Below, in pieces: positions 1 through 64,000 of a stretch of 64,000 nucleotides of DNA. The DNA lies in contig ML996703.1 of NCBI GenBank assembly GCA_010356995.1, positions 434,001-498,000 of the forward strand. Reading direction: 5' to 3'. Every line of letters starts with the position of its first letter. Within the stretch, counting starts at the first letter, position 1. The notes below the pieces were generated by a model. That model had not been told where the DNA came from. It saw only the letters and a list, made by a program, of their open reading frames with translations, and ran no database searches. The DNA is from Trichodelitschia bisporula (taxonomy: Eukaryota; Ascomycota; Dothideomycetes; Phaeotrichales; Phaeotrichaceae). The position numbers and the translations under genes are program-made.

Positions 1-1
1 G

Positions 2-181
2 GGGCGGTCCGCGGGTTGGGGGCGGGTATATTACTCGTCGGTGGTACCGGTGGTTGGGACGGCGGTGTCGGTGGGGGGCACGTGGGGGGTTTACTGGCGG
101 GGTTTGGGTGTGGAGGGGGTGGCGATGAGGTGGCGGATGCGGGTTGATATTACCGCTTCAACGGTCGGGGAGGCGGGTTGA
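2..181 (+). CDS. Possible 3' end of a gene cut by the window edge
   Basis: A reading frame open from the first bases runs 59 codons to a TGA at 179-181. Its translation is rich in Gly, Val, Trp and Tyr, and could be the C-terminus of a protein whose rest lies outside the window. The DNA here is very G-rich and other frames are also partly open, so this may be chance. No family is recognised. Confidence 0.15.
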   Translation, partial: GRSAGWGRVYYSSVVPVVGTAVSVGGTWGVYWRGLGVEGVAMRWRMRVDITASTVGEAG

Positions 182-340
182 CAGCAGACAGGCAGCGCGG
201 GTTTAACGGGGTCGGTTAACGGCACGTCTGCAGCGAGGAAGAAGCTTTTGATACTCATACCGAACCGCAAGTGTACATCATCCCATCGTCATAAGGTTCA
301 CACTCTGGACCCGTACACCACCCCGCCTCTCAGCTGCCAT

Positions 341-1299
341 TTAGAAGAATTTACTCGCAAGGCCCATGAGCGGATTCCCCGCTGCGCCGGATGCAGCCCC
401 GCCCCCGCTCACCTGGCTCTTCAGATACATCTTGAAGGCCATCTGCGCAGCCTGCGCGACGGCCGACTCCTTGGACTGTGCGGGTTGCTGCTCTCGTTAG
501 CTTTGCGTCAACCGTCAAGGGAAAGACGTAGACTGACTGACGACCCCGCATTCTGCTTCTCCCACAGCTTACTCGCCTCGCCCATCGCCATGCCAATAAG
601 CTGGTTATGCCCACCGGTCCCCGGCTCCCCCGCTTTCCCAGAGCCAGACGAGGTAAACATCTTGAGCGCCTGCATGGCCGCCGCAGCACCAATATCCCCC
701 CCACCACTCCCACCCTGACCCCCGCCACCATAAACCTTCTGATGTTGCTTCACCATATCCTCCTCATCCAACCCCTCCTCCTGCAGCTTCCCCTTCTTCC
801 CCGCAAGCATGCCGAGCACATTCCCAAACATTCCACTGTCCGCTGCATCGCCCGCATGCCGGGCAGCCGAGTTCGCCGCGCCCGAGAAGTCACTGTCGGA
901 TTGACCTTCCTGAGGCCGGGGTGCGGGACGTCCGCCCTGCGGCCGCGAGGGCTCGTCTTCGTACCGCGCGCTGCTGTCGTAGTAGTTCCCGCCTACGCTG
1001 CCACCGCCACCGTATTCACGCTCTTCGGTAGGCCGCGTGTAGCCTGACCCACTACTGCTCTGGTGCGGTGCGGGACGGCCGCTGTTGCCGTAGCCTTCTG
1101 AGGGACGCTCGTCGCGGCTGTGGCCGCCTTGTTGGCCGTAACCGCCTTGCTGTCGGTCATCGCCCCCGTATCCACCTTGCTGCCGGTCCGAGTCGCGACC
1201 GTATCCGCCTTCTTGACGGCGTTCGTCCCGGTCATCACGACCATAGCCACCCTGTTGACGGTCGTCATCACGCCCATAACCGGATTGATTGTACGACAT
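341..1299 (-). CDS. Gly/Gln-rich 'beta-flanking'-type protein
   Basis: Two exons, 1299..538 and 487..341, encode 302 aa; the intron (537-488) has a GTCAGT donor, a GCTAAC branch site and an AG acceptor. Residues about 1-130 are low-complexity repeats of GYGRDD and QQGGYG type, which look disordered and prion-like. The rest is the conserved half: an Ala-rich helix around AAAAMQALKMF, then GMAMGEASKLW, then after the intron AQAAQMAFKMYLKS and the terminal GLASKFF. This architecture matches fungal proteins annotated as beta-flanking protein; their function is unknown to me. The start at 1299 was chosen because the repeats begin there; an upstream in-frame extension to 1371 has no ATG and is not repeat-like. 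No signal peptide or membrane segment is visible. Confidence 0.85.
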
Positions 1300-1983
1300 G
1301 CTGGATGTAGTCTTGATCCTGATTAGCACAGTCCTGGCGAGGACGAGAGCCAAATTCGACGGAAAGCCCACTTTTTTATCACCGCAGAGGAATTGAAGTC
1401 AGATCTGGTCGTGAAATCAGCAAAGAGGGGTTCTGAGGGGTTAAATGGGAGCCTTCCCCTCTACCCCTCAGCCCCGCACCAGCTTCAGCCCAACTCCCCA
1501 CGGCGCCTTCCCCAGACGGCGGCCAATGACATCACATTGCACCGCCATACCCCCGCTAGCGTGCGTCATACCCGCTGCTGCGCGCGATCGGCCAAGAGAT
1601 CCGGTTGTCTTGGGACGGGCGCTCCGAGACCGCTGTTAAGGCGTCAATGGTTTACGGCGAGGGGTGTGTAAGCGGTGCAGCGTTGGATGGGCATCATGAG
1701 CTGCTAATGTTATCTAGGGCGAAGGCGGAGCAGAGTAGAGAGCTGTGTCTCTGGATGTTGGCCAGGATGCGGGATTCCGAGCTTCTGAAAACGAAGAGAA
1801 GTTGAGCTACAGTAAATGAGCAGGTTTGCATTGCGGCGAAAGACCCGCTAACGAAGCTATATACAGCTGAACTATAACCAAAACCTCCACATATAGCCTT
1901 TTCACGTAGCACACATGATACATCAAGAGCCAGACCCAGCTGACCCTTTCGGGCTCAGCCCAAATCGGCAACAAACTCCTCAT
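1300..1983. other. Intergenic region, promoter of the beta-flanking gene
   Basis: No gene is supported here. A CCAAT motif occurs near 1523. Short open frames in this stretch show no family resemblance and no splice logic. It lies upstream of the minus-strand gene ending at 1299 and downstream of the laccase stop at 1984. Confidence 0.5.
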
Positions 1984-4299
1984 CTAAATCCCCGAATCAT
2001 CAATCTGCACAATACCCTCAGTCGCAGCATACGTCGACCAAGCATCGCAAGTATCGCCCAGCAGCGTCTGATCAATCAGCCCCTGAGCCTTGATATCATC
2101 CTCGCGCTCCAAAAACTGCAGCGCAAAGCCCTCCAGCGTGTGCCACCCGATATGGCAGTGCATGAGCCAGGCGCCAGGGTTGTCCGTCTGCCACGCCAGC
2201 ACCACGTACCCACTACCAGGCAGGATCGCAACATCGCGGCGCGGCGGATTCGCGCGGTTCAGCGTCACGGTCGTCGGGTCGTAGCGCCCTGTCCCGCTGG
2301 CCAGGATGGAGAAATCATGCCCGTGGAGATGTAGCGGGTGCGGGACCGGAATCGCCGTCTCGACAATCAGGTAGATCCATTCGTTGGCGTTGGGCAGCGT
2401 GATCATGTTCGATTCCTGCGAGAAGCTGCCTGTGGCGTTGTTCTGCACCTGCATGAGGGTCTGGTGAGGGTTAGCCAGGTCGGGATGAGGGATGAGGAGG
2501 GACATACCGGGTTCTCCCACTTGATCAGCATCGACGTCCCGTTCAGGAACCACCGGAAGTAGTTCTCGGAGTTGCGCGCGACGGTGACCACCTCCTTCGT
2601 GGTCCAGAACTGGTCGCCTGCGGGTTTGGCGAGGGCAGGCACGAGTTTGGAGTCCACTTCGTCAATGCAAGCGTCCGTATACTCGGCCCCAATCGTGGTC
2701 GGCGTCCCGGTCGACGTCCCATAGTGCACGATGCCCTTGATGTTGTCCACGCTGTCATTGTCCGAGCAGGCAATCTGCGGCACGGCACGCAGCCAGAAGT
2801 CGCTTGCGATGGCGTCCTTGTTCGCGGTGACAATGACGTCGTAGCGCTGGCCTGGGACGGGTTAGTTACCGGGACAAGAGGGGACACAAAGGGAGGTGCA
2901 TACCCATTGCAATGTTGAGAATGTCAGTCTGGTACGGCTCGATGGGGACAAAGTCAGCTGCGACCACAGTCATGGTATGGTTGTCGATCATGAACTTGAA
3001 GTGCGTGTCGATGGCCACATTAACCAGGCGCAGCAGATGCGACTTGCCAGGCTCAAAGTTGACCTCGAACCGCTTACCCGTCTGCGCCGCATCGCCATCC
3101 GCGCCAAAAACGTTGGTCCCGTTGATGAGGCCGTTGTCCATAGCCGTGGGCCCGTTGAGCTGCGCCGACATGTACAGCTCATCGACAGTCTGATGGCTCC
3201 AATCCTGCAAAAACAGATTCCCAAGATCGACATCGTAGTTCGCCGTCGTCGGCCCGCGGATGACAATCCCGCCAAACACGCCCTCCCACGCCTGAAGCGC
3301 AAAGTGGCTGTGGTACCAGCTGGACCCGTACTGCGTCGCGCGCCACTTGTACGTGTACGTCGTGCCGGGGGCCGAAGGGCACTGAGTGACGCTGACCACA
3401 CCGTCGGCCTGCAGTGTCCCCTTCTGGTGGAGTCCATGCCAGTGGATGCTGCTGCCGTTCTTGCTCGCGGCCAGGTTGTTCGTGACATGAATGATGACCT
3501 CGTCGCCCCAGTCCGCGAAGACGGTCGGCCCCGGGATGGATCCGTTTACCGTCATGACCGGCCGAGAGAAGCCATCGGGCGCCATGTTGAGTTCTACGAG
3601 CTCAAACCAGTACTCCCGCGTCACGTTGGTGTCGGGCACTGTGGCGTAGTAGTCGGTCGAGATGTCAAAGTCGCACCACTGCGAGCGGTCATCGGCAGTG
3701 TTGCCTGGGCAGGCAGACCCGGTCGGCTCGCTAGCATCGATGGTGCTAGTGGAGTTTGAAGGGAGGGTGGAGGAGGCGGCGCTGGAGGAGACGGGGCTGG
3801 ACGAGATGCCCGAGGCGGCGCTTGAGGAGACGGGGCTGGACGAGATGCCCGAGGCGGCGCTGGAGGGGGCGACGGAGACGGGGACGCTCAAGCTGGTAGA
3901 GCTGGAACCACGGGTGCTCGAAACAGGAGCGCTGGAAGCAGGAGTCGATGTCGCGCCAGAAACAGAAGGACGAATGGTCATCGTCGAGATGGGGACCTTG
4001 GTCGTCCGAATAGGGATCGTAATGGTGGTGCACACCCGACCGAAGCAGTACTTCTGGGTGGTAACGACAGTGGAAGTACTGTAAATGGTCGTGGTTGTCG
4101 GCTTAGGCGTGGAGACTGGTTTGGCCACGCTGGTGACCTTAACCGTTGAGGACGACTTGGACGGAGGCTTCCCCGGAACGTTGACCTTGAGATGGCCAAA
4201 TGCCCCGGGAATAAAAACGTCGTCGGCATTCGCCGGCGGATGCCACGGCGCGGCGGAAGTGACGGCGACCAGGCCGGCTGCGAAAAGAAGGCTCTTCAT
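1984..4299 (-). CDS. Secreted ascomycete laccase (multicopper oxidase) with Ser/Thr-rich N-terminal stalk
   Basis: Exons 4299..2904, 2851..2508 and 2460..1984 give 738 aa in consistent phase. Laccases oxidise phenols while reducing O2 to water at one type-1 and one trinuclear copper centre. All four copper motifs are present: HWHGLHQ (about residue 285), WYHSHF (about 329), HPLHLHGHDF (about 621) and HCHIGWHTLEGF (about 680). The residue ten after the motif-4 Cys is Phe, the axial position linked to high-potential laccases. The protein ends in DSGI, the C-terminal plug typical of ascomycete laccases. Residues 1-18 or so form a signal peptide. Unusually, about 180 residues rich in Ser, Thr and Val, including a 13-residue tandem repeat, separate it from the oxidase core, so the enzyme is longer than the usual 560-620 aa. 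It is likely secreted and O-glycosylated on the stalk. Confidence 0.93.
3775..3866 (-). repeat. 39-bp tandem repeat inside the laccase stalk
   Basis: Two near-identical 39-bp units (3775-3813 and 3814-3852, differing by one base in the opening motif) are followed by the start of a third. Each unit encodes 13 residues (SSAASGISSSPVS type), so the reading frame is preserved and copy number could vary between strains. Confidence 0.85.
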
Positions 4300-5921
4300 A
4301 TCGACCAAAAGCTGAAGCGATTGACGGGAGCGAAAACGACAGTTCCCCGAATGGTAACGATTGTGAGGAGCGAACGACGAGCAAAGAATGGAAGCTTCAG
4401 ACCGAATGCTGAAGAGATGAGATGAGCTGATGATGGATCCGTTGGAGGAAAGAGTCCGGCTACTTATGGCGTTTCCATATCACCACCTGCTGGCTGGACA
4501 TAGTCGTGCGAAGCTGGAGTTCTCTTCCAGACCTCGGGCCTTCGCATCTCGAAGTCATGTTCCGCGTACGCAAAACGCCCGCTCCCCGCAGATAATGCAT
4601 GTAGATGCAAGCCTCAGCGCCCACGGAGCGTTATCGCGTTCTCGAACATGATGATGCGACGCGGGCAACGATCAGGACGATGCGACGCGGGCAACGATCA
4701 GGACGATGAAACATTGAGCCATTGCAGTATACGGACGTAAAGGCACACAACTCGACGCAGCGTGAGAGTTACTCCATGGAAAAACGATAGCATTTCGGTC
4801 CGAATAGCCAAAGGGATATCAGGAGGTACACTGAATCGTTGAAGGCTATGCAAATACTCCGCATTAGGCTGTTCCAAAACGCAAAACGATAGTGGATAAA
4901 CCGAAAAGCTTGACGTTGACAGTTGCGCAGCCCCAGCCCCAGCCAGCCGCCCGAGAACCCGGAAACGGTCTTCTGGCTAAGAGCCGCACAACGTCCATCG
5001 TCAAGGTCCCGCATGTTTCGATTCGCCGGCTCGGAAGGAAAGCGCCGCGATAGTCATGCTAGGCCTGGCCCGTAAGGCTGGCGATCCTGGACCTCGAACC
5101 GCCGCATATACTATAATAGTCAAACCATTGCAGTCTAGTCATGGTCAGGATGAGATTTATAGATCTTACGATCAACAATGATGTCCCTGCAGTAGCGTTC
5201 GCAGTCGATCATAGCAACTGAATCGCAAGAAGGATACATCTCGAAGATGGTCTGGTAAACCCCCAAATCGGGGAAATTTGAGAGCGCTTTGAATCTGCGC
5301 ATTATGCGACGCCAAAGAACACGCCAACTACGGCCGGCTCATAGAGAGCTAGCATCGGTGGATTTGGGAAAAGAAGAGGTGGAGGGGAGGTCGAGAAGTC
5401 TACGTGGCTTGCCAGGAATCCCTTGCTCCACGTGAGGTTGATACCCTTTTTTGGCGGCCAAGCCACGAGCTGTTGACTTGAAGCCACCATCGGTTTCAAC
5501 CTTCCCCCACCATTCACAATCGCTCTCGCCCGCCACCCCCGCCTTGCCGCCATCGTCACGTCCATCATGCGCCGAGTTTCCTCTGTTTCCATCCCATGTG
5601 GGGTACGTAGACAGTTGCAGCAACGGCAAGCTGTGCTGGAAACACTCCGGTCTGTTTCCTATCATCGAGTCAGCTGTCGCTTGATGAGAGGAGACCGATG
5701 ATTACGTTGCCCTTTCTCGCCTATGGTCATGGTGAATCTAAACTACGTGCAAGCGCCAAACAAACAGCTTGGTTCCGTTGCTTCAATGTAGCTATATCTA
5801 TCTACCTGCGCCGCTCGCCTTGAATTGCTCATCAACATCACTGCAGTACTTGAAGCTCATATCCGCTCGTTTCGACTTTACTCAAACTTAAGTTTCCATT
5901 CTTGTACATTCTGTCGCTACG
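4300..5921. other. Intergenic region between laccase and a secreted-protein gene
   Basis: About 1.6 kb with no supported gene. It should hold the laccase promoter (minus strand) and the promoter of the gene starting at 5922. The only structure seen is the 26-bp tandem duplication listed separately. Open frames around 5302-5684 overlap on both strands and look fortuitous. Confidence 0.5.
4654..4705. repeat. 26-bp perfect tandem duplication
   Basis: The 26-bp unit beginning GATGCGACGCGGG occurs at 4654-4679 and again without change at 4680-4705. It lies about 350 bp upstream of the laccase start codon, so it could duplicate a regulatory site. Confidence 0.9.
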
Positions 5922-6638
5922 ATGCTCTCGAAGACGCTCGTTTCCTTTGGGCTCATGCTCGCTGGCGCAGCCATGACTGGCGCCCTGCCGCTCGACGAGC
6001 GCGCAAGCTCATCCACCTTCAAGCTCTACGCCTACGGGATGCAGAAGGAGCTCGGCGGCTTGCCCATGTACTACGCAGATGGTACCGTCCGTCGCTTTCT
6101 GGCTCTGGCAACGCTAATTGAATAAGGTCTTGCCTATGCCGGCGAAAAACTCAGCACCGCGTCTGTCATTTCCGACATCACTCGTAGGTCTTGCTTGAGC
6201 CTTCTCTTGCCGTCACTGACAATAGCAGTGGCTGCCAGTGCGAACGACGCGAAATCTTGGGTCATCCAGTCAGCTGCTTCCAATTCGACTGGTGCGGACA
6301 TCGTCGGCCAGGCCCTCTACATCTCGCCCAGCCAGAATGCGGCAGTGGGTTTTGTTTCCGGCACTCCGGACAGCGGCAAGACCACTACGGGATTTACCTC
6401 CTACGGCAGCCTAACCTTCTGGACCGATCCCTCGAGTGGTGACTGGAAGTCGTCGTTCTATGCCGTGCCTGTGTCAGGCCAGGACGGTATCTGGGCCATC
6501 AATTGGCTTGCCGACTCCAAGTCTGCGCCTGACAACGCCATCCCAATTGGGCTGAAGAGGACTGCTCCGGGCAGAAGTTCCGGTGCTGCTAGTCTTGCAA
6601 GTGCATCGGCTTGGAAGCGTGCGATGAGCTACATGTAG
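5922..6638 (+). CDS. Small secreted protein of unknown function
   Basis: Exons 5922-6081, 6127-6183 and 6229-6638 join in phase to 208 aa; both introns are 45 nt. The N-terminus (MLSKTLVSFGLMLAGAAM) is a clear signal peptide, probably cleaved near Ala-Leu-Pro. The mature chain is about 190 residues with no Cys, rich in Ser, Ala and Gly, with a conserved-looking segment GGLPMYYADGLAYAG just after the start. It ends in a basic Ser/Ala-rich tail. I recognise the general type (lineage-restricted secreted proteins of plant-associated ascomycetes) but no family with a known role. No membrane anchor is seen. Confidence 0.8.
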
Positions 6639-7438
6639 CGGTCTGGAAGTGCGGGGAACCGTGTAAAGTGGGGAAATGTGTATACGAGTGGCATGTGTTG
6701 TCCTCTTAACGTTAGTTCTCTTCTGGGGGTTTGGTTGCGGAGCATCACCAGCCCTCATGCACTGCTGGATCTTTCAGTGCATTTGCTACCATGAGCCAAT
6801 TGCAACCTTATGTTGCTAACATATTCTGAATTTTATCCATGTTGTTATTTCTGTAGCGATCCCAGTAACTGTAGCTACTCCGCAATTGCTCGTGGCAGCT
6901 CCAGGCCAGAGAGCTCTAGATGTCTCAGCCCCCGCTAAATTCTCACCCATATCCGAGCTATGATCCACCCTAACGACCCACCCCCACACACCAGCCACCA
7001 ACCACGTCACTAGGCGGACAGCAACCCCACATTCCCCTCACCGACCGGATGAAGTTTGACGAAGCAACATCTCAACTCTGTGCCAAAACCTGTCTTTGTG
7101 ACCGAAGCTGTGCCTCCCGGTCCTGTCATTGGCGAGCCGGGAATAAGGCTGATGCGAGGCACGCGTGAACCCGGAGGATCGTCGTCAGCCTAGCTCAACA
7201 ACGCTTAAACAGACGCCAGACCCCGCAAACCCGCGTGGAACATATGCCTCTCTCGGCTCCGCATATCCTGTCTTGGAGGCAATCGGATGCGCTCCGCGAC
7301 CTGCGCAATGGCGATGGTGGCATTTTCCCCGCATGTACCGCGGCTCCCCTGATGGGTTGTAGGTTCCATAAAGCCTGACATTCCCACCCTGGCGTTTGAT
7401 TCCGATCCAAAGGCAGATCTTCGAGCTCAATCGCCATC
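6639..7438. other. Intergenic region
   Basis: About 800 bp with no supported gene. It contains the 3' flank of the secreted-protein gene and presumably the promoter of the hydrolase starting at 7439. Overlapping short frames on both strands at 7165-7446 look like chance. Confidence 0.5.
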
Positions 7439-8692
7439 ATGTCCAAGCAGTCGGTTTCTCAATCCTCGTCCCACGCCCCTGTGGCCGATATCGAGGCCAA
7501 ACCTGCCCCCGCGCTCAATATCCCGGCGAGCAACACGACAGTCCGTGTGTCAATCATCAACACGACGACGGATATCGTCTGCCCGTCGAATGGCTTCATC
7601 AATCCCGTGTTGAAGGGTGGCGATTACCTTAGCCTGCCGACCTTCGCCTTCCACGTGGTGCACCCTTCAGGCAAGGAGCTGATGTTCGACCTGGGCGGGC
7701 GCAAGGACTACTGGAACTGGAGCCCGGCGACGTTCGAGAGCGTGCAGAAGCTGATTCCAGGTCTGAACGTGGAGAAGGGCATCGACGAGATCCTGAAGGA
7801 AGGCGGCGTCAGCCTCCAGTCCATCAACAGCATCGTCTGGTCCCACTGGCATTGGGATCACACCGGTGACCCGTCGCTCTTCCCCAAGCACGCCGAGCTC
7901 GTCGTTGGCCCTGGCTTCAAGAAGAACTTCATGCCGGGCTATCCTTCGCAGCCGCGCGCCGTCATGCTCGAGTCCGACTTCGAAGGTCGCAACGTGCGCG
8001 AGATCTCCTTCTCATCCAACTTCAAGCTCGGCCGCTACGAGGCCCACGATTTCTACGGCGATGGCAGCTTCTACCTGCTCAACGTCCCCGGGCACGCCAT
8101 CGGGCACATCTCAGCGCTGGCGCGTACCACGCCGGATACGTTCGTGTTTATGGGCGGTGACGTGTGCCACTTTGGCGGCTCGTTCCGCCCGTCGGAGTTT
8201 TCGCCCATGCCGGCCGAGATCCCCGCCGGCGTCCCGCTGGACCGGAAGCGCTTCCGTGCGCCTTGCCCCTGCGCACTGTTCACAGAGTGCCATCCCAACC
8301 AGGAGAAGGCGCGTACAGAGCCGTATTACAAGGTGTCGGCTGCGGAGGGAAGCTGGTACATTGACCCGGAAACCGCTCAGGTACGCGTACACAGTCATGA
8401 AATAGACACCCGCTAACAAAATCAGGAATCGATCAATAAGTTGGAGGACTTTGACGCTGATCCGAACGTTTTGGTGTGCATTGCACATGACGAGGGCCTG
8501 CTGGAAGTCGTGGACTGGTTCCCCAACGGCTCGCTGAACGACTGGAAGAAGAAGGGATGGAAGGAGCAGAGCCAGTGGGGATTCCTCAATGCGCTCCCGG
8601 TGAGCGGCAAGCCGCCTGGCCCGTGGATCACGCCTGGTCTCATGAAGGACGGGAAGCGGATGAAGGAGTGGGAGAAGTTTGTACCGTCATGA
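7439..8692 (+). CDS. Metallo-beta-lactamase-fold hydrolase, lactonase-like
   Basis: Exons 7439-8380 and 8426-8692 (45-nt intron, GTACGC donor, GCTAAC branch) give 402 aa. The metal-binding signature HWHWDH at residues 136-141 is the HxHxDH of the metallo-beta-lactamase superfamily. Further candidate ligands are the GHAIGHIS segment (about residue 219) and the Asp in GGDVCHFGG. Among superfamily members it most resembles fungal proteins annotated as N-acyl homoserine lactonase-like, which hydrolyse cyclic esters; the true substrate cannot be read from sequence. No signal peptide is visible, so it is probably cytosolic. The C-terminal exon adds about 88 residues ending KEWEKFVPS. Confidence 0.88.
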
Positions 8693-10662
8693 GCGTTTGA
8701 GCGATGCCAGTATGAGCTCCATAGGGATCGAGTTGGCTTGTGAATATATTTTTGGATCGATCCTAACATGTGCTTCTGGCTTAAGTCTAGGTGAGGTTCC
8801 TGCCTGTTCTGAGTGTGATCGTGGTGGAGAGTAAATTACAGCTCGGGCAAAGCCCCGGAGCAAACAACGCGTTGGAGTGCCAACTGAGACCTTCCGTTCG
8901 ATGCCTGATGATCGTTATGACGACGGCTATCAAAAGGATTGGCAAGATGAAGGGTTTTCAGAATCCGCAAGGCGAAGTGCCGTAAAAGTATGACCAGGAA
9001 ATGCTCTGCTGTGACCTAAACCATGCCGAAAGCAAAGGGTCTGCAACGTGCGCAAGGACGAGACCGCATAAGGATTGTGACTGAATCCAAAGCAGGTAAA
9101 CGCGTAGGTAGTCCCGTTTGTCACGGAGCTAACCGATGATGCACGCTACCCGTATTTCATGCGAAGGCCCTCAGGGATACCTTATCTCTAGTCGTCCTGA
9201 AGCAATCCGTTTAGCTGATCTTCCATGAAACGTGCGAAAATGCCTCCGGAGTACAAGTATATAATATGCTGGATCATCTTGGTGTCGATACCGGATGTCA
9301 TTCAACGTACATCATCGGGTCGGGCCTAAGGTTATTCTGAAGCCGGGTGCTAAAGCATTTAGCGCGATGCCAAGGCGGCCAGGATCAAGGGCGCTCGGGC
9401 CCCCGATCACCGCCAGCCTTTCAGCCTTGACCTCCACTTCACTTCTTCAGAGCATCTTCTCCACCCCATCCATTGAAGCGATCCACTGATTTATAAAGCG
9501 TATACTTATGGCAGTCTATAACCTCTTTCTCAATATATCCTGCCGCCAGCTGGAGGTCTACAGCGTCACCATCGGCAAATACAGCGCTCCCCATACGACC
9601 CATCTCTTCCCATCCAGCTCCTCCAGAATTCTGCCGTCACAGCCGTGGACATTGACATCAGTACCGCTGCCCCTTCTACTTCTTCCACCGTCAACAACAC
9701 TCTTATCATGTTCACAGCAACTACTCCTTAGTCCCTCATTGGGCAACTTGACTCAAGAGAAAGAGTTTCGCAAGGTAAGTCTAATTGACGCATTGAGACA
9801 TCTGGCATTTTGTTCTAACGGCTAAATCTAGGCGAATATTGCCACATGGGTAATACGCTGCCCGGTTTCGGTTGGCACCGTCGCCGCCGGCGCATTTTAT
9901 TTTTCTCGCGAACTTAGGTCCGTGAGGTGTCAGGGCGCAACGGTAGCAGCGATGTCGTAACCAAATATAGCGACGAGCTCACGGCGTGGACATCCTCTTG
10001 CAAAACGGTCGGTTTATAGCCAACAAGTCCGCCGGAATACTCTCCGTCACATATATATCGATATCGGTGCTTTGGCACACCTCCACGTTATACTGTGGAA
10101 TGGCCATTAAACTAGTGCGTTAAACATCATGGCTTCCATAGCTACCGCAAAGCGCGCTAATCGCCGTGCTCGTCACTCCGCCGTTCGTCAGGCTGTGGCG
10201 CGTTGCATCTTCCAGCATGCTCTCGCTGAAAGAAGGTACGTACATATAGATTTATGTTAGCATCGATGAATACATCGCGACTATTTTCTTAAGTCATACC
10301 TATCCGAAGATACTGCATGTGCTGTCACACGAATCCATTCACAAGGGCACTGTACCGTCACTCATTTCGTCTTCAACCTGTTTTACGGCAGGTTCTGGAA
10401 ACGGGCGCATCCTCTTGCTTGCAACTCAACTCTGAGTTTTTGTTGTGGCTCGTACATGTTGTCCCAATTTGTCTGGTGCGCTTTCATCCCGTATACTATC
10501 AAGTCTCGGACTCTCCTCTATGAGATTTTCCCGACTTAAGCTGACAGTGCGGTAGCAAACAACGACTCTCATATACACTTCCTGTAGCCGCACACTTACT
10601 GCTTCTCCATCCAACCCCATACTTCTACTATCCGACTCCGCTTGCTCCGCAGCACCACCATC
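8693..10662. other. Long intergenic region
   Basis: Nearly 2 kb without a well-supported gene. Intron-like GT...AG pairs occur (for example a GTAAGT at 9775 with a CTAAAT-TCTAG at about 9824-9832), suggesting transcribed sequence, but no reading frame across them looks like a conserved protein. One weak spliced candidate at 10129-10435 is listed separately. Confidence 0.4.
10129..10435 (+). CDS. Weak candidate: short spliced basic peptide
   Basis: An ATG at 10129 in good context opens a 35-codon Arg/Ala-rich frame that meets a GTACGT donor at 10236. Splicing to the TTAAG acceptor at 10291-10293 continues in phase to a TGA at 10433-10435, giving 82 aa. Nothing in the product matches a family I know. 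It could equally be part of the 5' leader of the gene starting at 10663. Confidence 0.15.
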
Positions 10663-12726
10663 ATGTCCACGCAACCGCATACAATTGGCTCCCTGCCGGT
10701 GCCACTCTTTGCCGGGCTCGTAACCACCGGCGTTATCATCGGCCTCCTCATCTTCGGAATTGCATACCGAAAGGTCATACGGGACTTCGGTCTGGCCATG
10801 CTCTACGCGCCTCCTCCTCGGCCGCGCCCGCAGCAAGCAGACCACGCCTCGGTGCAGGAGCTCATAGCGCTGCAAGCGAAGAACCGTGAGCGCATCCAAG
10901 CGCTGGCGACCCTGCTACCAGAAGAGGACATCCGCCGGATCAACCTGCAAGGCCGCTACGGCATGCGTTACGGCCCACAGCACTACCAGGTTGCGGAACC
11001 CCCTACGCCGCGCGTTTGGGAGGAGCTGCGCCCAAACCTTGAAAACGAGCTCCGCGCTGAAGGCTACTCAGAGCCCGCCATTCATGACGCCTCTGTCTTC
11101 CCGAGCAGCATTGCGCCACACGATTCCGCCAGCCAGGTTCCGCCTCGTCCCGAAAAGGCTACGCGCGTGCCTCCAGAGCGCATCCGGCAGTTTCTCAGGG
11201 CTGCCCTCAGTGATCTTATCAGCGAGCAAGACGCTCTGGATGCGCGTTCCGCCGCCGCCGCCGCCGCTACCCGCCACATCCCCATTACGCAGCTCTCTCG
11301 CTCTCTCTCCCGCAGCACGAGCAGCTATGCGCATGTTCCGCCGCACCGTCCGGACAGTTTCTGGCCTCTGGGGCATCCGCAGCAGGACTTGGAGTCGCAG
11401 ACCGGAGGGAGAGGGTTTGACCAACAGGATGCCTACGAGATGCTGGAACTACCCAGACCAGTTACTCATAGCTCGCCCCACCGTGCGGCTTCAGAACGCC
11501 GGCGGGAGCCTTTTCGTCGCATGAACTCCGGCTTCACCCAATATGAACCGCGCCGCCATTCCTCCCACATCGAGGGCGGACTGGCCCCTGGAGAGGGGTT
11601 GTCAGCCAACGATCGCATCAAGATCCATGCAGCATGTATTGCCGAGGAACAACGGCGAAAGGAGCGGGAAGAGGAGAAAGCGAGACTGGATGCTTACGAG
11701 CGCTTGAACATGGAAGCGCGGAAGCGTGCTGGGGAGGAGCTGCGGTTGGAGCGGGAGGAGGTGAAGCGCTATGAGCGAGAAGTGATGAAGGATCAGGAGC
11801 GGGAGGAGAGCATGCATCAAGAACAGAGAGAGATGATGGAACGGGAGGAACGGGAGGAGCAGGATTGGATGGCACGTCCTCCAACCGAGCGTCAGCGCCT
11901 TCCCTCAGTGCGTGAGGACCCTGTGTATGGGTACCCGGAGGCGAACTTTATGCTTGGAGACCCTGAGCTGAGCCCGAACGACGTCCACCCACGCTCGACT
12001 TTCCTTGACAGCGATTCCGAAGACGGCAAAGCGAACGTCCACGAAATGCCCGAACGCGCTCTCCCGACTGAGCCCGCTATGCCTGTCCCTCCCGAGCGGG
12101 CGTACACGGAGTCGGTCTATCCAGAGCCCGGCGAACCCGATTACCCTCCCACTCCGCGCAATCCCGGCTCGGACATCTACAAGAGCTCGACTTACTCAGA
12201 GCTCGTCCGCGAGACCCGCGCTGATCTCGATCGCCAGCCGGCGCCGCGTACTCCCTCACCGCCAGCTGAGCTGACACGCCACCCTACACTGCTCGAAATG
12301 GTGCGTCCGAACCAGAAACCTCGTCGCAAAATCGACCCCATCGACGAGATGCTGGCCGGCCGGATTGAGAGCGGGAGCGACATCACCAGCAACATCATTC
12401 CGCCGTCTAGCATCATGTACTCGCCGCGCAAGACGCTGCCGCCAGCGAAGATCCCGTCAGGTTTCCGTGTTTTGGGCATGGAGGTTGATTCCCAAGTCGG
12501 CATTCCGAAGAACAGTGAGCTTGAGCCGGAGCGGAAGAGAATGAGAGGCCACAAGGTGATGCGCAAGGCGGAGGAAAAGCGCAAGGCGCAGCTGGAGATC
12601 GAAGCGTATGAGACGCAGAAGCGAGCCAAGGCGATGGAACTGCTGGGCTTGAAGCCCACCCCGGGCGCTCCTGAACCGTCATCTGATGGTAGTGGGAGTG
12701 GCAAGGGGAAAGAGCGTGTACCGTAG
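10663..12726 (+). CDS. Single-pass membrane protein with long charged coiled coil
   Basis: An uninterrupted frame of 687 aa. The start at 10663 has a good context (CATCATGTC); an in-frame ATG 21 bases upstream is possible. Residues about 15-37 (LFAGLVTTGVIIGLLIFGIA) form one membrane segment near the N-terminus with no cleavable signal. A Pro-rich stretch and a long disordered region follow. An uninterrupted Glu/Arg-rich helix of about 90 residues (about 320-410) is probably a coiled coil, and the tail is Pro/Ser-rich with another basic helix near the end. No catalytic motif is seen. I do not recognise the family; an organelle- or plasma-membrane anchored scaffold is a guess. It converges with TOK1, with 159 bp between stops. 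Confidence 0.8.
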   Translation: MSTQPHTIGSLPVPLFAGLVTTGVIIGLLIFGIAYRKVIRDFGLAMLYAPPPRPRPQQADHASVQELIALQAKNRERIQALATLLPEEDIRRINLQGRYGMRYGPQHYQVAEPPTPRVWEELRPNLENELRAEGYSEPAIHDASVFPSSIAPHDSASQVPPRPEKATRVPPERIRQFLRAALSDLISEQDALDARSAAAAAATRHIPITQLSRSLSRSTSSYAHVPPHRPDSFWPLGHPQQDLESQTGGRGFDQQDAYEMLELPRPVTHSSPHRAASERRREPFRRMNSGFTQYEPRRHSSHIEGGLAPGEGLSANDRIKIHAACIAEEQRRKEREEEKARLDAYERLNMEARKRAGEELRLEREEVKRYEREVMKDQEREESMHQEQREMMEREEREEQDWMARPPTERQRLPSVREDPVYGYPEANFMLGDPELSPNDVHPRSTFLDSDSEDGKANVHEMPERALPTEPAMPVPPERAYTESVYPEPGEPDYPPTPRNPGSDIYKSSTYSELVRETRADLDRQPAPRTPSPPAELTRHPTLLEMVRPNQKPRRKIDPIDEMLAGRIESGSDITSNIIPPSSIMYSPRKTLPPAKIPSGFRVLGMEVDSQVGIPKNSELEPERKRMRGHKVMRKAEEKRKAQLEIEAYETQKRAKAMELLGLKPTPGAPEPSSDGSGSGKGKERVP

Positions 12727-12885
12727 ATTCGACAGGTGGAGCTGGAGAACGATGTGATATCGAGAGTTTTAGAGAATAGAAATAGAGCTTAGACTAGGAT
12801 ATCCCAACGCCTGTAATGGTATCTGGTAGAACTGAGCCGCTAGGAACGCTCCAAGTGCCAATTTAGAACACAACCGTGTGCCAAA

Positions 12886-15092
12886 TCAATGTTGCTTCTC
12901 CCGCTGGCTTGCTTTGTCATCACTCCCCTTTCTCCCCTTCTGACTCGAAGGCCGGCGCAAGTCCGCGATGGAGATGGGAGGCTTCTCCTTCCTTACCTTT
13001 TGATCGTCCGAGCTCATCTTCCGCAACTCCTTCTCCAGAGTCATCCCCATCCGTTCAAGCAGCCACTCCGCCTCATTCTTCCGACCCATGAGCGGACTCC
13101 GCGTCCCAAGCCAGCTCCACTTCAAATTTTTCGACTCTTCGTCCCCATCCGCCTGTCCCAGATACTCCGAGCGCTTCTGGGTGGAGTCATTATGCACCTC
13201 TCCTGGGGCCGTCCGGTGCAGATCTGGCTTCGCTTCGTCCTGTCCGATGAGCTTCAGAAACCAGGCCCACTCGCTATACGAGTACTTCTTGGGCGGGCGG
13301 GCGTGTATGTCCTTTGCAAGGGTTCTCTGCTCCCGTGCCAGCACATAGTGGTAGAGGTGGATATCACGCTCCAGCGTGTCTCCTCGGTCGCTCGCTTCCT
13401 GAGCGCCGATGAGTTCGTCGATTTCAACCAGTCCAGCCAGACGGTCTAGAGCGTGTTGATGCACGCTGTCATGGCTCTCGTCCTCGGTGCTCTTCGAGGC
13501 ATTCGCCATGAAGCCTGGCGGCTTCTGCACCTCGATGTCACCGTCAGTGGCGGCGTTTTTGGAAAAGCCGTGAAGTGTCGCTTTGAAACGGGACCGAAAT
13601 CCACTTTCATCGGGCAAGATCGTGAGGCTGCCTGCCCAAATGATGAAATTCTCAAATGCTTTGATGACAGTTTCTCCCATGTTTGAGATGAGGACGGTGA
13701 GCGTTGGGACTGCAAGGAGGGACCAGAAGACGAACATGGGCTTGCCAGAGTTCGACATCGGGTATAAGTCGCCGTAGCCGATTGTCAGTAGCGAGGTGTA
13801 CGCAAAGTAGAGAGCTTGAAAATACGACCAGCCCTGCTTTTGCTCTGTCACCCAAAAGATAGCAGCTCCCACCAGCCATAGGCTCATGGCTGCAATACCA
13901 GACCATGTGAGAGCATACCAGCGGCGTTTCTGCATGGCGTAGTCCTGGATCTTGCGCATGGCCAGAAACTCCTGCTCTCGGCGCCGTATCTCGGACAGGT
14001 TGTGCTGCGGGAAGGTGTGTGTGTGAAACCAGCCGATCTTGATTGTTCCCTTGTCATGTTTGATGGATCTAAGAGCCTCCTCCCGTTTCTTCTCCATAAG
14101 GCGCGCCTCCATCTTGTTTTTGCCACGGTCGAGCACCAACGCGCGTATGGAACCGATGACCAAGCCGACGGAAACGATGCCACAGATCGCAAAGGGAAAC
14201 AACAGGGAGCGTCCAAGGTGCGTCTTCGGGGAAAAGTCGGAACCGAGCCCCACAGTCAGAAGCGTAACGTCGGCCCAATACAGGGCATCCAAATACTTCC
14301 ACCCCTCAACAAACTTGAAAACGCAGGCGCCAAGCAGGAGGTACATCAAAAGCATGATGGTTTGCAGCATCAGGGTGCGTTGGCTAACGGTCAACCGAAA
14401 TTCTCTACCGTAATGGCCTTTGTAAGTGCCATAGACGGTGATGACGAGGAGGAAGGAGACGACACAGTAGAGTACCGCAGCGAAGATGGCGTAGTAGTAG
14501 GCTTGAGTAAGGGTATACTTCTCACGAGGATAAAGCCGAAGCGCCGGGCTGTTCCCCGCAACAACAAGCGCGATCAAGAGGGCTGAGCTGAGCAACCATC
14601 CGCCGATCGTAATCGTGTGAGCTATGGCAAAGGGCAAGCGGCGGGCCATCTTCAGCAAGAGAGCCAGATTCGCCGCCAGCGAGAAGAAGAGTGACAGCGC
14701 GTTGATTGCAATTACCCTGGATTTGCTGTCAGTACAAACCGCGACAGAGAATACTCACTAACCATCCTGGGTCCTTAACCGGTTCTCCATGGTTTTCGCT
14801 ACTCCCTTCAGGAATGGAAGCCCTCCATGGCTCTACCAATGCGCATATGCTGAAGGCGTTGGCCATTGGACCGAATGTACCGGCGATCAGGGGACAAGCT
14901 GTGGATGCAAACCACCACCGGCTGTAAGCAGTTAGCACTGGCGCATTAGCTGTAAATGATATCGGCGCCGTAACTTGGGTCAAGGAAGTCCTGTTCAGCC
15001 TCTTCCTCATGTTCCTCTCCAGGCTTGTATGGATCCTTCTCGAGATCCTCTGCGAGCTTGTGGACAGGCGCGTCCACCCCAGGGTCGTTCAT
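12886..15092 (-). CDS. TOK1: TOK1-type outward-rectifier potassium channel
   Basis: Exons 15092..14975, 14937..14763 and 14716..12886 give 707 aa. TOK channels carry eight membrane segments and two pore loops and release K+ across the plasma membrane on depolarisation. Both selectivity filters are visible: TVGLG (about residue 250) and TIGYGD (about 408), each followed by a hydrophobic helix. The N-terminus is acidic and cytosolic; after the last helix comes a long hydrophilic tail with basic and acidic runs. The intron between exons 2 and 3 (GTTAGT donor) is secure. The first intron is less sure: only a 37-nt intron keeps the frame, while the better-looking acceptor at about 14922 would not. 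The junction inside residues 39-45 may therefore be wrong. Confidence 0.93.
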
Positions 15093-16673
15093 GGTGTGTG
15101 TGAGAGGAGTGGTGGACGAAATCGCTGACAGAAAACGGACACAACAAGAGCACTAAAAAGCATAAGGTTAAGGCTAGCGGTGGGGCATTCTAGGTTGTTA
15201 AGATCTGGATCTTCATTCCAGGTTAAAGCATAATCGAGACCACATGGTCTGCCATCTCGTGCACGATGACGACATGGCGGTTCTTGCGAAACAACTGTGG
15301 ACGCGCTTTCCCTGTTAGGTGGCTGGTGGCATTGGTGCATGGATGGCATGAGTGCATGGATGGCTCAGGCCACTTGGCGATACTGGTACACCTTTAACTC
15401 AACTTCATGTTGCTGGCGACCTGCTCTCTGCTGCAAGTTGACTTCTTACGCATTCTTCTCACGCATCCTTCTCATATCATTCTCATGCAATCTGTATTTC
15501 CCTGCTTACACTGGCTTATACGCTTCATAACTACAGAAACGGACAAGAACATGAGGTTATCCTTTCAATGCCGGCTATCTACCTTGCTCGCAATACCATG
15601 GAGCAAGGCAACGCGTCTTTGGTGAACAGAACTTCATTTTCCTCTGATGTACTGGGATCTGTCTGCTGGTGCCCTTTAAGTTCTGTTGCTTTGGTGCAGT
15701 ACCCGTGCAAACATCTGGCCTCCTACTCTCACCTGGCTAGGATACCTTAATGGGGTGCGGGTCGCGATCACCAGCTTACTACGGTACTGCATGCCCGCCG
15801 AAGGTATACACTGGTTTGCAATGTAAGAAGTCGGACGAGGATTTGTGTTTCGTATCGGGCTTGGCTTACGAATCTCATCATGATGCCGATGGGCACTCGT
15901 GGATATGCGGAATACTGGCCGGCTACGGCTGTTCTGGTTCTATGCCGTCTTCTTTTCATCTCTTCCTCCTTTGTTCAAATCGCTTATAGCATCTCGTAGC
16001 CCTTCGGTTGTAAACCGACGTAAGCAGGGCTCGGGCTGAGAGTAATTGCTGTGTCTCAGGGCTCCAATGCTGCGGAGCTTGTGGTGATGGCTGCCCGCCT
16101 GCCGGAGGCTTGGTGAAGCAAGCAGCACGCAGCGGAGGATTTGCCAGCTGTAAGCTCAGAAGCGTATCGTCCCGGAGCAAACACGGCAGTGAGCATTCAC
16201 CACCTCGTACAGCGCCGTACAGTAGCTTGGGTTCACTAGGCGGTTCTGTCTTGATACAAACTGGCCTCATTGCAAAACTCCTCGAGGCTTAACTATTCAA
16301 TTTGCACCTCCAAGTTCCATTGCTCGCCTACCGGCCAGGGCTAGGCGACAAAGCAAGCCGCGGTATCGCGGTACTCCACAGGTCTGGGTGGTTCCTTCCT
16401 CAACTGCTAAGAACTACTCCGTACCTTCCTTCCGTTGATTGATCCCCCCTTTTTCCAGCAGCTTCCAAGAAGCAACACCTTCACTTAAATTCCTTTCTCT
16501 GCCAAATCTCTTCTTTTTCCCTTGCACAACCCTCTAAATCCTCAACTCGCCCACCCCCATTTGCTTCGTCCATCTTCTGCATCGTTCTCCTCTCTATCAA
16601 CAGAAATCCAAGTGGTAAGGCTTCGCAGCCTTTGTCCTCTACAATTCATTTACTAACGTATGACAGCTTCAAA
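15093..16673. other. Intergenic region and 5' leader of the helicase gene
   Basis: About 1.6 kb without a protein gene. Its right end is pyrimidine-rich, as in strongly expressed fungal promoters. A likely 5'-UTR intron lies at 16615-16666 (GTAAGG donor, TTACTAAC branch, GACAG acceptor), eight bases before the helicase ATG. A short direct repeat (TGCATGGATGG) occurs twice near 15338-15364. Confidence 0.55.
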
Positions 16674-18583
<1,910 letters not shown>

Positions 18584-19087
18584 ACGAGCACTCGTCTCTC
18601 AGCCTCAGGATAGCACTCTCACGACAGCAGCTTCTATGATGCCTTACCTCTACTTTGACATATGTCTTTAGTTTCGGGAACTTGCCGCTAGATAGTTTCC
18701 ATTGGCAATGACAGAAACTGAAGCATACATTATGAGTGAATTGTAATGATCTGTTTGGCCTCTTCTAGTCTTTCAAAGCTAAGGCCGTTCGCTGTTCCAG
18801 CGTGATGGAAGGGACCCACGACGAAGCTTTGCCGGTGCCTCACTTCAAACGTCAATTCTCTTGCACTGCTTCCATGTCATTTACACCCCTATAAAGGTCT
18901 ATCGTGCTTCATCGGTGGACGCTCTGACAAGGCAGGTACCACTTGACGTCGTCGCCTTCTCCAGTGACGCTACCTAACTGGTCCGGCCCCGCGCTCCGGC
19001 ATCGGAAGCCATTATACCCAACCTTGCCGAGCTTCTCCCTACTTCCATCCCCAACCCACAGTGCTCAAGGTCCAAAAAAGAAGAAAC
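18584..19087. other. Intergenic region downstream of the helicase gene
   Basis: About 500 bp holding the helicase 3' UTR and the sequence beyond the tRNA terminator. No gene is seen. Confidence 0.5.
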
Positions 19088-19097
19088 AAAAAAAAAA
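19088..19097 (-). terminator. RNA polymerase III terminator (T10)
   Basis: Ten consecutive T residues on the minus strand begin four bases after the tRNA discriminator base. This is a strong Pol III stop and supports a real Pol III transcription unit. Confidence 0.9.
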
Positions 19098-19116
19098 TAT
19101 TGAGAGGAGAGGGGTT

Positions 19117-19174
19117 CTAACAGAGGATGTTAGTATGAGTTTTTGAGGCTCAGAAGATTTCGGTGTAAACTAAC
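19117..19174 (-). other. T-loop insertion with spliceosomal intron signals (58 nt)
   Basis: It sits between G57 and A58 of the tRNA. It begins GTTAGT, carries a perfect TACTAAC branch site eleven bases before its end, and ends in TAG. Length and signals match the mRNA introns of neighbouring genes. Its removal restores the loop TTCGAAC and the B-box sequence GGTTCGAACCC. Confidence 0.85.
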
Positions 19175-19200
19175 CGAACCCTCGCTCTTTCGAACTGCGG

Positions 19201-19214
19201 ATTTGGGCAAGAAG
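19201..19214 (-). other. Ordinary tRNA intron next to the anticodon (14 nt)
   Basis: It lies between positions 37 and 38, the normal place for nuclear tRNA introns cut by the tRNA splicing endonuclease. It contains a CCCAAAT stretch able to pair roughly with the anticodon region, as such introns often do. The exact 3' edge could shift by one base. Confidence 0.8.
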
Positions 19215-19233
19215 CCTAAACACAGCGCCTTAA

Positions 19234-19288
19234 CTGGGAATGGGGGTTAGCGGGGTACAGGGGGCGATTGTTGGAGACAACTGCTTAC
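19234..19288 (-). other. D-loop insertion with spliceosomal intron signals (55 nt)
   Basis: It sits directly after G18-G19 of the D loop. It starts GTAAGC, has a CGCTAAC branch site about 11 bases before its end, and ends CCCAG. Removal joins GAGTGG to TTAAGG, the usual Leu D-loop sequence. Confidence 0.85.
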
Positions 19289-19299
19289 CCACTCGGCCA
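19288..19299 (-). promoter_or_regulatory. Pol III A box of the tRNA gene
   Basis: The A-box consensus (T-R-G-Y-N-N-A-R-N-N-G-G) is matched by TGGCCGAGTGGG. It remains intact because the first intron starts exactly at its end. The B box, in contrast, is split by the T-loop insertion (19175-19180 and 19112-19116). Confidence 0.75.
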
Positions 19300-19306
19300 T
19301 CCTCCC

Positions 19307-19815
19307 AGTGAAGGGTTGATGCCGAAGTTGCAGGGTTTAAAAAATATAACCCCCTGTTGCACTAGATGGAGGGCCGCACGGGAAGGCTTGATGGTTTTGG
19401 CCGTAGATACGTTGTGCAATAGCGACAGAAACTGCCGAAAGGAGCCATCGCAGGTGTGGACTGGCTATCCAGCGGATGCGGGCAGGTGAGAGCGGTGATC
19501 GTGCTCCTGGTCCGGCATCACATCAGGCAGGTCGTCACCCGCACATCCCACCCTTCCCACAAAACACAACAGCCCTACAGTAGCCTGCCATCGTCCCTCC
19601 CGTCAAACGCGGATGGCACCTGCCACCAAACGCAGATGGCACCCGCCACCAGTTTGTTCGGGCCAAGTGCGCAACAGCCAGCCTCGCGGCTACCCGCAGG
19701 ATATCGCTTGTATTGATATAGACCGCCCACGGCGGGCCACGTCACGTCTAGACAACGTGCATATCGACATTGCCAGAGCATTATCTCGTATTTTGCTACT
19801 GCTAGTACTGCTACT
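19307..19815. other. Intergenic region between tRNA and AA5 oxidase gene
   Basis: About 500 bp with no gene seen. A small AT-looped inverted repeat (CAGGGTTT ... AACCCCCTG) lies near 19331-19356. A duplicated phrase (GATGGCACC with GCCACC) near 19611-19645 is a short direct repeat. Confidence 0.45.
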
Positions 19816-21721
19816 ATGAAGCTTTTGCACCTATCCCTCATCTTCCTCGCCCTCCTGCTCTCCGCCCTCGCCAGCACGCCCGAGCATCCCCCCGGTGGTG
19901 CCCCCCCAAACGCCCGCTGCGGCCCCGGCAATGCATGCCGGCTGTCGGAGTGTTGCTCCGCATGGGGCTTCTGCGGGACTACGTATGCTGCTTGTCCCCG
20001 CTGAGCTGCGCCGCTGACGAGCTAGGCCGATGCACTGCGGCGATGGGTGCGTGTCCGGGGCGTGCGAGCGCGCTGCGGGCCCGACAACTTTACCTGCCCC
20101 CACTTCAAGTTCTTCAGCGCCCCCTTCAAGTTCCTCAGTGGCCCCCCCAGGTGAACGATCCGCCTTCGCCACCGCGCCCGGAAGCTTCAACGTCAGTGGC
20201 ACATCCGGCGTGCCTGCGATGCATGCAGCGCTGCTGGCCGACGGGCGGGTGATGTTCCTGGACAAAGTGGAGAACTACACGCAGGTGCGGCTGGCGAGCG
20301 GTGCGTACGCCTACTCCGTCATATACGACCCGGACCGCAACACCGTGGCACCGTTAGCGGTGCGCTCGAACGCCTTTTGCAGCGGGGGCACGTTCCTTGC
20401 AGACGGGACACTGATCAGCGCGGGCGGGAACGATGCGCTGCCGAGTGTGGACCCCACCGTCGGGAACGGGTTCAGCGCAATCCGGTACCTCGCCCCTAAC
20501 GCCCTGGCGGCTGGGTGGACCGAGACCGGAAACAAGCTTGCGAGCGCGCGCTGGTATGCCAGCGTACAGATGCTGAATGACTCGTCCGTGTTCGTGGCGT
20601 CGGGGAGTTTGAATGGTTTGGACAGTGCGGCGCGCGCAAATAACAACCCCACGTACGAGATGCTGGACCCGGCGGGCGTGCCGAGCGGGGTGAATTACGT
20701 GATGGATCTTCTGCAGAGGAATGAGCCGTACTACATGTACCCCTTTGTGCACCTCCTGCTCGACGGCACGCTGTTTGTATTCGTCGCGCGCCAGAGCCAG
20801 ATCTTCGATCCGTACGGAAATCGCGTGCTCAAGGAGCTGCCGGACCTCCCGGGCCTGTTTCGCACGTATCCCAGCACGGGTACGAGCGTGCTGCTCCCTC
20901 TGTCGAGGGCGAATAGTTACTCACCCGAGGTCCTGATCTGCGGCGGGGGAGCTTCGCCAGACATCAACGCGCAGACAGATGCCTCTTGCGGACGTATCCG
21001 GCCGCTCGACGCCACCCCGAGCTGGGAAATGGACCACATGCCGTCGGGCCGAGTGATGGTGGAAGGCGTCCTGCTGCCGGACGGTACAGTACTGTTTCTC
21101 AACGGCGCGGGCCGGGGCGCGCAGGGCTTCGGCTTCGCCAGCGAACCGGCCCTGGCACCACTGATCTACAACCCAACAGCGCCGCTAGGTTCACGCTTCT
21201 CTGTCGGCGCGCCTTCGACCATTCCGCGCATGTACCACAGCGTGGCGCTACTGCTGGCAGACGGGCGAGTGCTGGTGGCGGGTAGTAACCCAGTCGAGCA
21301 GCCGGTGCTGCAGGCGTCGGCGGGCGTCCCATTCCCAACAGAGTTCCGGGTCGAGATCTACACGCCGCCGTACCTGGCGGGCGCAGCGGCGGGGCGGCGG
21401 CCGACGAATATCAGCCTCTCGACTAGTGATCTGTATCCCGCGGGCGACGCATTCGACATCGGCTTTGTTGCGCCACCGGGGGCGAAGGCACTGCGGGTTG
21501 CGCTATGTCACGGCGGCTTCGTGACGCACAGTCTGCACATGGGCCAGCGGGTTGTGATGCTCGACACCGTCGGCTTTGTGCCGGGTGCGAGCGCGCAGAT
21601 GATTACGGTGTCTGGGCCGCCGGGTGCGAATGTTGCGCCGGCGGGGCCATGGTGGGCGTTCGTTGTGGTGGATGGGGTGCCGGGCGTTGGGGTGCCGGTG
21701 AGGGTGTTGCCGGTTCAGTAA
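19816..21721 (+). CDS. Secreted AA5 copper-radical oxidase (glyoxal/galactose oxidase type) with chitin-binding domain
   Basis: Exons 19816-19982 and 20026-21721 (43-nt intron) give 620 aa. Residues 1-19 are a signal peptide. Residues about 34-73 form a hevein-like chitin-binding module (CBM18): Cys pattern CGPGNAC, ECCSAWGFCG, HCGDGC; the intron falls inside this module and its removal restores the Cys spacing. After a Pro/Ser linker comes a seven-bladed Kelch-type propeller and a C-terminal DUF1929 domain. Active-site residues expected for AA5_1 are all present: Cys in NAFCSGG (about 174), Tyr in ARWYAS, the Tyr-His pair in MYHSV, and His in THSLHMGQ. Such enzymes oxidise aldehydes or alcohols to give H2O2. 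The domain may target it to chitin, perhaps the fungus's own wall. The laccase at 2-4 kb could act with it in oxidative lignocellulose attack; that link is inference. Confidence 0.92.
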
Positions 21722-24535
21722 GGGGGGGGAGGCGGTTATATCGTCATTTTATTGCATTGGTGTTTTGACGCTGTGGTTGTGCTCCGGAGGTGACGTAGCT
21801 AAGTGTCACCCGGAAAGGTCGCGGCTTCCTCCGTCCGCAAAGACGCTCAGGCAGGGCGGCCGTGCGCGTGTTCGGAGGTGACGTCGCCCGTCCAACGACG
21901 GCGGTCGGGTCCGTCGTTGATCTCCCGTTCTCCCGCTCGTTGCGCGAAACGAACCATCGTATCCGATCGCTCCGATCTGGCGATGGGCGGTTCGGATTAT
22001 GATTTGTCTCAGGAAGAGAGACGTCGATATTATCATCCTTGTCTATAATTGACCATCCGTCGGGCGGCCCGCCAAGGCGATGGGAAAACGAAGGGGGCCG
22101 GTTGTCGGGGGTCGTGATGGCGCATCGTGGAGCATGTACAATGGGGCGAGTCTACGGTACGTACCGTAGTAAAGCGGCACCAGCGGCTTGTGAATCTAGA
22201 GCGGCGAGCGTGGAGACGATTGCTTTTACCGGTAGTAGTCGTCGTGGCCATGTCCCTTTCCCCATGCAGTGCCTCAACCAAATTCTCGTGCTGATGTGGA
22301 GAGGATTAGCAATATGTCAACGTCACAATGGATGAGAGAATGGGAGTCGCAGTGAAGATCAAGCCGCTCTCCACCCACACACGAGCAACTTTTGCTACGA
22401 CGTTGATGCTCTGAGTGGCTGACTTAAAAGCTCGCTAGAGTAGCGGGGACCAAATCAGATCATCAGTTGATGCGGGCGAGGCCATCAGCGGGACCCCCTG
22501 CAACGCACGGATGAGCATACCGTATTCAACGTCTCGGAACATTTCCTCGAGGCCCGCGCCACCAACCGCTTAGGATTTGGAGTGCAAATATGCAGTGGAG
22601 TCTGCACGGCTAGTGCCATTCGGATCTCTCCTTGAGCAATGGGGATTTTGAGAAAAAGAATGGGCGTACAGAGGGCGGTTGTGCGAGGCTACAGTGAGGT
22701 GCATGAAGGTTCCGAATGGACGGAGGGGTGATGGAAATCGATGGCTCGCGTAGGGCAGGTCTAGTCGCGAGGCGCTCGAGGCGATGATAGCGACCAGCCT
22801 GGCCAGCCGCTCCCGCTGATTTGCCATGTGCTCGAGGGGTTTGGGGTAGAGCTTATTGGGAATGGGAGGCTCCGTATGGAAAGGCTGTGATAATGATTTG
22901 AATGCTACGCGGATGAGGCGTTGTGGTGATTGGCTGTACGTGGAGAGTCTGGGCTGGAGCTGCACAACTGAAACGCCTTTTTCTCTGTGCGCGAGTCAGG
23001 CATTACTGCTGTGCGCAGAGCTCGACGGTTTGGGGGGATTGTACGATGGGATTTTTGCTGCAGCTGGGTGGGACGGGATTGAATATTGAAAGTGGTGCAT
23101 ATGTACAGAGGTACCTGTGGTCGGTCTTGGGTGGTACGTCTTCTGCTGGTCCGTTCATGAGAGTTTTACCCCTCAGATTACCACAGTAAATGTTGACCGC
23201 AAGTCTCTTCGCTGTAGTCGGCTACGCGTCCTACATAGGCAATAGCAGCTTCCAAGCCCCGCGCCGAACGGGAGGGGCATCGGGGGTTGATGAGGGGTGG
23301 AGCTGTGCCTAATGATGCTTGATCCTCGCAGTGAAGCGTCGGTCAAGGTCAATCTGCTATTCTCGCTGGTGGAACTATGTGGGGGGCAAAGTGAGAGTGG
23401 TACGTATGAGAAGCAAGCGAGCAGTTCATTTAGCACATGCTTCTTTTTGTTGACTGTCGACATTTGAACTGTCGACTCTTTTCCTATCCCATTGACCACA
23501 ACTGCCCACTGCCTCCCCGGTGTTACCCGACCGACGTTCCTCTCTCGCTTCCTCTCCAAACGTCCGCTTCCATCACCACCACCATCACCCCAATTCAGAC
23601 AAGCTTCATCGTAGCGTCAGCCCAGCGCCAGCATCCTAGCATCCTGACTTCGGACCTTTTTGGGACCGGAGATTTTTACGAATTATGGGATCCCGGTCTT
23701 TGTAAGGCCAATGTTGGGATAGCTTGTCCATTCAAAGTCGGTGCATTGCGCATATCCCCCCTTGCCGCGACTCCATCCAGACCTCTGCAAGCGGACGCGT
23801 AAGGTAAGGTTGTTGTTGGCCGGTACGGAGGTAATCGCCGCGGCTAGCTACAAGTCCATCAACTCACAACCGTCCGCCAGCAAGCAGGCAAAGGAAAAAG
23901 GCGGAAACCTGAAAAGCAGCCCACGACCAACGCCCACCGACGCCAGCAACGAAGCTCTCGCCTAGCTAAACCACCAACACGCCCCCCACCTCTCCGCGTC
24001 CCTATCCACATCGACGCCCCCCTCCATCCCCCCACACCACCATCACTCACCCCAGGCGCCATCTCCCAGCTGCCTCCCACTACGCCCAAACCCCCCAGGC
24101 ACACGGCAAGCAAAGCAGACAGGGCCTCCCTGCGGGCGGTCTGCCACATTACAATAACCTTAATCGACCCGCGTGCTGCGCGCCCACCCGCCCGCTTGCT
24201 AGCTTACCCTCAGCCCACACGTCCGGGGCCTCGTTTGCACTATCTATACATACCTATATACCCGCCAGGGCGACCCAGAAACAGACCCGCCATGTCTTTG
24301 AAGGTTTAGCCTACGCATTTCGTGCGCCTGCAAGATGTAACAGCTTTGCCGTCAATCTTTCACAGCTTTTTTGGTACTGATACTTCCACAGTGGTGAGTA
24401 CTCGTACTTCCTGCCTTTCCTCGCGGCCTCACTCTCCGCCCGGCTGCTCTTTTCCCAGCCATTCGTACCATACCCACCCCGCATAGCTCCATTGCGCCTT
24501 CCGACCTCCAAGCTGACTCCCCTCAAAGCAGAACC
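21722..24535. other. Long intergenic region without recognisable genes
   Basis: About 2.8 kb. Open frames here (such as 22570-22965 minus and 23437-23802 plus) are short, lack splice logic and have unnatural compositions. A CGGAGGTGACGT phrase occurs twice (near 21784 and 21874), and a perfect 18-bp palindrome is listed separately. The last 500 bp, C-rich, should be the promoter and leader of the gene at 24536. Confidence 0.45.
22152..22169. repeat. Perfect 18-bp palindrome
   Basis: CTACGGTAC is followed immediately by its reverse complement GTACCGTAG with no spacer. A site for a dimeric binding protein is possible; no gene lies close by on either side. Confidence 0.7.
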
Positions 24536-26029
24536 ATGGCTCTCTCCTCCACCGCTCCCTTCGAACCAACCCCCACCTCGCTCACCAACCTCGCGCGCAT
24601 CCAGCTCTACACTTGCGTCCCGGATGTTGGGCCCTTTAGTCTTCAACCCTCGGCACCTAAAGAAGTACACTATACATTCGCGCTCGCGCGCTTCGAGCGC
24701 ACAGAGCGCGTCTTCGAGCAGCGCGCCTATGAGAAGGATGTGCTGCGCGGAAGGCGTGAGGTCAACCTCGATGACGATGCGGCGCTCCAGGCTGCGCTCG
24801 CCGGCGTGCCAAACACATGGGTGCTCGGAAAGCGGAAACGGCGGGCGATACACGCCCATGCACCACCTAACACCCACTTCCGAGCCCACCACGCGCATAC
24901 CCAGAGCCTCGACACCCATATCCACATACTCACTCACCCTATCGACCCGACCACCCTACCCCGCAAATCGCTCCCCGCGCTCCCCACCGCCTCCCCGCAC
25001 CGCACCTTCCGCCTCGCCGCGGCCCGTTCCTCCGTCGTCTCCTTTCTGTCCTCCAGCTCGCGCTCCTCGTGGGCCGCATCCCGCCCACGCAACCCCCTTC
25101 TACAGCTCTTCCGGCCCGCTGCCGTGCAAGCCATGCCGTTCAACCCGCCCCCCTCTCCGGTGACCACGCCATGCTCGAGCGCCGGCGACGCCGCGGTGGG
25201 CAGCTCCGTCGGCAGCAGCGAGGGAATATCGTCTGCGCGGACGAGCGTGAGTGGGTCATTGGGCTCGTTCGAGAGCGGGTTCAGCGCGGCCAACATGGCG
25301 CGATTAACCGGGATGTTGGCTGTGCGCGTCGAGTTCGTGGCGCTGAAGCGCGCGTGTGCGGAGGAGGCGCGCCGATTCGCGGATTTTGCCCAGCACCAGC
25401 GCGTTGCACTCGCACTTATCATGGGCCGTAATCGACTGTACCTCGAGGAGCGCAAGGAGAGCCGCGTGGCGGAGATGAGACGGAGGCATGAGCGTGCGCT
25501 GGAGCAGCTTGAGACGAGGCATTTGGAGCGCGAGCTTGCGGAGTCGGAGCGGCAGCGTGCGGTAAGGGAGGAGTATGCGGCGCGGAATGCCACAGCGCTC
25601 AAGTACGTCAATCGGAGGCTGAGTCTGCTCGGAGAGGCGGCGACGAGTGATCAGCGCTCCCGGCTAGCGGATGAGGAGGGTGGTGTCGAGCGGATGGCGG
25701 CGAAGCATGGCCGCGAGATGCGGGCATTGCTTCGTGCGCAGGAAAGGGAGAGACTCGATTTGCAGCGTGAGCAGGAACGCGAGCTCGCCGAGTTTCGGAC
25801 TGAGCTGGAGGGGAATATTGAAGAGAATTATCGCGGGAAGAGGGAGGGGCTCAGGGTCAATCAGATCCGCTTGGAGGGGTTGGTGGAGGAGCGACGGGAA
25901 CGGATGGTTGCGAGGTGGTTTTTGCGCCTGCAGGCGTTTAAGATGGAGGATCCAGAGTTACGGCCTGGCCCGCCGTTGCCGCTTGCGCTGCTGGAGTGTC
26001 CGGAGGGGTTTGTGGAGGACTGGGTTTGA
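24536..26029 (+). CDS. Coiled-coil protein of unknown function
   Basis: A single open frame of 497 aa from an ATG in good context (AACCATGGC). The first 95 residues look globular and include a repeated aromatic/Arg pattern; a His-rich patch (about 105-135) and a Ser/Pro-rich linker follow. Residues about 255-460 are almost entirely helical, rich in Arg, Glu and Leu (for example MRRRHERALEQLETRHLERE), and should form a long coiled coil. The end (PEGFVEDWV) is short and acidic. No signal peptide, membrane segment or catalytic motif is visible, so the family stays unknown. Codon use is GC-rich like its neighbours. Confidence 0.75.
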   Translation: MALSSTAPFEPTPTSLTNLARIQLYTCVPDVGPFSLQPSAPKEVHYTFALARFERTERVFEQRAYEKDVLRGRREVNLDDDAALQAALAGVPNTWVLGKRKRRAIHAHAPPNTHFRAHHAHTQSLDTHIHILTHPIDPTTLPRKSLPALPTASPHRTFRLAAARSSVVSFLSSSSRSSWAASRPRNPLLQLFRPAAVQAMPFNPPPSPVTTPCSSAGDAAVGSSVGSSEGISSARTSVSGSLGSFESGFSAANMARLTGMLAVRVEFVALKRACAEEARRFADFAQHQRVALALIMGRNRLYLEERKESRVAEMRRRHERALEQLETRHLERELAESERQRAVREEYAARNATALKYVNRRLSLLGEAATSDQRSRLADEEGGVERMAAKHGREMRALLRAQERERLDLQREQERELAEFRTELEGNIEENYRGKREGLRVNQIRLEGLVEERRERMVARWFLRLQAFKMEDPELRPGPPLPLALLECPEGFVEDWV

Positions 26030-26764
26030 GCGCTGGATGGAATGGTTGGATGGTGGCACGTCGGGTTCGGGCCGGGTGGGCGACCACGCGATGGCGGACA
26101 ACGCCAGGCCTTGCAACACGAAGACCAACGCCGTCTGCGCGGCTTGTGCAGTGCGGCCTCCCGAACAACATACATATGCGGCATTTACACGCTACCCGCA
26201 GCGGCGCCGGATACCCTGGCTTTCCGCATTGCAGGCGACGAGAACAGAGATTACCCTATATGAAGCTGCCCAGAGGCACGAATCCTGGCGAGCGCAACAG
26301 CATCGCGTCTGGTGTTCGAAGCAAAGCGACGAGACCCGCGTCGGGACGTCGTGCGCGGATTGGAAACGCAGGTGCCGGCGTCGCGGCTCGGCGCCGGCTA
26401 CCTAGGGAATCTTGGAGAGGAAAGTGGAACGGCCCCGCCGTAATAAGTACACATGCACATGCACATACATATAGCAATGCTAATGCTAATTTCAATCCCC
26501 TATGACGATTTGGCTTGTGTTTCTTTGCGGCTCTGGACGACGACGTGAGATTCTCTCTTCGTGACCCTGGAACCGACGAGGCAAGGGAGCATTTCGCCAG
26601 CGTACCGCGCCTGCGGGAAATAACACAACAGAGACGGCATTCAAGGGCATTCCTGCGCGTCGCGGTCATCGTGGGGTGTTTGCTTGGGCTTCAAGCCTCC
26701 CTGATCCATCTTAATCCTCACCACGATCCTCACCATAACGACCACCACAACGACAATCCTCACG
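26030..26764. other. Intergenic region with short CA/CATG-rich microsatellite
   Basis: About 735 bp with no supported gene. Near 26448-26472 lies a degenerate ACATGC/ACATAC repeat, followed by a GCTAAT duplication. The rightmost bases (CCTCACCACGATCCTCACC) form a repetitive C-rich leader before the next ATG. Confidence 0.45.
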
Positions 26765-27868
26765 ATGCGCCCCCAAACGCTTCTCCTCCTCGCCTCTCCA
26801 GTCGTAGGAATGGCCCTCGCCTCTCCACAAACAACATACACCCACCTCACGCCCTCCCCCCTCGCCCCACCCATCGCCATAACCCAGCTCTACCAACCCT
26901 TCACCACCTACCTTCCGGGACTAACCATCTGTCCCTCCCCACCCACCAACTCTCCCCCCTGCACAACCCTCTACACTCCCTCCCCGACCCTCATCTGCGC
27001 CACTACCCTCGCCCTTCCGCCCCTCCATTACACCATCACAGCCTGCGACCAATGGATCCCCTTCTCCACCCAGCTAGGCTTCATCCTCCCGCCCTCCGCC
27101 ACCCGGGTCACCATCCTGACGAGCACCTTCCTCGCCCCATGGGCGCATCTCACGCACCCGCAGGCCCTGCCCACGGTAAGCGTAAGGGTGTGCTCGAGTC
27201 CGGCGGGGACGAATTCTCCCCCTTGCCGAACACGCACCGAGCGTTGGGGGATCACGACGAAGACGAGCACGGCGACGAGTACGCGCGCAGTGGATGTCAT
27301 GACGAGCGTACCCGGTCCGGCAACTATGCGGATTGGGGAGCGGACGTGGGATATTCCTCCCGGCGGCGAGGAGAGGAGGTGGACGGGTGAAGTGGTGGAG
27401 ACGAGGACGGTGAGGGAGGTGGGTGTTTCGCGGGTTGGGGTTTGGATGGTGCGTCCGACGCCGACTGCGCTGGCTACTGTGGAGACTGCGGCGTGGATGC
27501 TCGGTGTGCCGGTGTCGGTGGCTGCGGCTCCGGGGGCCGGGGAAGAGGCGAGGGTGGGGGATGGGGACAGCGAAGACACAACAACGAGTGACGATGCAAC
27601 GACCACGGTGACGATGACGCGCACGTTGACGCGCACGCGGATGGTGCGCTTGAGCCGGACCGGAGGGGCTCAGGCGGCACCGGTGGCGGTGCAGGAGCCG
27701 GGGCCGGGAGCGGTCGAGGCTCCCGAGGCTGTTCCCACGACGGCGGTGGGCGGAGAATCGGGAACGGGCACCGGCTCCGGCTCCCGAGGCCGTTGCCACA
27801 TTGGTTCAGGCGTCTGCGGAGTCGGAACCGGTGCCGGTACAGGAGGTGGCGACGGGGACGTCGGCTAG
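26765..27868 (+). CDS. Secreted Pro/Thr-rich protein, 3' end uncertain
   Basis: A 367-codon frame starting with a signal peptide (MRPQTLLLLASPVVGMALAS). The first 140 residues hold six Cys in short Pro-rich segments (TICPSPP, PPCTTLY, LICATT), which looks like a small disulfide-bonded wall domain. The rest is rich in Thr, Val and Gly. The 3' end is doubtful: near 27768-27800 a second copy of an APEAV motif lies in a different frame from the first, and that second frame runs without a stop into a GTGAGT donor at 27869. Splicing to the CTAG acceptor at 27911-27915 would lead into the Ser/Thr/Asn-rich repeat that follows. A one-base indel or assembly slip near 27760 would explain this. Introns inside the frame are also possible. 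Confidence 0.5.
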   Translation: MRPQTLLLLASPVVGMALASPQTTYTHLTPSPLAPPIAITQLYQPFTTYLPGLTICPSPPTNSPPCTTLYTPSPTLICATTLALPPLHYTITACDQWIPFSTQLGFILPPSATRVTILTSTFLAPWAHLTHPQALPTVSVRVCSSPAGTNSPPCRTRTERWGITTKTSTATSTRAVDVMTSVPGPATMRIGERTWDIPPGGEERRWTGEVVETRTVREVGVSRVGVWMVRPTPTALATVETAAWMLGVPVSVAAAPGAGEEARVGDGDSEDTTTSDDATTTVTMTRTLTRTRMVRLSRTGGAQAAPVAVQEPGPGAVEAPEAVPTTAVGGESGTGTGSGSRGRCHIGSGVCGVGTGAGTGGGDGDVG

Positions 27869-28014
27869 GTGAGTCGGGTATATTGTCTGGTTGGGAACGG
27901 GACTGATGTTGCTAGGTTCGTTGGGGGCGGTTCGGGTGTAGTCAGGGCTTCGAATGCTCTGCCGATGGTGGGTTCGGCGAGCGAGACGGGCTTGGCCAGT
28001 TTGGCAAACTCTAT

Positions 28015-28311
28015 GAGTTCGACAGGCTCGGCAAGCTCGACAGACTCGGCAAGCGCAGCAAGTTTGACAGACTCAACGAGCTCGACAAGCTCGACAGACT
28101 CAACAAACTCAACAAACTCAACAAACTCAACCAACTCAACAAACTCAACAACCTGGACGAGTTTCACGAGTTCGACCAGTTCAATCAGCTCGAGCAGTCC
28201 GGATAGTTCAATGAGCTCCACAAGTTCATCAAGTTTGGCACCTTCGACAAGCTCGGCAAATTCATCAATCTCATCAATCTCATCAAGCATGATAAGCTCG
28301 ACAAGCTCAAG
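28015..28311. repeat. Degenerate minisatellite with 9-bp period
   Basis: About 300 bp built of related 9-mers such as AACTCAACA, GACAAGCTC and GACAGGCTC, most regular at 28090-28150. Because the period is a multiple of three, reading frames on both strands stay largely open: one reads Ser-Thr-Asn triplets, another xxLeu triplets. It may be the Ser/Thr-rich 3' end of the preceding secreted-protein gene. Confidence 0.8.
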
Positions 28312-28771
28312 TCTGCAGTGGAGTACGCTGCGAGGCTGGAATTCTTCTTCGTCGGGCGTATATAAGTTATATGCAAACCGGTTCGCTTCGCTTCGGTTCT
28401 TGTTATTCATGATTGCTTATATGTATGTACTGAGTGAGGATTTCGTCTTCTTGCTAGGCTCTCGTCTACGTAATACCTATTGAAGCTTCAGCATGGATCT
28501 TTTCCGTTCACAAGAGTCTCATCAGTAGATGGTTGAAATCACGATGTTTGTTGGCTACAGCCAACAAGTGTGATCCTCACATCGCAAACGCCTACCATTC
28601 ACCCGCTGTTCGTAGAAGCTCACGGTACTAGATCCAAGATCCCTCCCTGTGATCTACCATCCATTCACTACTCCAGCACGGCATATAGGCCACATCAATA
28701 TGGCCACTCCCAATTCCCAGCTCCCAACTCCCAAACAATTTTCTACCACCAAGAAAGCTGCCAACCACAGC

Positions 28772-29864
28772 ATGTGCAATCTCAACATGGTACGTTTCGC
28801 CTTCGCCATGGCGTGCTTTCTGCCCGTGGCTCTCGTATTGGCGAGCATCGTCCGGTCGTCGCCCCTGGCCCCAACTCCCACCGCGACCATCACCGTTGCG
28901 AAAACCTTTGTCGTTCGGGACTCAGTGTCAACCTTCTCGACGGTTTTAAGGCTCGGGATTGTGCGCAACAGGACCAAGGGTGGAACGCACATCTCAGTCG
29001 AGGTGCCCCGCTACGGGGGGGGCGGCAGCAGCGGCAGCGTTAGTCTCTCCATTTCACCTCTAATCCAATATCGACGCTGACACTTCACAGACCAAGAACA
29101 CCCCCACCCCGGCCGTCCTCGCGCACCTCCTGGCCCTCAATGTCCACCCGCAGCCTCCCCCTCTCACGCGCACAGCGCGCCTCACCGCCCGCGGCGCACC
29201 AACTCTCACCCGGAAAGGGATGACGACCTTCGCCGGGCACTCACCGGTTGACGGCAACGCCGAGCCAGACAGCAGCACATGGCTCTGCACCGGCCCAGAC
29301 CAGAATTCGCTGACTTGCGGGATTGCGCCGACACCCCTACCGACGGTGAATATACCGAACGAACGGATGTGGGTGTGCATGCGGAACGCCCTCGGGGACA
29401 TGGTGTGCACGGAATACCAAGCCGAGACGGAGACGCCGAGTACGTTCAATAAAAATACGGTCATGGTGGCCGTGGTTGCTGATACGCCTACGACTTCTCC
29501 TCCAGGCCCTCCTCCAGGTCCTCCTCCAGCGCCAAGCTCCGGTAGTGGAAGCCATTCCGGCAGCGGATCAGCCTCGCCTTCGGGTTCCGGGAGCGGATCA
29601 CATCCGGTTTCTGGATCGGGGTCGAGCTCGCACCCTACGTCTGGAAGCTCCAAGCCGGCTAACGGGACGGCGAACCCGACTGGTTCTGCTAAGCCTAGTA
29701 ATGGCACGCAAACTACTCCACCAAAGGTGACGACAACAACGACAGCGACTGTGACGCAAACTGTGCCGCCGTGGTCTTGGTATAATGGGGGTTCGACGGA
29801 ACATATTAACGGGGGGGTTACTGTAGGACTTGGTGCGGTGGTTTTTGCATTCTTACTGGTGTGA
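28772..29864 (+). CDS. Ser/Thr/Pro-rich surface protein, probably GPI-anchored
   Basis: Exons 28772-29038 and 29091-29864 (52-nt intron, GTTAGT donor, GCTGAC branch) give 346 aa. The N-terminus has a hydrophobic signal segment (FAFAMACFLPVALVLASIV); an ATG at 28787 is an equally good start. The middle holds a small region with four Cys (WLCTG, SLTCG, WVCMR, MVCTEY). Then come a GPPPGPPPAP stretch and about 100 residues of Ser/Gly/Pro/Thr repeats suited to O-glycosylation. The last 17 residues (GGVTVGLGAVVFAFLLV) are hydrophobic after a small-residue cluster, as expected for GPI attachment. It is likely a cell-wall or plasma-membrane outer-face protein. No enzymatic domain is seen. Confidence 0.75.
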
Positions 29865-30723
29865 GTGGGGGCAAACACTGGGCCGAGATGGAATCATAGC
29901 GACGAAGAAGCTGAGAAAGCATATCGAGGCTTGTAAACCACACCGGAAGCAGAGATGGTGCAATGTCTCAGGTGAAAGGTAGAATAGGATCGGTCCCCGG
30001 TAAAAATCCAAGTTTCTTCGAAATTCAATGTTCTTTTGTCCGTAGTCCGAAGCTGATTCCGCACGTCGGCTCCAGAACACCGCACATGATATGTTCAGCG
30101 TCAAAAGCGACTAATGAGCATGCGGCAGATAATCCGCGTATTAGGGACAGTAGAATTGACCAGAGACGATGAATCTAGCTTGCAGAGTTAGCTGATGTGC
30201 CTTCGTCGTCCAGTTAAATGGGTATTTATCATCTCAAAAGCAAAGTCGCGCATCGCCCGTCTCGTCCGCATGCATGGAAACGACGCCCAGAAGATGCGGG
30301 GACGGAGCTGATGTGCAGCAGAGGTGCATGCATGATACAAGAGGCTATTCGACACTAGAGCGACGGAAAGGAATGAAGATGGAATAGATGCAGAAGCGGC
30401 CGAAGCTAAAGATGAAGAGACGAGAATGGTCGGTGATCATTCACTCCCGCTGTTCGTTGGAGAAGTAACTGCCAAGACCATGGAGTGCCCGCATTGACTG
30501 GGATGGGAACGCGAGAGGGGAGGAGGCAGAGCTACCTATTCCCCCAGTCCACTACTCCTCCACATTGACCTCCGCATGCACCCCACCCCACGCGCCATCT
30601 TCTCCTCTTGCTCTGCTTTCCCTTCTTCTGTCACCTAATATTGTTTTGCATCTCCATCTCCTTGACCCCAGTACAGCGAACTCAAAAACTGCGCCCTCCA
30701 CTCGTACCGGCAGCTTCCACGCC
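29865..30723. other. Intergenic region, SLA2 promoter
   Basis: About 860 bp without a supported gene. The last 200 bp are pyrimidine-rich (CTTCTGTCACC, CTCCATCTCC), typical of a fungal promoter and leader before SLA2. Confidence 0.5.
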
Positions 30724-33700
30724 ATGGCGCTGTACGGACCGTCCCGAAATGTGGACATGAACAAGTGAGGGCTTACACCCCCGGGTTTGATGATCGTCCA
30801 GGTTCCGCTGGCTAACGTCGGCTTCAGACAAGAATCTGAGCTTGCCATCAACATCCGCAAAGCTACGAGCATTGGTATGGCCGTCGTCCCCTAGAATTGC
30901 CGCTGAGGCTTGCTAACGCCCGGTCCCGCAGACGAGACCGCACCCAAACGTACGTCGACGGAGCACCACCACCACCACGAGGAAACTGACCGCGACAGGC
31001 AAGCATGTGCGGGCTTGCATCGTCTACACATGGGACCATAAGTCATCCCAGTCCTTCTGGGCTGGCATGAAGGTGTACGTTCATGTGTGGTCGCCTGGGG
31101 CTAGGCTTACCATATAACCAGGCAGCCAATCTTGGCCGACGAAGTCCAGACGTTCAAGGCCCTCATCACCATCCATAAAGTGCTGCAAGAAGGTCATCCT
31201 ATCGTGCTGAAGGAGGCCCAGTCAAATGTGGGATGGTTGGAGAGCTTGCGGCGGGGCGTGGCCGGTGCAGGCGAGGGCGTTCGAGGTGGGCAGCACGGAT
31301 AAAATAGTACAGTCGCTGGCAATTCTGACACGCACAGGCTACGGCAAGCTGATAGAGGAGTACATCTACTTCCTCCGCGCGAAGCTCGCCTTCCACCGGC
31401 AGCACCCCGAGTTCAACGGTAGGTGATATCGCCTGCTCCTGTGCTTGCTGACTCCGCAGGCACCTTCGAGTACGAGGAATACATTAGCTTGAAGAGCATC
31501 AATGACCCCAACGAAGGGTAGGCGGTATTGTCTACTGCGAGGCCTAGCTAACAACCGCAGCTACGAGACGATCTCCGACCTGATGACCCTCCAGGACCAA
31601 ATAGACTCCTTCCAAAAGCTGATTTTCGCTCACATTCCCCACTCCTCCCACAGCGAATGTCGCATATCCGCGCTCGTGCCGCTCGTACAGGAGAGCTACG
31701 GCATCTACAAGTTCATCACGAGCATGCTCCGTGCGATGCACACGACCCTGGGCGACGACGAGGCTCTAGCCCCGCTGCGGGGGCGCTACGACATGCAGCA
31801 CTACCGTCTGATCAAGTTCTATTACGAGTGTAGTCAACTGCGCTACCTCACCAGTTTGATCACGGTTCCGAAGCTGCCGCAGGATCCTCCGAACCTGCTG
31901 TCCGAGGATGAAGACCGGCCGTCGCTTCCGTCCCGCCCTGCGAAGGAAATCGAGAAGCCTCCGTCGCCTCCGCGCGCGCCTTCGGTGGACCCCGAGCCGA
32001 TCAACGAGTTTTGGAAGAATCAGCAGGCCCGCGAGCAGGACGCGTTCGCCGAGGAGCAGCGGAGACTCCAGGAACAGTGGGAGGCGGCGCGGCGGATGCA
32101 AGAAGAGCAGTCTATGAAGGCACAGCGCGACTTTGAAGAGCAACAACGCCTCCAGGCCGAGCAGCAGCGCATGGCTCAGGAGCAGCTTGCCCGCGAGCAA
32201 CTGCAACAACAAACCTTCGGCCGCATGGCGGACCTCGAGCGGGAAAACCTGAACGCTCGTGCCCAGTATGAGCGTGACCAGCTCATGCTCGAGCAGTACG
32301 ACCGGCGGATGAAGGCGCTGGAGACAGAGCTGGCGCAGCTAAGCGCAAACTACGCGCAGCAGAATTCGTCCAAGGACGATCAGATTCGCGCGCTGCAAGA
32401 GCAGCTCAATACATGGCGTAGCAAGTATGAAGCCCTGGCGAAGCTCTACGGCCAGCTGCGGACAGAGCATCTGGACTTGCTGCAGAAGTACAAGACCGCG
32501 CAGGCGAAGGCGGCGTCAGCGCAAGAGGCGATCGACCAGCGCGAGAGGCTGCAGCGCGATCTGAAACAAAAGAACCTAGACCTCGCGAACATGATTCGCG
32601 AGCGGGACCGTGCACTTCTTGACAAGGACCGGTCGACGGGATCGTCGAAAGAGGAGATCGAGAAGCTCAAGCGCGAGCTCCGCTTCGCTTTGGAGAAGGC
32701 TGAGAATGCCGAGCGCGCAAAGGGTGCAGAGCTGTCGGCGCTGCTCAACCGCCACAATCGTGAAGTTGCGGACCTGGAAGAGACGTTGCGGCAAAAGATG
32801 AACGCACTGGGTGAGATGCAGTCCCAGTACCGGGACCAGGATTCGGATCTTCTGCGCCAGCTGAGGGAGAAGGAAGACGAGTTGGACGTGTTCAAGGCGG
32901 GCATGGACCAGACGCTCATCGAACTCAACGACCTGCGGCAGCAGCATGAGGCCAATGACCAAGCCATTGATGGACAAATTGATACCGTGATCCTGGATAA
33001 CATCCGCAAGATCAACGCTATCATCGACTCGGTGCTGCAAAGTGGCGTGTCCCGCGTCGACGACGCCATCTACGAACTAGACTCGTCCATGCAGGCTGGC
33101 AACCAGAGCGCGTCCGGTGCATACGTGCTATCGCAGATTGAGAAAGCGGCGCAAAACGCCATGGACTTCTCGACGGCCTTCCGCGAGTTCATCGCCGACG
33201 GCCCGAACAGCGCGCACTCGGAAATCATCCGTACCGTCAATTTGTTCTCTGGCTCCATTGCCGACGTGCTGAGCAATACCAAGGGTCTGACGCGCTTTGC
33301 GTCGGATGACCGCAAGGCCGACCAGCTGGTGAATACGGCGCGCAAGTCGGCGCAGTCGGTCATCAAGTTCTTCCGCGACTTGCAGTCGTTCCGGTTGGCA
33401 TCACTCGAGGACGATCAGAAGCAAGACGTCATTATCCACAACAACGGCGACGTGCAGCTCAATCTGCAGAATCTGTCCAAGCTGGCAGATGCCTTCGCAC
33501 CGAAGTCCAAGATTACGAACCAGGCGGGTGACCTGGGTGACCTGGTTGACCGTGAGATGACTAATGCCGCCGCGGTCATTGATGCCGCTGTCGAGCGGCT
33601 GAATCAACTCATGAAGAAGCCCAAGGACCACTACTCGACATACGAGCTGCGGATTCATGAGTAAGACTCTTAACACCCTTTTTTTAGCGTCGCTAACGTT

Positions 33701-34331
33701 GCAGTTCTATTCTGGAGGCCGCCATCGCCGTGACCAACGCTATCGCGCAGCTGATCAAGGCCGCCACAGCCTCGCAGCAGGAAATTGTGCGCGAAGGCCG
33801 CGGCAGCTCATCGCGTGCCGCCTTCTACAAGAAGCATAACCGGTGGACGGAGGGCCTCATCTCGGCTGCTAAAGCAGTAGCCACGAGCACGAACACGCTC
33901 ATTGAGACGGCCGACGGCGTTATGTCTGGCCGCAACTCGCCGGAGCAGCTGATTGTCGCATCGAACGATGTCGCCGCATCGACCGCGCAGCTTGTAGCCG
34001 CCAGCCGTGTCAAGGCGAGCTTCATGAGTAAGACGCAAGACCGGCTGGAGGCGGCGAGCAAGGCCGTCACGCAAGCGTGCCGCAGCCTTGTACGCCAAGT
34101 GCAGGATATCATTGCGCAGAAGAACCGCGACGAGGATGGTGTGGATTATGCACAGCTGACGACACATGAGTTGAAGACGCAGGAAATGGAGCAACAGGTA
34201 TGTTGCTTGTCGTCAACGGCTTGAACCGGGCTAACTCCGCGCAGGTTGAGATCCTGAAGCTTGAGAACGCGCTGTCCCAGGCGCGTACCCGCCTAGGCGA
34301 GATGCGCAAGCTGTCATACCAGGAGGAGTAA
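30724..34331 (+). CDS. SLA2: SLA2/End4 endocytic actin adaptor
   Basis: Ten exons in consistent phase give 1054 aa, the usual family length: 30724-30764, 30828-30874, 30932-30949, 30999-31074, 31122-31285, 31338-31418, 31460-31517, 31561-33660, 33705-34197, 34245-34331. Sla2 couples clathrin-coated pits to actin at the plasma membrane. Residues about 1-280 form the ANTH lipid-binding domain (WDHKSSQSFWAGMK, HRQHPEFNGTFEYEEY). A Pro/Glu linker and a long Gln/Glu/Arg coiled coil (about 340-640) follow, and the C-terminal I/LWEQ (talin-HIP1) actin-binding domain ends LGEMRKLSYQEE. Seven of nine introns crowd into the first 800 bp, and exon 3 is only 18 nt. SLA2 is a classic flank of ascomycete MAT loci; here MAT lies 20 kb downstream. 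Confidence 0.97.
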
Positions 34332-34663
34332 AAATTCTGTTATTGGGAGTTTGGCTTTCAGCAGCTCACGGGGCGCCTTGCCTTCTTGTTTACACGGTGC
34401 CTTGATCTCCATACTTCATGCGGCCTTTTGATTTCATGAGCCTTGTATTGGGGATACCAGAGATTGAACCTATCTTCTCGTCTGTACGCTTCTGCTTCGG
34501 GGCGGGGTGAAAGAGGTCGAGAGTAGTGCTTACTATGGGGATCGATATGAGCGGATTTTGGAGCGAGAGCAATGCATGTACTGACGTGTGCAACTCTTGA
34601 CACGAATCCCGATGTGAATGCTATCCTATGTCTATCCTACATGCAATTCCATGGCTCATGCAA
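34332..34663. other. Region between convergent SLA2 and SLU7
   Basis: 332 bp between stop codons of two convergent genes; holds both 3' UTRs. No gene is seen. Confidence 0.6.
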
Positions 34664-36109
34664 TTAAACAATCTCATCACGCCCTAATAACGCCGCCATT
34701 GGATCCGCCGCATTCGTTCGCTTTCTCCGATACTCCTCCATGTCCTCCTCTGTGACCCCGTTGCGCATCTCGTCTAGGGTACGCTTCCGCCGCTCCGTAT
34801 CAGCTTCCACGTCGCGCTTGCGCGGTTTCTCCTTCGCGGGCGGTGGGCCCATAGCCCCCTCATCCCGCCATGCAATCGCTTTGGGCTCTTCCTCGGGTTC
34901 CGCGCCCTCCAGCGCCGCAGCAGTCTTCATCCGGGCCGCCTCGTCAAACGCATGCCTGCCCTCCTCGCCCGTACAGTAGCTATTTCGCACCGTAGAGTGG
35001 CAGCACGCGTATCCCCAGACAAAATCCTTCCACCAACTGCCCCACACAGCCGTGTGATTGTGCAGCAGCACGTCCTCGGGGTACTTGCTCTTCGGCACCG
35101 GCTTAGGCGCGCCCTTAACCAGCCCACGCTCATCGTACTCGACGTACCGCTCCGACTCCACGACGATCGCATCCTTAGCCGGCTTCGCGAGGTGCTCCTG
35201 GCCACCGTATTTAGCAAGCAAGGCCGCCTTCTGCGCCTCGCGCTTCTCAGACCGCACAGCCAGGTCCTTTTTCCGCGAGAGCTCGCCGCTGGTGGGGTTG
35301 GCTTGGAGATGTAGTTTCTCGCTGCCGCCGCGCTCCTGCGTCTCCCACGCATACCGCTGTGCCTTATCGAACTCCGCCGCGTCGCCGGAGCGCCGCACAA
35401 AGTCTTCCTCGGCCACCAGCCGCGCCGCCTCGTCCGCCACGGCGCCCGCGTCCGCCATGCTGCGCGTCTTGGGGTCGTATTTTGCGCTCTCCAGGTCCAG
35501 GTTCAGCAGGTACTTGGCGGTGTCTTCGCGAAGGCGCAGGGCGCGGGCCGAGGACTGTGTGCGGCCCATGGTGGCTTCCTCCTCGTAGCGATCACCGTCG
35601 GCCTCCTTGTTGCGCTTATCCGGGTCGTCGTTATCGTCTTCGCCCAGCGCTTTGGCACGCTCGCGCTTCAGCGCCTCCAGCTCGTTGTACTCCTGCACCA
35701 CGCCCTCGTATTCCGCGGGATCGTATCCGTTCCACCGGTCGCGCTTCGCGTCCCAGCCCAGTTGAACGTCCTGCACAATCTCGTCGGCTTGGATGTCCTT
35801 GCCCGTCCATTTGGCGCCGAGTTTGCGTGGTCGTGAGAGGCATTCTTTCGCTTTGTGGGTCATGGCGCCGCAGTTCGTGCAGGCGCCTTTGCGGAACTTG
35901 GTTGCGGCGGGGCCACGCTTGGCGCCGCGGTCGTACCATGTTTGGGAGGAGGTGGAGTGGGTTTGCTGGAGACGTTGATGCTCGAGGTAGTCGGCGGAGT
36001 CGGGACCTGAGTCTGGGACGTAGAAGGGCTTTTGCGCGATGAAGGCGGGGATGTATTCGTTGCGGTCCTTCGGGGTTGCGTCGGGTTTACGGGGCGGTGG
36101 GGGTCCCAT
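34664..36109 (-). CDS. SLU7: Pre-mRNA splicing factor SLU7
   Basis: One exon, 481 aa. Slu7 acts in the second catalytic step of splicing, helping select the 3' splice site. The CCHC zinc knuckle [14 protein letters not shown] (Cys77, Cys80, His85, Cys90) is intact. It is followed by the conserved [11 protein letters not shown] and [13 protein letters not shown] segments and, near residue 360, [16 protein letters not shown]. The C-terminus is basic and Glu-rich. The start at 36109 (MGPPPPRKP) was preferred because the upstream in-frame sequence to 36208 is low-complexity and contains an acceptor-like CTCACAG just before it, perhaps a 5'-UTR intron end. The protein is nuclear. It converges with SLA2 and is divergent from REV3. 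Confidence 0.95.
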
Positions 36110-36437
36110 GATGGGTTGTCCTGTGAGAGTGGATGGGCGTGAGGGTGGGTTTGGGATGGTTGATGGTGTGTGGTGATGCGGAGACGCGGAGGTGATGTCG
36201 TGCACCACTGTATGAAGAATGTGTGGCGCGTGAGTGGCTGATGAACCCCGGAACTAAAGAAGGCGCATCACGTCCCAGCCTTTAGGGAATGGAATACGAG
36301 GGACGCGTTTATTGTTCATTGCAAGGTTACGACTCCGGACGACCGCGTTTTGGATTTCCCATTAGCACTGCCTAACCTCTGAAAGCAATGCAGTCCATCT
36401 CCCCAGACCACGAAATCGACTGCGCATCATTGCCGTG
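36110..36437. promoter_or_regulatory. Shared upstream region of SLU7 and REV3
   Basis: 328 bp between divergent start codons, so it should contain both promoters. No classic TATA box stands out. Confidence 0.5.
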
Positions 36438-39400
36438 ATGGCAGAAACGCCTCTCCCGCAGCCATTCCGCTTCCGGCTCAACTGCGTCGACAGTTACCAG
36501 ACCTCGCCAACCCCGTTTGATCCCGAGATCCAGGCGAGTCGGGGCCTGACGCAGAAGTACAAGCCTCCGGTGCCGATTATACGCGTGTTCGGCGCGACGG
36601 AAACGGGGCAGAAGGTTTGCGCCCATATTCATGGCGCATTTCCATACGTCTATGTCCGCTACGAGGGCGGACTGGGCGACAGTGAAGGTGAGATACACAT
36701 AGAAATCGTCGACGGTAGCTCATATATGCGCAGTGCGCACCTACATCCAAAAGCTGCGTCTTTCCATCAACCAGGCCTTGACTGTCGCATTCCGGCGAAA
36801 CGACTACAACACAAGCACGGGCTCCTTCGTAGCGCACATCTCACTCGTGAAAGGCGTGCCATTCTTCGGTTACCATGTCGGCTACCAATTCTTCTTCAAA
36901 GTCTACCTGTACAACCCATCCCACACGACCCGTCTCGCCGACTTGCTTCTCCAAGGTGCCATCCTCGCCCGTCCGTTTCAGCCCTTTGAAAGCCACCTAC
37001 AGTTCGTCCCGCAATGGATGATCGACTACAATCTCTTCGGCTGCGACTATATCAAATGCGCAAAGGTGCGCTTCCGTGGCCCTCTACCCGACCAGGAGAC
37101 CCTTTCAACCCCGCACCACAAATGGCACAGCGGTACGGTGGACCCCTGGCGCATATCCGACAATAATGGCGCCTTCGCGCGGCAAAGTCTCTGCGAGCTA
37201 GAGGTCGACATATGCTTGTCAGACATTCTGAACCGGCATGAGCTGGCGCAGCGGCATCTGCACCAGGACTTCGACGAGCGGTTCCGAGTGCTGGGCGCGG
37301 ACGAGAAGTTTGTGCATTCAATGGCTCAGCTGTGGCGCGATGAGGTTCGGCGTAGACAGCGGAAGATGGGGGGGGTAGAGCCGAGGAGCAGCAGTAGCAT
37401 GTTTCCGCCTGAGATGCTGGTTAACATGAGTGCGGAAGCGAGAGCAGAGTCAGGAGGTTGGATTCATGAGGAGGAATATCGCGAGATGCTTGAGGGACTG
37501 ATGGAGGATGAGAGAAGAGAGGCGGATGTGGACTTCGATGGTTTCTTCGAGAAAGTTCCCGGTGAGGAAGGCGTTCAAACAGCATTCGAGAGTGTAGAGG
37601 ACTTGTATCCCGAGCGCCTGGCGCGAGAGCTCGCTGAAGCGGATTTGATGACGGATGAGCCGGATGAGGAATTGGTTCATGTGGAGCAGGTGCCGCTCGA
37701 GCCGCCCGAGGATGATGGATACCATTCCAAGGAAGAAGAGGAAGAGCACGTGGAAGAGAAGGGAGTTGGAGATGAAGATGAAGATGAAGCCGATGACACC
37801 AAAGATGAGCCGAGCGAAACCCATGAATCGAATGCCGATGTCGCCACAAGCAGACGCACACCCAGAACCTTGAAGCGGGCCTTTACTCGGGACGAGATTA
37901 TGCAAGAAGTGGCCACGATCAAGAAGCGAAGGCTTTTCCAGTCGCCCTCTTTCAACGTCGACACCAGCCTCTCCAGCGGCTTGGGCTCGGCTCAGGAGAC
38001 GCCTCGACGGGTCACCTTCCAGCTTTCCGGATCGCAGGAAGACGACGGCCCCCCCATTTCGAGCCAGTTATCGCAGACCAGTATCAAGGCAGGTGGAAGC
38101 AAGGACTCTAAACTTCAGGGATTTTCCGTTGTTAAGAACCCGACCGACTCTGAGTCCGATTTTCGACTCAGCCAAAGCGATGGCAAGGCTACGCCGAAGA
38201 CTCTTCATTCTCGAAAATCATGTTTCAAGGACGCTTCTTCTCCTGTCACTCCGCTAACTGCTCGATCACTGCAGATCACTCAAAATCCCCTGAAAGGCCC
38301 CGTTTCATCTCAGCTGGTTAAGGCCATCTCTCAGATTCCTGTTGCCTTTAGTACCTCATCGAAAATGTACTGCTTTGGCCAGCTTCCTCCTTCCACTGAA
38401 GAAATCACGGATACCTTGTTAGATTATGGCATTCCACCTGTTATTCATCAGGACGCATACTACAGCAATGAGCAGGATGTCCCCGATCGGGCCCGAGAGT
38501 ACGCCGGTCGAGAGTTCCGGCTAGAAAGCAACACTGTCCCCTTTCTTCCCGACTTCGATCCAACAGGCACGTCGCCTGCAACAATGGGCATGAAACCTGG
38601 GGTCGTGAGAGACAAGGTCAAGGAGGAGTTATTCTACAGCCATAAACGCGAAAGGTGCACGCTGCGGAACTGGGAAATTGCTGCCGCGCCCCCTACCTCT
38701 GCAGAGGTCGCGGCGTGGCTTGCCGAAGAGAAGGAGAGCAAGGTGGAAAAGAAAAAGCAAATGCCCAATGTTCAGCCTGCTCTGTCGCAAATCGATGGTC
38801 CGACACAGAGCAAAGGCGGTGCGAAGTTCTCGCAGAAGCAGAAGTCGAGCAGCGTGCAGCACGAGGTCCAGTACATGAGCGACATGAGTTTGGAAGTCCA
38901 CGTCAACACGCGAGACGACCTGGTCCCTGACCCTGCCCACGACGAGATTTCATGCGTCTTCTGGAGCGTCCAGGCAGGGGGCGCGGAGGAAAAGTATCAG
39001 TCGGGAATAGTAGCGCTTTCGACTCGGGACGGTATTGCCCAACTCATCGCCCGGCAAACCGCCGTAAAGGTCGACGCTGAGGAGAATGAGCTGGATCTAT
39101 TAAATCGGATGGTCGACATCGTCCACGAGCATGACCCTGACATCCTAACCGGGTACGAGGTGCACAACTCCTCGTGGGGCTACCTGATAGAGCGCGCGCG
39201 TCTCAAGTACGAGCTCAACATCTGCAACGAGTTCTCCCGCATGAAATCCCATTCGTTTGGCCGGTACGGCAAGGACTCAGACAGCTGGGGCTTCAACAAG
39301 ACATCCACGATCCACGTCACGGGTCGCCATGTCATCAACATATGGCGTGCAATGCGGGCCGAGCTGAATTTGCTACAGTACACTGTCGAAAATGTCGCGT

Positions 39401-41349
39401 TCCATCTACTCCACAAGCGCATCCCGCACTACCCCTTTTCCGACCTCACGCGCTGGTATCAGAGCGATGTTCCACATCACCTTCACAAAACAATAAAATA
39501 CTTCCTGTCCCGTGTCAAGCTGAACCTACAAATCCTCGAGGCGAATGAGCTCATCTCACGCACTTCAGAGCAGGCTCGGGTCCTCGGTGTCGACTTTTAC
39601 TCCGTCTTCTCACGCGGCTCGCAGTTCAAAGTCGAGTCGCTTATGTTCCGCATTGCCAAATCCGAAAATTTTATGCTCGTCTCGCCCAGCCGCAAGCAGG
39701 TCGCGGTGCAAAACGCCCTCGAATGCATCCCGTTGGTCATGGAGCCGCAGAGCGCATTCTACTCGTCACCGGTCGTCGTCCTCGACTTCCAGAGCCTCTA
39801 CCCCAGCGTTATGATTGCCTACAACTACTGCTACTCCACCTGCCTGGGTCGTGTAGCCACCTGGCGCGGGCAGAACAAGCTCGGGTTCGCCAACTTCCGG
39901 CGCGAACCCGGTATCCTCGAACTCATGAAAGACCACATTAACGTTGCACCGAACGGGCTAATGTACGTCCGTCCGGAAATGCGTCAAAGCCTGCTCGCAA
40001 AGATGCTGGGCGAGATTCTCGAGACGCGCGTCATGGTGAAGGCCTCGATGGCTGCGGACCGCGACGACAAGCCGCTGCAGACACTGCTCAACAATCGACA
40101 GCTGGCGCTCAAGTTCATCGCCAACGTCACCTACGGCTACACTTCTGCATCATTCTCCGGCCGCATGCCCTGCGCCGAGATCGCGGACTCGATCGTCCAG
40201 TCCGGTCGCGAGACCCTTGAAAAAGCCATCGCTCTGATCCACTCGCACCCCGCGTGGGGCGCGGAGGTCGTCTACGGCGACACCGACTCCCTCTTCGTGC
40301 ATCTCCCAGGCCGCACGCGCGACGCGGCCTTCACCATAGGCGCCGAAATCGCCGCCGCAGTCACAGCCGCCAACCCGCGCCCCATCAAGCTCAAATTCGA
40401 AAAAGTCTACCACCCCTGCGTCCTCCTAGCAAAGAAGCGCTACGTCGGCGCAAAATACGAATACCGTAATCAAGCCGAGCCAGACTTCGACGCCAAAGGC
40501 ATCGAGACAGTCCGCCGGGACGGCACACCGGCAGAGCAAAAGATCGAAGAGCGCGCGCTTAAGCTCCTATTCCGCACCGCCGACCTCAGTCAGGTGAAGA
40601 GCTATGTCCAAGCGCAGTTCAGCAAGATCATGGCCGGGCGCGTCAGCGTGCAGGACTTTGTGTTCGCGCGCGAAGTCCGGCTAGGCCGGTACTCGGACAA
40701 GGGTCCAGGGCCGGCAGGCGCGCTGATCGCGGCGCGGAAAATGGCGGCGGACGCGCGGCGTGAGCCGCAGTACGGCGAGCGAGTGCCCTACGTGGTTGTC
40801 ACAGGGGCGCCGGGTGCGCGGCTGATCGACCGATGCGTGGCGCCTGAGGTGCTCCTCCAAGGGGGCGGGATGGAGTTGGACGCGGAGTACTACATTTCAA
40901 AGAACATCATCCCGCCGTTGGAGCGGATTTTCAATCTCGTCGGCGCTAATGTGCGCCAGTGGTATGATGAGATGCCCCGGGTGCAGCGCGTGAGAGCCTC
41001 TGGTAGCTTAGGAAAAACGCTTGAGGCGTATATGATGTCTACTGCGTGTGTGGTTTGTCGCACCAGGCTGCCGCAGGGCAGTTCTGGGGCGTTGTGTACC
41101 GCGTGTGCGGGCCGCCCGGCAGCGGCGTTGTTTGCGCTTAGGACGCGGATGGGAAAGGCGGAGAAGCGGGTTCGGGAAGTGGAGGAAGTGTGTCGGAGTT
41201 GCACCGGGTCAGAGTTTGGGGAGGAGTCGAAGTGTGATAGTGGGGATTGTCCGGTCTCTTATTCGCGAGTGAAGGAGAAGGCTGGGTTAAGGGCGTTGCG
41301 GGATAAGGTTGGGGGTGTGGTTCAGGAACTGGAGGGGTTGGAATGGTGA
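36438..41349 (+). CDS. REV3: DNA polymerase zeta catalytic subunit REV3
   Basis: Exons 36438-36687 and 36734-41349 give 1621 aa. Rev3 is the B-family polymerase that extends past DNA lesions in error-prone translesion synthesis, working with Rev7. The N-terminal domain (FFGYHVGYQFFFKVYLYNP) is followed by a long acidic, Ser-rich middle region of about 400 residues. The polymerase core has motif A DFQSLYPSVMIAYNYCYS (about 1116), motif B KFIANVTYGYTSASF and motif C YGDTDSLFV (about 1279). Two Cys clusters close the protein: CVVCRTRLPQ...CTAC and CRSCTG...CDSGDC, the second expected to bind an iron-sulfur cluster. The ATG at 36438 follows an in-frame GTG. The second exon of 4.6 kb is one uninterrupted frame, unlike intron-rich SLA2 next door. 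Confidence 0.96.
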
Positions 41350-41780
41350 AGGCTAGGTGGGGCGGGATTGAATTCGGTGTGGAGATACCCTGGAGTCGGT
41401 TATGATTATTATATGAGATGGCCAGTTTGCATAGAACCTAGAGGCTTGTCATGGTTAATTGATTGGGGGCTTGAGATGCCCTGGGAAGCAATATCGTTGC
41501 TTCAGTGCCAGTTCCATAGAGCATAGAGTATCGTCTAACGTACAGTTACAGTGGCCAGTAAATCCTCTAATGCGCCTGATATGCGGTACCCCTTCGAAAC
41601 GCCAACTCATGTCATTAACCACATTACCCCTAGAGCGAAACCACCTTTCGCCCTCCCTTTTATACAGTCCCAGAACGTCCGGGGCACAGTTTGATGTGCA
41701 GAGACGGGCAACTGGCTGGCCCTGAAGAATGTGAAGGCCTCGCTCCCGCAGCAAAAGAGGGGCCTCTTCCTTATTGCTTT
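41350..41780. other. Region between convergent REV3 and the mitochondrial carrier
   Basis: About 430 bp of 3' flanking sequence. No gene is seen. Confidence 0.5.
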
Positions 41781-43022
41781 TTAGATGGTGGGCGTCTCTC
41801 CCAGTACCCTCAATCCAGCTTCGTACACGCCAAACATAATGGCAGCGCTGGGGACTACGCGCATCATATGGGGAATCAACCCACCATACAGCCCAGCAAT
41901 ACCCTCTTCAATGAAGATGAGCTTGAAGCACTGAGCGAGGCCGGTATATTTGAGGCGCCCGTTCTGCATAGGAGCCTGACGGAGCCGTGTTCGCACCACC
42001 TAGGTATGTTAACATGACTTTATTCCTGGTCGAAGAGGTAAACATGCCTCGTGTGGATATGTGATGATAGCAGCGAACAGCTTAGCACTTCCTGCAACGA
42101 ACATGTTCCCAGTGTAAGACACAGTGTCGTCCCATGCTGTCCGCAGCCTTCCTGAAGCTACGAGACGCTCCTCTCGTAGTGCCAGCTTCCGCTTTCCTTG
42201 CTCGTACAGCACCCACTGAAGAGTGCTCTCAGATACACCGAGGTAGCTCGCACTCAACCCCCGGTAAAGGCCACGGATGCCTTCATGGCGCACGGTCTTG
42301 ACTACGCAGTCCAAAGCATTCTTATACTCCCGCCCCCCGCCTTCCCGCGCGTGCGACTTATCCAGCTGCAGTCGAGTCTTGACGAGCCATATCGGATTCG
42401 TAGCGGTCCCGGTTATGAGCCCCGCGGAAGCCGCAGCAATTAGATGTACCCACGCCGCCTCCTGTCCGTTATTGAAGTAGTTGCTGATGAACTTCTTGCC
42501 GTTCCCATAACTGTAGAAGTTGATAGCGCGCGCGGGCACAACGCCGATCAAATTCGGCCCCAGCCCTTTGAATAGCGCACGCCAACCTTCGGCGCGGGGA
42601 ATGGCAAAGAGTATTTGGAAGGTCTCACGAATGTGTAGGAGCGAGCTTCTCGTAAACGACATGGTAGAAGGGTTAGGGATGCCACGAGTGGCCCGCGAGG
42701 CTTGGAGTTGTTGCTTGTAGTAGTCTGACTGTAGCCTTGTCTTCAAGACGTCAAGAGGCGCGGTGAGAGTTGCTGAGGTCATACCACCAGCCCTACGTTG
42801 ATCAACGTCTACTCAGAATCGAGCAGCGCAAAGTGCTTACCCGCCCGCCAGAAAATGCGCCCATGACTTCCCGAAGGGAGACTTGCGATGCGCTACGGCC
42901 ACCGCAGGCTGCCTTGCGTCTCCGATTCCATCCCCGTTCTCCTGCAGCTGCGCAGATGTCTTTTTCTGCAGACCGAGGTTGGTACTCGGGATTTGATTGG
43001 GGTTTGAAGAAGGTAGTGTCAT
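41781..43022 (-). CDS. RIM2: Mitochondrial carrier, RIM2 (pyrimidine nucleotide) type
   Basis: Exons 43022..42841, 42792..42048 and 41999..41781 give 381 aa. Three repeats each carry the Px[DE]xx[KR] signature or its variant: PLDVLKTRLQ, NPIWLVKTRLQL and PHEVVRTRLRQ. The NPIW form in repeat 2 and PHEVxRTRLRQ in repeat 3 are typical of yeast Rim2 and human SLC25A33/36, which carry pyrimidine nucleotides across the inner mitochondrial membrane. The N-terminal 55 residues are a hydrophilic extension before HFLAGG. The second intron (42047-42000) uses a GC donor (GAG|GCATGT); no GT donor keeps the frame. The substrate assignment rests on these signatures only. Confidence 0.9.
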
Positions 43023-43539
43023 GAACGTGTATGTTCGCCGGGCGCGTCGCTCGGGCTTCGAGGCTGCACCAGTGAATCTCAGAGATGTGGGTGTGTGTCG
43101 CGGTTGTTTGTTTTGGAAATAGGTAGGTCAAGTACTCTGATAAGACTATGCTGGTCGAGTAAGCCGAGAAATTGTGTTGGAGTGTGGGGAACGGTGTCTT
43201 TCGAGAATTGCGGGCAAGGCACACAAATTTTCGACGAGCGGAGGTGATGACGGAGGTCAAGGACGGGCAAAAACTCCAGGACATCCGTGCACACCAATCC
43301 GACCATAGCCACGCGAAAGCGCACCACCAAACGGTCGTATCCCCAACTGAGTGCTCCAGACGTCGCCTCTTCTCACCTTCTCATCTCTACCGGTATCGTG
43401 ACCGTCGCCAGCCAGGCCACGACCAGTCTGGTTACCAGCTTCTACCGTAATTGCGCTTCGTCGCAACGGTCTCCTGCGGCAAGCCTCTGCCTCCACATCC
43501 GCAACCCCACTTCTACTCCGCACCCCATTGCCAACCACC
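43023..43539. promoter_or_regulatory. Shared upstream region of the carrier and CIA30 genes
   Basis: 517 bp between divergent start codons. A mitochondrial carrier and a mitochondrial assembly factor therefore share an upstream region. Open frames on both strands inside it have no family resemblance. Confidence 0.45.
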
Positions 43540-44365
43540 ATGCATTGCACGCATCAGCTGCGTGCTCCTCCTGGCTTCTGGAAGCGCAGCTTGGATGAGT
43601 TGGCGAGACTCTCAGGAATCGGTGCGTACGGTGACGGCCACTATTCCCAAGCTAATGCCATGACCAGCTATCCGATTCGAAGGCATACATAGACCAACCA
43701 AGCCTTTTCCTCTCATCTACTTTCACGATGCGAACTCCACAACACTTTGCAAGCGTATGTCAGATGCTGACATGGGCGGGTTTTCCCAGTGCAATGTCGA
43801 CTTTGTGCCAGCGAGCGGCTCGGAGCCCGCACATGCCCGCTTCCATGGCAACATCTCCACCGACCTTCCAAAGGACCGCCCAGAAATCGTGCGGACCGGT
43901 TATGCGGGGTGGAGAACGCTCGATCGGAAGTTTACGCTTTTCGGCAAGTCTCTCTGGGACATCGACCCCTATAGCTACATTGCGCTCCGCGTCAAGTCAG
44001 ACGGCCGGAAGTACTTTGTGAACCTTCAAACCGATTCCATTGTTCCCACCGACTTGCATCAGCACCGCTTGTTCACACGAAAACCTGGAGGCTGGGAAAC
44101 GGTGCTTATCAGCCTCAATGATTTTGTCAGAACCAATCACGGCACGGTTGTGGAGCCGCAGTCTGAAATCCTTCGACAGAAGGTAAAGAGTGTAGGTATC
44201 AGCCTGGTCGACCGAGTTCCCGGACCCTTCGATCTCTGCATCGAGCGAGTTTGGGCTACCAATGGCCTGGAGGAAGAGAATGCGAAAGACAGCGACTTCG
44301 CCCTCAGCGGACGGGAGGGAGGCCGCCAGGCGGATCCGAAGAAGCCGGAAAAAATATTAATATGA
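43540..44365 (+). CDS. CIA30: Complex I intermediate-associated protein 30 (CIA30/NDUFAF1)
   Basis: Exons 43540-43621 and 43668-44365 (46-nt intron) give 259 aa. CIA30 is a chaperone that helps assemble the membrane arm of mitochondrial complex I. Recognisable segments: FWKRSLDEL near the start, GGFSQCNVDFVP, HARFHGNIST, GYAGWRTL, LWDIDPYSYIALRVKSDGR, WETVLISLNDFVRTNHG and FDLCIERVWAT, in family order and of normal length. The N-terminus is short, with Arg/Lys that could form a mitochondrial targeting peptide. CIA30 is a known neighbour of APC5-COX13-APN2 in several ascomycete MAT regions. Confidence 0.95.
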
Positions 44366-45198
44366 AAGTTGGGGATCCACCATTGTTTGAGCTTGACTGT
44401 ACCTTGCGCGTTTCGGCCCTCGCTTCGACTCTCACCCCTGGCCAAGCCAACGGCGGGACCCCAAGTTAGAGGATTCAAATCTATTGCAGCTCGGAGCACA
44501 TCCGAAGCTGAACTTTGTGCGCACCCTACAGTAGGCCACCTCTTCTGATGCTCTCGATTGATCCGCCATCACGAGTCTTACTCGCTGATCGGACATCGCC
44601 AAGATAAGAAGGCGTCAGCAATATCCCTACGCCGAGCATCGCTCTGGGGCCCGATGTCTTCAGATTCCGCGGCAGATCTGACCCCGCTGCCGATATTGGC
44701 CTAACGATCATTTTGATGGGCTTCTCGTCGCTTGACACCGAGAAGTAAAATGCGAGCAATCTGCCTTACAATTTAACCCGCTCCGCTCACAGATCGGATA
44801 CCCTGGCAGCTAGCTTCCCCAGGATACAAGCGGGCGGTGAGGCGCGTGGAAGGCCGATTCACTGCATCGCAATGCTCCTTTCAAGCTTCGCCAGATGGCC
44901 CGCAGACTAGGCGACGCTGCAGACGACCCGAGGCGCGATATCCTAGATGCCGCTCGATGAGCATGTTCTCACCATGGCACTCACCTGACATCTGCATGGG
45001 CCACCGGGGTTTTTGTATCTATATTGCATTCGTTTTCATTGGGTTAGCGTGGGAGGTATAGTACGAAAGGTGGTAGCCAAATTCCGGTGATATATCTTTG
45101 CGCCGTTGCCCCCGGCTTTCCTCGTGTTGACTTGATTCTTTCAGCCTGAACACTCCCTTCCGTTCTGTCACTCATTTTTCTGAATTGAATTCTTCATC
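44366..45198. other. Intergenic region, cutinase promoter
   Basis: About 830 bp with no supported gene. It contains the CIA30 3' flank and the cutinase upstream region. Confidence 0.5.
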
Positions 45199-46140
45199 AT
45201 GAAGTTCCTCATCCCCAGCCTGGTGCTTGCAGGGCTCGCAGCCGCTCAGAGCTGCGTGACGTCGCCGCCGAAAGGCATGCAAAAGGAGCCGTGCAACAAG
45301 CCCGAGGACTGCAACTACTGCTATCTTACCATGCAGGACCTGAAGACCGGACCCTGCAAGGCCATTACTTGGATTTTTGCGCGCGCATCAACTGAGTTGG
45401 GTAACATGGGAGCGTCTGTGGGAACTTTGATCGCAATCAACCTTAATCAAACCTATGGTGCGGCCAACGTTGCTGTCCAAGGTGTCGATTATCCAGCTGC
45501 CCTGATGGACAACGTGGGAGGCCAGGGCTGCGCTGCGAAGGGTATCAGCGGGGCCGTTGAGCTGTTTAATATGGCGAGCACCAAATGCCCGAACACCATC
45601 GTGGTTGCCGGTGGCTACAGGTACGGTTCACGCAGCCTCCACTCATGGCATCGCTGATTCCCGTATAGCCAAGGCACAGCCTGCATGCATGCTGCGATTC
45701 CGCAACTCAAGGAGAATGTGCGCCAACAGATTGCTGCCGTCGTCCTCTTCGGCGACACCAGGGCAAAGCAGACCGGTCGTACCATCAAAGGTCTCGACGC
45801 GTCGAAGTACAAGATCTTCTGCAACAACGACACGGATGCGGTTTGCAAGGGGACTCTGAGGTTCGTATCTTTGTTCTCCTCGAAATCAGACCTGACCTTC
45901 ACTAGCATCACGCAAGCGCATTTCGGCTATGCCCCCTTCGTTCCGGAGGCTACCGCCTTCTTGAAGGAGCGCATTGCCGCTGCCAAGGGTGGATCGAGCA
46001 TTAGCAGTGCTGAAGGTGCCGCCAGCGCACCCGCACCCAAGGCGCCGAAGGCGCCGAAGGCTGCCAGCCCGAAGGCAAGCCCGAAGAGCATGGGCGGTGC
46101 TATGGAGGGTGATGGACACAGCCATGGCCATAGTGGATAG
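45199..46140 (+). CDS. Secreted cutinase-family serine esterase
   Basis: Exons 45199-45620, 45669-45860 and 45906-46140 give 282 aa. Cutinases hydrolyse the polyester of plant cuticle. Residues 1-16 are a signal peptide (MKFLIPSLVLAGLAAA). The nucleophile motif GYSQG is formed across the first intron (Ser about 141). The catalytic Asp lies in NNDTDAVC and the His in TQAHFGY. The second intron (45861-45905) is 45 nt and in frame, so unspliced RNA would still be open; splicing is supported because it restores the ten-residue spacing from Cys to His seen in cutinases. The last 50 residues are an unusual Lys/Pro/Ala tail (KAPKAPKAASPKASPKS) ending DGHSHGHSG. It sits inside the MAT-flanking block between CIA30 and APC5, where I do not expect it; it may be a local insertion. 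Confidence 0.92.
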
Positions 46141-46756
46141 ACCAGCAACTATGTAGGAATAGATGAGACTCTTTTAAATCTCCGCATAGTGATCGTGTAT
46201 CGAGGTTTTTGTGGTCCAAAAGGGTCATCCGCGGATTTTGTGGACCAGTTTTAACCTCAGTACGGTTACATCCGTATATGGACGAGGAAAATCTGCGTAC
46301 AGCCACTGTTGGCTTTCATGATCACGAATGGGATATAGTTTCAGCAGACTCTCCATCTCGGGTGGCTCAAGCCAGTTTAGCCTTCGAATTACCGCAGGGA
46401 TTACAGGTATGTACGCGTATGGGTCGAGTTTCCTGGCCTTTGAAGTCGAGTGCCAAGGAATGAGACGACTTCACGGCAACAACGGTCACGCAGCGCAAGT
46501 GGTAAAGTCGACTATGACTCCCCGAGATCAGACATATTCTGATCTGAAAAGTGTGGTGGCTACTCGGATGAAAGGTCCAAGGATTACATGAGCGCGTCTA
46601 CCACGTTCCGCGAAGTGTTGGCCCGAACTGCTGGAGCTGGCCGCCGCAACTGCCTCGCCATAAACATCAACAGATGTCTGCCATCGCATTCCTAACCTGA
46701 CCACCAAAAAAATCTCTGCTTTTCCATTCAAAATTACGTCAGACATTCGGCCGCAA
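46141..46756. other. Intergenic region between cutinase and APC5
   Basis: 616 bp without a supported gene. A near-repeat of the phrase GGATTTTGTGGACCA/GAGGTTTTTGTGGTCCA occurs near 46201-46246. Confidence 0.45.
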
Positions 46757-49419
46757 ATGACGCGCTATCTGACGCCCTCGAAGGTAGGCCTCCTGGTCCT
46801 CGTCTCCATGTACGGCGACGGGGATCTCTGCAACCATGCGATCAGGAAGTTTCTCAAGTTCATCACCCTTCGAGTCGCAAATTCCTCGACTCGGACCAGC
46901 GCCTTCAAGTCCACCGATCCAGCGGACCCCACAGTCACAGTGGAGGAATTGCTGCAACTCGCCTCTCCATACGCCTCACCCCTCCCGGGGCGGTCTCTGG
47001 ACTACTTCGTTTTGAAGAAGCTCTGGTCCATCACCAGCATCCACAGCCTCCACGAATTTTTCGATAGCCTACAGGGTCTTCTATTCAAGTCAGGCGATCG
47101 TAGGAACGAATCTCCAAACTCCAAGGCTACTCGTCGGATCCTCTTTCTGGACGTCTCGCCCTTGGGGCTCTTCATCCGTCGCGCTCGAGTGGAGCACGAT
47201 CGGATGCAATTTGAAGATGTAATCAAGCTCTGGAACGCTTTTCGAGCGTTTCGCGCACCCACTGAAAAGGCCTGGATGGAACTCAGCGGTAAGCCTGCTT
47301 TACAGGGAGAGGTCGCAGTGGACGAGGCTTGGACCCAATATACGTATCTCGGAAACTTCGAGCCAAATAAGGCAGAGACAACCAACAGCGTAGAGGACGT
47401 TGAGAAAAGCTTGGAGTTTCAGTTGGACCGTTTGCAGCGTTTGTCATTCCCCGTTCGAACTCGAATTGCGTTTACCATGAATAGGCTATGGCATCCGTGC
47501 TCCTTACGAAGTAAGAGAGCGCTTGAAGAGGCTGACTTTGGTGCCTTCTGCACCTACGCTCACGTTCTTCGTCAAGTGAGTGGGAATAGGAAGCATTAGT
47601 TAGCGATACTGATATTCATAGATTTTATGACGCATGGAAAGCTGGGGACTTCACCAGCGCCCACGAAAATCTGCACCGGTATTTTGACTACACCATGCAG
47701 ACGGGGGCCAAGAGCAACTATCAGTACGCCTTGCTCCACAAGTCAATGCTGCAAGTCGATTTTGGGCGCTTCTCCGAGGCGATAAAGGTCTTGAATGAAA
47801 CGATTGCAATGGCTCGAGAAAATCAGGACGCCGAGTGCCTGAACCTCAGTCTTAGTTGGCAGAATCATCTCCTTCGTGCCTATCCGAAGCACATGGCCGC
47901 TATGTTTATGGCGGGATCCGAAAAGGAAAGCCTGTACTTTCTGAAGATGAAGGCTAAGGAGGGGAAGCTGTGGAGTATCCTCAGCTCATCCCTTCTCAAC
48001 GAGGCCAAGATCTTGTTGTCCTCCGTACGTATTGCGCAACTTGCTGGGATACCACTGATCACGGAGTAGGGCGGGGGCGTTCCGACAGCGATCAGCCTCC
48101 TCTCAGAAGTGTCTAAGCTAAACACCCAGCACCACATCGTGGGCAATTGGAACTCGCATGCCATGACGCTCTCGACGATCATGGGCCGCCTTGGTATATC
48201 ATTTACACATCACGCTCTTTCGCTAATGTTCATAGGTCTCGCCAGCCTTACGCAGTCATACTGCGAGCTATCGTTCCACGGCTATTCGGCCTGCGCCGCT
48301 ACGGATGAGACTCTACGGGCAGTCTGCCTCTCTGCCTCCCTTGCAAGTCTTCCGGAGTTTTGCACAGCATCTGCTAACGATTTTAGGCCAATTGTGAGGG
48401 AGACTACGAAAAGTCCGAGCAGCTGCTGAGCAATGTCGACGGCAATGTTACCGGTTTGATGAAGCTGAACCAGTTTCTCCACACCTACAAAGACCTGTTG
48501 AAGTTGAAGCGGCTTCTCCATAAGTATGTACACCCGACGCATGGCTGCATAAGCTAACCAGTGGCTAGTAACGACATCCAAGCGGCATACCGCATCATGG
48601 CGGAGCTGAATGTGAGGCCGTATCAGGACACTGACATACAGTTTCACGTTGCTATTCTCAACATCGAGTACCTTTGCAAGTCGAGTAACTTCCCTCAGGC
48701 CTATGAAGCCATCGAAGACTTGGGTCACAAGTTGCAGGAGGAGGACGGCGATGTCTTCCAGCGCGTCACGGTGCTACTCCAGAAGGCCCATCTCTTCGAA
48801 GCGGTGGGACGCCCCGCTCAAGGCTTCACCGTGGCGCTTCGTGCAGCCAACAGCGCCTATCGCGCACGGCTTCTACCGTCCTTGTGGGAGGCTGTCGGCC
48901 TAATGGCGAAGATTCACAGCTCACTGGAGCAGTTTGAGGCTGCTCGTCGGCTGCTCGAAGCCGTGCTGCCCCAGGTACGCTAGCTTTGACTGCAGTGACG
49001 TGACTAACACTTTCAGACACTAACTGGCGGTGATGCCCACCTCTGCGCCCAGTTGTACATGTATCTCGGCGACGCCTTTATGGGCCTGGCTGGGACGCAA
49101 CAGGGCGATGCACGGATCGCCTCATTGTCGAAGGTCGAACACAGCATTGACCGGGCTCAAGCTTGTGAGTAGCCTGTCATCTCCTTCAAGGCCCCTGTGA
49201 TGCCTGGGAGATTACTGTCTTGTTTCTAAGCTAATGTATGTCTCAGACAGTGCTAAACTCGGCGATTCGAAGACCGAGCTGGAGGGCATAGCGAAGAAAA
49301 TGCTCGTTGCCGAGGTCCTGGGCCAGCATGGACAGACGGAGGAGCGCGCAAACGAGTATATTAGGCTCCATGTGAAGCATTCTCGGCTGCTGAAGACTGC
49401 CTCTGCGCAGGTTGCATGA
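46757..49419 (+). CDS. APC5: Anaphase-promoting complex subunit 5
   Basis: Eight exons: 46757-47575, 47622-48024, 48070-48193, 48236-48342, 48387-48523, 48569-48974, 49017-49164, 49247-49419, about 770 aa. Apc5 is a TPR-repeat scaffold of the APC/C ubiquitin ligase that drives mitotic exit. The start MTRYLTPSKVGLLVLV and the core segment LHRYFDYTMQ...YQYALLHKS are diagnostic; helical TPR-like repeats fill the rest. The intron after 48342 has a GC donor (GCAAGT). Exons 2-8 join in consistent phase. The exon 1/exon 2 junction does not: both sides are convincing protein, but GT at 47576 and AG at 47621 leave one base too many. A base-calling error, unusual splice site or real lesion could be the cause. 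Its stop is 200 bp from that of COX13. Confidence 0.93.
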
Positions 49420-49618
49420 GTATCATTGGTACCTCTGGGGTGGTCATCACGTGTGCTCGGGTGCAAACAAAGGAGATACATGGTGTCTATCCTTGAGCTA
49501 TGTACATGGAGATAAGCAGAGCAGTACCATCGGCAGTGGACGTAAATGGCTCCATGTTCGAAGAACCGTCAAATGCCCCTCCAATGATGCCGAATGTGAA
49601 ACAGACGCAATACCAAGC

Positions 49619-50186
49619 CTACTCGTCGTTGGCGGCCTTGTAGTTAATCTCATCGTTCCAGAAGAGCGTCTAAAGATTATTAGTTGTGTTCCAAGCTCGC
49701 AACGGGGTAAATACCTTATCACCATTGCCCCACGGGAATGCTTTCGCACGAAGATTCAGGTACTCGTACTGCGGGCGCTCGGAAGGCGGCGGGCGGTGAG
49801 ACTCATGCTCCCAATGCTCATGCCACAGCTTGTAGGCATTGGCACCAGCAAGCAGGAGGGCGGGAACGACGGCACTGCGTCTGTTAGCACCGACTGTGAC
49901 CTGGCAAAATAGTGCGAAGCTTAGGGGCACTTACTAAATGGACAGCTTGCGCCAGAGACCTATTCTCAATTAGCGACCGTCCGTAGCGCATTTAAGCTAA
50001 CGAAGCTGCCATACCCGAGGAGTCAGCGGCGTGCTGCTTCACAGCGGCCCGCTCGCGGTTGAACGCATTGTCCTGGGCGCCGTGGAGGTTCGTCTCGGCC
50101 GACGAGTACGTGCGATTGCCGGAGCGGATGAGCTGCGACTTGACCGGTACGCGGCGGGCGGTGCCGAGGAGAGTGCGAGACAGCAT
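49619..50186 (-). CDS. COX13: Cytochrome c oxidase subunit VIa (Cox13)
   Basis: Exons 50186..50015, 49959..49935, 49874..49715 and 49669..49619 give 135 aa. This is a small regulatory subunit of complex IV with one membrane helix. Recognisable features: an Arg-rich mitochondrial presequence (MLSRTLLGTARRVPVKSQL), helix SIYAVVPALLLAGANAY, and the C-terminal consensus YLNLRAKAFPWGNGDK followed after the last intron by TLFWNDEINY. The second exon is only 25 nt. COX13 beside APN2 is the standard flank of ascomycete MAT loci. Confidence 0.96.
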
Positions 50187-50645
50187 TGTGGTCCAGAGGG
50201 TGTGTCAATGGCGTGGTGAAAGTGGGTTGTGGGAGCTGTGGTGGTGATGTCGTGGTGCAGCGTGCAGTGAGCTGATCGCGAATTCTCGGGTGATGAATTG
50301 TCCGTCCCGCGGTAGGAAAGTGTTTATGCCTGAGGAAGCATGGCAAAAACTGCCCAGTATGATGACATAATGCAGCACTCCAAGCGCCGGGTCGAACCGT
50401 GCCAAGCCACGGTGCACATGCCCACGCGCTCAGTCGCGCCTCCCCAGGATCTTCGGCTGCCTTGCCAGGTCCGCTTCAACATCACAACTCCAATGGTCCA
50501 GCAGCCTTGTTGGGACGATACCTAGTGGAAAATTACGGCAAAGGGCAACATAATTGTCTCAACACACTTCGGCGATGATGTGATATTCACTCGCAAACGT
50601 TAATACAAACTCCACATGACCTTATGAATTTGCCCCACCGTCATC
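50187..50645. promoter_or_regulatory. Bidirectional promoter region of COX13 and APN2
   Basis: 459 bp between the divergent starts of COX13 and APN2, a conserved head-to-head arrangement in ascomycetes. No strong TATA box is seen. Confidence 0.55.
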
Positions 50646-52590
50646 ATGGGGACCCGCATAACGACGTGGAATGTGAACGGCATCAGAAACCCATTTGGGT
50701 ACCAGCCATGGCGGGATATTCGCACGTTTGAGGGCATGTTCGACATTCTTGAAGCCGATATCGTCGTCATGCAGGAGCTCAAGATTCAGCGCAAAGATCT
50801 CCGCGATGACATGGTTCTGATTCCTGGCTGGGATTGCTTCTTTAGCCTGCCGAAGTACAAGAAAGGTATGGCAAGTCTTATGATATGGACTGTAACTCAT
50901 AAATCAGGGTACTCTGGCGTGGGAATTTACACGCGTCAGACGGCATGCGCTCCCATCCGCGCTGAAGAGGGCGTTCTAGGTGTTCTCTCGCCACCGGGTA
51001 GCTCAACTGCGTACCGTGATCAACCACCGGAAAGTTGTATCGGTGGATATCCAGATCTTGAACCGCTCGCAGAACTCGACGTTGACCCGGCCTCGCTCGA
51101 TGCGGAAGGCCGTTGCGTGGTACTCGAATTTCCCGCCTTCGTGCTCTTCGGGGTGTACAGCCCGGCCAACAGCAACGGTATGCGAGACGAGTTCCGGTAT
51201 GCGTTCCTCACGGCCCTGGAGACGCGCCTCCGCAATCTAGATCGCATGGGGAAGCGGGTCGTGCTCGTGGGCGATTTGAACATCACCCGTACGGAAGAAG
51301 ATTCCGCGGCCGGGTTGCTCGATGTGAAAAAGATGGTTATGACGCATGAGGAATTCATATCGACACCAAACAGGCGACTCTTCAATCAACTGATTGAAGG
51401 CGGTGAGGTTGTCGGTGACAGAGACGGAGGCCGGGAGAACCCGATTCTATGGGATGTCTGCAGAGGATTTCACGAGGGCAGACACGGCATGTACACTCAT
51501 TGGGAGCAGAAGATTAATGCTCGCCCTGGAAACTACGGTTCGCGCATTGACTACGTGCTCGCCAGCATCAGCATGAAGTCATGGTTTTCGGAGTCAAACA
51601 TTCAAGAGGGACTGCTGGTGAGCAAATCAGGAGCTTTCTTCAGGTTCCACCACTGATTTACGCAGGGATCCGATCATTGTCCTGTTTACGCTGATTTCAA
51701 GGATATAATCCAGCTAGAGGGCAAGGAAGTTTTCTTCCGTGACCTCATGACCCCTCCAGGAACGTTTGTGGACGGACAGCTGGCCAATTCTGGCGTTACG
51801 AAGTCAATCCCAGCACTGTCTGGAAGACTGCTGCCAGAATTCGATCGCAGACAAAGTATCAAAGATATGTTCACTCGCAAAGCTGCTATCAAGGCCCCAG
51901 CGAGCTCACCACCTGAGACACGCACGGGGAGTCAGGTACCTGCCCAATTTCTAGCCTCTAGCCCGGCTTCGGCGAGCCTAGGTACAAAGCGCAAGGGAGC
52001 GCCCTCTAAAGCGACTCCGGCGCTCAAGCACACAAAGATTGTGGGCTCGAATCCGCAACATAATGCCAAAAATGGTCAGCTCTCTCTGAAAGGCTTTTTC
52101 GCCCCGAAGGTTGCATTGAGTTCAAAGACCGGAGCAACCAATGTAGAGACGGAGTGTTCCACCACCGAAGTCGGCCAGCAGCCACCCGACGCAGCCGAAT
52201 CTCAAGCCATGCAGACCGAGACAATTCTCACTGAATCCGATCGCGATGATACTGCCTCACAAAGCGAGGGTCCGCTCCTATTTCCCTCCGAGGCGGCGAA
52301 AGAGGGCTGGTCCAAATTGTTCACTAAGCGCGGCCCGCCCTTGTGTGACGGCCATGGGGAGCAATGCATCACATACACCACCAAAAAGAAAGGGCCTAAC
52401 TTTGGCCGGAGCTTCTGGATATGCCCCAGGTCAGTAATGCCTATGGACCTTCATTTTGTCCCGACTAATGCGTATCAGACCTGTTGGCCCAACAGGGACC
52501 TCTGAAGTTAGCGGCGAATGGCGTTGCAAGACTTTCATCTGGACGAGCGACTGGAACCGGGAGGGAAAAGAACTGGCGGCATCCAAGTAG
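50646..52590 (+). CDS. APN2: AP endonuclease 2 (Apn2), exonuclease III family
   Basis: Exons 50646-50865, 50908-51617, 51666-52429 and 52479-52590 give 601 aa. Apn2 cuts DNA at abasic sites and removes blocked 3' ends in base-excision repair. Catalytic-core motifs are in order: WNVNGIR (metal/DNA contact), QELK (Glu44), FGVYSPAN, GDLNITR, GSRIDYVLAS and, across the third exon boundary, SDHCPVYADF. The C-terminal half is disordered with a PCNA-type box QLSLKGFF near residue 425, then a GRF zinc finger (CDGHGEQC ... FGRSFWICPR ... WRCKTFIW). The last intron interrupts this finger. It is the gene immediately bordering the MAT idiomorph. Confidence 0.97.
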
Positions 52591-54094
52591 CCCTATCAAT
52601 TGCATGCTATGAATAACAATGACCTGTATTGTGTTTGCTTGCATCCTTGAAGTGTTTGTACTCTCTTCGGTCGGTATTTTGCTCCTCGTCTTTGACCCAC
52701 CTTTCACTCTCTCCATCCTGTCAGTCCTCGCGTTTCACATTGTCCAACTGACGGACCAAAACCCCATATATGCGCCTATGCCCTACGGATTGAAACCCGT
52801 AGTACACGGCCTCGAAGGTCCCAGTAATGGAAGGCAGGAAACTGACAGAGGACTGACGTATCCATCCATTCGCCACTCATCAGAAACTGGCGTCTTTCGA
52901 GGTGATTTCAGCGTGCGTTCAGTTACACTTGGTAAGGGTGTGTCCCATTTCTCAGAGTATTTTTTTACTACGACAGACCAACCGCGGGCAAATAATCTCC
53001 TCGTGATCAATGGAGGTAACTGGATCTAGTTTGAGATGTCTGAGCGAGGCTTGATGCCCATTGAGAACCACTTTCCCCGGTCCCTATCTTTGAGCGAGTT
53101 CAATAATAAGCTAAGGCGGCCAGCCGTTTCCGTCAATATCTTACGCCAAATGATAGGTTTTGATAAAAATGGGTGATGGTTATATGCGAGAAAGTGGCAT
53201 ATGGGGCTTCATCATTCTATTTATCCCACATATATGTTTCCAGCGCTTTTTGCTGCGCATCAAACTTCTCCGGTCATGCCAAGTGGAACGCAGGAAATTA
53301 AAATGGCTTATACACTCTAAGCGCCGAAGGAAGACTTGGATAGTTGCTGGGCTGTAGAGAATAGCAATCCTGAAGAGTTGATGTGCCACGATATGGATCG
53401 TTTATTCGGTCAAGATATCTGCTTGGCCTTGGAATTGAATTTTGTAACTGTGGACTGACATCTACTGATACCGCCGTAGGCACTTTCCCGGAATGTCCTA
53501 TTGACATACTATTGAGACTTGACATATTGAGCAAAGGCCAATGTACGGATAGACAATTCTCAGAGATTCTCTCGCCCTCTCTTCTTCCACAGTTCATACA
53601 ATTTCCTTTCGCATCGCTGGTGGCATACATGTCTGTGTGCTGATAGGAACTTTGAACTCTTGAACAACAGACGATTCTAGATTGTGAACGATATCGAAGT
53701 AAGCTAGATGGGTACAAACTAAAAGTGCCAAGAACTGTCCTTTTGTTACAGATGCTGATGGACCGGCGGCTGAGCTCCTGCCTAATTTGGCAGTCGCCAA
53801 GTCCCAAACTTCCCCCAAATGCAGCAAAGCGAGTCGCTAAATTTACCGAAATGGCCTGTGCTCACTCGCCGAATAGTTACCCTTCTTTGTTCTGTTCATC
53901 TTCCACAACCCACATCCTCTACAACACAAACCCTCACCATCCTCAGGCTTTGTCTCTACCAATCTTTGTTCCCACATTCATATACAGCAACCCATCTTTG
54001 TACCCCTCGGAATCGCATCACCAACTCCAACTTGTCAATAGGTAAAAGTGCCGCAATCGAAACCATTAATTCCGCTAACCTCTTATTAGTCGCA
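52591..54094. other. Left part of the MAT1-1 idiomorph region, no gene supported
   Basis: About 1.5 kb, visibly more AT-rich than the flanks, as is common in idiomorphs. An open frame at 52619-53029 (136 codons, hydrophobic start) and one at 53298-53807 on the minus strand (169 codons) have no family resemblance or splice support, so neither is called. No HMG-box sequence was seen. The right end carries the MAT1-1-1 leader with a 5'-UTR intron at 54042-54089 (GTAAAA donor, GCTAAC branch, TTAG). Confidence 0.5.
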
Positions 54095-55448
54095 ATGATG
54101 TCTTATCCTCTGGCTGGGACGGACAACAACGCCGCTTCTGTTGACTTTCGGGTTGCTGGGGCTCAAGATCTCTTTGAGCTCCTATCTGCAATTCTCCCCC
54201 ATGTTCCTGAATGGATCATCTTCGAAATCACTCGCGTCGCGAAGTACGGCAAGGCTGCGACCGATCTGCGGAATTTCATCGAACGCATCCTCAACCTCGC
54301 CGAAGTTCCTGTACATTGTTCCATTCTGGACCATGCCGTCGACCAGGTTTCCAATTTCAAGCGGAATTTCACATTCACTTCGACACAGAGTCGCAGCCGG
54401 GCCTTGAATGTCATTGACAGCGGTGTCACCAACTGCACCGGGATCATCAACATCACCAACAATGTCATTGAAAGCACATCCATCACTAAGGCCAAGCGCC
54501 CCGTCAACTCCTACATGGCCTTCCGCTCCTACTATCGCGTCATGTTCCGGAATCACCAGCAGCGAGACATATCCGGCTTCATGAAAGTCATGTGGGATTC
54601 TGACCCCTTCAAGGCCAAGTGGTCCATCCTAGCTAAGGCTTATTCGACCATCCGCGATGAGGTCGGCAAGACTGCGGCTCCGCTGGCTGGATTCCTTGAC
54701 AAGGTTGTGCCCCTTGTTGGTATTGTTCCTCGCAACATGTATCTGGAAACCATGGGCTGGACCATGTGCCACGACAGCAAGACACTTGCTCGCACTTTCA
54801 TTCCTAACATGGATAACTTTGATGAGATGTATCTCAAGACTGGCATGACCTCCGAGTTCGTTGTCACGTGGTACAAAGCAAAAAAGGACAACCCAGGTAA
54901 GTAGCAGTTGCAGCTTGCTTTTCTGAACGAAACTAACCCATTTCCCCCAGATGCGGTGTTCGAGCGCAAAGTGCATCATAACCCTCCGGACTTTGTCCTC
55001 TCGCCTGCTCTGCGCAAGGAAGCCAATGAGCTTGCGCGCTCAGCTGGCTTTGAAGACTTGTGGGCGTTTAATGCGGCCATGCCCCTTGCGCCCTTCAGGA
55101 ACGCCGCGATGACTGCACAGGCTGAAACCCGAGCTCGTGCCGCCAAAGAAGCTTACGTGCCTACAGAGGTAAGTTGATACACTTCCTTAGTTCTTCGCTT
55201 TCACTTACTAACTGCTCTAGGCTGAACTGAATGAGTCCTTGAAGGACTCTCTGAACAGGATGTCACCTGAGGTCATGCGCCAGGTCGATGCCATTGGAAA
55301 GCGGTTCAGCAGCCCAGAGCTTCTGGATCCCTATCCCGTGATACGGAAGCCACCAACAACTTGGATCACATGTTTGACCCGAACAGTTTTCCTTTCCTCG
55401 AGGACATCCACCAGCCCCCTTTGCGCTAAAGCTTCGAGTCCCAACTGA
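54095..55448 (+). CDS. MAT1-1-1: Mating-type protein MAT1-1-1 (alpha-box transcription factor)
   Basis: Exons 54095-54896, 54951-55168 and 55221-55448 give 415 aa. MAT1-1-1 is the master regulator of the MAT1-1 mating type; its alpha box is an HMG-related DNA-binding fold. The box spans about residues 134-192, from KRPVNSYMAFRSYY through DISGFMKVMW and DPFKAKWSILAKAYS. The usual intron in the alpha box of many ascomycetes is absent. The first exon also has a helical N-terminal domain of about 130 residues. The C-terminal end is doubtful: the in-phase frame turns into a Thr/Ser/Arg-rich tail after residue 378. The other frame from about 55340 to a TAA at 55427-55429 reads like a normal acidic tail (FDPNSFPFLED). 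One base missing from the C run at 55335-55337 would account for it. Confidence 0.93.
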
Positions 55449-56228
55449 TGGAAGTTGGACGGCGTCGAAATAAGTTTGGCGTTTCGGGAGAATGTGTTGT
55501 GTGTGGTGCTTTTTTAGCAGCCCATGTTTGCTTGACGTCTTCAAGGTATGGACTTGGTTCATACTCGCTCAGGTTTTCATACCTCGTCGATGGTGCGTTA
55601 AGCCTGGGGTCTGGTCAATGGTTGGGATATTGAAGCGGATGATTGTACACTATGAATGATTCCCGCGGAACGATGTACTCTAGTTATGTGTGGCCAATGG
55701 AGTGATACAGATCACCTAATTTCAAATGAAGTGCAGCTCATGCCCAGTACGGACTGGTACTATGGCTTTGCTCACACTCCATGTTGTACACAAACTTCAA
55801 CCCTCAGAAACAATGCACTTTGGCCCTTACTTCAGCTTTCGGCATCATGTAAGCAAAGGAGCGAACTCCAAAGATTCTAGAAGCACTTTGGCGCATGCGA
55901 GGTGAATGTATATAGGTAAAGTGCGTATTTCCGCAAAGCTTATTGTTGAGGGTTCGGATCTCCGGTGAGGAGCCCCACGCTGCCTAAGCGTAACCGGATC
56001 ATCGACGCATAGTGATACGAAGTACTCATTCGGCAGGAAAGTCAAATTAGGGGATGGAAAACCTTCTAAGTGTGCCGCTTTACGACCTTATCACACTGAA
56101 AATATCTTCCGAGCATCCAAAATTCCCCAAGCCTCACACCAACCTCACCCAACCTCACCCCGACCCTCAGAAAGCACACGCAGACCTCTTCCCGACAAAT
56201 TCCACACGTACTGAAATTTCTTTTTTTG
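55449..56228. other. Idiomorph spacer between the two MAT genes
   Basis: About 780 bp with no gene seen. Its right end holds a short direct repeat (CCAACCTCACC and CCAACCTCACCCC near 56136-56163) in the probable promoter of the next gene. Confidence 0.5.
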
Positions 56229-57317
56229 ATGCGCAAAAGCCCCGCTGAAAACATGGACGAACTCGGAGATCCAGAAAATATTACTCGTCTGCTTGATGCA
56301 GTGAGATTACCGGAGGGTCGGTTTGAGCCATACACTCAGCATGTCGATCAGGTGGTTAAGGATGCCTACGCTCAGCTTTTTCCAAATGCGAAGGCCGAAA
56401 ACTCGGCAGCCACGGCAGATAAATCTGATTGCCTCGCTGAAATTTGGAAACTCCAAGAGGGATACAAAACGGAAGTCCTTTCTGTGATATGTACATCTCA
56501 GCCGATGCTCGAAGACGCGCCTGGGTTTTCGCAGTTCAAGGAGGACTTAATGGCTGAAGCCGTGCAGTGCTCGTTTGATCAGTATGTTTATACCTATGTG
56601 GCATGTCTATACTTACGGAACTCAAGGACGAATGCGGACTTGAAGCCGGAACGGCATAATGATATCTACCCTGAAGGCACTACCTCCATGTGCGCAACAA
56701 GACGTTTGTGAATGAGTTCATTCGAGACTACCCTGCCTGGCGTAAAGAGCCTGAGGGTGATCTTGAAGTACTGGCCAGAATCACGGGGAACAATCGTCTC
56801 GCTATCGAAAACTACAGTAAGTAAAACACACTGCCTTCACAAGTTCCCCGTTAGCTATGCTGACGCCCTTGTGTAAAACGTTTTCACTGATATTCCGACT
56901 ACAGTCAGGTCAAAGACTCCCGGGGCGCGCAAAGGGAATGCACATTTGCCGTCCGTAGAAGACCCTATCCGCGAGTATCTTGCAGGCGACTTTTGCGGCC
57001 TGAAGAGAGCTCACCGGAGACAGCTTTTACAGACTGCCGACTTCGACACCATCCGCGCGCTCTATCCAGAGCGCTTCAATACAGATCAAGTCTCTGATTC
57101 TCAGTCCTCCGCCTCGATTAAAACTCCGCCTTTTACCTTTGTAGACCCAGAGATGAATCTCGATGAAATCGAGGTGGAACTACTGGAGAATGGCGAAGAG
57201 GTGGATGTTGACGTGGAAGAGGCCGAGCAGCAGTACCTCGAAGAACACGCTGATGACGACGATGCTTCCTACGGTCTTCAACCCAGCAACACCGACAACC
57301 AGGGAAACAATCCGTAG
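56229..57317 (+). CDS. Second MAT1-1 idiomorph gene, candidate MAT1-1-8 type
   Basis: Exons 56229-56581, 56677-56816 and 56905-57317 join in consistent phase to 301 aa. The first intron (95 nt, GTATGT donor, TGAAG acceptor) is the only one that avoids stops and links the two halves. Its position beside MAT1-1-1 matches the extra gene of Botryosphaeriales MAT1-1 loci (MAT1-1-4, renamed MAT1-1-8); I cannot confirm homology from memory. Residues about 119-170 resemble a homeodomain-like helical unit: FVNEFIRDYP, then LEVLARITG, then LAIENYIRSK, spaced like helices 1-3 of TALE homeodomains but without the invariant WFxN. The C-terminal third is very acidic (EVDVDVEEAE, ADDDDAS). A second ATG at 56253 is an alternative start. 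It is probably nuclear. Confidence 0.72.
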
Positions 57318-58354
57318 GGTAGAGCGAGGCGAAATCTGGAGGACTGACAGATGCACAGTGCGGAGGATCCGGATAGATGGAGACATTGGTTTCCACTCCG
57401 TAGTCAATGTCCGACCCGCAGGTCTGAGAGAGGGAATCTATCTGTACTATCAACCTACTTCGTTCATATCTCCGAGTAACCCGAAAATCCTTTCATGACC
57501 TTTGAAGGAAGAGAAAAGGCACAGCAGAGATGACTGGAATGATGGGCAGACGATGGGATGGACCTCGTCACAGCGATTTATCATTGGGCGATATCCCCGG
57601 ATTGCAGCACACCGCGCTCACTTCATCTGAGCTGAAAACTGCGCCGCGTCCCCAGCCAGGCGAACTTTTAACACCTCCGAGAGGGATTTGTCTACACACT
57701 GGCAAGAGAGAATGCGGTGGTCGGTTCGGAGGGAACTGCTGGCCAGACGCTTATGAAGCCAGCAGAGCTCAGAGTTCACTGTGGCATGAGGGTTAAGCTG
57801 AAATAGTTTGGCCAAGCGATGTCAGGAAGATCGGCTGGAATCCTCGAAGGAAGAAGAAAGGATGGTTGCCGGATTGTGCACTACACGGTGTCTCGCGTCT
57901 CGTCCCTGAACAAAGAAAAGGTGTCGTGCACAAGCTCGCGGAGCCGGAAAAACAAAACAGCCTAGCACAGCTTCACGTGCCTAGGGTAGGCCTCGCTGAT
58001 GTCAATGCCCGGGTTGGCATGCAAGGCGACGTTAACTGGCATCTTCATATCGCTCAGACCTTGGAGCTGAGCTTTCCCATCTCCAGCTTTGTGATATGCC
58101 TCCGTGAACTCTAATACTGTCTTAGTCAGTATCTCAAACTCTCGGCCTTCATGCGGCAAGAACTTTGTTGAATTGGTGGGAGCTCTTCCGGTGGACCAGC
58201 TTGGTACAAATGGGCCCTTGATTTACTCCAGCGGTGACAACTGACACTGATGCCCAGAAGCCAACCGATTCCTCCGTAAACTCATTACAGAGAGTACCCT
58301 CCGCACTCGATTCATGGCGTATCACAGCCCCGAGCTTCCACCTCCACTGAAGCC
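57318..58354. other. Right part of the MAT region, no gene supported
   Basis: About 1 kb. A minus-strand frame at 57962-58159 with a CTGACTAAGACAG acceptor-like stretch near 58118-58130 could be part of a small spliced gene, but its upstream partner is not evident. The plus-strand frames are short and unremarkable. Confidence 0.4.
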
Positions 58355-61214
58355 ATGTCATCGTTTGGTGCTTTCATCCTGACCTATCTTCTCGGCGGCC
58401 TCACTTTCATTCCGCTAGTCCTCATAGCTGTGGTGTGCCATGGCTATATCACGTTTCCCATTCGCAAGGGAGACACCGCTTCGCCAGTGGAAGAGACACG
58501 CACGGAACCGGGTGCGTTGGACGCGTCGAAGCTTGAACTTGCGGCCCTTCCCTCAGAAGTAAACGCGCGAGAGCACGAACCGGATGTGGCAGCCGGCTTT
58601 TTTGCGGTTTGTCGCGAATTCATACCAGGCGGCATCAGCGGCAAGCCGCCAGAACGCGGTGCTCCTGCCGGTTCCGCGACTGGCGTGGAGAGCCCAAGTG
58701 TGTATCAGAATATGTATAGAAGCATATTCGAGCGCAACAAGGCGCAGAGTCCTGCTCTCGACGCCTCTAATGACGGGGGGAAGGTTGCCAAGAGGTCCAG
58801 GAACGTCTTTTACGTCGTCCTCAGGTCAGTTCGGTGTGACTACCCTCGGAGCGTCGCTGAGGTGCCATAGACACGGGCATTTAATGCTGTACGATGATGA
58901 CCACCAGCTCGAAGTTCGTCATGTAATTTCTCTTGCACTATACGACATCGATGTCTACGCTGGAGGCGGGGAGATTCCCGAAGGGGAGCTGTGGGTAAAG
59001 CGCAACTGCATTCGACTGCAGCGGAGGAACATCGAGCCAGACATGCATCATGACCCAAAACCATACTTCATGTTCGCAGAGAATTGCTCAGACAAGGAAG
59101 ACTTCTACCATGCCCTTCTTCTGAACCAGGAACGCACTGCCGGAGTGTCCGGTGGACCACCTCGGCCTCAACCACTTTCGTCAAAGGACGTCGTAAAGCT
59201 GGTGCAGCTCTTGCATGCCAGCGAAGAGAACATACAAACCCGGTGGATTAACGCATTGATTGGACGCTTGTTTCTGTCGCTGTACAAGACCGCCGGCCTG
59301 AAGAAATTTGTCCACGGCAAAATTTCGAAGAAGATCTTACGAGTCCAAAAGCCGGCATTCATAACCTCCTTGCAGGTCCGCAACATCGATATGGGCGACT
59401 GCGCGCCACTCATCACCAACCCACGATTGAAGGAGCTAACATTAGACGGCGATCTCACGGTCGAGATGGATGTAAAGTACCACGGCAACTTCAGGCTCGA
59501 GATTGCGGCGGTTGCGCGCATCGAACTCGGGAGCCGATTTAAGGCTCGAGAGGTTGATTTGGTGCTCGCAGGTATTTGCAAGCGGCTCGACGGCCATCTT
59601 CTTGTGAGGATTAAGCCTCCGCCGAGTAATCGCATCTGGATATCCTTCGAGCACATGCCGACGCTGGAAATGTCCATAGAGCCGATTGTCAGCTCAAGGC
59701 AGATCACATATGGCGTCATTCTTCGCGCAATCGAAAGCAGGATCCGAGAGGTAATCGCTGACACTCTTGTTCTTCCTAACTGGGACGATGTACCCTTCAG
59801 CGACACCGCTGCGCAGGCTATCCGAGGTGGAATTTGGATGGATGAAACAGCTAGCCCCCTGTTTTCCTCTGAAAACCTTGTGGGGACGGATGGGGCGGAG
59901 GACGATGTCGCGAAGGGTAGCGTAGATGCGACCCCGAACACAAATGCGGCGGCTTCATCAGACGACCTTCAAGAGCCCCCGACTTCAAGCAGACGGAGAC
60001 GAACGAGCCCAGCTCCCCTCGTGCCTGACGATATCAATATTTCGACAGATACTATAGGTTCGGTTTTGACCGCAACGGGCTCGGAACATTCCGGCGTAAA
60101 ACCCAAGCCAATGAGATCCAGATCGTTTGCTACTACTGCCTCGCCAGTAGTGGACATGGATCCGGCAACGGTACAGGCCATCAAAGATCATGCCCGGAAA
60201 GGCCAAGATGCAGCCTCAGCCATGAAGGACATAAATTTCCGCTCCAATCCGACATCGCCCTTCGAGTCACCAGTTGGGTCTCTCCCTGAGGATGATCCTA
60301 GCAAATCATTCCCCAAGACACACCGTCCATCCGACTCTCCTTCAGAACAGCCACCAAATGCAGATCAATCCGACCTTCCCTCCTACGGTTCTGACGTGGA
60401 CCCCGTTACGCATGGCAAAGCAAAGCGCTCAAACACGTCAGGCAGCTCTGACTCGCCCCCAAAATCCCCTGCGCCATCGACATCAAACAAGCGCCAGCTC
60501 ATAGCAGGTGCTGCCTCTGCAACCATAGCAGCTAAGCGCTGGGGTTTTGACTTGGTCGCAAAGCGTTCAGCCGCCGCTTCGAAACCAGCGCCCGGGCGGA
60601 GCAGTGAAGGCTCCAAAGATACCACCCCGCTCCAGTCGTCGTCATCGCAGGACTCTTTCAAGCCCCTACCCGGCACTGCTAAAGAGCCGCGCACTCAGCC
60701 TCTCGGACGTGGTCAGCCGCTTCCACCGCCAGGCACGCCGCTCCCCGGACCGCCGAGAACGGGGAAGCTAGGCTGGAGTACCCCACTCGCCGGGTGGGCG
60801 AAGAGGAAGCCCGTGCCTGAAGCGGACTCGCAGGCCTCGAAGGCGTTTTCCGAGCGCGCAGCTGAGGAGAGGTCTGAAAATCCCCATGAGCCTGAACATG
60901 TCCTCTCGCCACCTGCCTTGCCTCCGCGGGCAGTGCGCGCATCTTCGTCATCGGCAGATTTTTCACCATCGGTGCCACGCCCAGTCCCTAAGCCGCCACT
61001 GCCGCGGAGGAGGGAACGATCATCGACAAAAGCGTCCGATGCGGACAAGGCTAAGGACGAGGTACTTGTTGTCAAGGCGCCGGAAGTCGACATGGACACC
61101 GATCCTGGAACTCCAGCGACTGCAGAGGAAAACTTGTTTGTTACAGAGCTCGATGACCATTTGAAGGCACTACAGGCGCAAGCGGTGGGTGGATTGGAGG
61201 ATCATACAGAGTAG
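58355..61214 (+). CDS. NVJ2: NVJ2/TEX2-like lipid-transfer protein with PH and SMP domains
   Basis: Exons 58355-58824 and 58871-61214 (46-nt intron) give 937 aa. Family members sit in the ER membrane at contact sites (nucleus-vacuole junction, ER-Golgi) and move lipids through an SMP domain. An N-terminal membrane segment (AFILTYLLGGLTFIPLVLIAVVCHGY, residues 6-31; 26 residues split by the intact helix) starts the protein. A PH-like domain surrounds the intron (VVLRHGHLMLYDD, VRHVISLALYDIDVY). The SMP domain runs about 255-475, from TRWINALIGRLFLS through GVILRAIESRIREVI. The last 460 residues are Ser/Pro-rich and disordered. A PH-domain gene next to RPS9 bounds MAT in Botryosphaeriales-type loci, fitting its place here. 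Confidence 0.88.
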
Positions 61215-61460
61215 TTATGGTCGGATCACATGGAGTATTGGTATTGGAGTTGGGCGTATATTCACAATGTCGGACATTCGATATTAGCACATTTGCATCT
61301 TGTACAAGCCGGTCAATGGCATCAATCAGGATTCGGGTTCAGTCATACATTTGACGCTCAAGATATCATTTTATTCACCGTGTACCTCAACCACGTAAGT
61401 GATCAAGTGAAACCGCAACCTATTCGCCGTGTGCATGTTGAAACCATGGGTGAAGAGCGT

Positions 61461-62209
61461 CTACTCCTCCTCTTCATCACCGGCATCATCATCCTTCTTC
61501 TCCGCAGCCTTGGCCTTCTTTCTACGGACACGGCCAGGGCGGCCGCCACCGAAGGGCGAAGTCAGGGCGAAGTCAATGTGCTTCTGGGAATCCAGGCGCA
61601 CAATGAACGAGGGCACGTTGACGATCTGCTTGCCGACACTAGCAGACTCAGCATTGGGATGTAGAGCGAACCACATAAGACCTACCGGATGTGGCGCTGC
61701 TTGATCAGGACGCGAGCATGGTGGATCGACTTGGCGAGACCGAGCTGGTAGACGCAGGTCTGGAGGCGGCGCTCAAGGAAGTCCTCGACCTTCAGGGCCA
61801 GGACGTAATCGAGCTTCATGCGGTTCTCATCGAGCACACCAACACGGACAAGACGGCGGATGAGCGCATTGCCCTCAAAGAGACGCTTGGGATCCTTCTC
61901 GTCAAGAGTAAGGAGCTGACTGCGGGATGTTAGCTCGACTTCCTTGGAAAACCGCAATTGCAGATGCTCACCGGGCAGCACGACGAATCTTCGACAGGGT
62001 GAGCTGGACGCGCCAGACCTCACGCTTGTTCCGGAGACCGTACTCGCCGACAGTCTTCAACTCGCCGTCCCTATATTTCCATCAATCCATGATCAAACGA
62101 CTTGAGCAGAGCAAGCTCCGTCTCAGTGGCCGAATGAAACGTACAGGCGAGCGGACTCGAAAGGCCGACGAGGGACCTTGTAGGTCTTGGAGTAGCTGCG
62201 CGGCGCCAT
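61461..62209 (-). CDS. RPS9: 40S ribosomal protein S9 (uS4)
   Basis: Exons 62209..62145, 62070..61972, 61919..61686 and 61638..61461 give 191 aa, the normal length. This is a primary-binding protein of the small ribosomal subunit. Start [19 protein letters not shown], core [37 protein letters not shown] and the tail [19 protein letters not shown] are all near-invariant. The acidic end [10 protein letters not shown] is usual in fungi. All three intron phases agree. It faces RPL21 head to head. Confidence 0.97.
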
Positions 62210-62521
62210 TTTGTCGAGAACCTACAACGTCGATGAAAGTTGGAGGTCGGGGTTGGCGATGTCGAGGCGAAGTGTTTGGCTTTTCGCGGAGGGAATGGTT
62301 GTGGGCCAAGCCGGGCGCTTGGGCCATGCAGCGCCTCGCTTGCGTGTGGGGCCGAAGTTTTTCCGGCACACCAAACACCGATTCCAACATCCACCAAAAT
62401 CCCGAGTTGTGAACAAGACACCCACTACTAACCCGCTGAGCAGCTGAACTCTGTAAGTTTTTCTCTGTATACGTACTGTCTAAGAAGTTAATAATTATCG
62501 CAAGTCTCGCAACTTCTCACA
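62210..62521. promoter_or_regulatory. Bidirectional promoter of RPS9 and RPL21
   Basis: 312 bp between the starts of two divergent ribosomal-protein genes, which would allow coordinated expression. A GTAAGT at 62453 followed by a TATCGCAAG acceptor at about 62497-62505 may be a 5'-UTR intron of RPL21. Confidence 0.6.
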
Positions 62522-63098
62522 ATGGGTCACTCTGGAGGGTATATTCGACCACGCATTTGAAGCCATCAAAATACTGACTACAACAGTCTTCGGTCCGGTA
62601 CCCGCTATGCCTTCTCTCGGGACTTCAAGAAGCGCGGTGCGATCGCCACGTCCATCTACCTGAGGCAGTACCGGTACGATTTGCGCTCCCCTCCATCAAA
62701 CAGCCGCTCACAATGCTAGGGTCGGCGACATCGTTGACGTCGTCTGCAATGGTGCGGTACAGAAGGGTATGCCGTACAAAGTCTACCACGGCAAGACCGG
62801 CGTTGTCTACAACGTCACCCAGAACGCCGTTGGTGTGATCCTCTACAAGCAGGTCGGCAACCGGTACCTCGAGAAGCGCGTCAACGTCCGCATCGAGCAC
62901 GTCAAGCACTCCCGCTCTCGCGATGAATTCCTCGTCCGTGTCAAGGAGAACGCTGAGAAGCAGCGCAAGGCCAAGGCCGAGGGCACCACCGTTCACCTCA
63001 AGCGCCAGCCCGTCATGCCGCGTGAGGCCCGCACAGTCAGCCTGAAGACAAACTGGCCGGAGACCATCACAGCCGTGCCGTACGAGACGACTATTTAA
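62522..63098 (+). CDS. RPL21: 60S ribosomal protein L21 (eL21)
   Basis: Exons 62522-62538 (17 nt), 62587-62673 and 62720-63098 give 160 aa. A structural protein of the large ribosomal subunit. Conserved text throughout: [73 protein letters not shown]. The very short first exon is typical of fungal ribosomal-protein genes. Confidence 0.97.
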
Positions 63099-63570
63099 GG
63101 GCATATGGGTCGGGCGTTTTGTTTTCTCTACTGGCTTTGAGACTCCGCTACGTGTTTCATCGGCCGGGGGATTCATGAAGGAGTGAAAAGCACGTAGAGG
63201 AAGATTCAGCAGGTTTTCTCCTGGGCTATCAGGGATGCGGAATACCAGTCTGCATGTTCCTCCATGCCTTTTGTTGCCCATGATGCCGCGTACAGTGAAC
63301 CGACCTATCTTGATTTACTTTGGGGATCGGTGCTGCACAAAGGACACTAAATTCGACAGGCGAGAAATTATTCCCAAGCCTTAGGTCACGCCTCCTTGCG
63401 GTAAAAGCAGAAAGACAATATTCCCCCAAAGGAGGAACTCCCGAACCCCGTCGCTCCGATCCACATGAAGATTTCCAAGCCAGGAAATAAACAGATGGCC
63501 CGATCCGAACGCCAATGCAAACAACCCTTAAAGCAGATAACCAAGCAGATTCACCGCTGCCTAGATCATC
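63099..63570. other. Region between convergent RPL21 and RHO3
   Basis: About 470 bp of 3' flanking sequence. No gene is seen. Confidence 0.5.
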
Positions 63571-64000
63571 TTACATGATAGCGCATCCACGAGCATTGTC
63601 GTTGGGATCCTTGACAGTCAGGGCAACCCGCGCGGCCTCTGTGAATGCCTCGTTGACGCCACGATTCTTCATCGCAGAACATTCTATATCTCGTAAGCAC
63701 TGGGTCACCGCACAGTAGTCACAACCTACCGAGGTAACGGAGCGCCTTGATCTTCTGAGCCACCTGCAGACCTTGCTTGTACTCTATCATGGGCCGCTTG
63801 GGTTCCGTCGATTCTTCCTGGTCATGGTCCTCGCTCGGCTCGCCCCGGAGATCGCATTTCAGCGCAACCAGAACCAGCTTAACGCCAGGACAGTTCTCAT
63901 CGATCTCGCTCTTCCATTTCGTTTCAATGTTTTCCAACGAATCGGGGGAATCCACCTGCCAGCGTATCAGCACGGCCACTGGTATTCAACAATACATACG
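63571..64000 (-). CDS. RHO3: Rho3-type small GTPase, 3' part only
   Basis: The gene runs off the right edge. Visible exons are 63955..63730 and 63683..63571; a 44-nt intron (63999-63956) with a GTATGT donor seems to start one base inside the window edge. The 112 visible residues contain VDSPDSLENIETKW, the nucleotide-binding LVALKCDL (G4 variant, Lys-Cys-Asp), the G5 motif LECSAMKNRGV, and the C-terminal CaaX box CAIM for prenylation. VDSPDSLEN and the KPMI/RPMIEY-type insert are characteristic of fungal Rho3, which directs polarised secretion and actin at the plasma membrane. Confidence 0.93.

Follow-up and report, generated by a model that had tools for sequence, protein, structure and literature searches.

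A candidate fungal tRNA-Leu(UAG) gene carrying two spliceosomal-type introns in addition to an ordinary tRNA intron

Our analysis of a 64-kb stretch of DNA, hereafter the window, makes it probable that its minus strand carries a functional nuclear tRNA-Leu(UAG) gene, from a Pezizomycotina fungus, that has acquired two spliceosomal introns, at positions 19/20 and 57/58, next to a 14-nt intron, and whose precursor would be processed by the spliceosome first and by the tRNA endonuclease afterwards. What can be read directly from the sequence are the exons, cloverleaf and splice signals, together with the terminator and TATA context. From 19306 to 19101 on the minus strand, exons of 18, 19, 26 and 16 nt are separated, in this order, by insertions of 55, 14 and 58 nt, and removal of the 55-nt and 58-nt insertions leaves a class II tRNA-Leu(UAG) (19101-19306, minus strand) with an ordinary 14-nt intron at 37/38. 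The elements of the locus, in the direction of transcription, are as follows.

19336-19348, minus strand: TATA-like element TATATTTTTTAAA, located 30-42 bases ahead of the start of the tRNA
19289-19306, minus strand: exon 1, with the acceptor 5' strand, positions 8-9, the D stem 5' strand and the D loop to G18G19
19289-19299, minus strand: A box TGGCCGAGTGG, uninterrupted, inside exon 1
19234-19288, minus strand: intron 1, spliceosomal-type, 55 nt long, separating G19 from U20 in the D loop (19/20); GTAAGC at the start, GCTAAC followed by 12 nt to the end, CAG at the end
19215-19233, minus strand: first part of exon 2, with the remaining D arm, the anticodon stem 5' strand, U33, the anticodon UAG and G37
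19201-19214, minus strand: 14-nt intron of the ordinary tRNA kind, placed by ARAGORN at the canonical position 37/38
19175-19200, minus strand: second part of exon 2, with the anticodon stem 3' strand, the variable arm (TTC GAAA GAG), the T stem 5' strand and TTCG of the T loop
19117-19174, minus strand: intron 2, spliceosomal-type, 58 nt long, separating G57 from A58 in the T loop (57/58) and splitting the B box; GTTAGT at the start, ACTAAC followed by 12 nt to the end, TAG at the end
19101-19116, minus strand: exon 3, with the remaining T loop, the T stem 3' strand, the acceptor 3' strand and the discriminator A73
19088-19097, minus strand: T10 run, Pol III terminator-like, beginning three bases (ATA) past the discriminator

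The 79-nt product bears the marks of a tRNA-Leu(UAG): a class II variable arm, the anticodon UAG, A73, U33, G18G19 and a T loop of the form TTCNANC. In a stem check that counted Watson-Crick plus GU pairs, the acceptor stem had 6+1, the D stem 3+0, the anticodon stem 4+1, the T stem 5+0 and the variable stem 2+1 pairs, and there were no mismatches in the 20 cloverleaf pairs and the 3-bp variable stem. The claim of an earlier, sequence-only reading of this DNA that every stem pairs is thus correct, though 3 of the 23 pairs are GU. The T loop is TTCGAAC and the anticodon loop TTTAGGC, and reading by hand places A14, G18G19, A21, U33 and A73 in the product; the discriminator A and the T10 stop behind the gene (19097-19088), also claimed earlier, are both there. 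The locus is intergenic, with no open reading frame of at least 150 amino acids overlapping it.

Support for the spliceosomal nature of the two longer insertions comes from their splice signals. Both start with GTNAG, end with YAG and contain an RCTAAC motif that ends 12 nt before the intron end, a combination that on both strands of the window is found in only 1 of 127,892 segments of 55 nt (intron 1 itself), in only 1 of 127,886 segments of 58 nt (intron 2 itself) and, over lengths of 50-65 nt, in 13 of 2,046,192 segments, two of which are introns 1 and 2. For each insertion there are two cutting registers with an identical product, and for both insertions one of these is GT-AG. GT-AG ends, an RCTRAY branch motif and a branch-acceptor distance within 6-36 nt, as in U2-type introns, are present in both; the donor of intron 2, GTTAGT, is rarer than GTAAGT. 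An mRNA intron of 44 nt nearby (18035-18078) has the same anatomy (GTAAGT, GCTAAC, CAG), and once it is taken out the two halves of a putative DEAD-box helicase reading become continuous with no stop, whereas an alternative donor that we tried led to stops; two candidate introns by the MAT gene, at 54897-54950 and 55169-55220, are similar in look to the tRNA insertions. The GT donors, CTAAC motifs and AG acceptors of the 55- and 58-nt insertions, and their likeness to mRNA introns nearby, are therefore borne out. Fungal U3 introns are described as having an RCTRAY branch consensus, a branch-acceptor range of 6-36 nt and a mean length of 92 nt (PMC5832005), and the motifs and branch distance of the tRNA insertions fit this description, with lengths of 55 and 58 nt that lie below that mean. 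Within the window, introns 1 and 2 have no repeats beyond themselves except for a 12-base match of intron 2 (E 0.15). Intron 2 (19117-19174) also has the same five bases, GTTAG, at both ends, and its predicted fold contains a hairpin in which CTAAC of the branch motif is paired with the GTTAG at the intron end.

In its intact form the gene was called neither by ARAGORN, whether or not introns of as much as 3,000 nt were allowed in the anticodon loop, nor by Rfam, which at gathering thresholds gave no match in the whole window and at E values up to 10 on 19000-19450 yielded nothing beyond a sub-threshold mir-412 match (E 0.44) across exon 1 and intron 1, which we take as chance. With both insertions out, ARAGORN called a tRNA-Leu(tag) with a 14-nt anticodon-loop intron; there was no call when intron 1 alone was removed, and when only intron 2 was taken out the result was a spurious tRNA-Trp(cca) with a 71-nt 'intron'. 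The earlier statement that a complete class II tRNA-Leu appears only after removal of the insertions was confirmed in its coordinates and lengths and by the need to take both out. For a chance control, we defined intron-like segments on both strands by a GTNNG donor, an AG end, a CTRAY motif and a length of 40-100 nt, removed each segment, or each pair lying 3-120 nt apart, from the window and ran ARAGORN on the result. Three of the 1,064 removals in the real window (655 single, 409 double) yielded a tRNA call, all at the tRNA-Leu locus, one as Leu(tag) and the other two as Arg(tct), for which the border of intron 1 was placed differently, and 60 dinucleotide shuffles of the window yielded none in 86,897 removals (0/48,890 single, 0/38,007 double). 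The anatomy of two mRNA-type introns plus a normal tRNA intron in a tRNA-Leu(UAG), as first proposed, thus survives the shuffle, signature and stem controls. The tRNA-Arg(UCU) reading, which has no anticodon-loop intron, was rejected on hand reading because its longer intron 1 would strip the D loop of the bases after G19; it would still need two introns to be taken out, and the main point would stand. Pattern scans for spliceosomal-type tRNA introns in the D and T loops, three of viral contigs and one of bacterial and archaeal genomes, gave no matches, which says little about fungi as the scanned collections are viral and prokaryotic by description. A second scan of bacterial and archaeal genomes gave one bacterial match (L001), taken as chance because it overlaps an open reading frame and ARAGORN is silent with or without the removal, and an uninterrupted Leu(UAG)-like gene was not found in one scan of viral contigs.

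That the locus is intergenic DNA that happens to resemble an interrupted tRNA is very unlikely, to the point of being negligible: the two Arg(tct) readings and the spurious Trp(cca) reading at the locus do indicate that ARAGORN is permissive, but none of the shuffled windows gave a call, the real window gave calls at this locus only, and T10 and TATA are rightly placed. A different question is which machine would remove the insertions. A canonical eukaryotic tRNA intron lies at 37/38 and has its base -3 paired with base 32 of the anticodon loop, and the 14-nt insertion has both properties, with U32 pairing with an A at intron base -3 (hand reading). It is conceivable that the tRNA splicing endonuclease cuts all three introns, as in red algae, nucleomorphs and archaea, and that the GT-AG ends are accidental; we regard this as improbable, with a slim chance at best. 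Ectopic introns in the D and T loops are described for Cyanidioschyzon, and many ectopic introns of the Guillardia nucleomorph are described as having no defined bulge-helix-bulge (BHB) motif (PMC3978253, PMC4090602). We scored this endonuclease motif as a 4-bp core helix between two 3-nt bulges (PMC3978253) plus a paired outer helix. For the 14-nt intron, the two same-product registers gave core/outer values of 2/4 and 3/3 of 4, but in the registers that keep the consensus tRNA the motif was found neither at intron 1 (core/outer 3/2 and 2/0 of 4) nor at intron 2 (2/1 and 3/1 of 4). Register +2 of intron 2, which gives a different product, reaches core 3 and outer 4 of 4 and would favour the endonuclease, but by hand reading it would change position 58 from A to G, it simply uses the T stem as its outer helix, and two of its core pairs are GU. 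Because of the G58 and of this use of the T stem, removal of intron 2 by the endonuclease is conceivable but is the weaker reading compared with removal by the spliceosome. Accidental GT-AG ends also fit poorly with a full splice signature that at each length occurs once per approximately 127,890 positions, and there as the intron itself. With the BHB missing from the tRNA-preserving registers and full fungal splice signals in both introns, maturation of the tRNA-Leu(UAG) precursor by the spliceosome is the best-supported reading of the sequence.

How the gene would be transcribed bears on two further explanations. The T10 run (19097-19088) is the only T-run of at least 8 on either strand of the window, with four runs of 7 elsewhere, and no minus-strand TATA other than that at 19348-19336 is followed by at least six A/T; the plus strand has one, at 9258. 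Because of this T10 and the upstream TATA, a Pol III transcript is likely, and the A box is in place as well; the earlier claim of a Pol III transcript stands in these respects but is weakened by the B box, which is split by intron 2 and in the DNA has its second half replaced, reading GGTTCGGTTAG. The best B-box-like matches in roughly 600 bases upstream and 800 downstream, including one at the border of intron 2 and exon 3 (TGTTAGAACCC), have two mismatches. The split B box could weaken Pol III transcription and, given these flanking matches, transcription may rest on the TATA and the A box, or on Pol II. It is somewhat unlikely, yet worth keeping in view, that a variant overlapping with our preferred explanation applies, in which Pol II transcribes the gene from the TATA-like box, the capped RNA is spliced and the tRNA is excised from it by RNase P and RNase Z, with T10 as a relic of a Pol III gene. 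The TATA 30-42 nt upstream and the interrupted B box would suit this variant, and Pol II transcripts are the usual substrates of the spliceosome, but the A box is intact and T10 lies directly behind the gene. Moreover, Pol III RNA can be spliced, since U6 of fission yeast has an mRNA-type intron and is made by Pol III (PMC10484740). The main rival to a working gene is a dead or dying copy, in which the gene has taken up spliceosomal-type insertions, is not expressed and leaves the supply of the cell to intact tRNA-Leu(UAG) genes elsewhere. The split B box and the possible existence of other tRNA-Leu(UAG) copies speak for it; further points against our preferred explanation are that exon 1 supplies just 18 nt of tRNA plus the leader, that intron 2 has the rarer donor and that both introns fall short of the U3 mean length. 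We nevertheless judge a dead copy unlikely because the stems are without a single mismatch and T10 and TATA are intact; the conserved loop bases are there on hand reading too, and a neutral copy would have gained two insertions with complete splice signals and yet no other lesion.

In our model of a working gene, a transcript, probably made by Pol III from this unit with its TATA, uninterrupted A box and T10, would be bound by U1 and U2, and the spliceosome would remove the 55- and 58-nt introns. The tRNA elbow is built by G18 and G19 with positions 55 and 56. Because the mRNA-type introns sit in both of the loops that build it, the elbow could not form before splicing, and the D and T loops would come together only once both spliceosomal-type introns are gone. 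RNase P and RNase Z would then process both ends. The 14-nt intron would be removed by the tRNA endonuclease, which depends on a folded tRNA body for the placement of its cuts, and Trl1-type ligation would follow. The order of spliceosome, end trimming, endonuclease and finally ligase is expected because the endonuclease is described as touching the D arm through Sen54 (PMC4090602). We therefore think it fairly likely that a nuclear tRNA is matured here by two splicing machines in a fixed order, with the spliceosome taking out the D- and T-loop introns and only the refolded product serving as a substrate of the endonuclease. By analogy with what has been proposed for fungal U6, the introns may have originated by reverse splicing into exposed loops. 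Folding energy alone gives this model no support and neither makes nor breaks the case because the minimum-energy folds predicted for the spliced 93-nt and 79-nt forms (z of -1.39 and -1.57, respectively) keep the acceptor, variable and T stems and have no D and anticodon stems; for the unspliced 206-nt form, z is -2.11 and the acceptor and T stems can form around intron 2.

The genomic context rationalizes the assignment to a filamentous-ascomycete lineage, in that the window looks like Pezizomycotina DNA from near a MAT1-1 locus. In Pezizomycotina, the MAT alpha-box gene lies near APN2-like and SLA2-like genes, and we infer the origin of the window from this same neighborhood: Pfam identifies a MAT alpha-box gene at 53786-54904 (MATalpha_HMGbox), an Exo_endo_phos domain and a GRF finger in adjoining frames at 50628-52505 that would correspond to an APN2-like gene, and an ANTH-domain gene at 31493-33664 that would correspond to an SLA2-like gene, the last two gene names being our interpretation of the domains. 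Pfam also places Slu7 at 34664-36253 and finds a multicopper oxidase and a glyoxal-oxidase-like gene in the window, and a family B polymerase at 36703-41349 has DNA polymerase zeta as its best PDB matches and is of the Rev3 type. Over this MAT1-1-like region (31493-54904), the MAT alpha-box gene has the SLA2-like and APN2-like genes both to one side of it, and between these two lie Slu7, the Rev3-type polymerase and a CIA30 gene. Elsewhere in the window, the open reading frame at 12886-14754 has two Ion_trans_2 stretches, presumably as in TOK-type potassium channels, and short tandem arrays with 9- and 27-base units are found at 28019-28151, where both strands have long open frames.

The splicing of tRNA and that of mRNA are taught as separate processes, one carried out by a protein endonuclease and a ligase and the other by the spliceosome. 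If our model is correct, the precursor of a 79-nt tRNA can undergo spliceosomal splicing twice, and a tRNA gene that needs both machines would tie translation capacity to the spliceosome. Such genes would also add a further class of targets, besides U6, U3 and rRNA, for testing how introns are gained in non-coding RNA. Because the tRNA-Leu(UAG) gene escapes ARAGORN and Rfam in the settings used here, we speculate that fungal genomes could contain a hidden class of spliceosome-interrupted tRNA genes. Some tRNAs that appear to be 'missing' from fungal annotations may likewise be interrupted genes, given that these two programs overlook the present one and that the non-canonical intron search of tRNAscan-SE 2.0 is described for archaeal candidates (PMC8450103).

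In the portions of the open-licence literature that we surveyed, we came across no tRNA gene reported to carry a spliceosomal intron, and comparisons have to be drawn with other kinds of intron and other kinds of RNA. The ectopic tRNA introns of Cyanidioschyzon, nucleomorphs and archaea resemble the present case in that extra introns lie in the D and T arms besides the one at 37/38, but they are ascribed to the tRNA splicing endonuclease, typically with a BHB, and in Guillardia they are given as 3-24 nt long (PMC3978253, PMC4090602); in the main text of one of these sources, a review of ectopic tRNA introns (PMC4090602), the string 'spliceosom' occurs 0 times. The two longer insertions in the tRNA-Leu gene, in contrast, show no BHB in the tRNA-preserving registers and have full spliceosomal signals. 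The group I intron that interrupts the anticodon loop of tRNA-Leu(UAA) in plastids and cyanobacteria is self-splicing and several hundred nucleotides long; it, too, is a tRNA-Leu intron that is not removed by the tRNA endonuclease, whereas the present insertions have 55-58 nt, GT-AG ends and a branch motif. Among structured non-coding RNAs of fungi, introns of the mRNA type are described in ascomycete rDNA and in the U2 snRNA of Rhodotorula (works cited in PMC2586383), which are not tRNA genes, and the spliceosomal introns of fungal U3 snoRNA, again not a tRNA, are longer on average (92 nt; PMC5832005). The closest parallel is fungal U6, in fission yeast and others, where an mRNA-type intron interrupts a short, structured RNA made by Pol III, and for which reverse splicing has been proposed as the origin of the intron (PMC10484740). 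However, U6 is itself a component of the spliceosome, which would ease reverse splicing into it, while a tRNA is not. Moreover, compared with U6, the tRNA-Leu gene combines two introns of the mRNA type with one of the endonuclease type.
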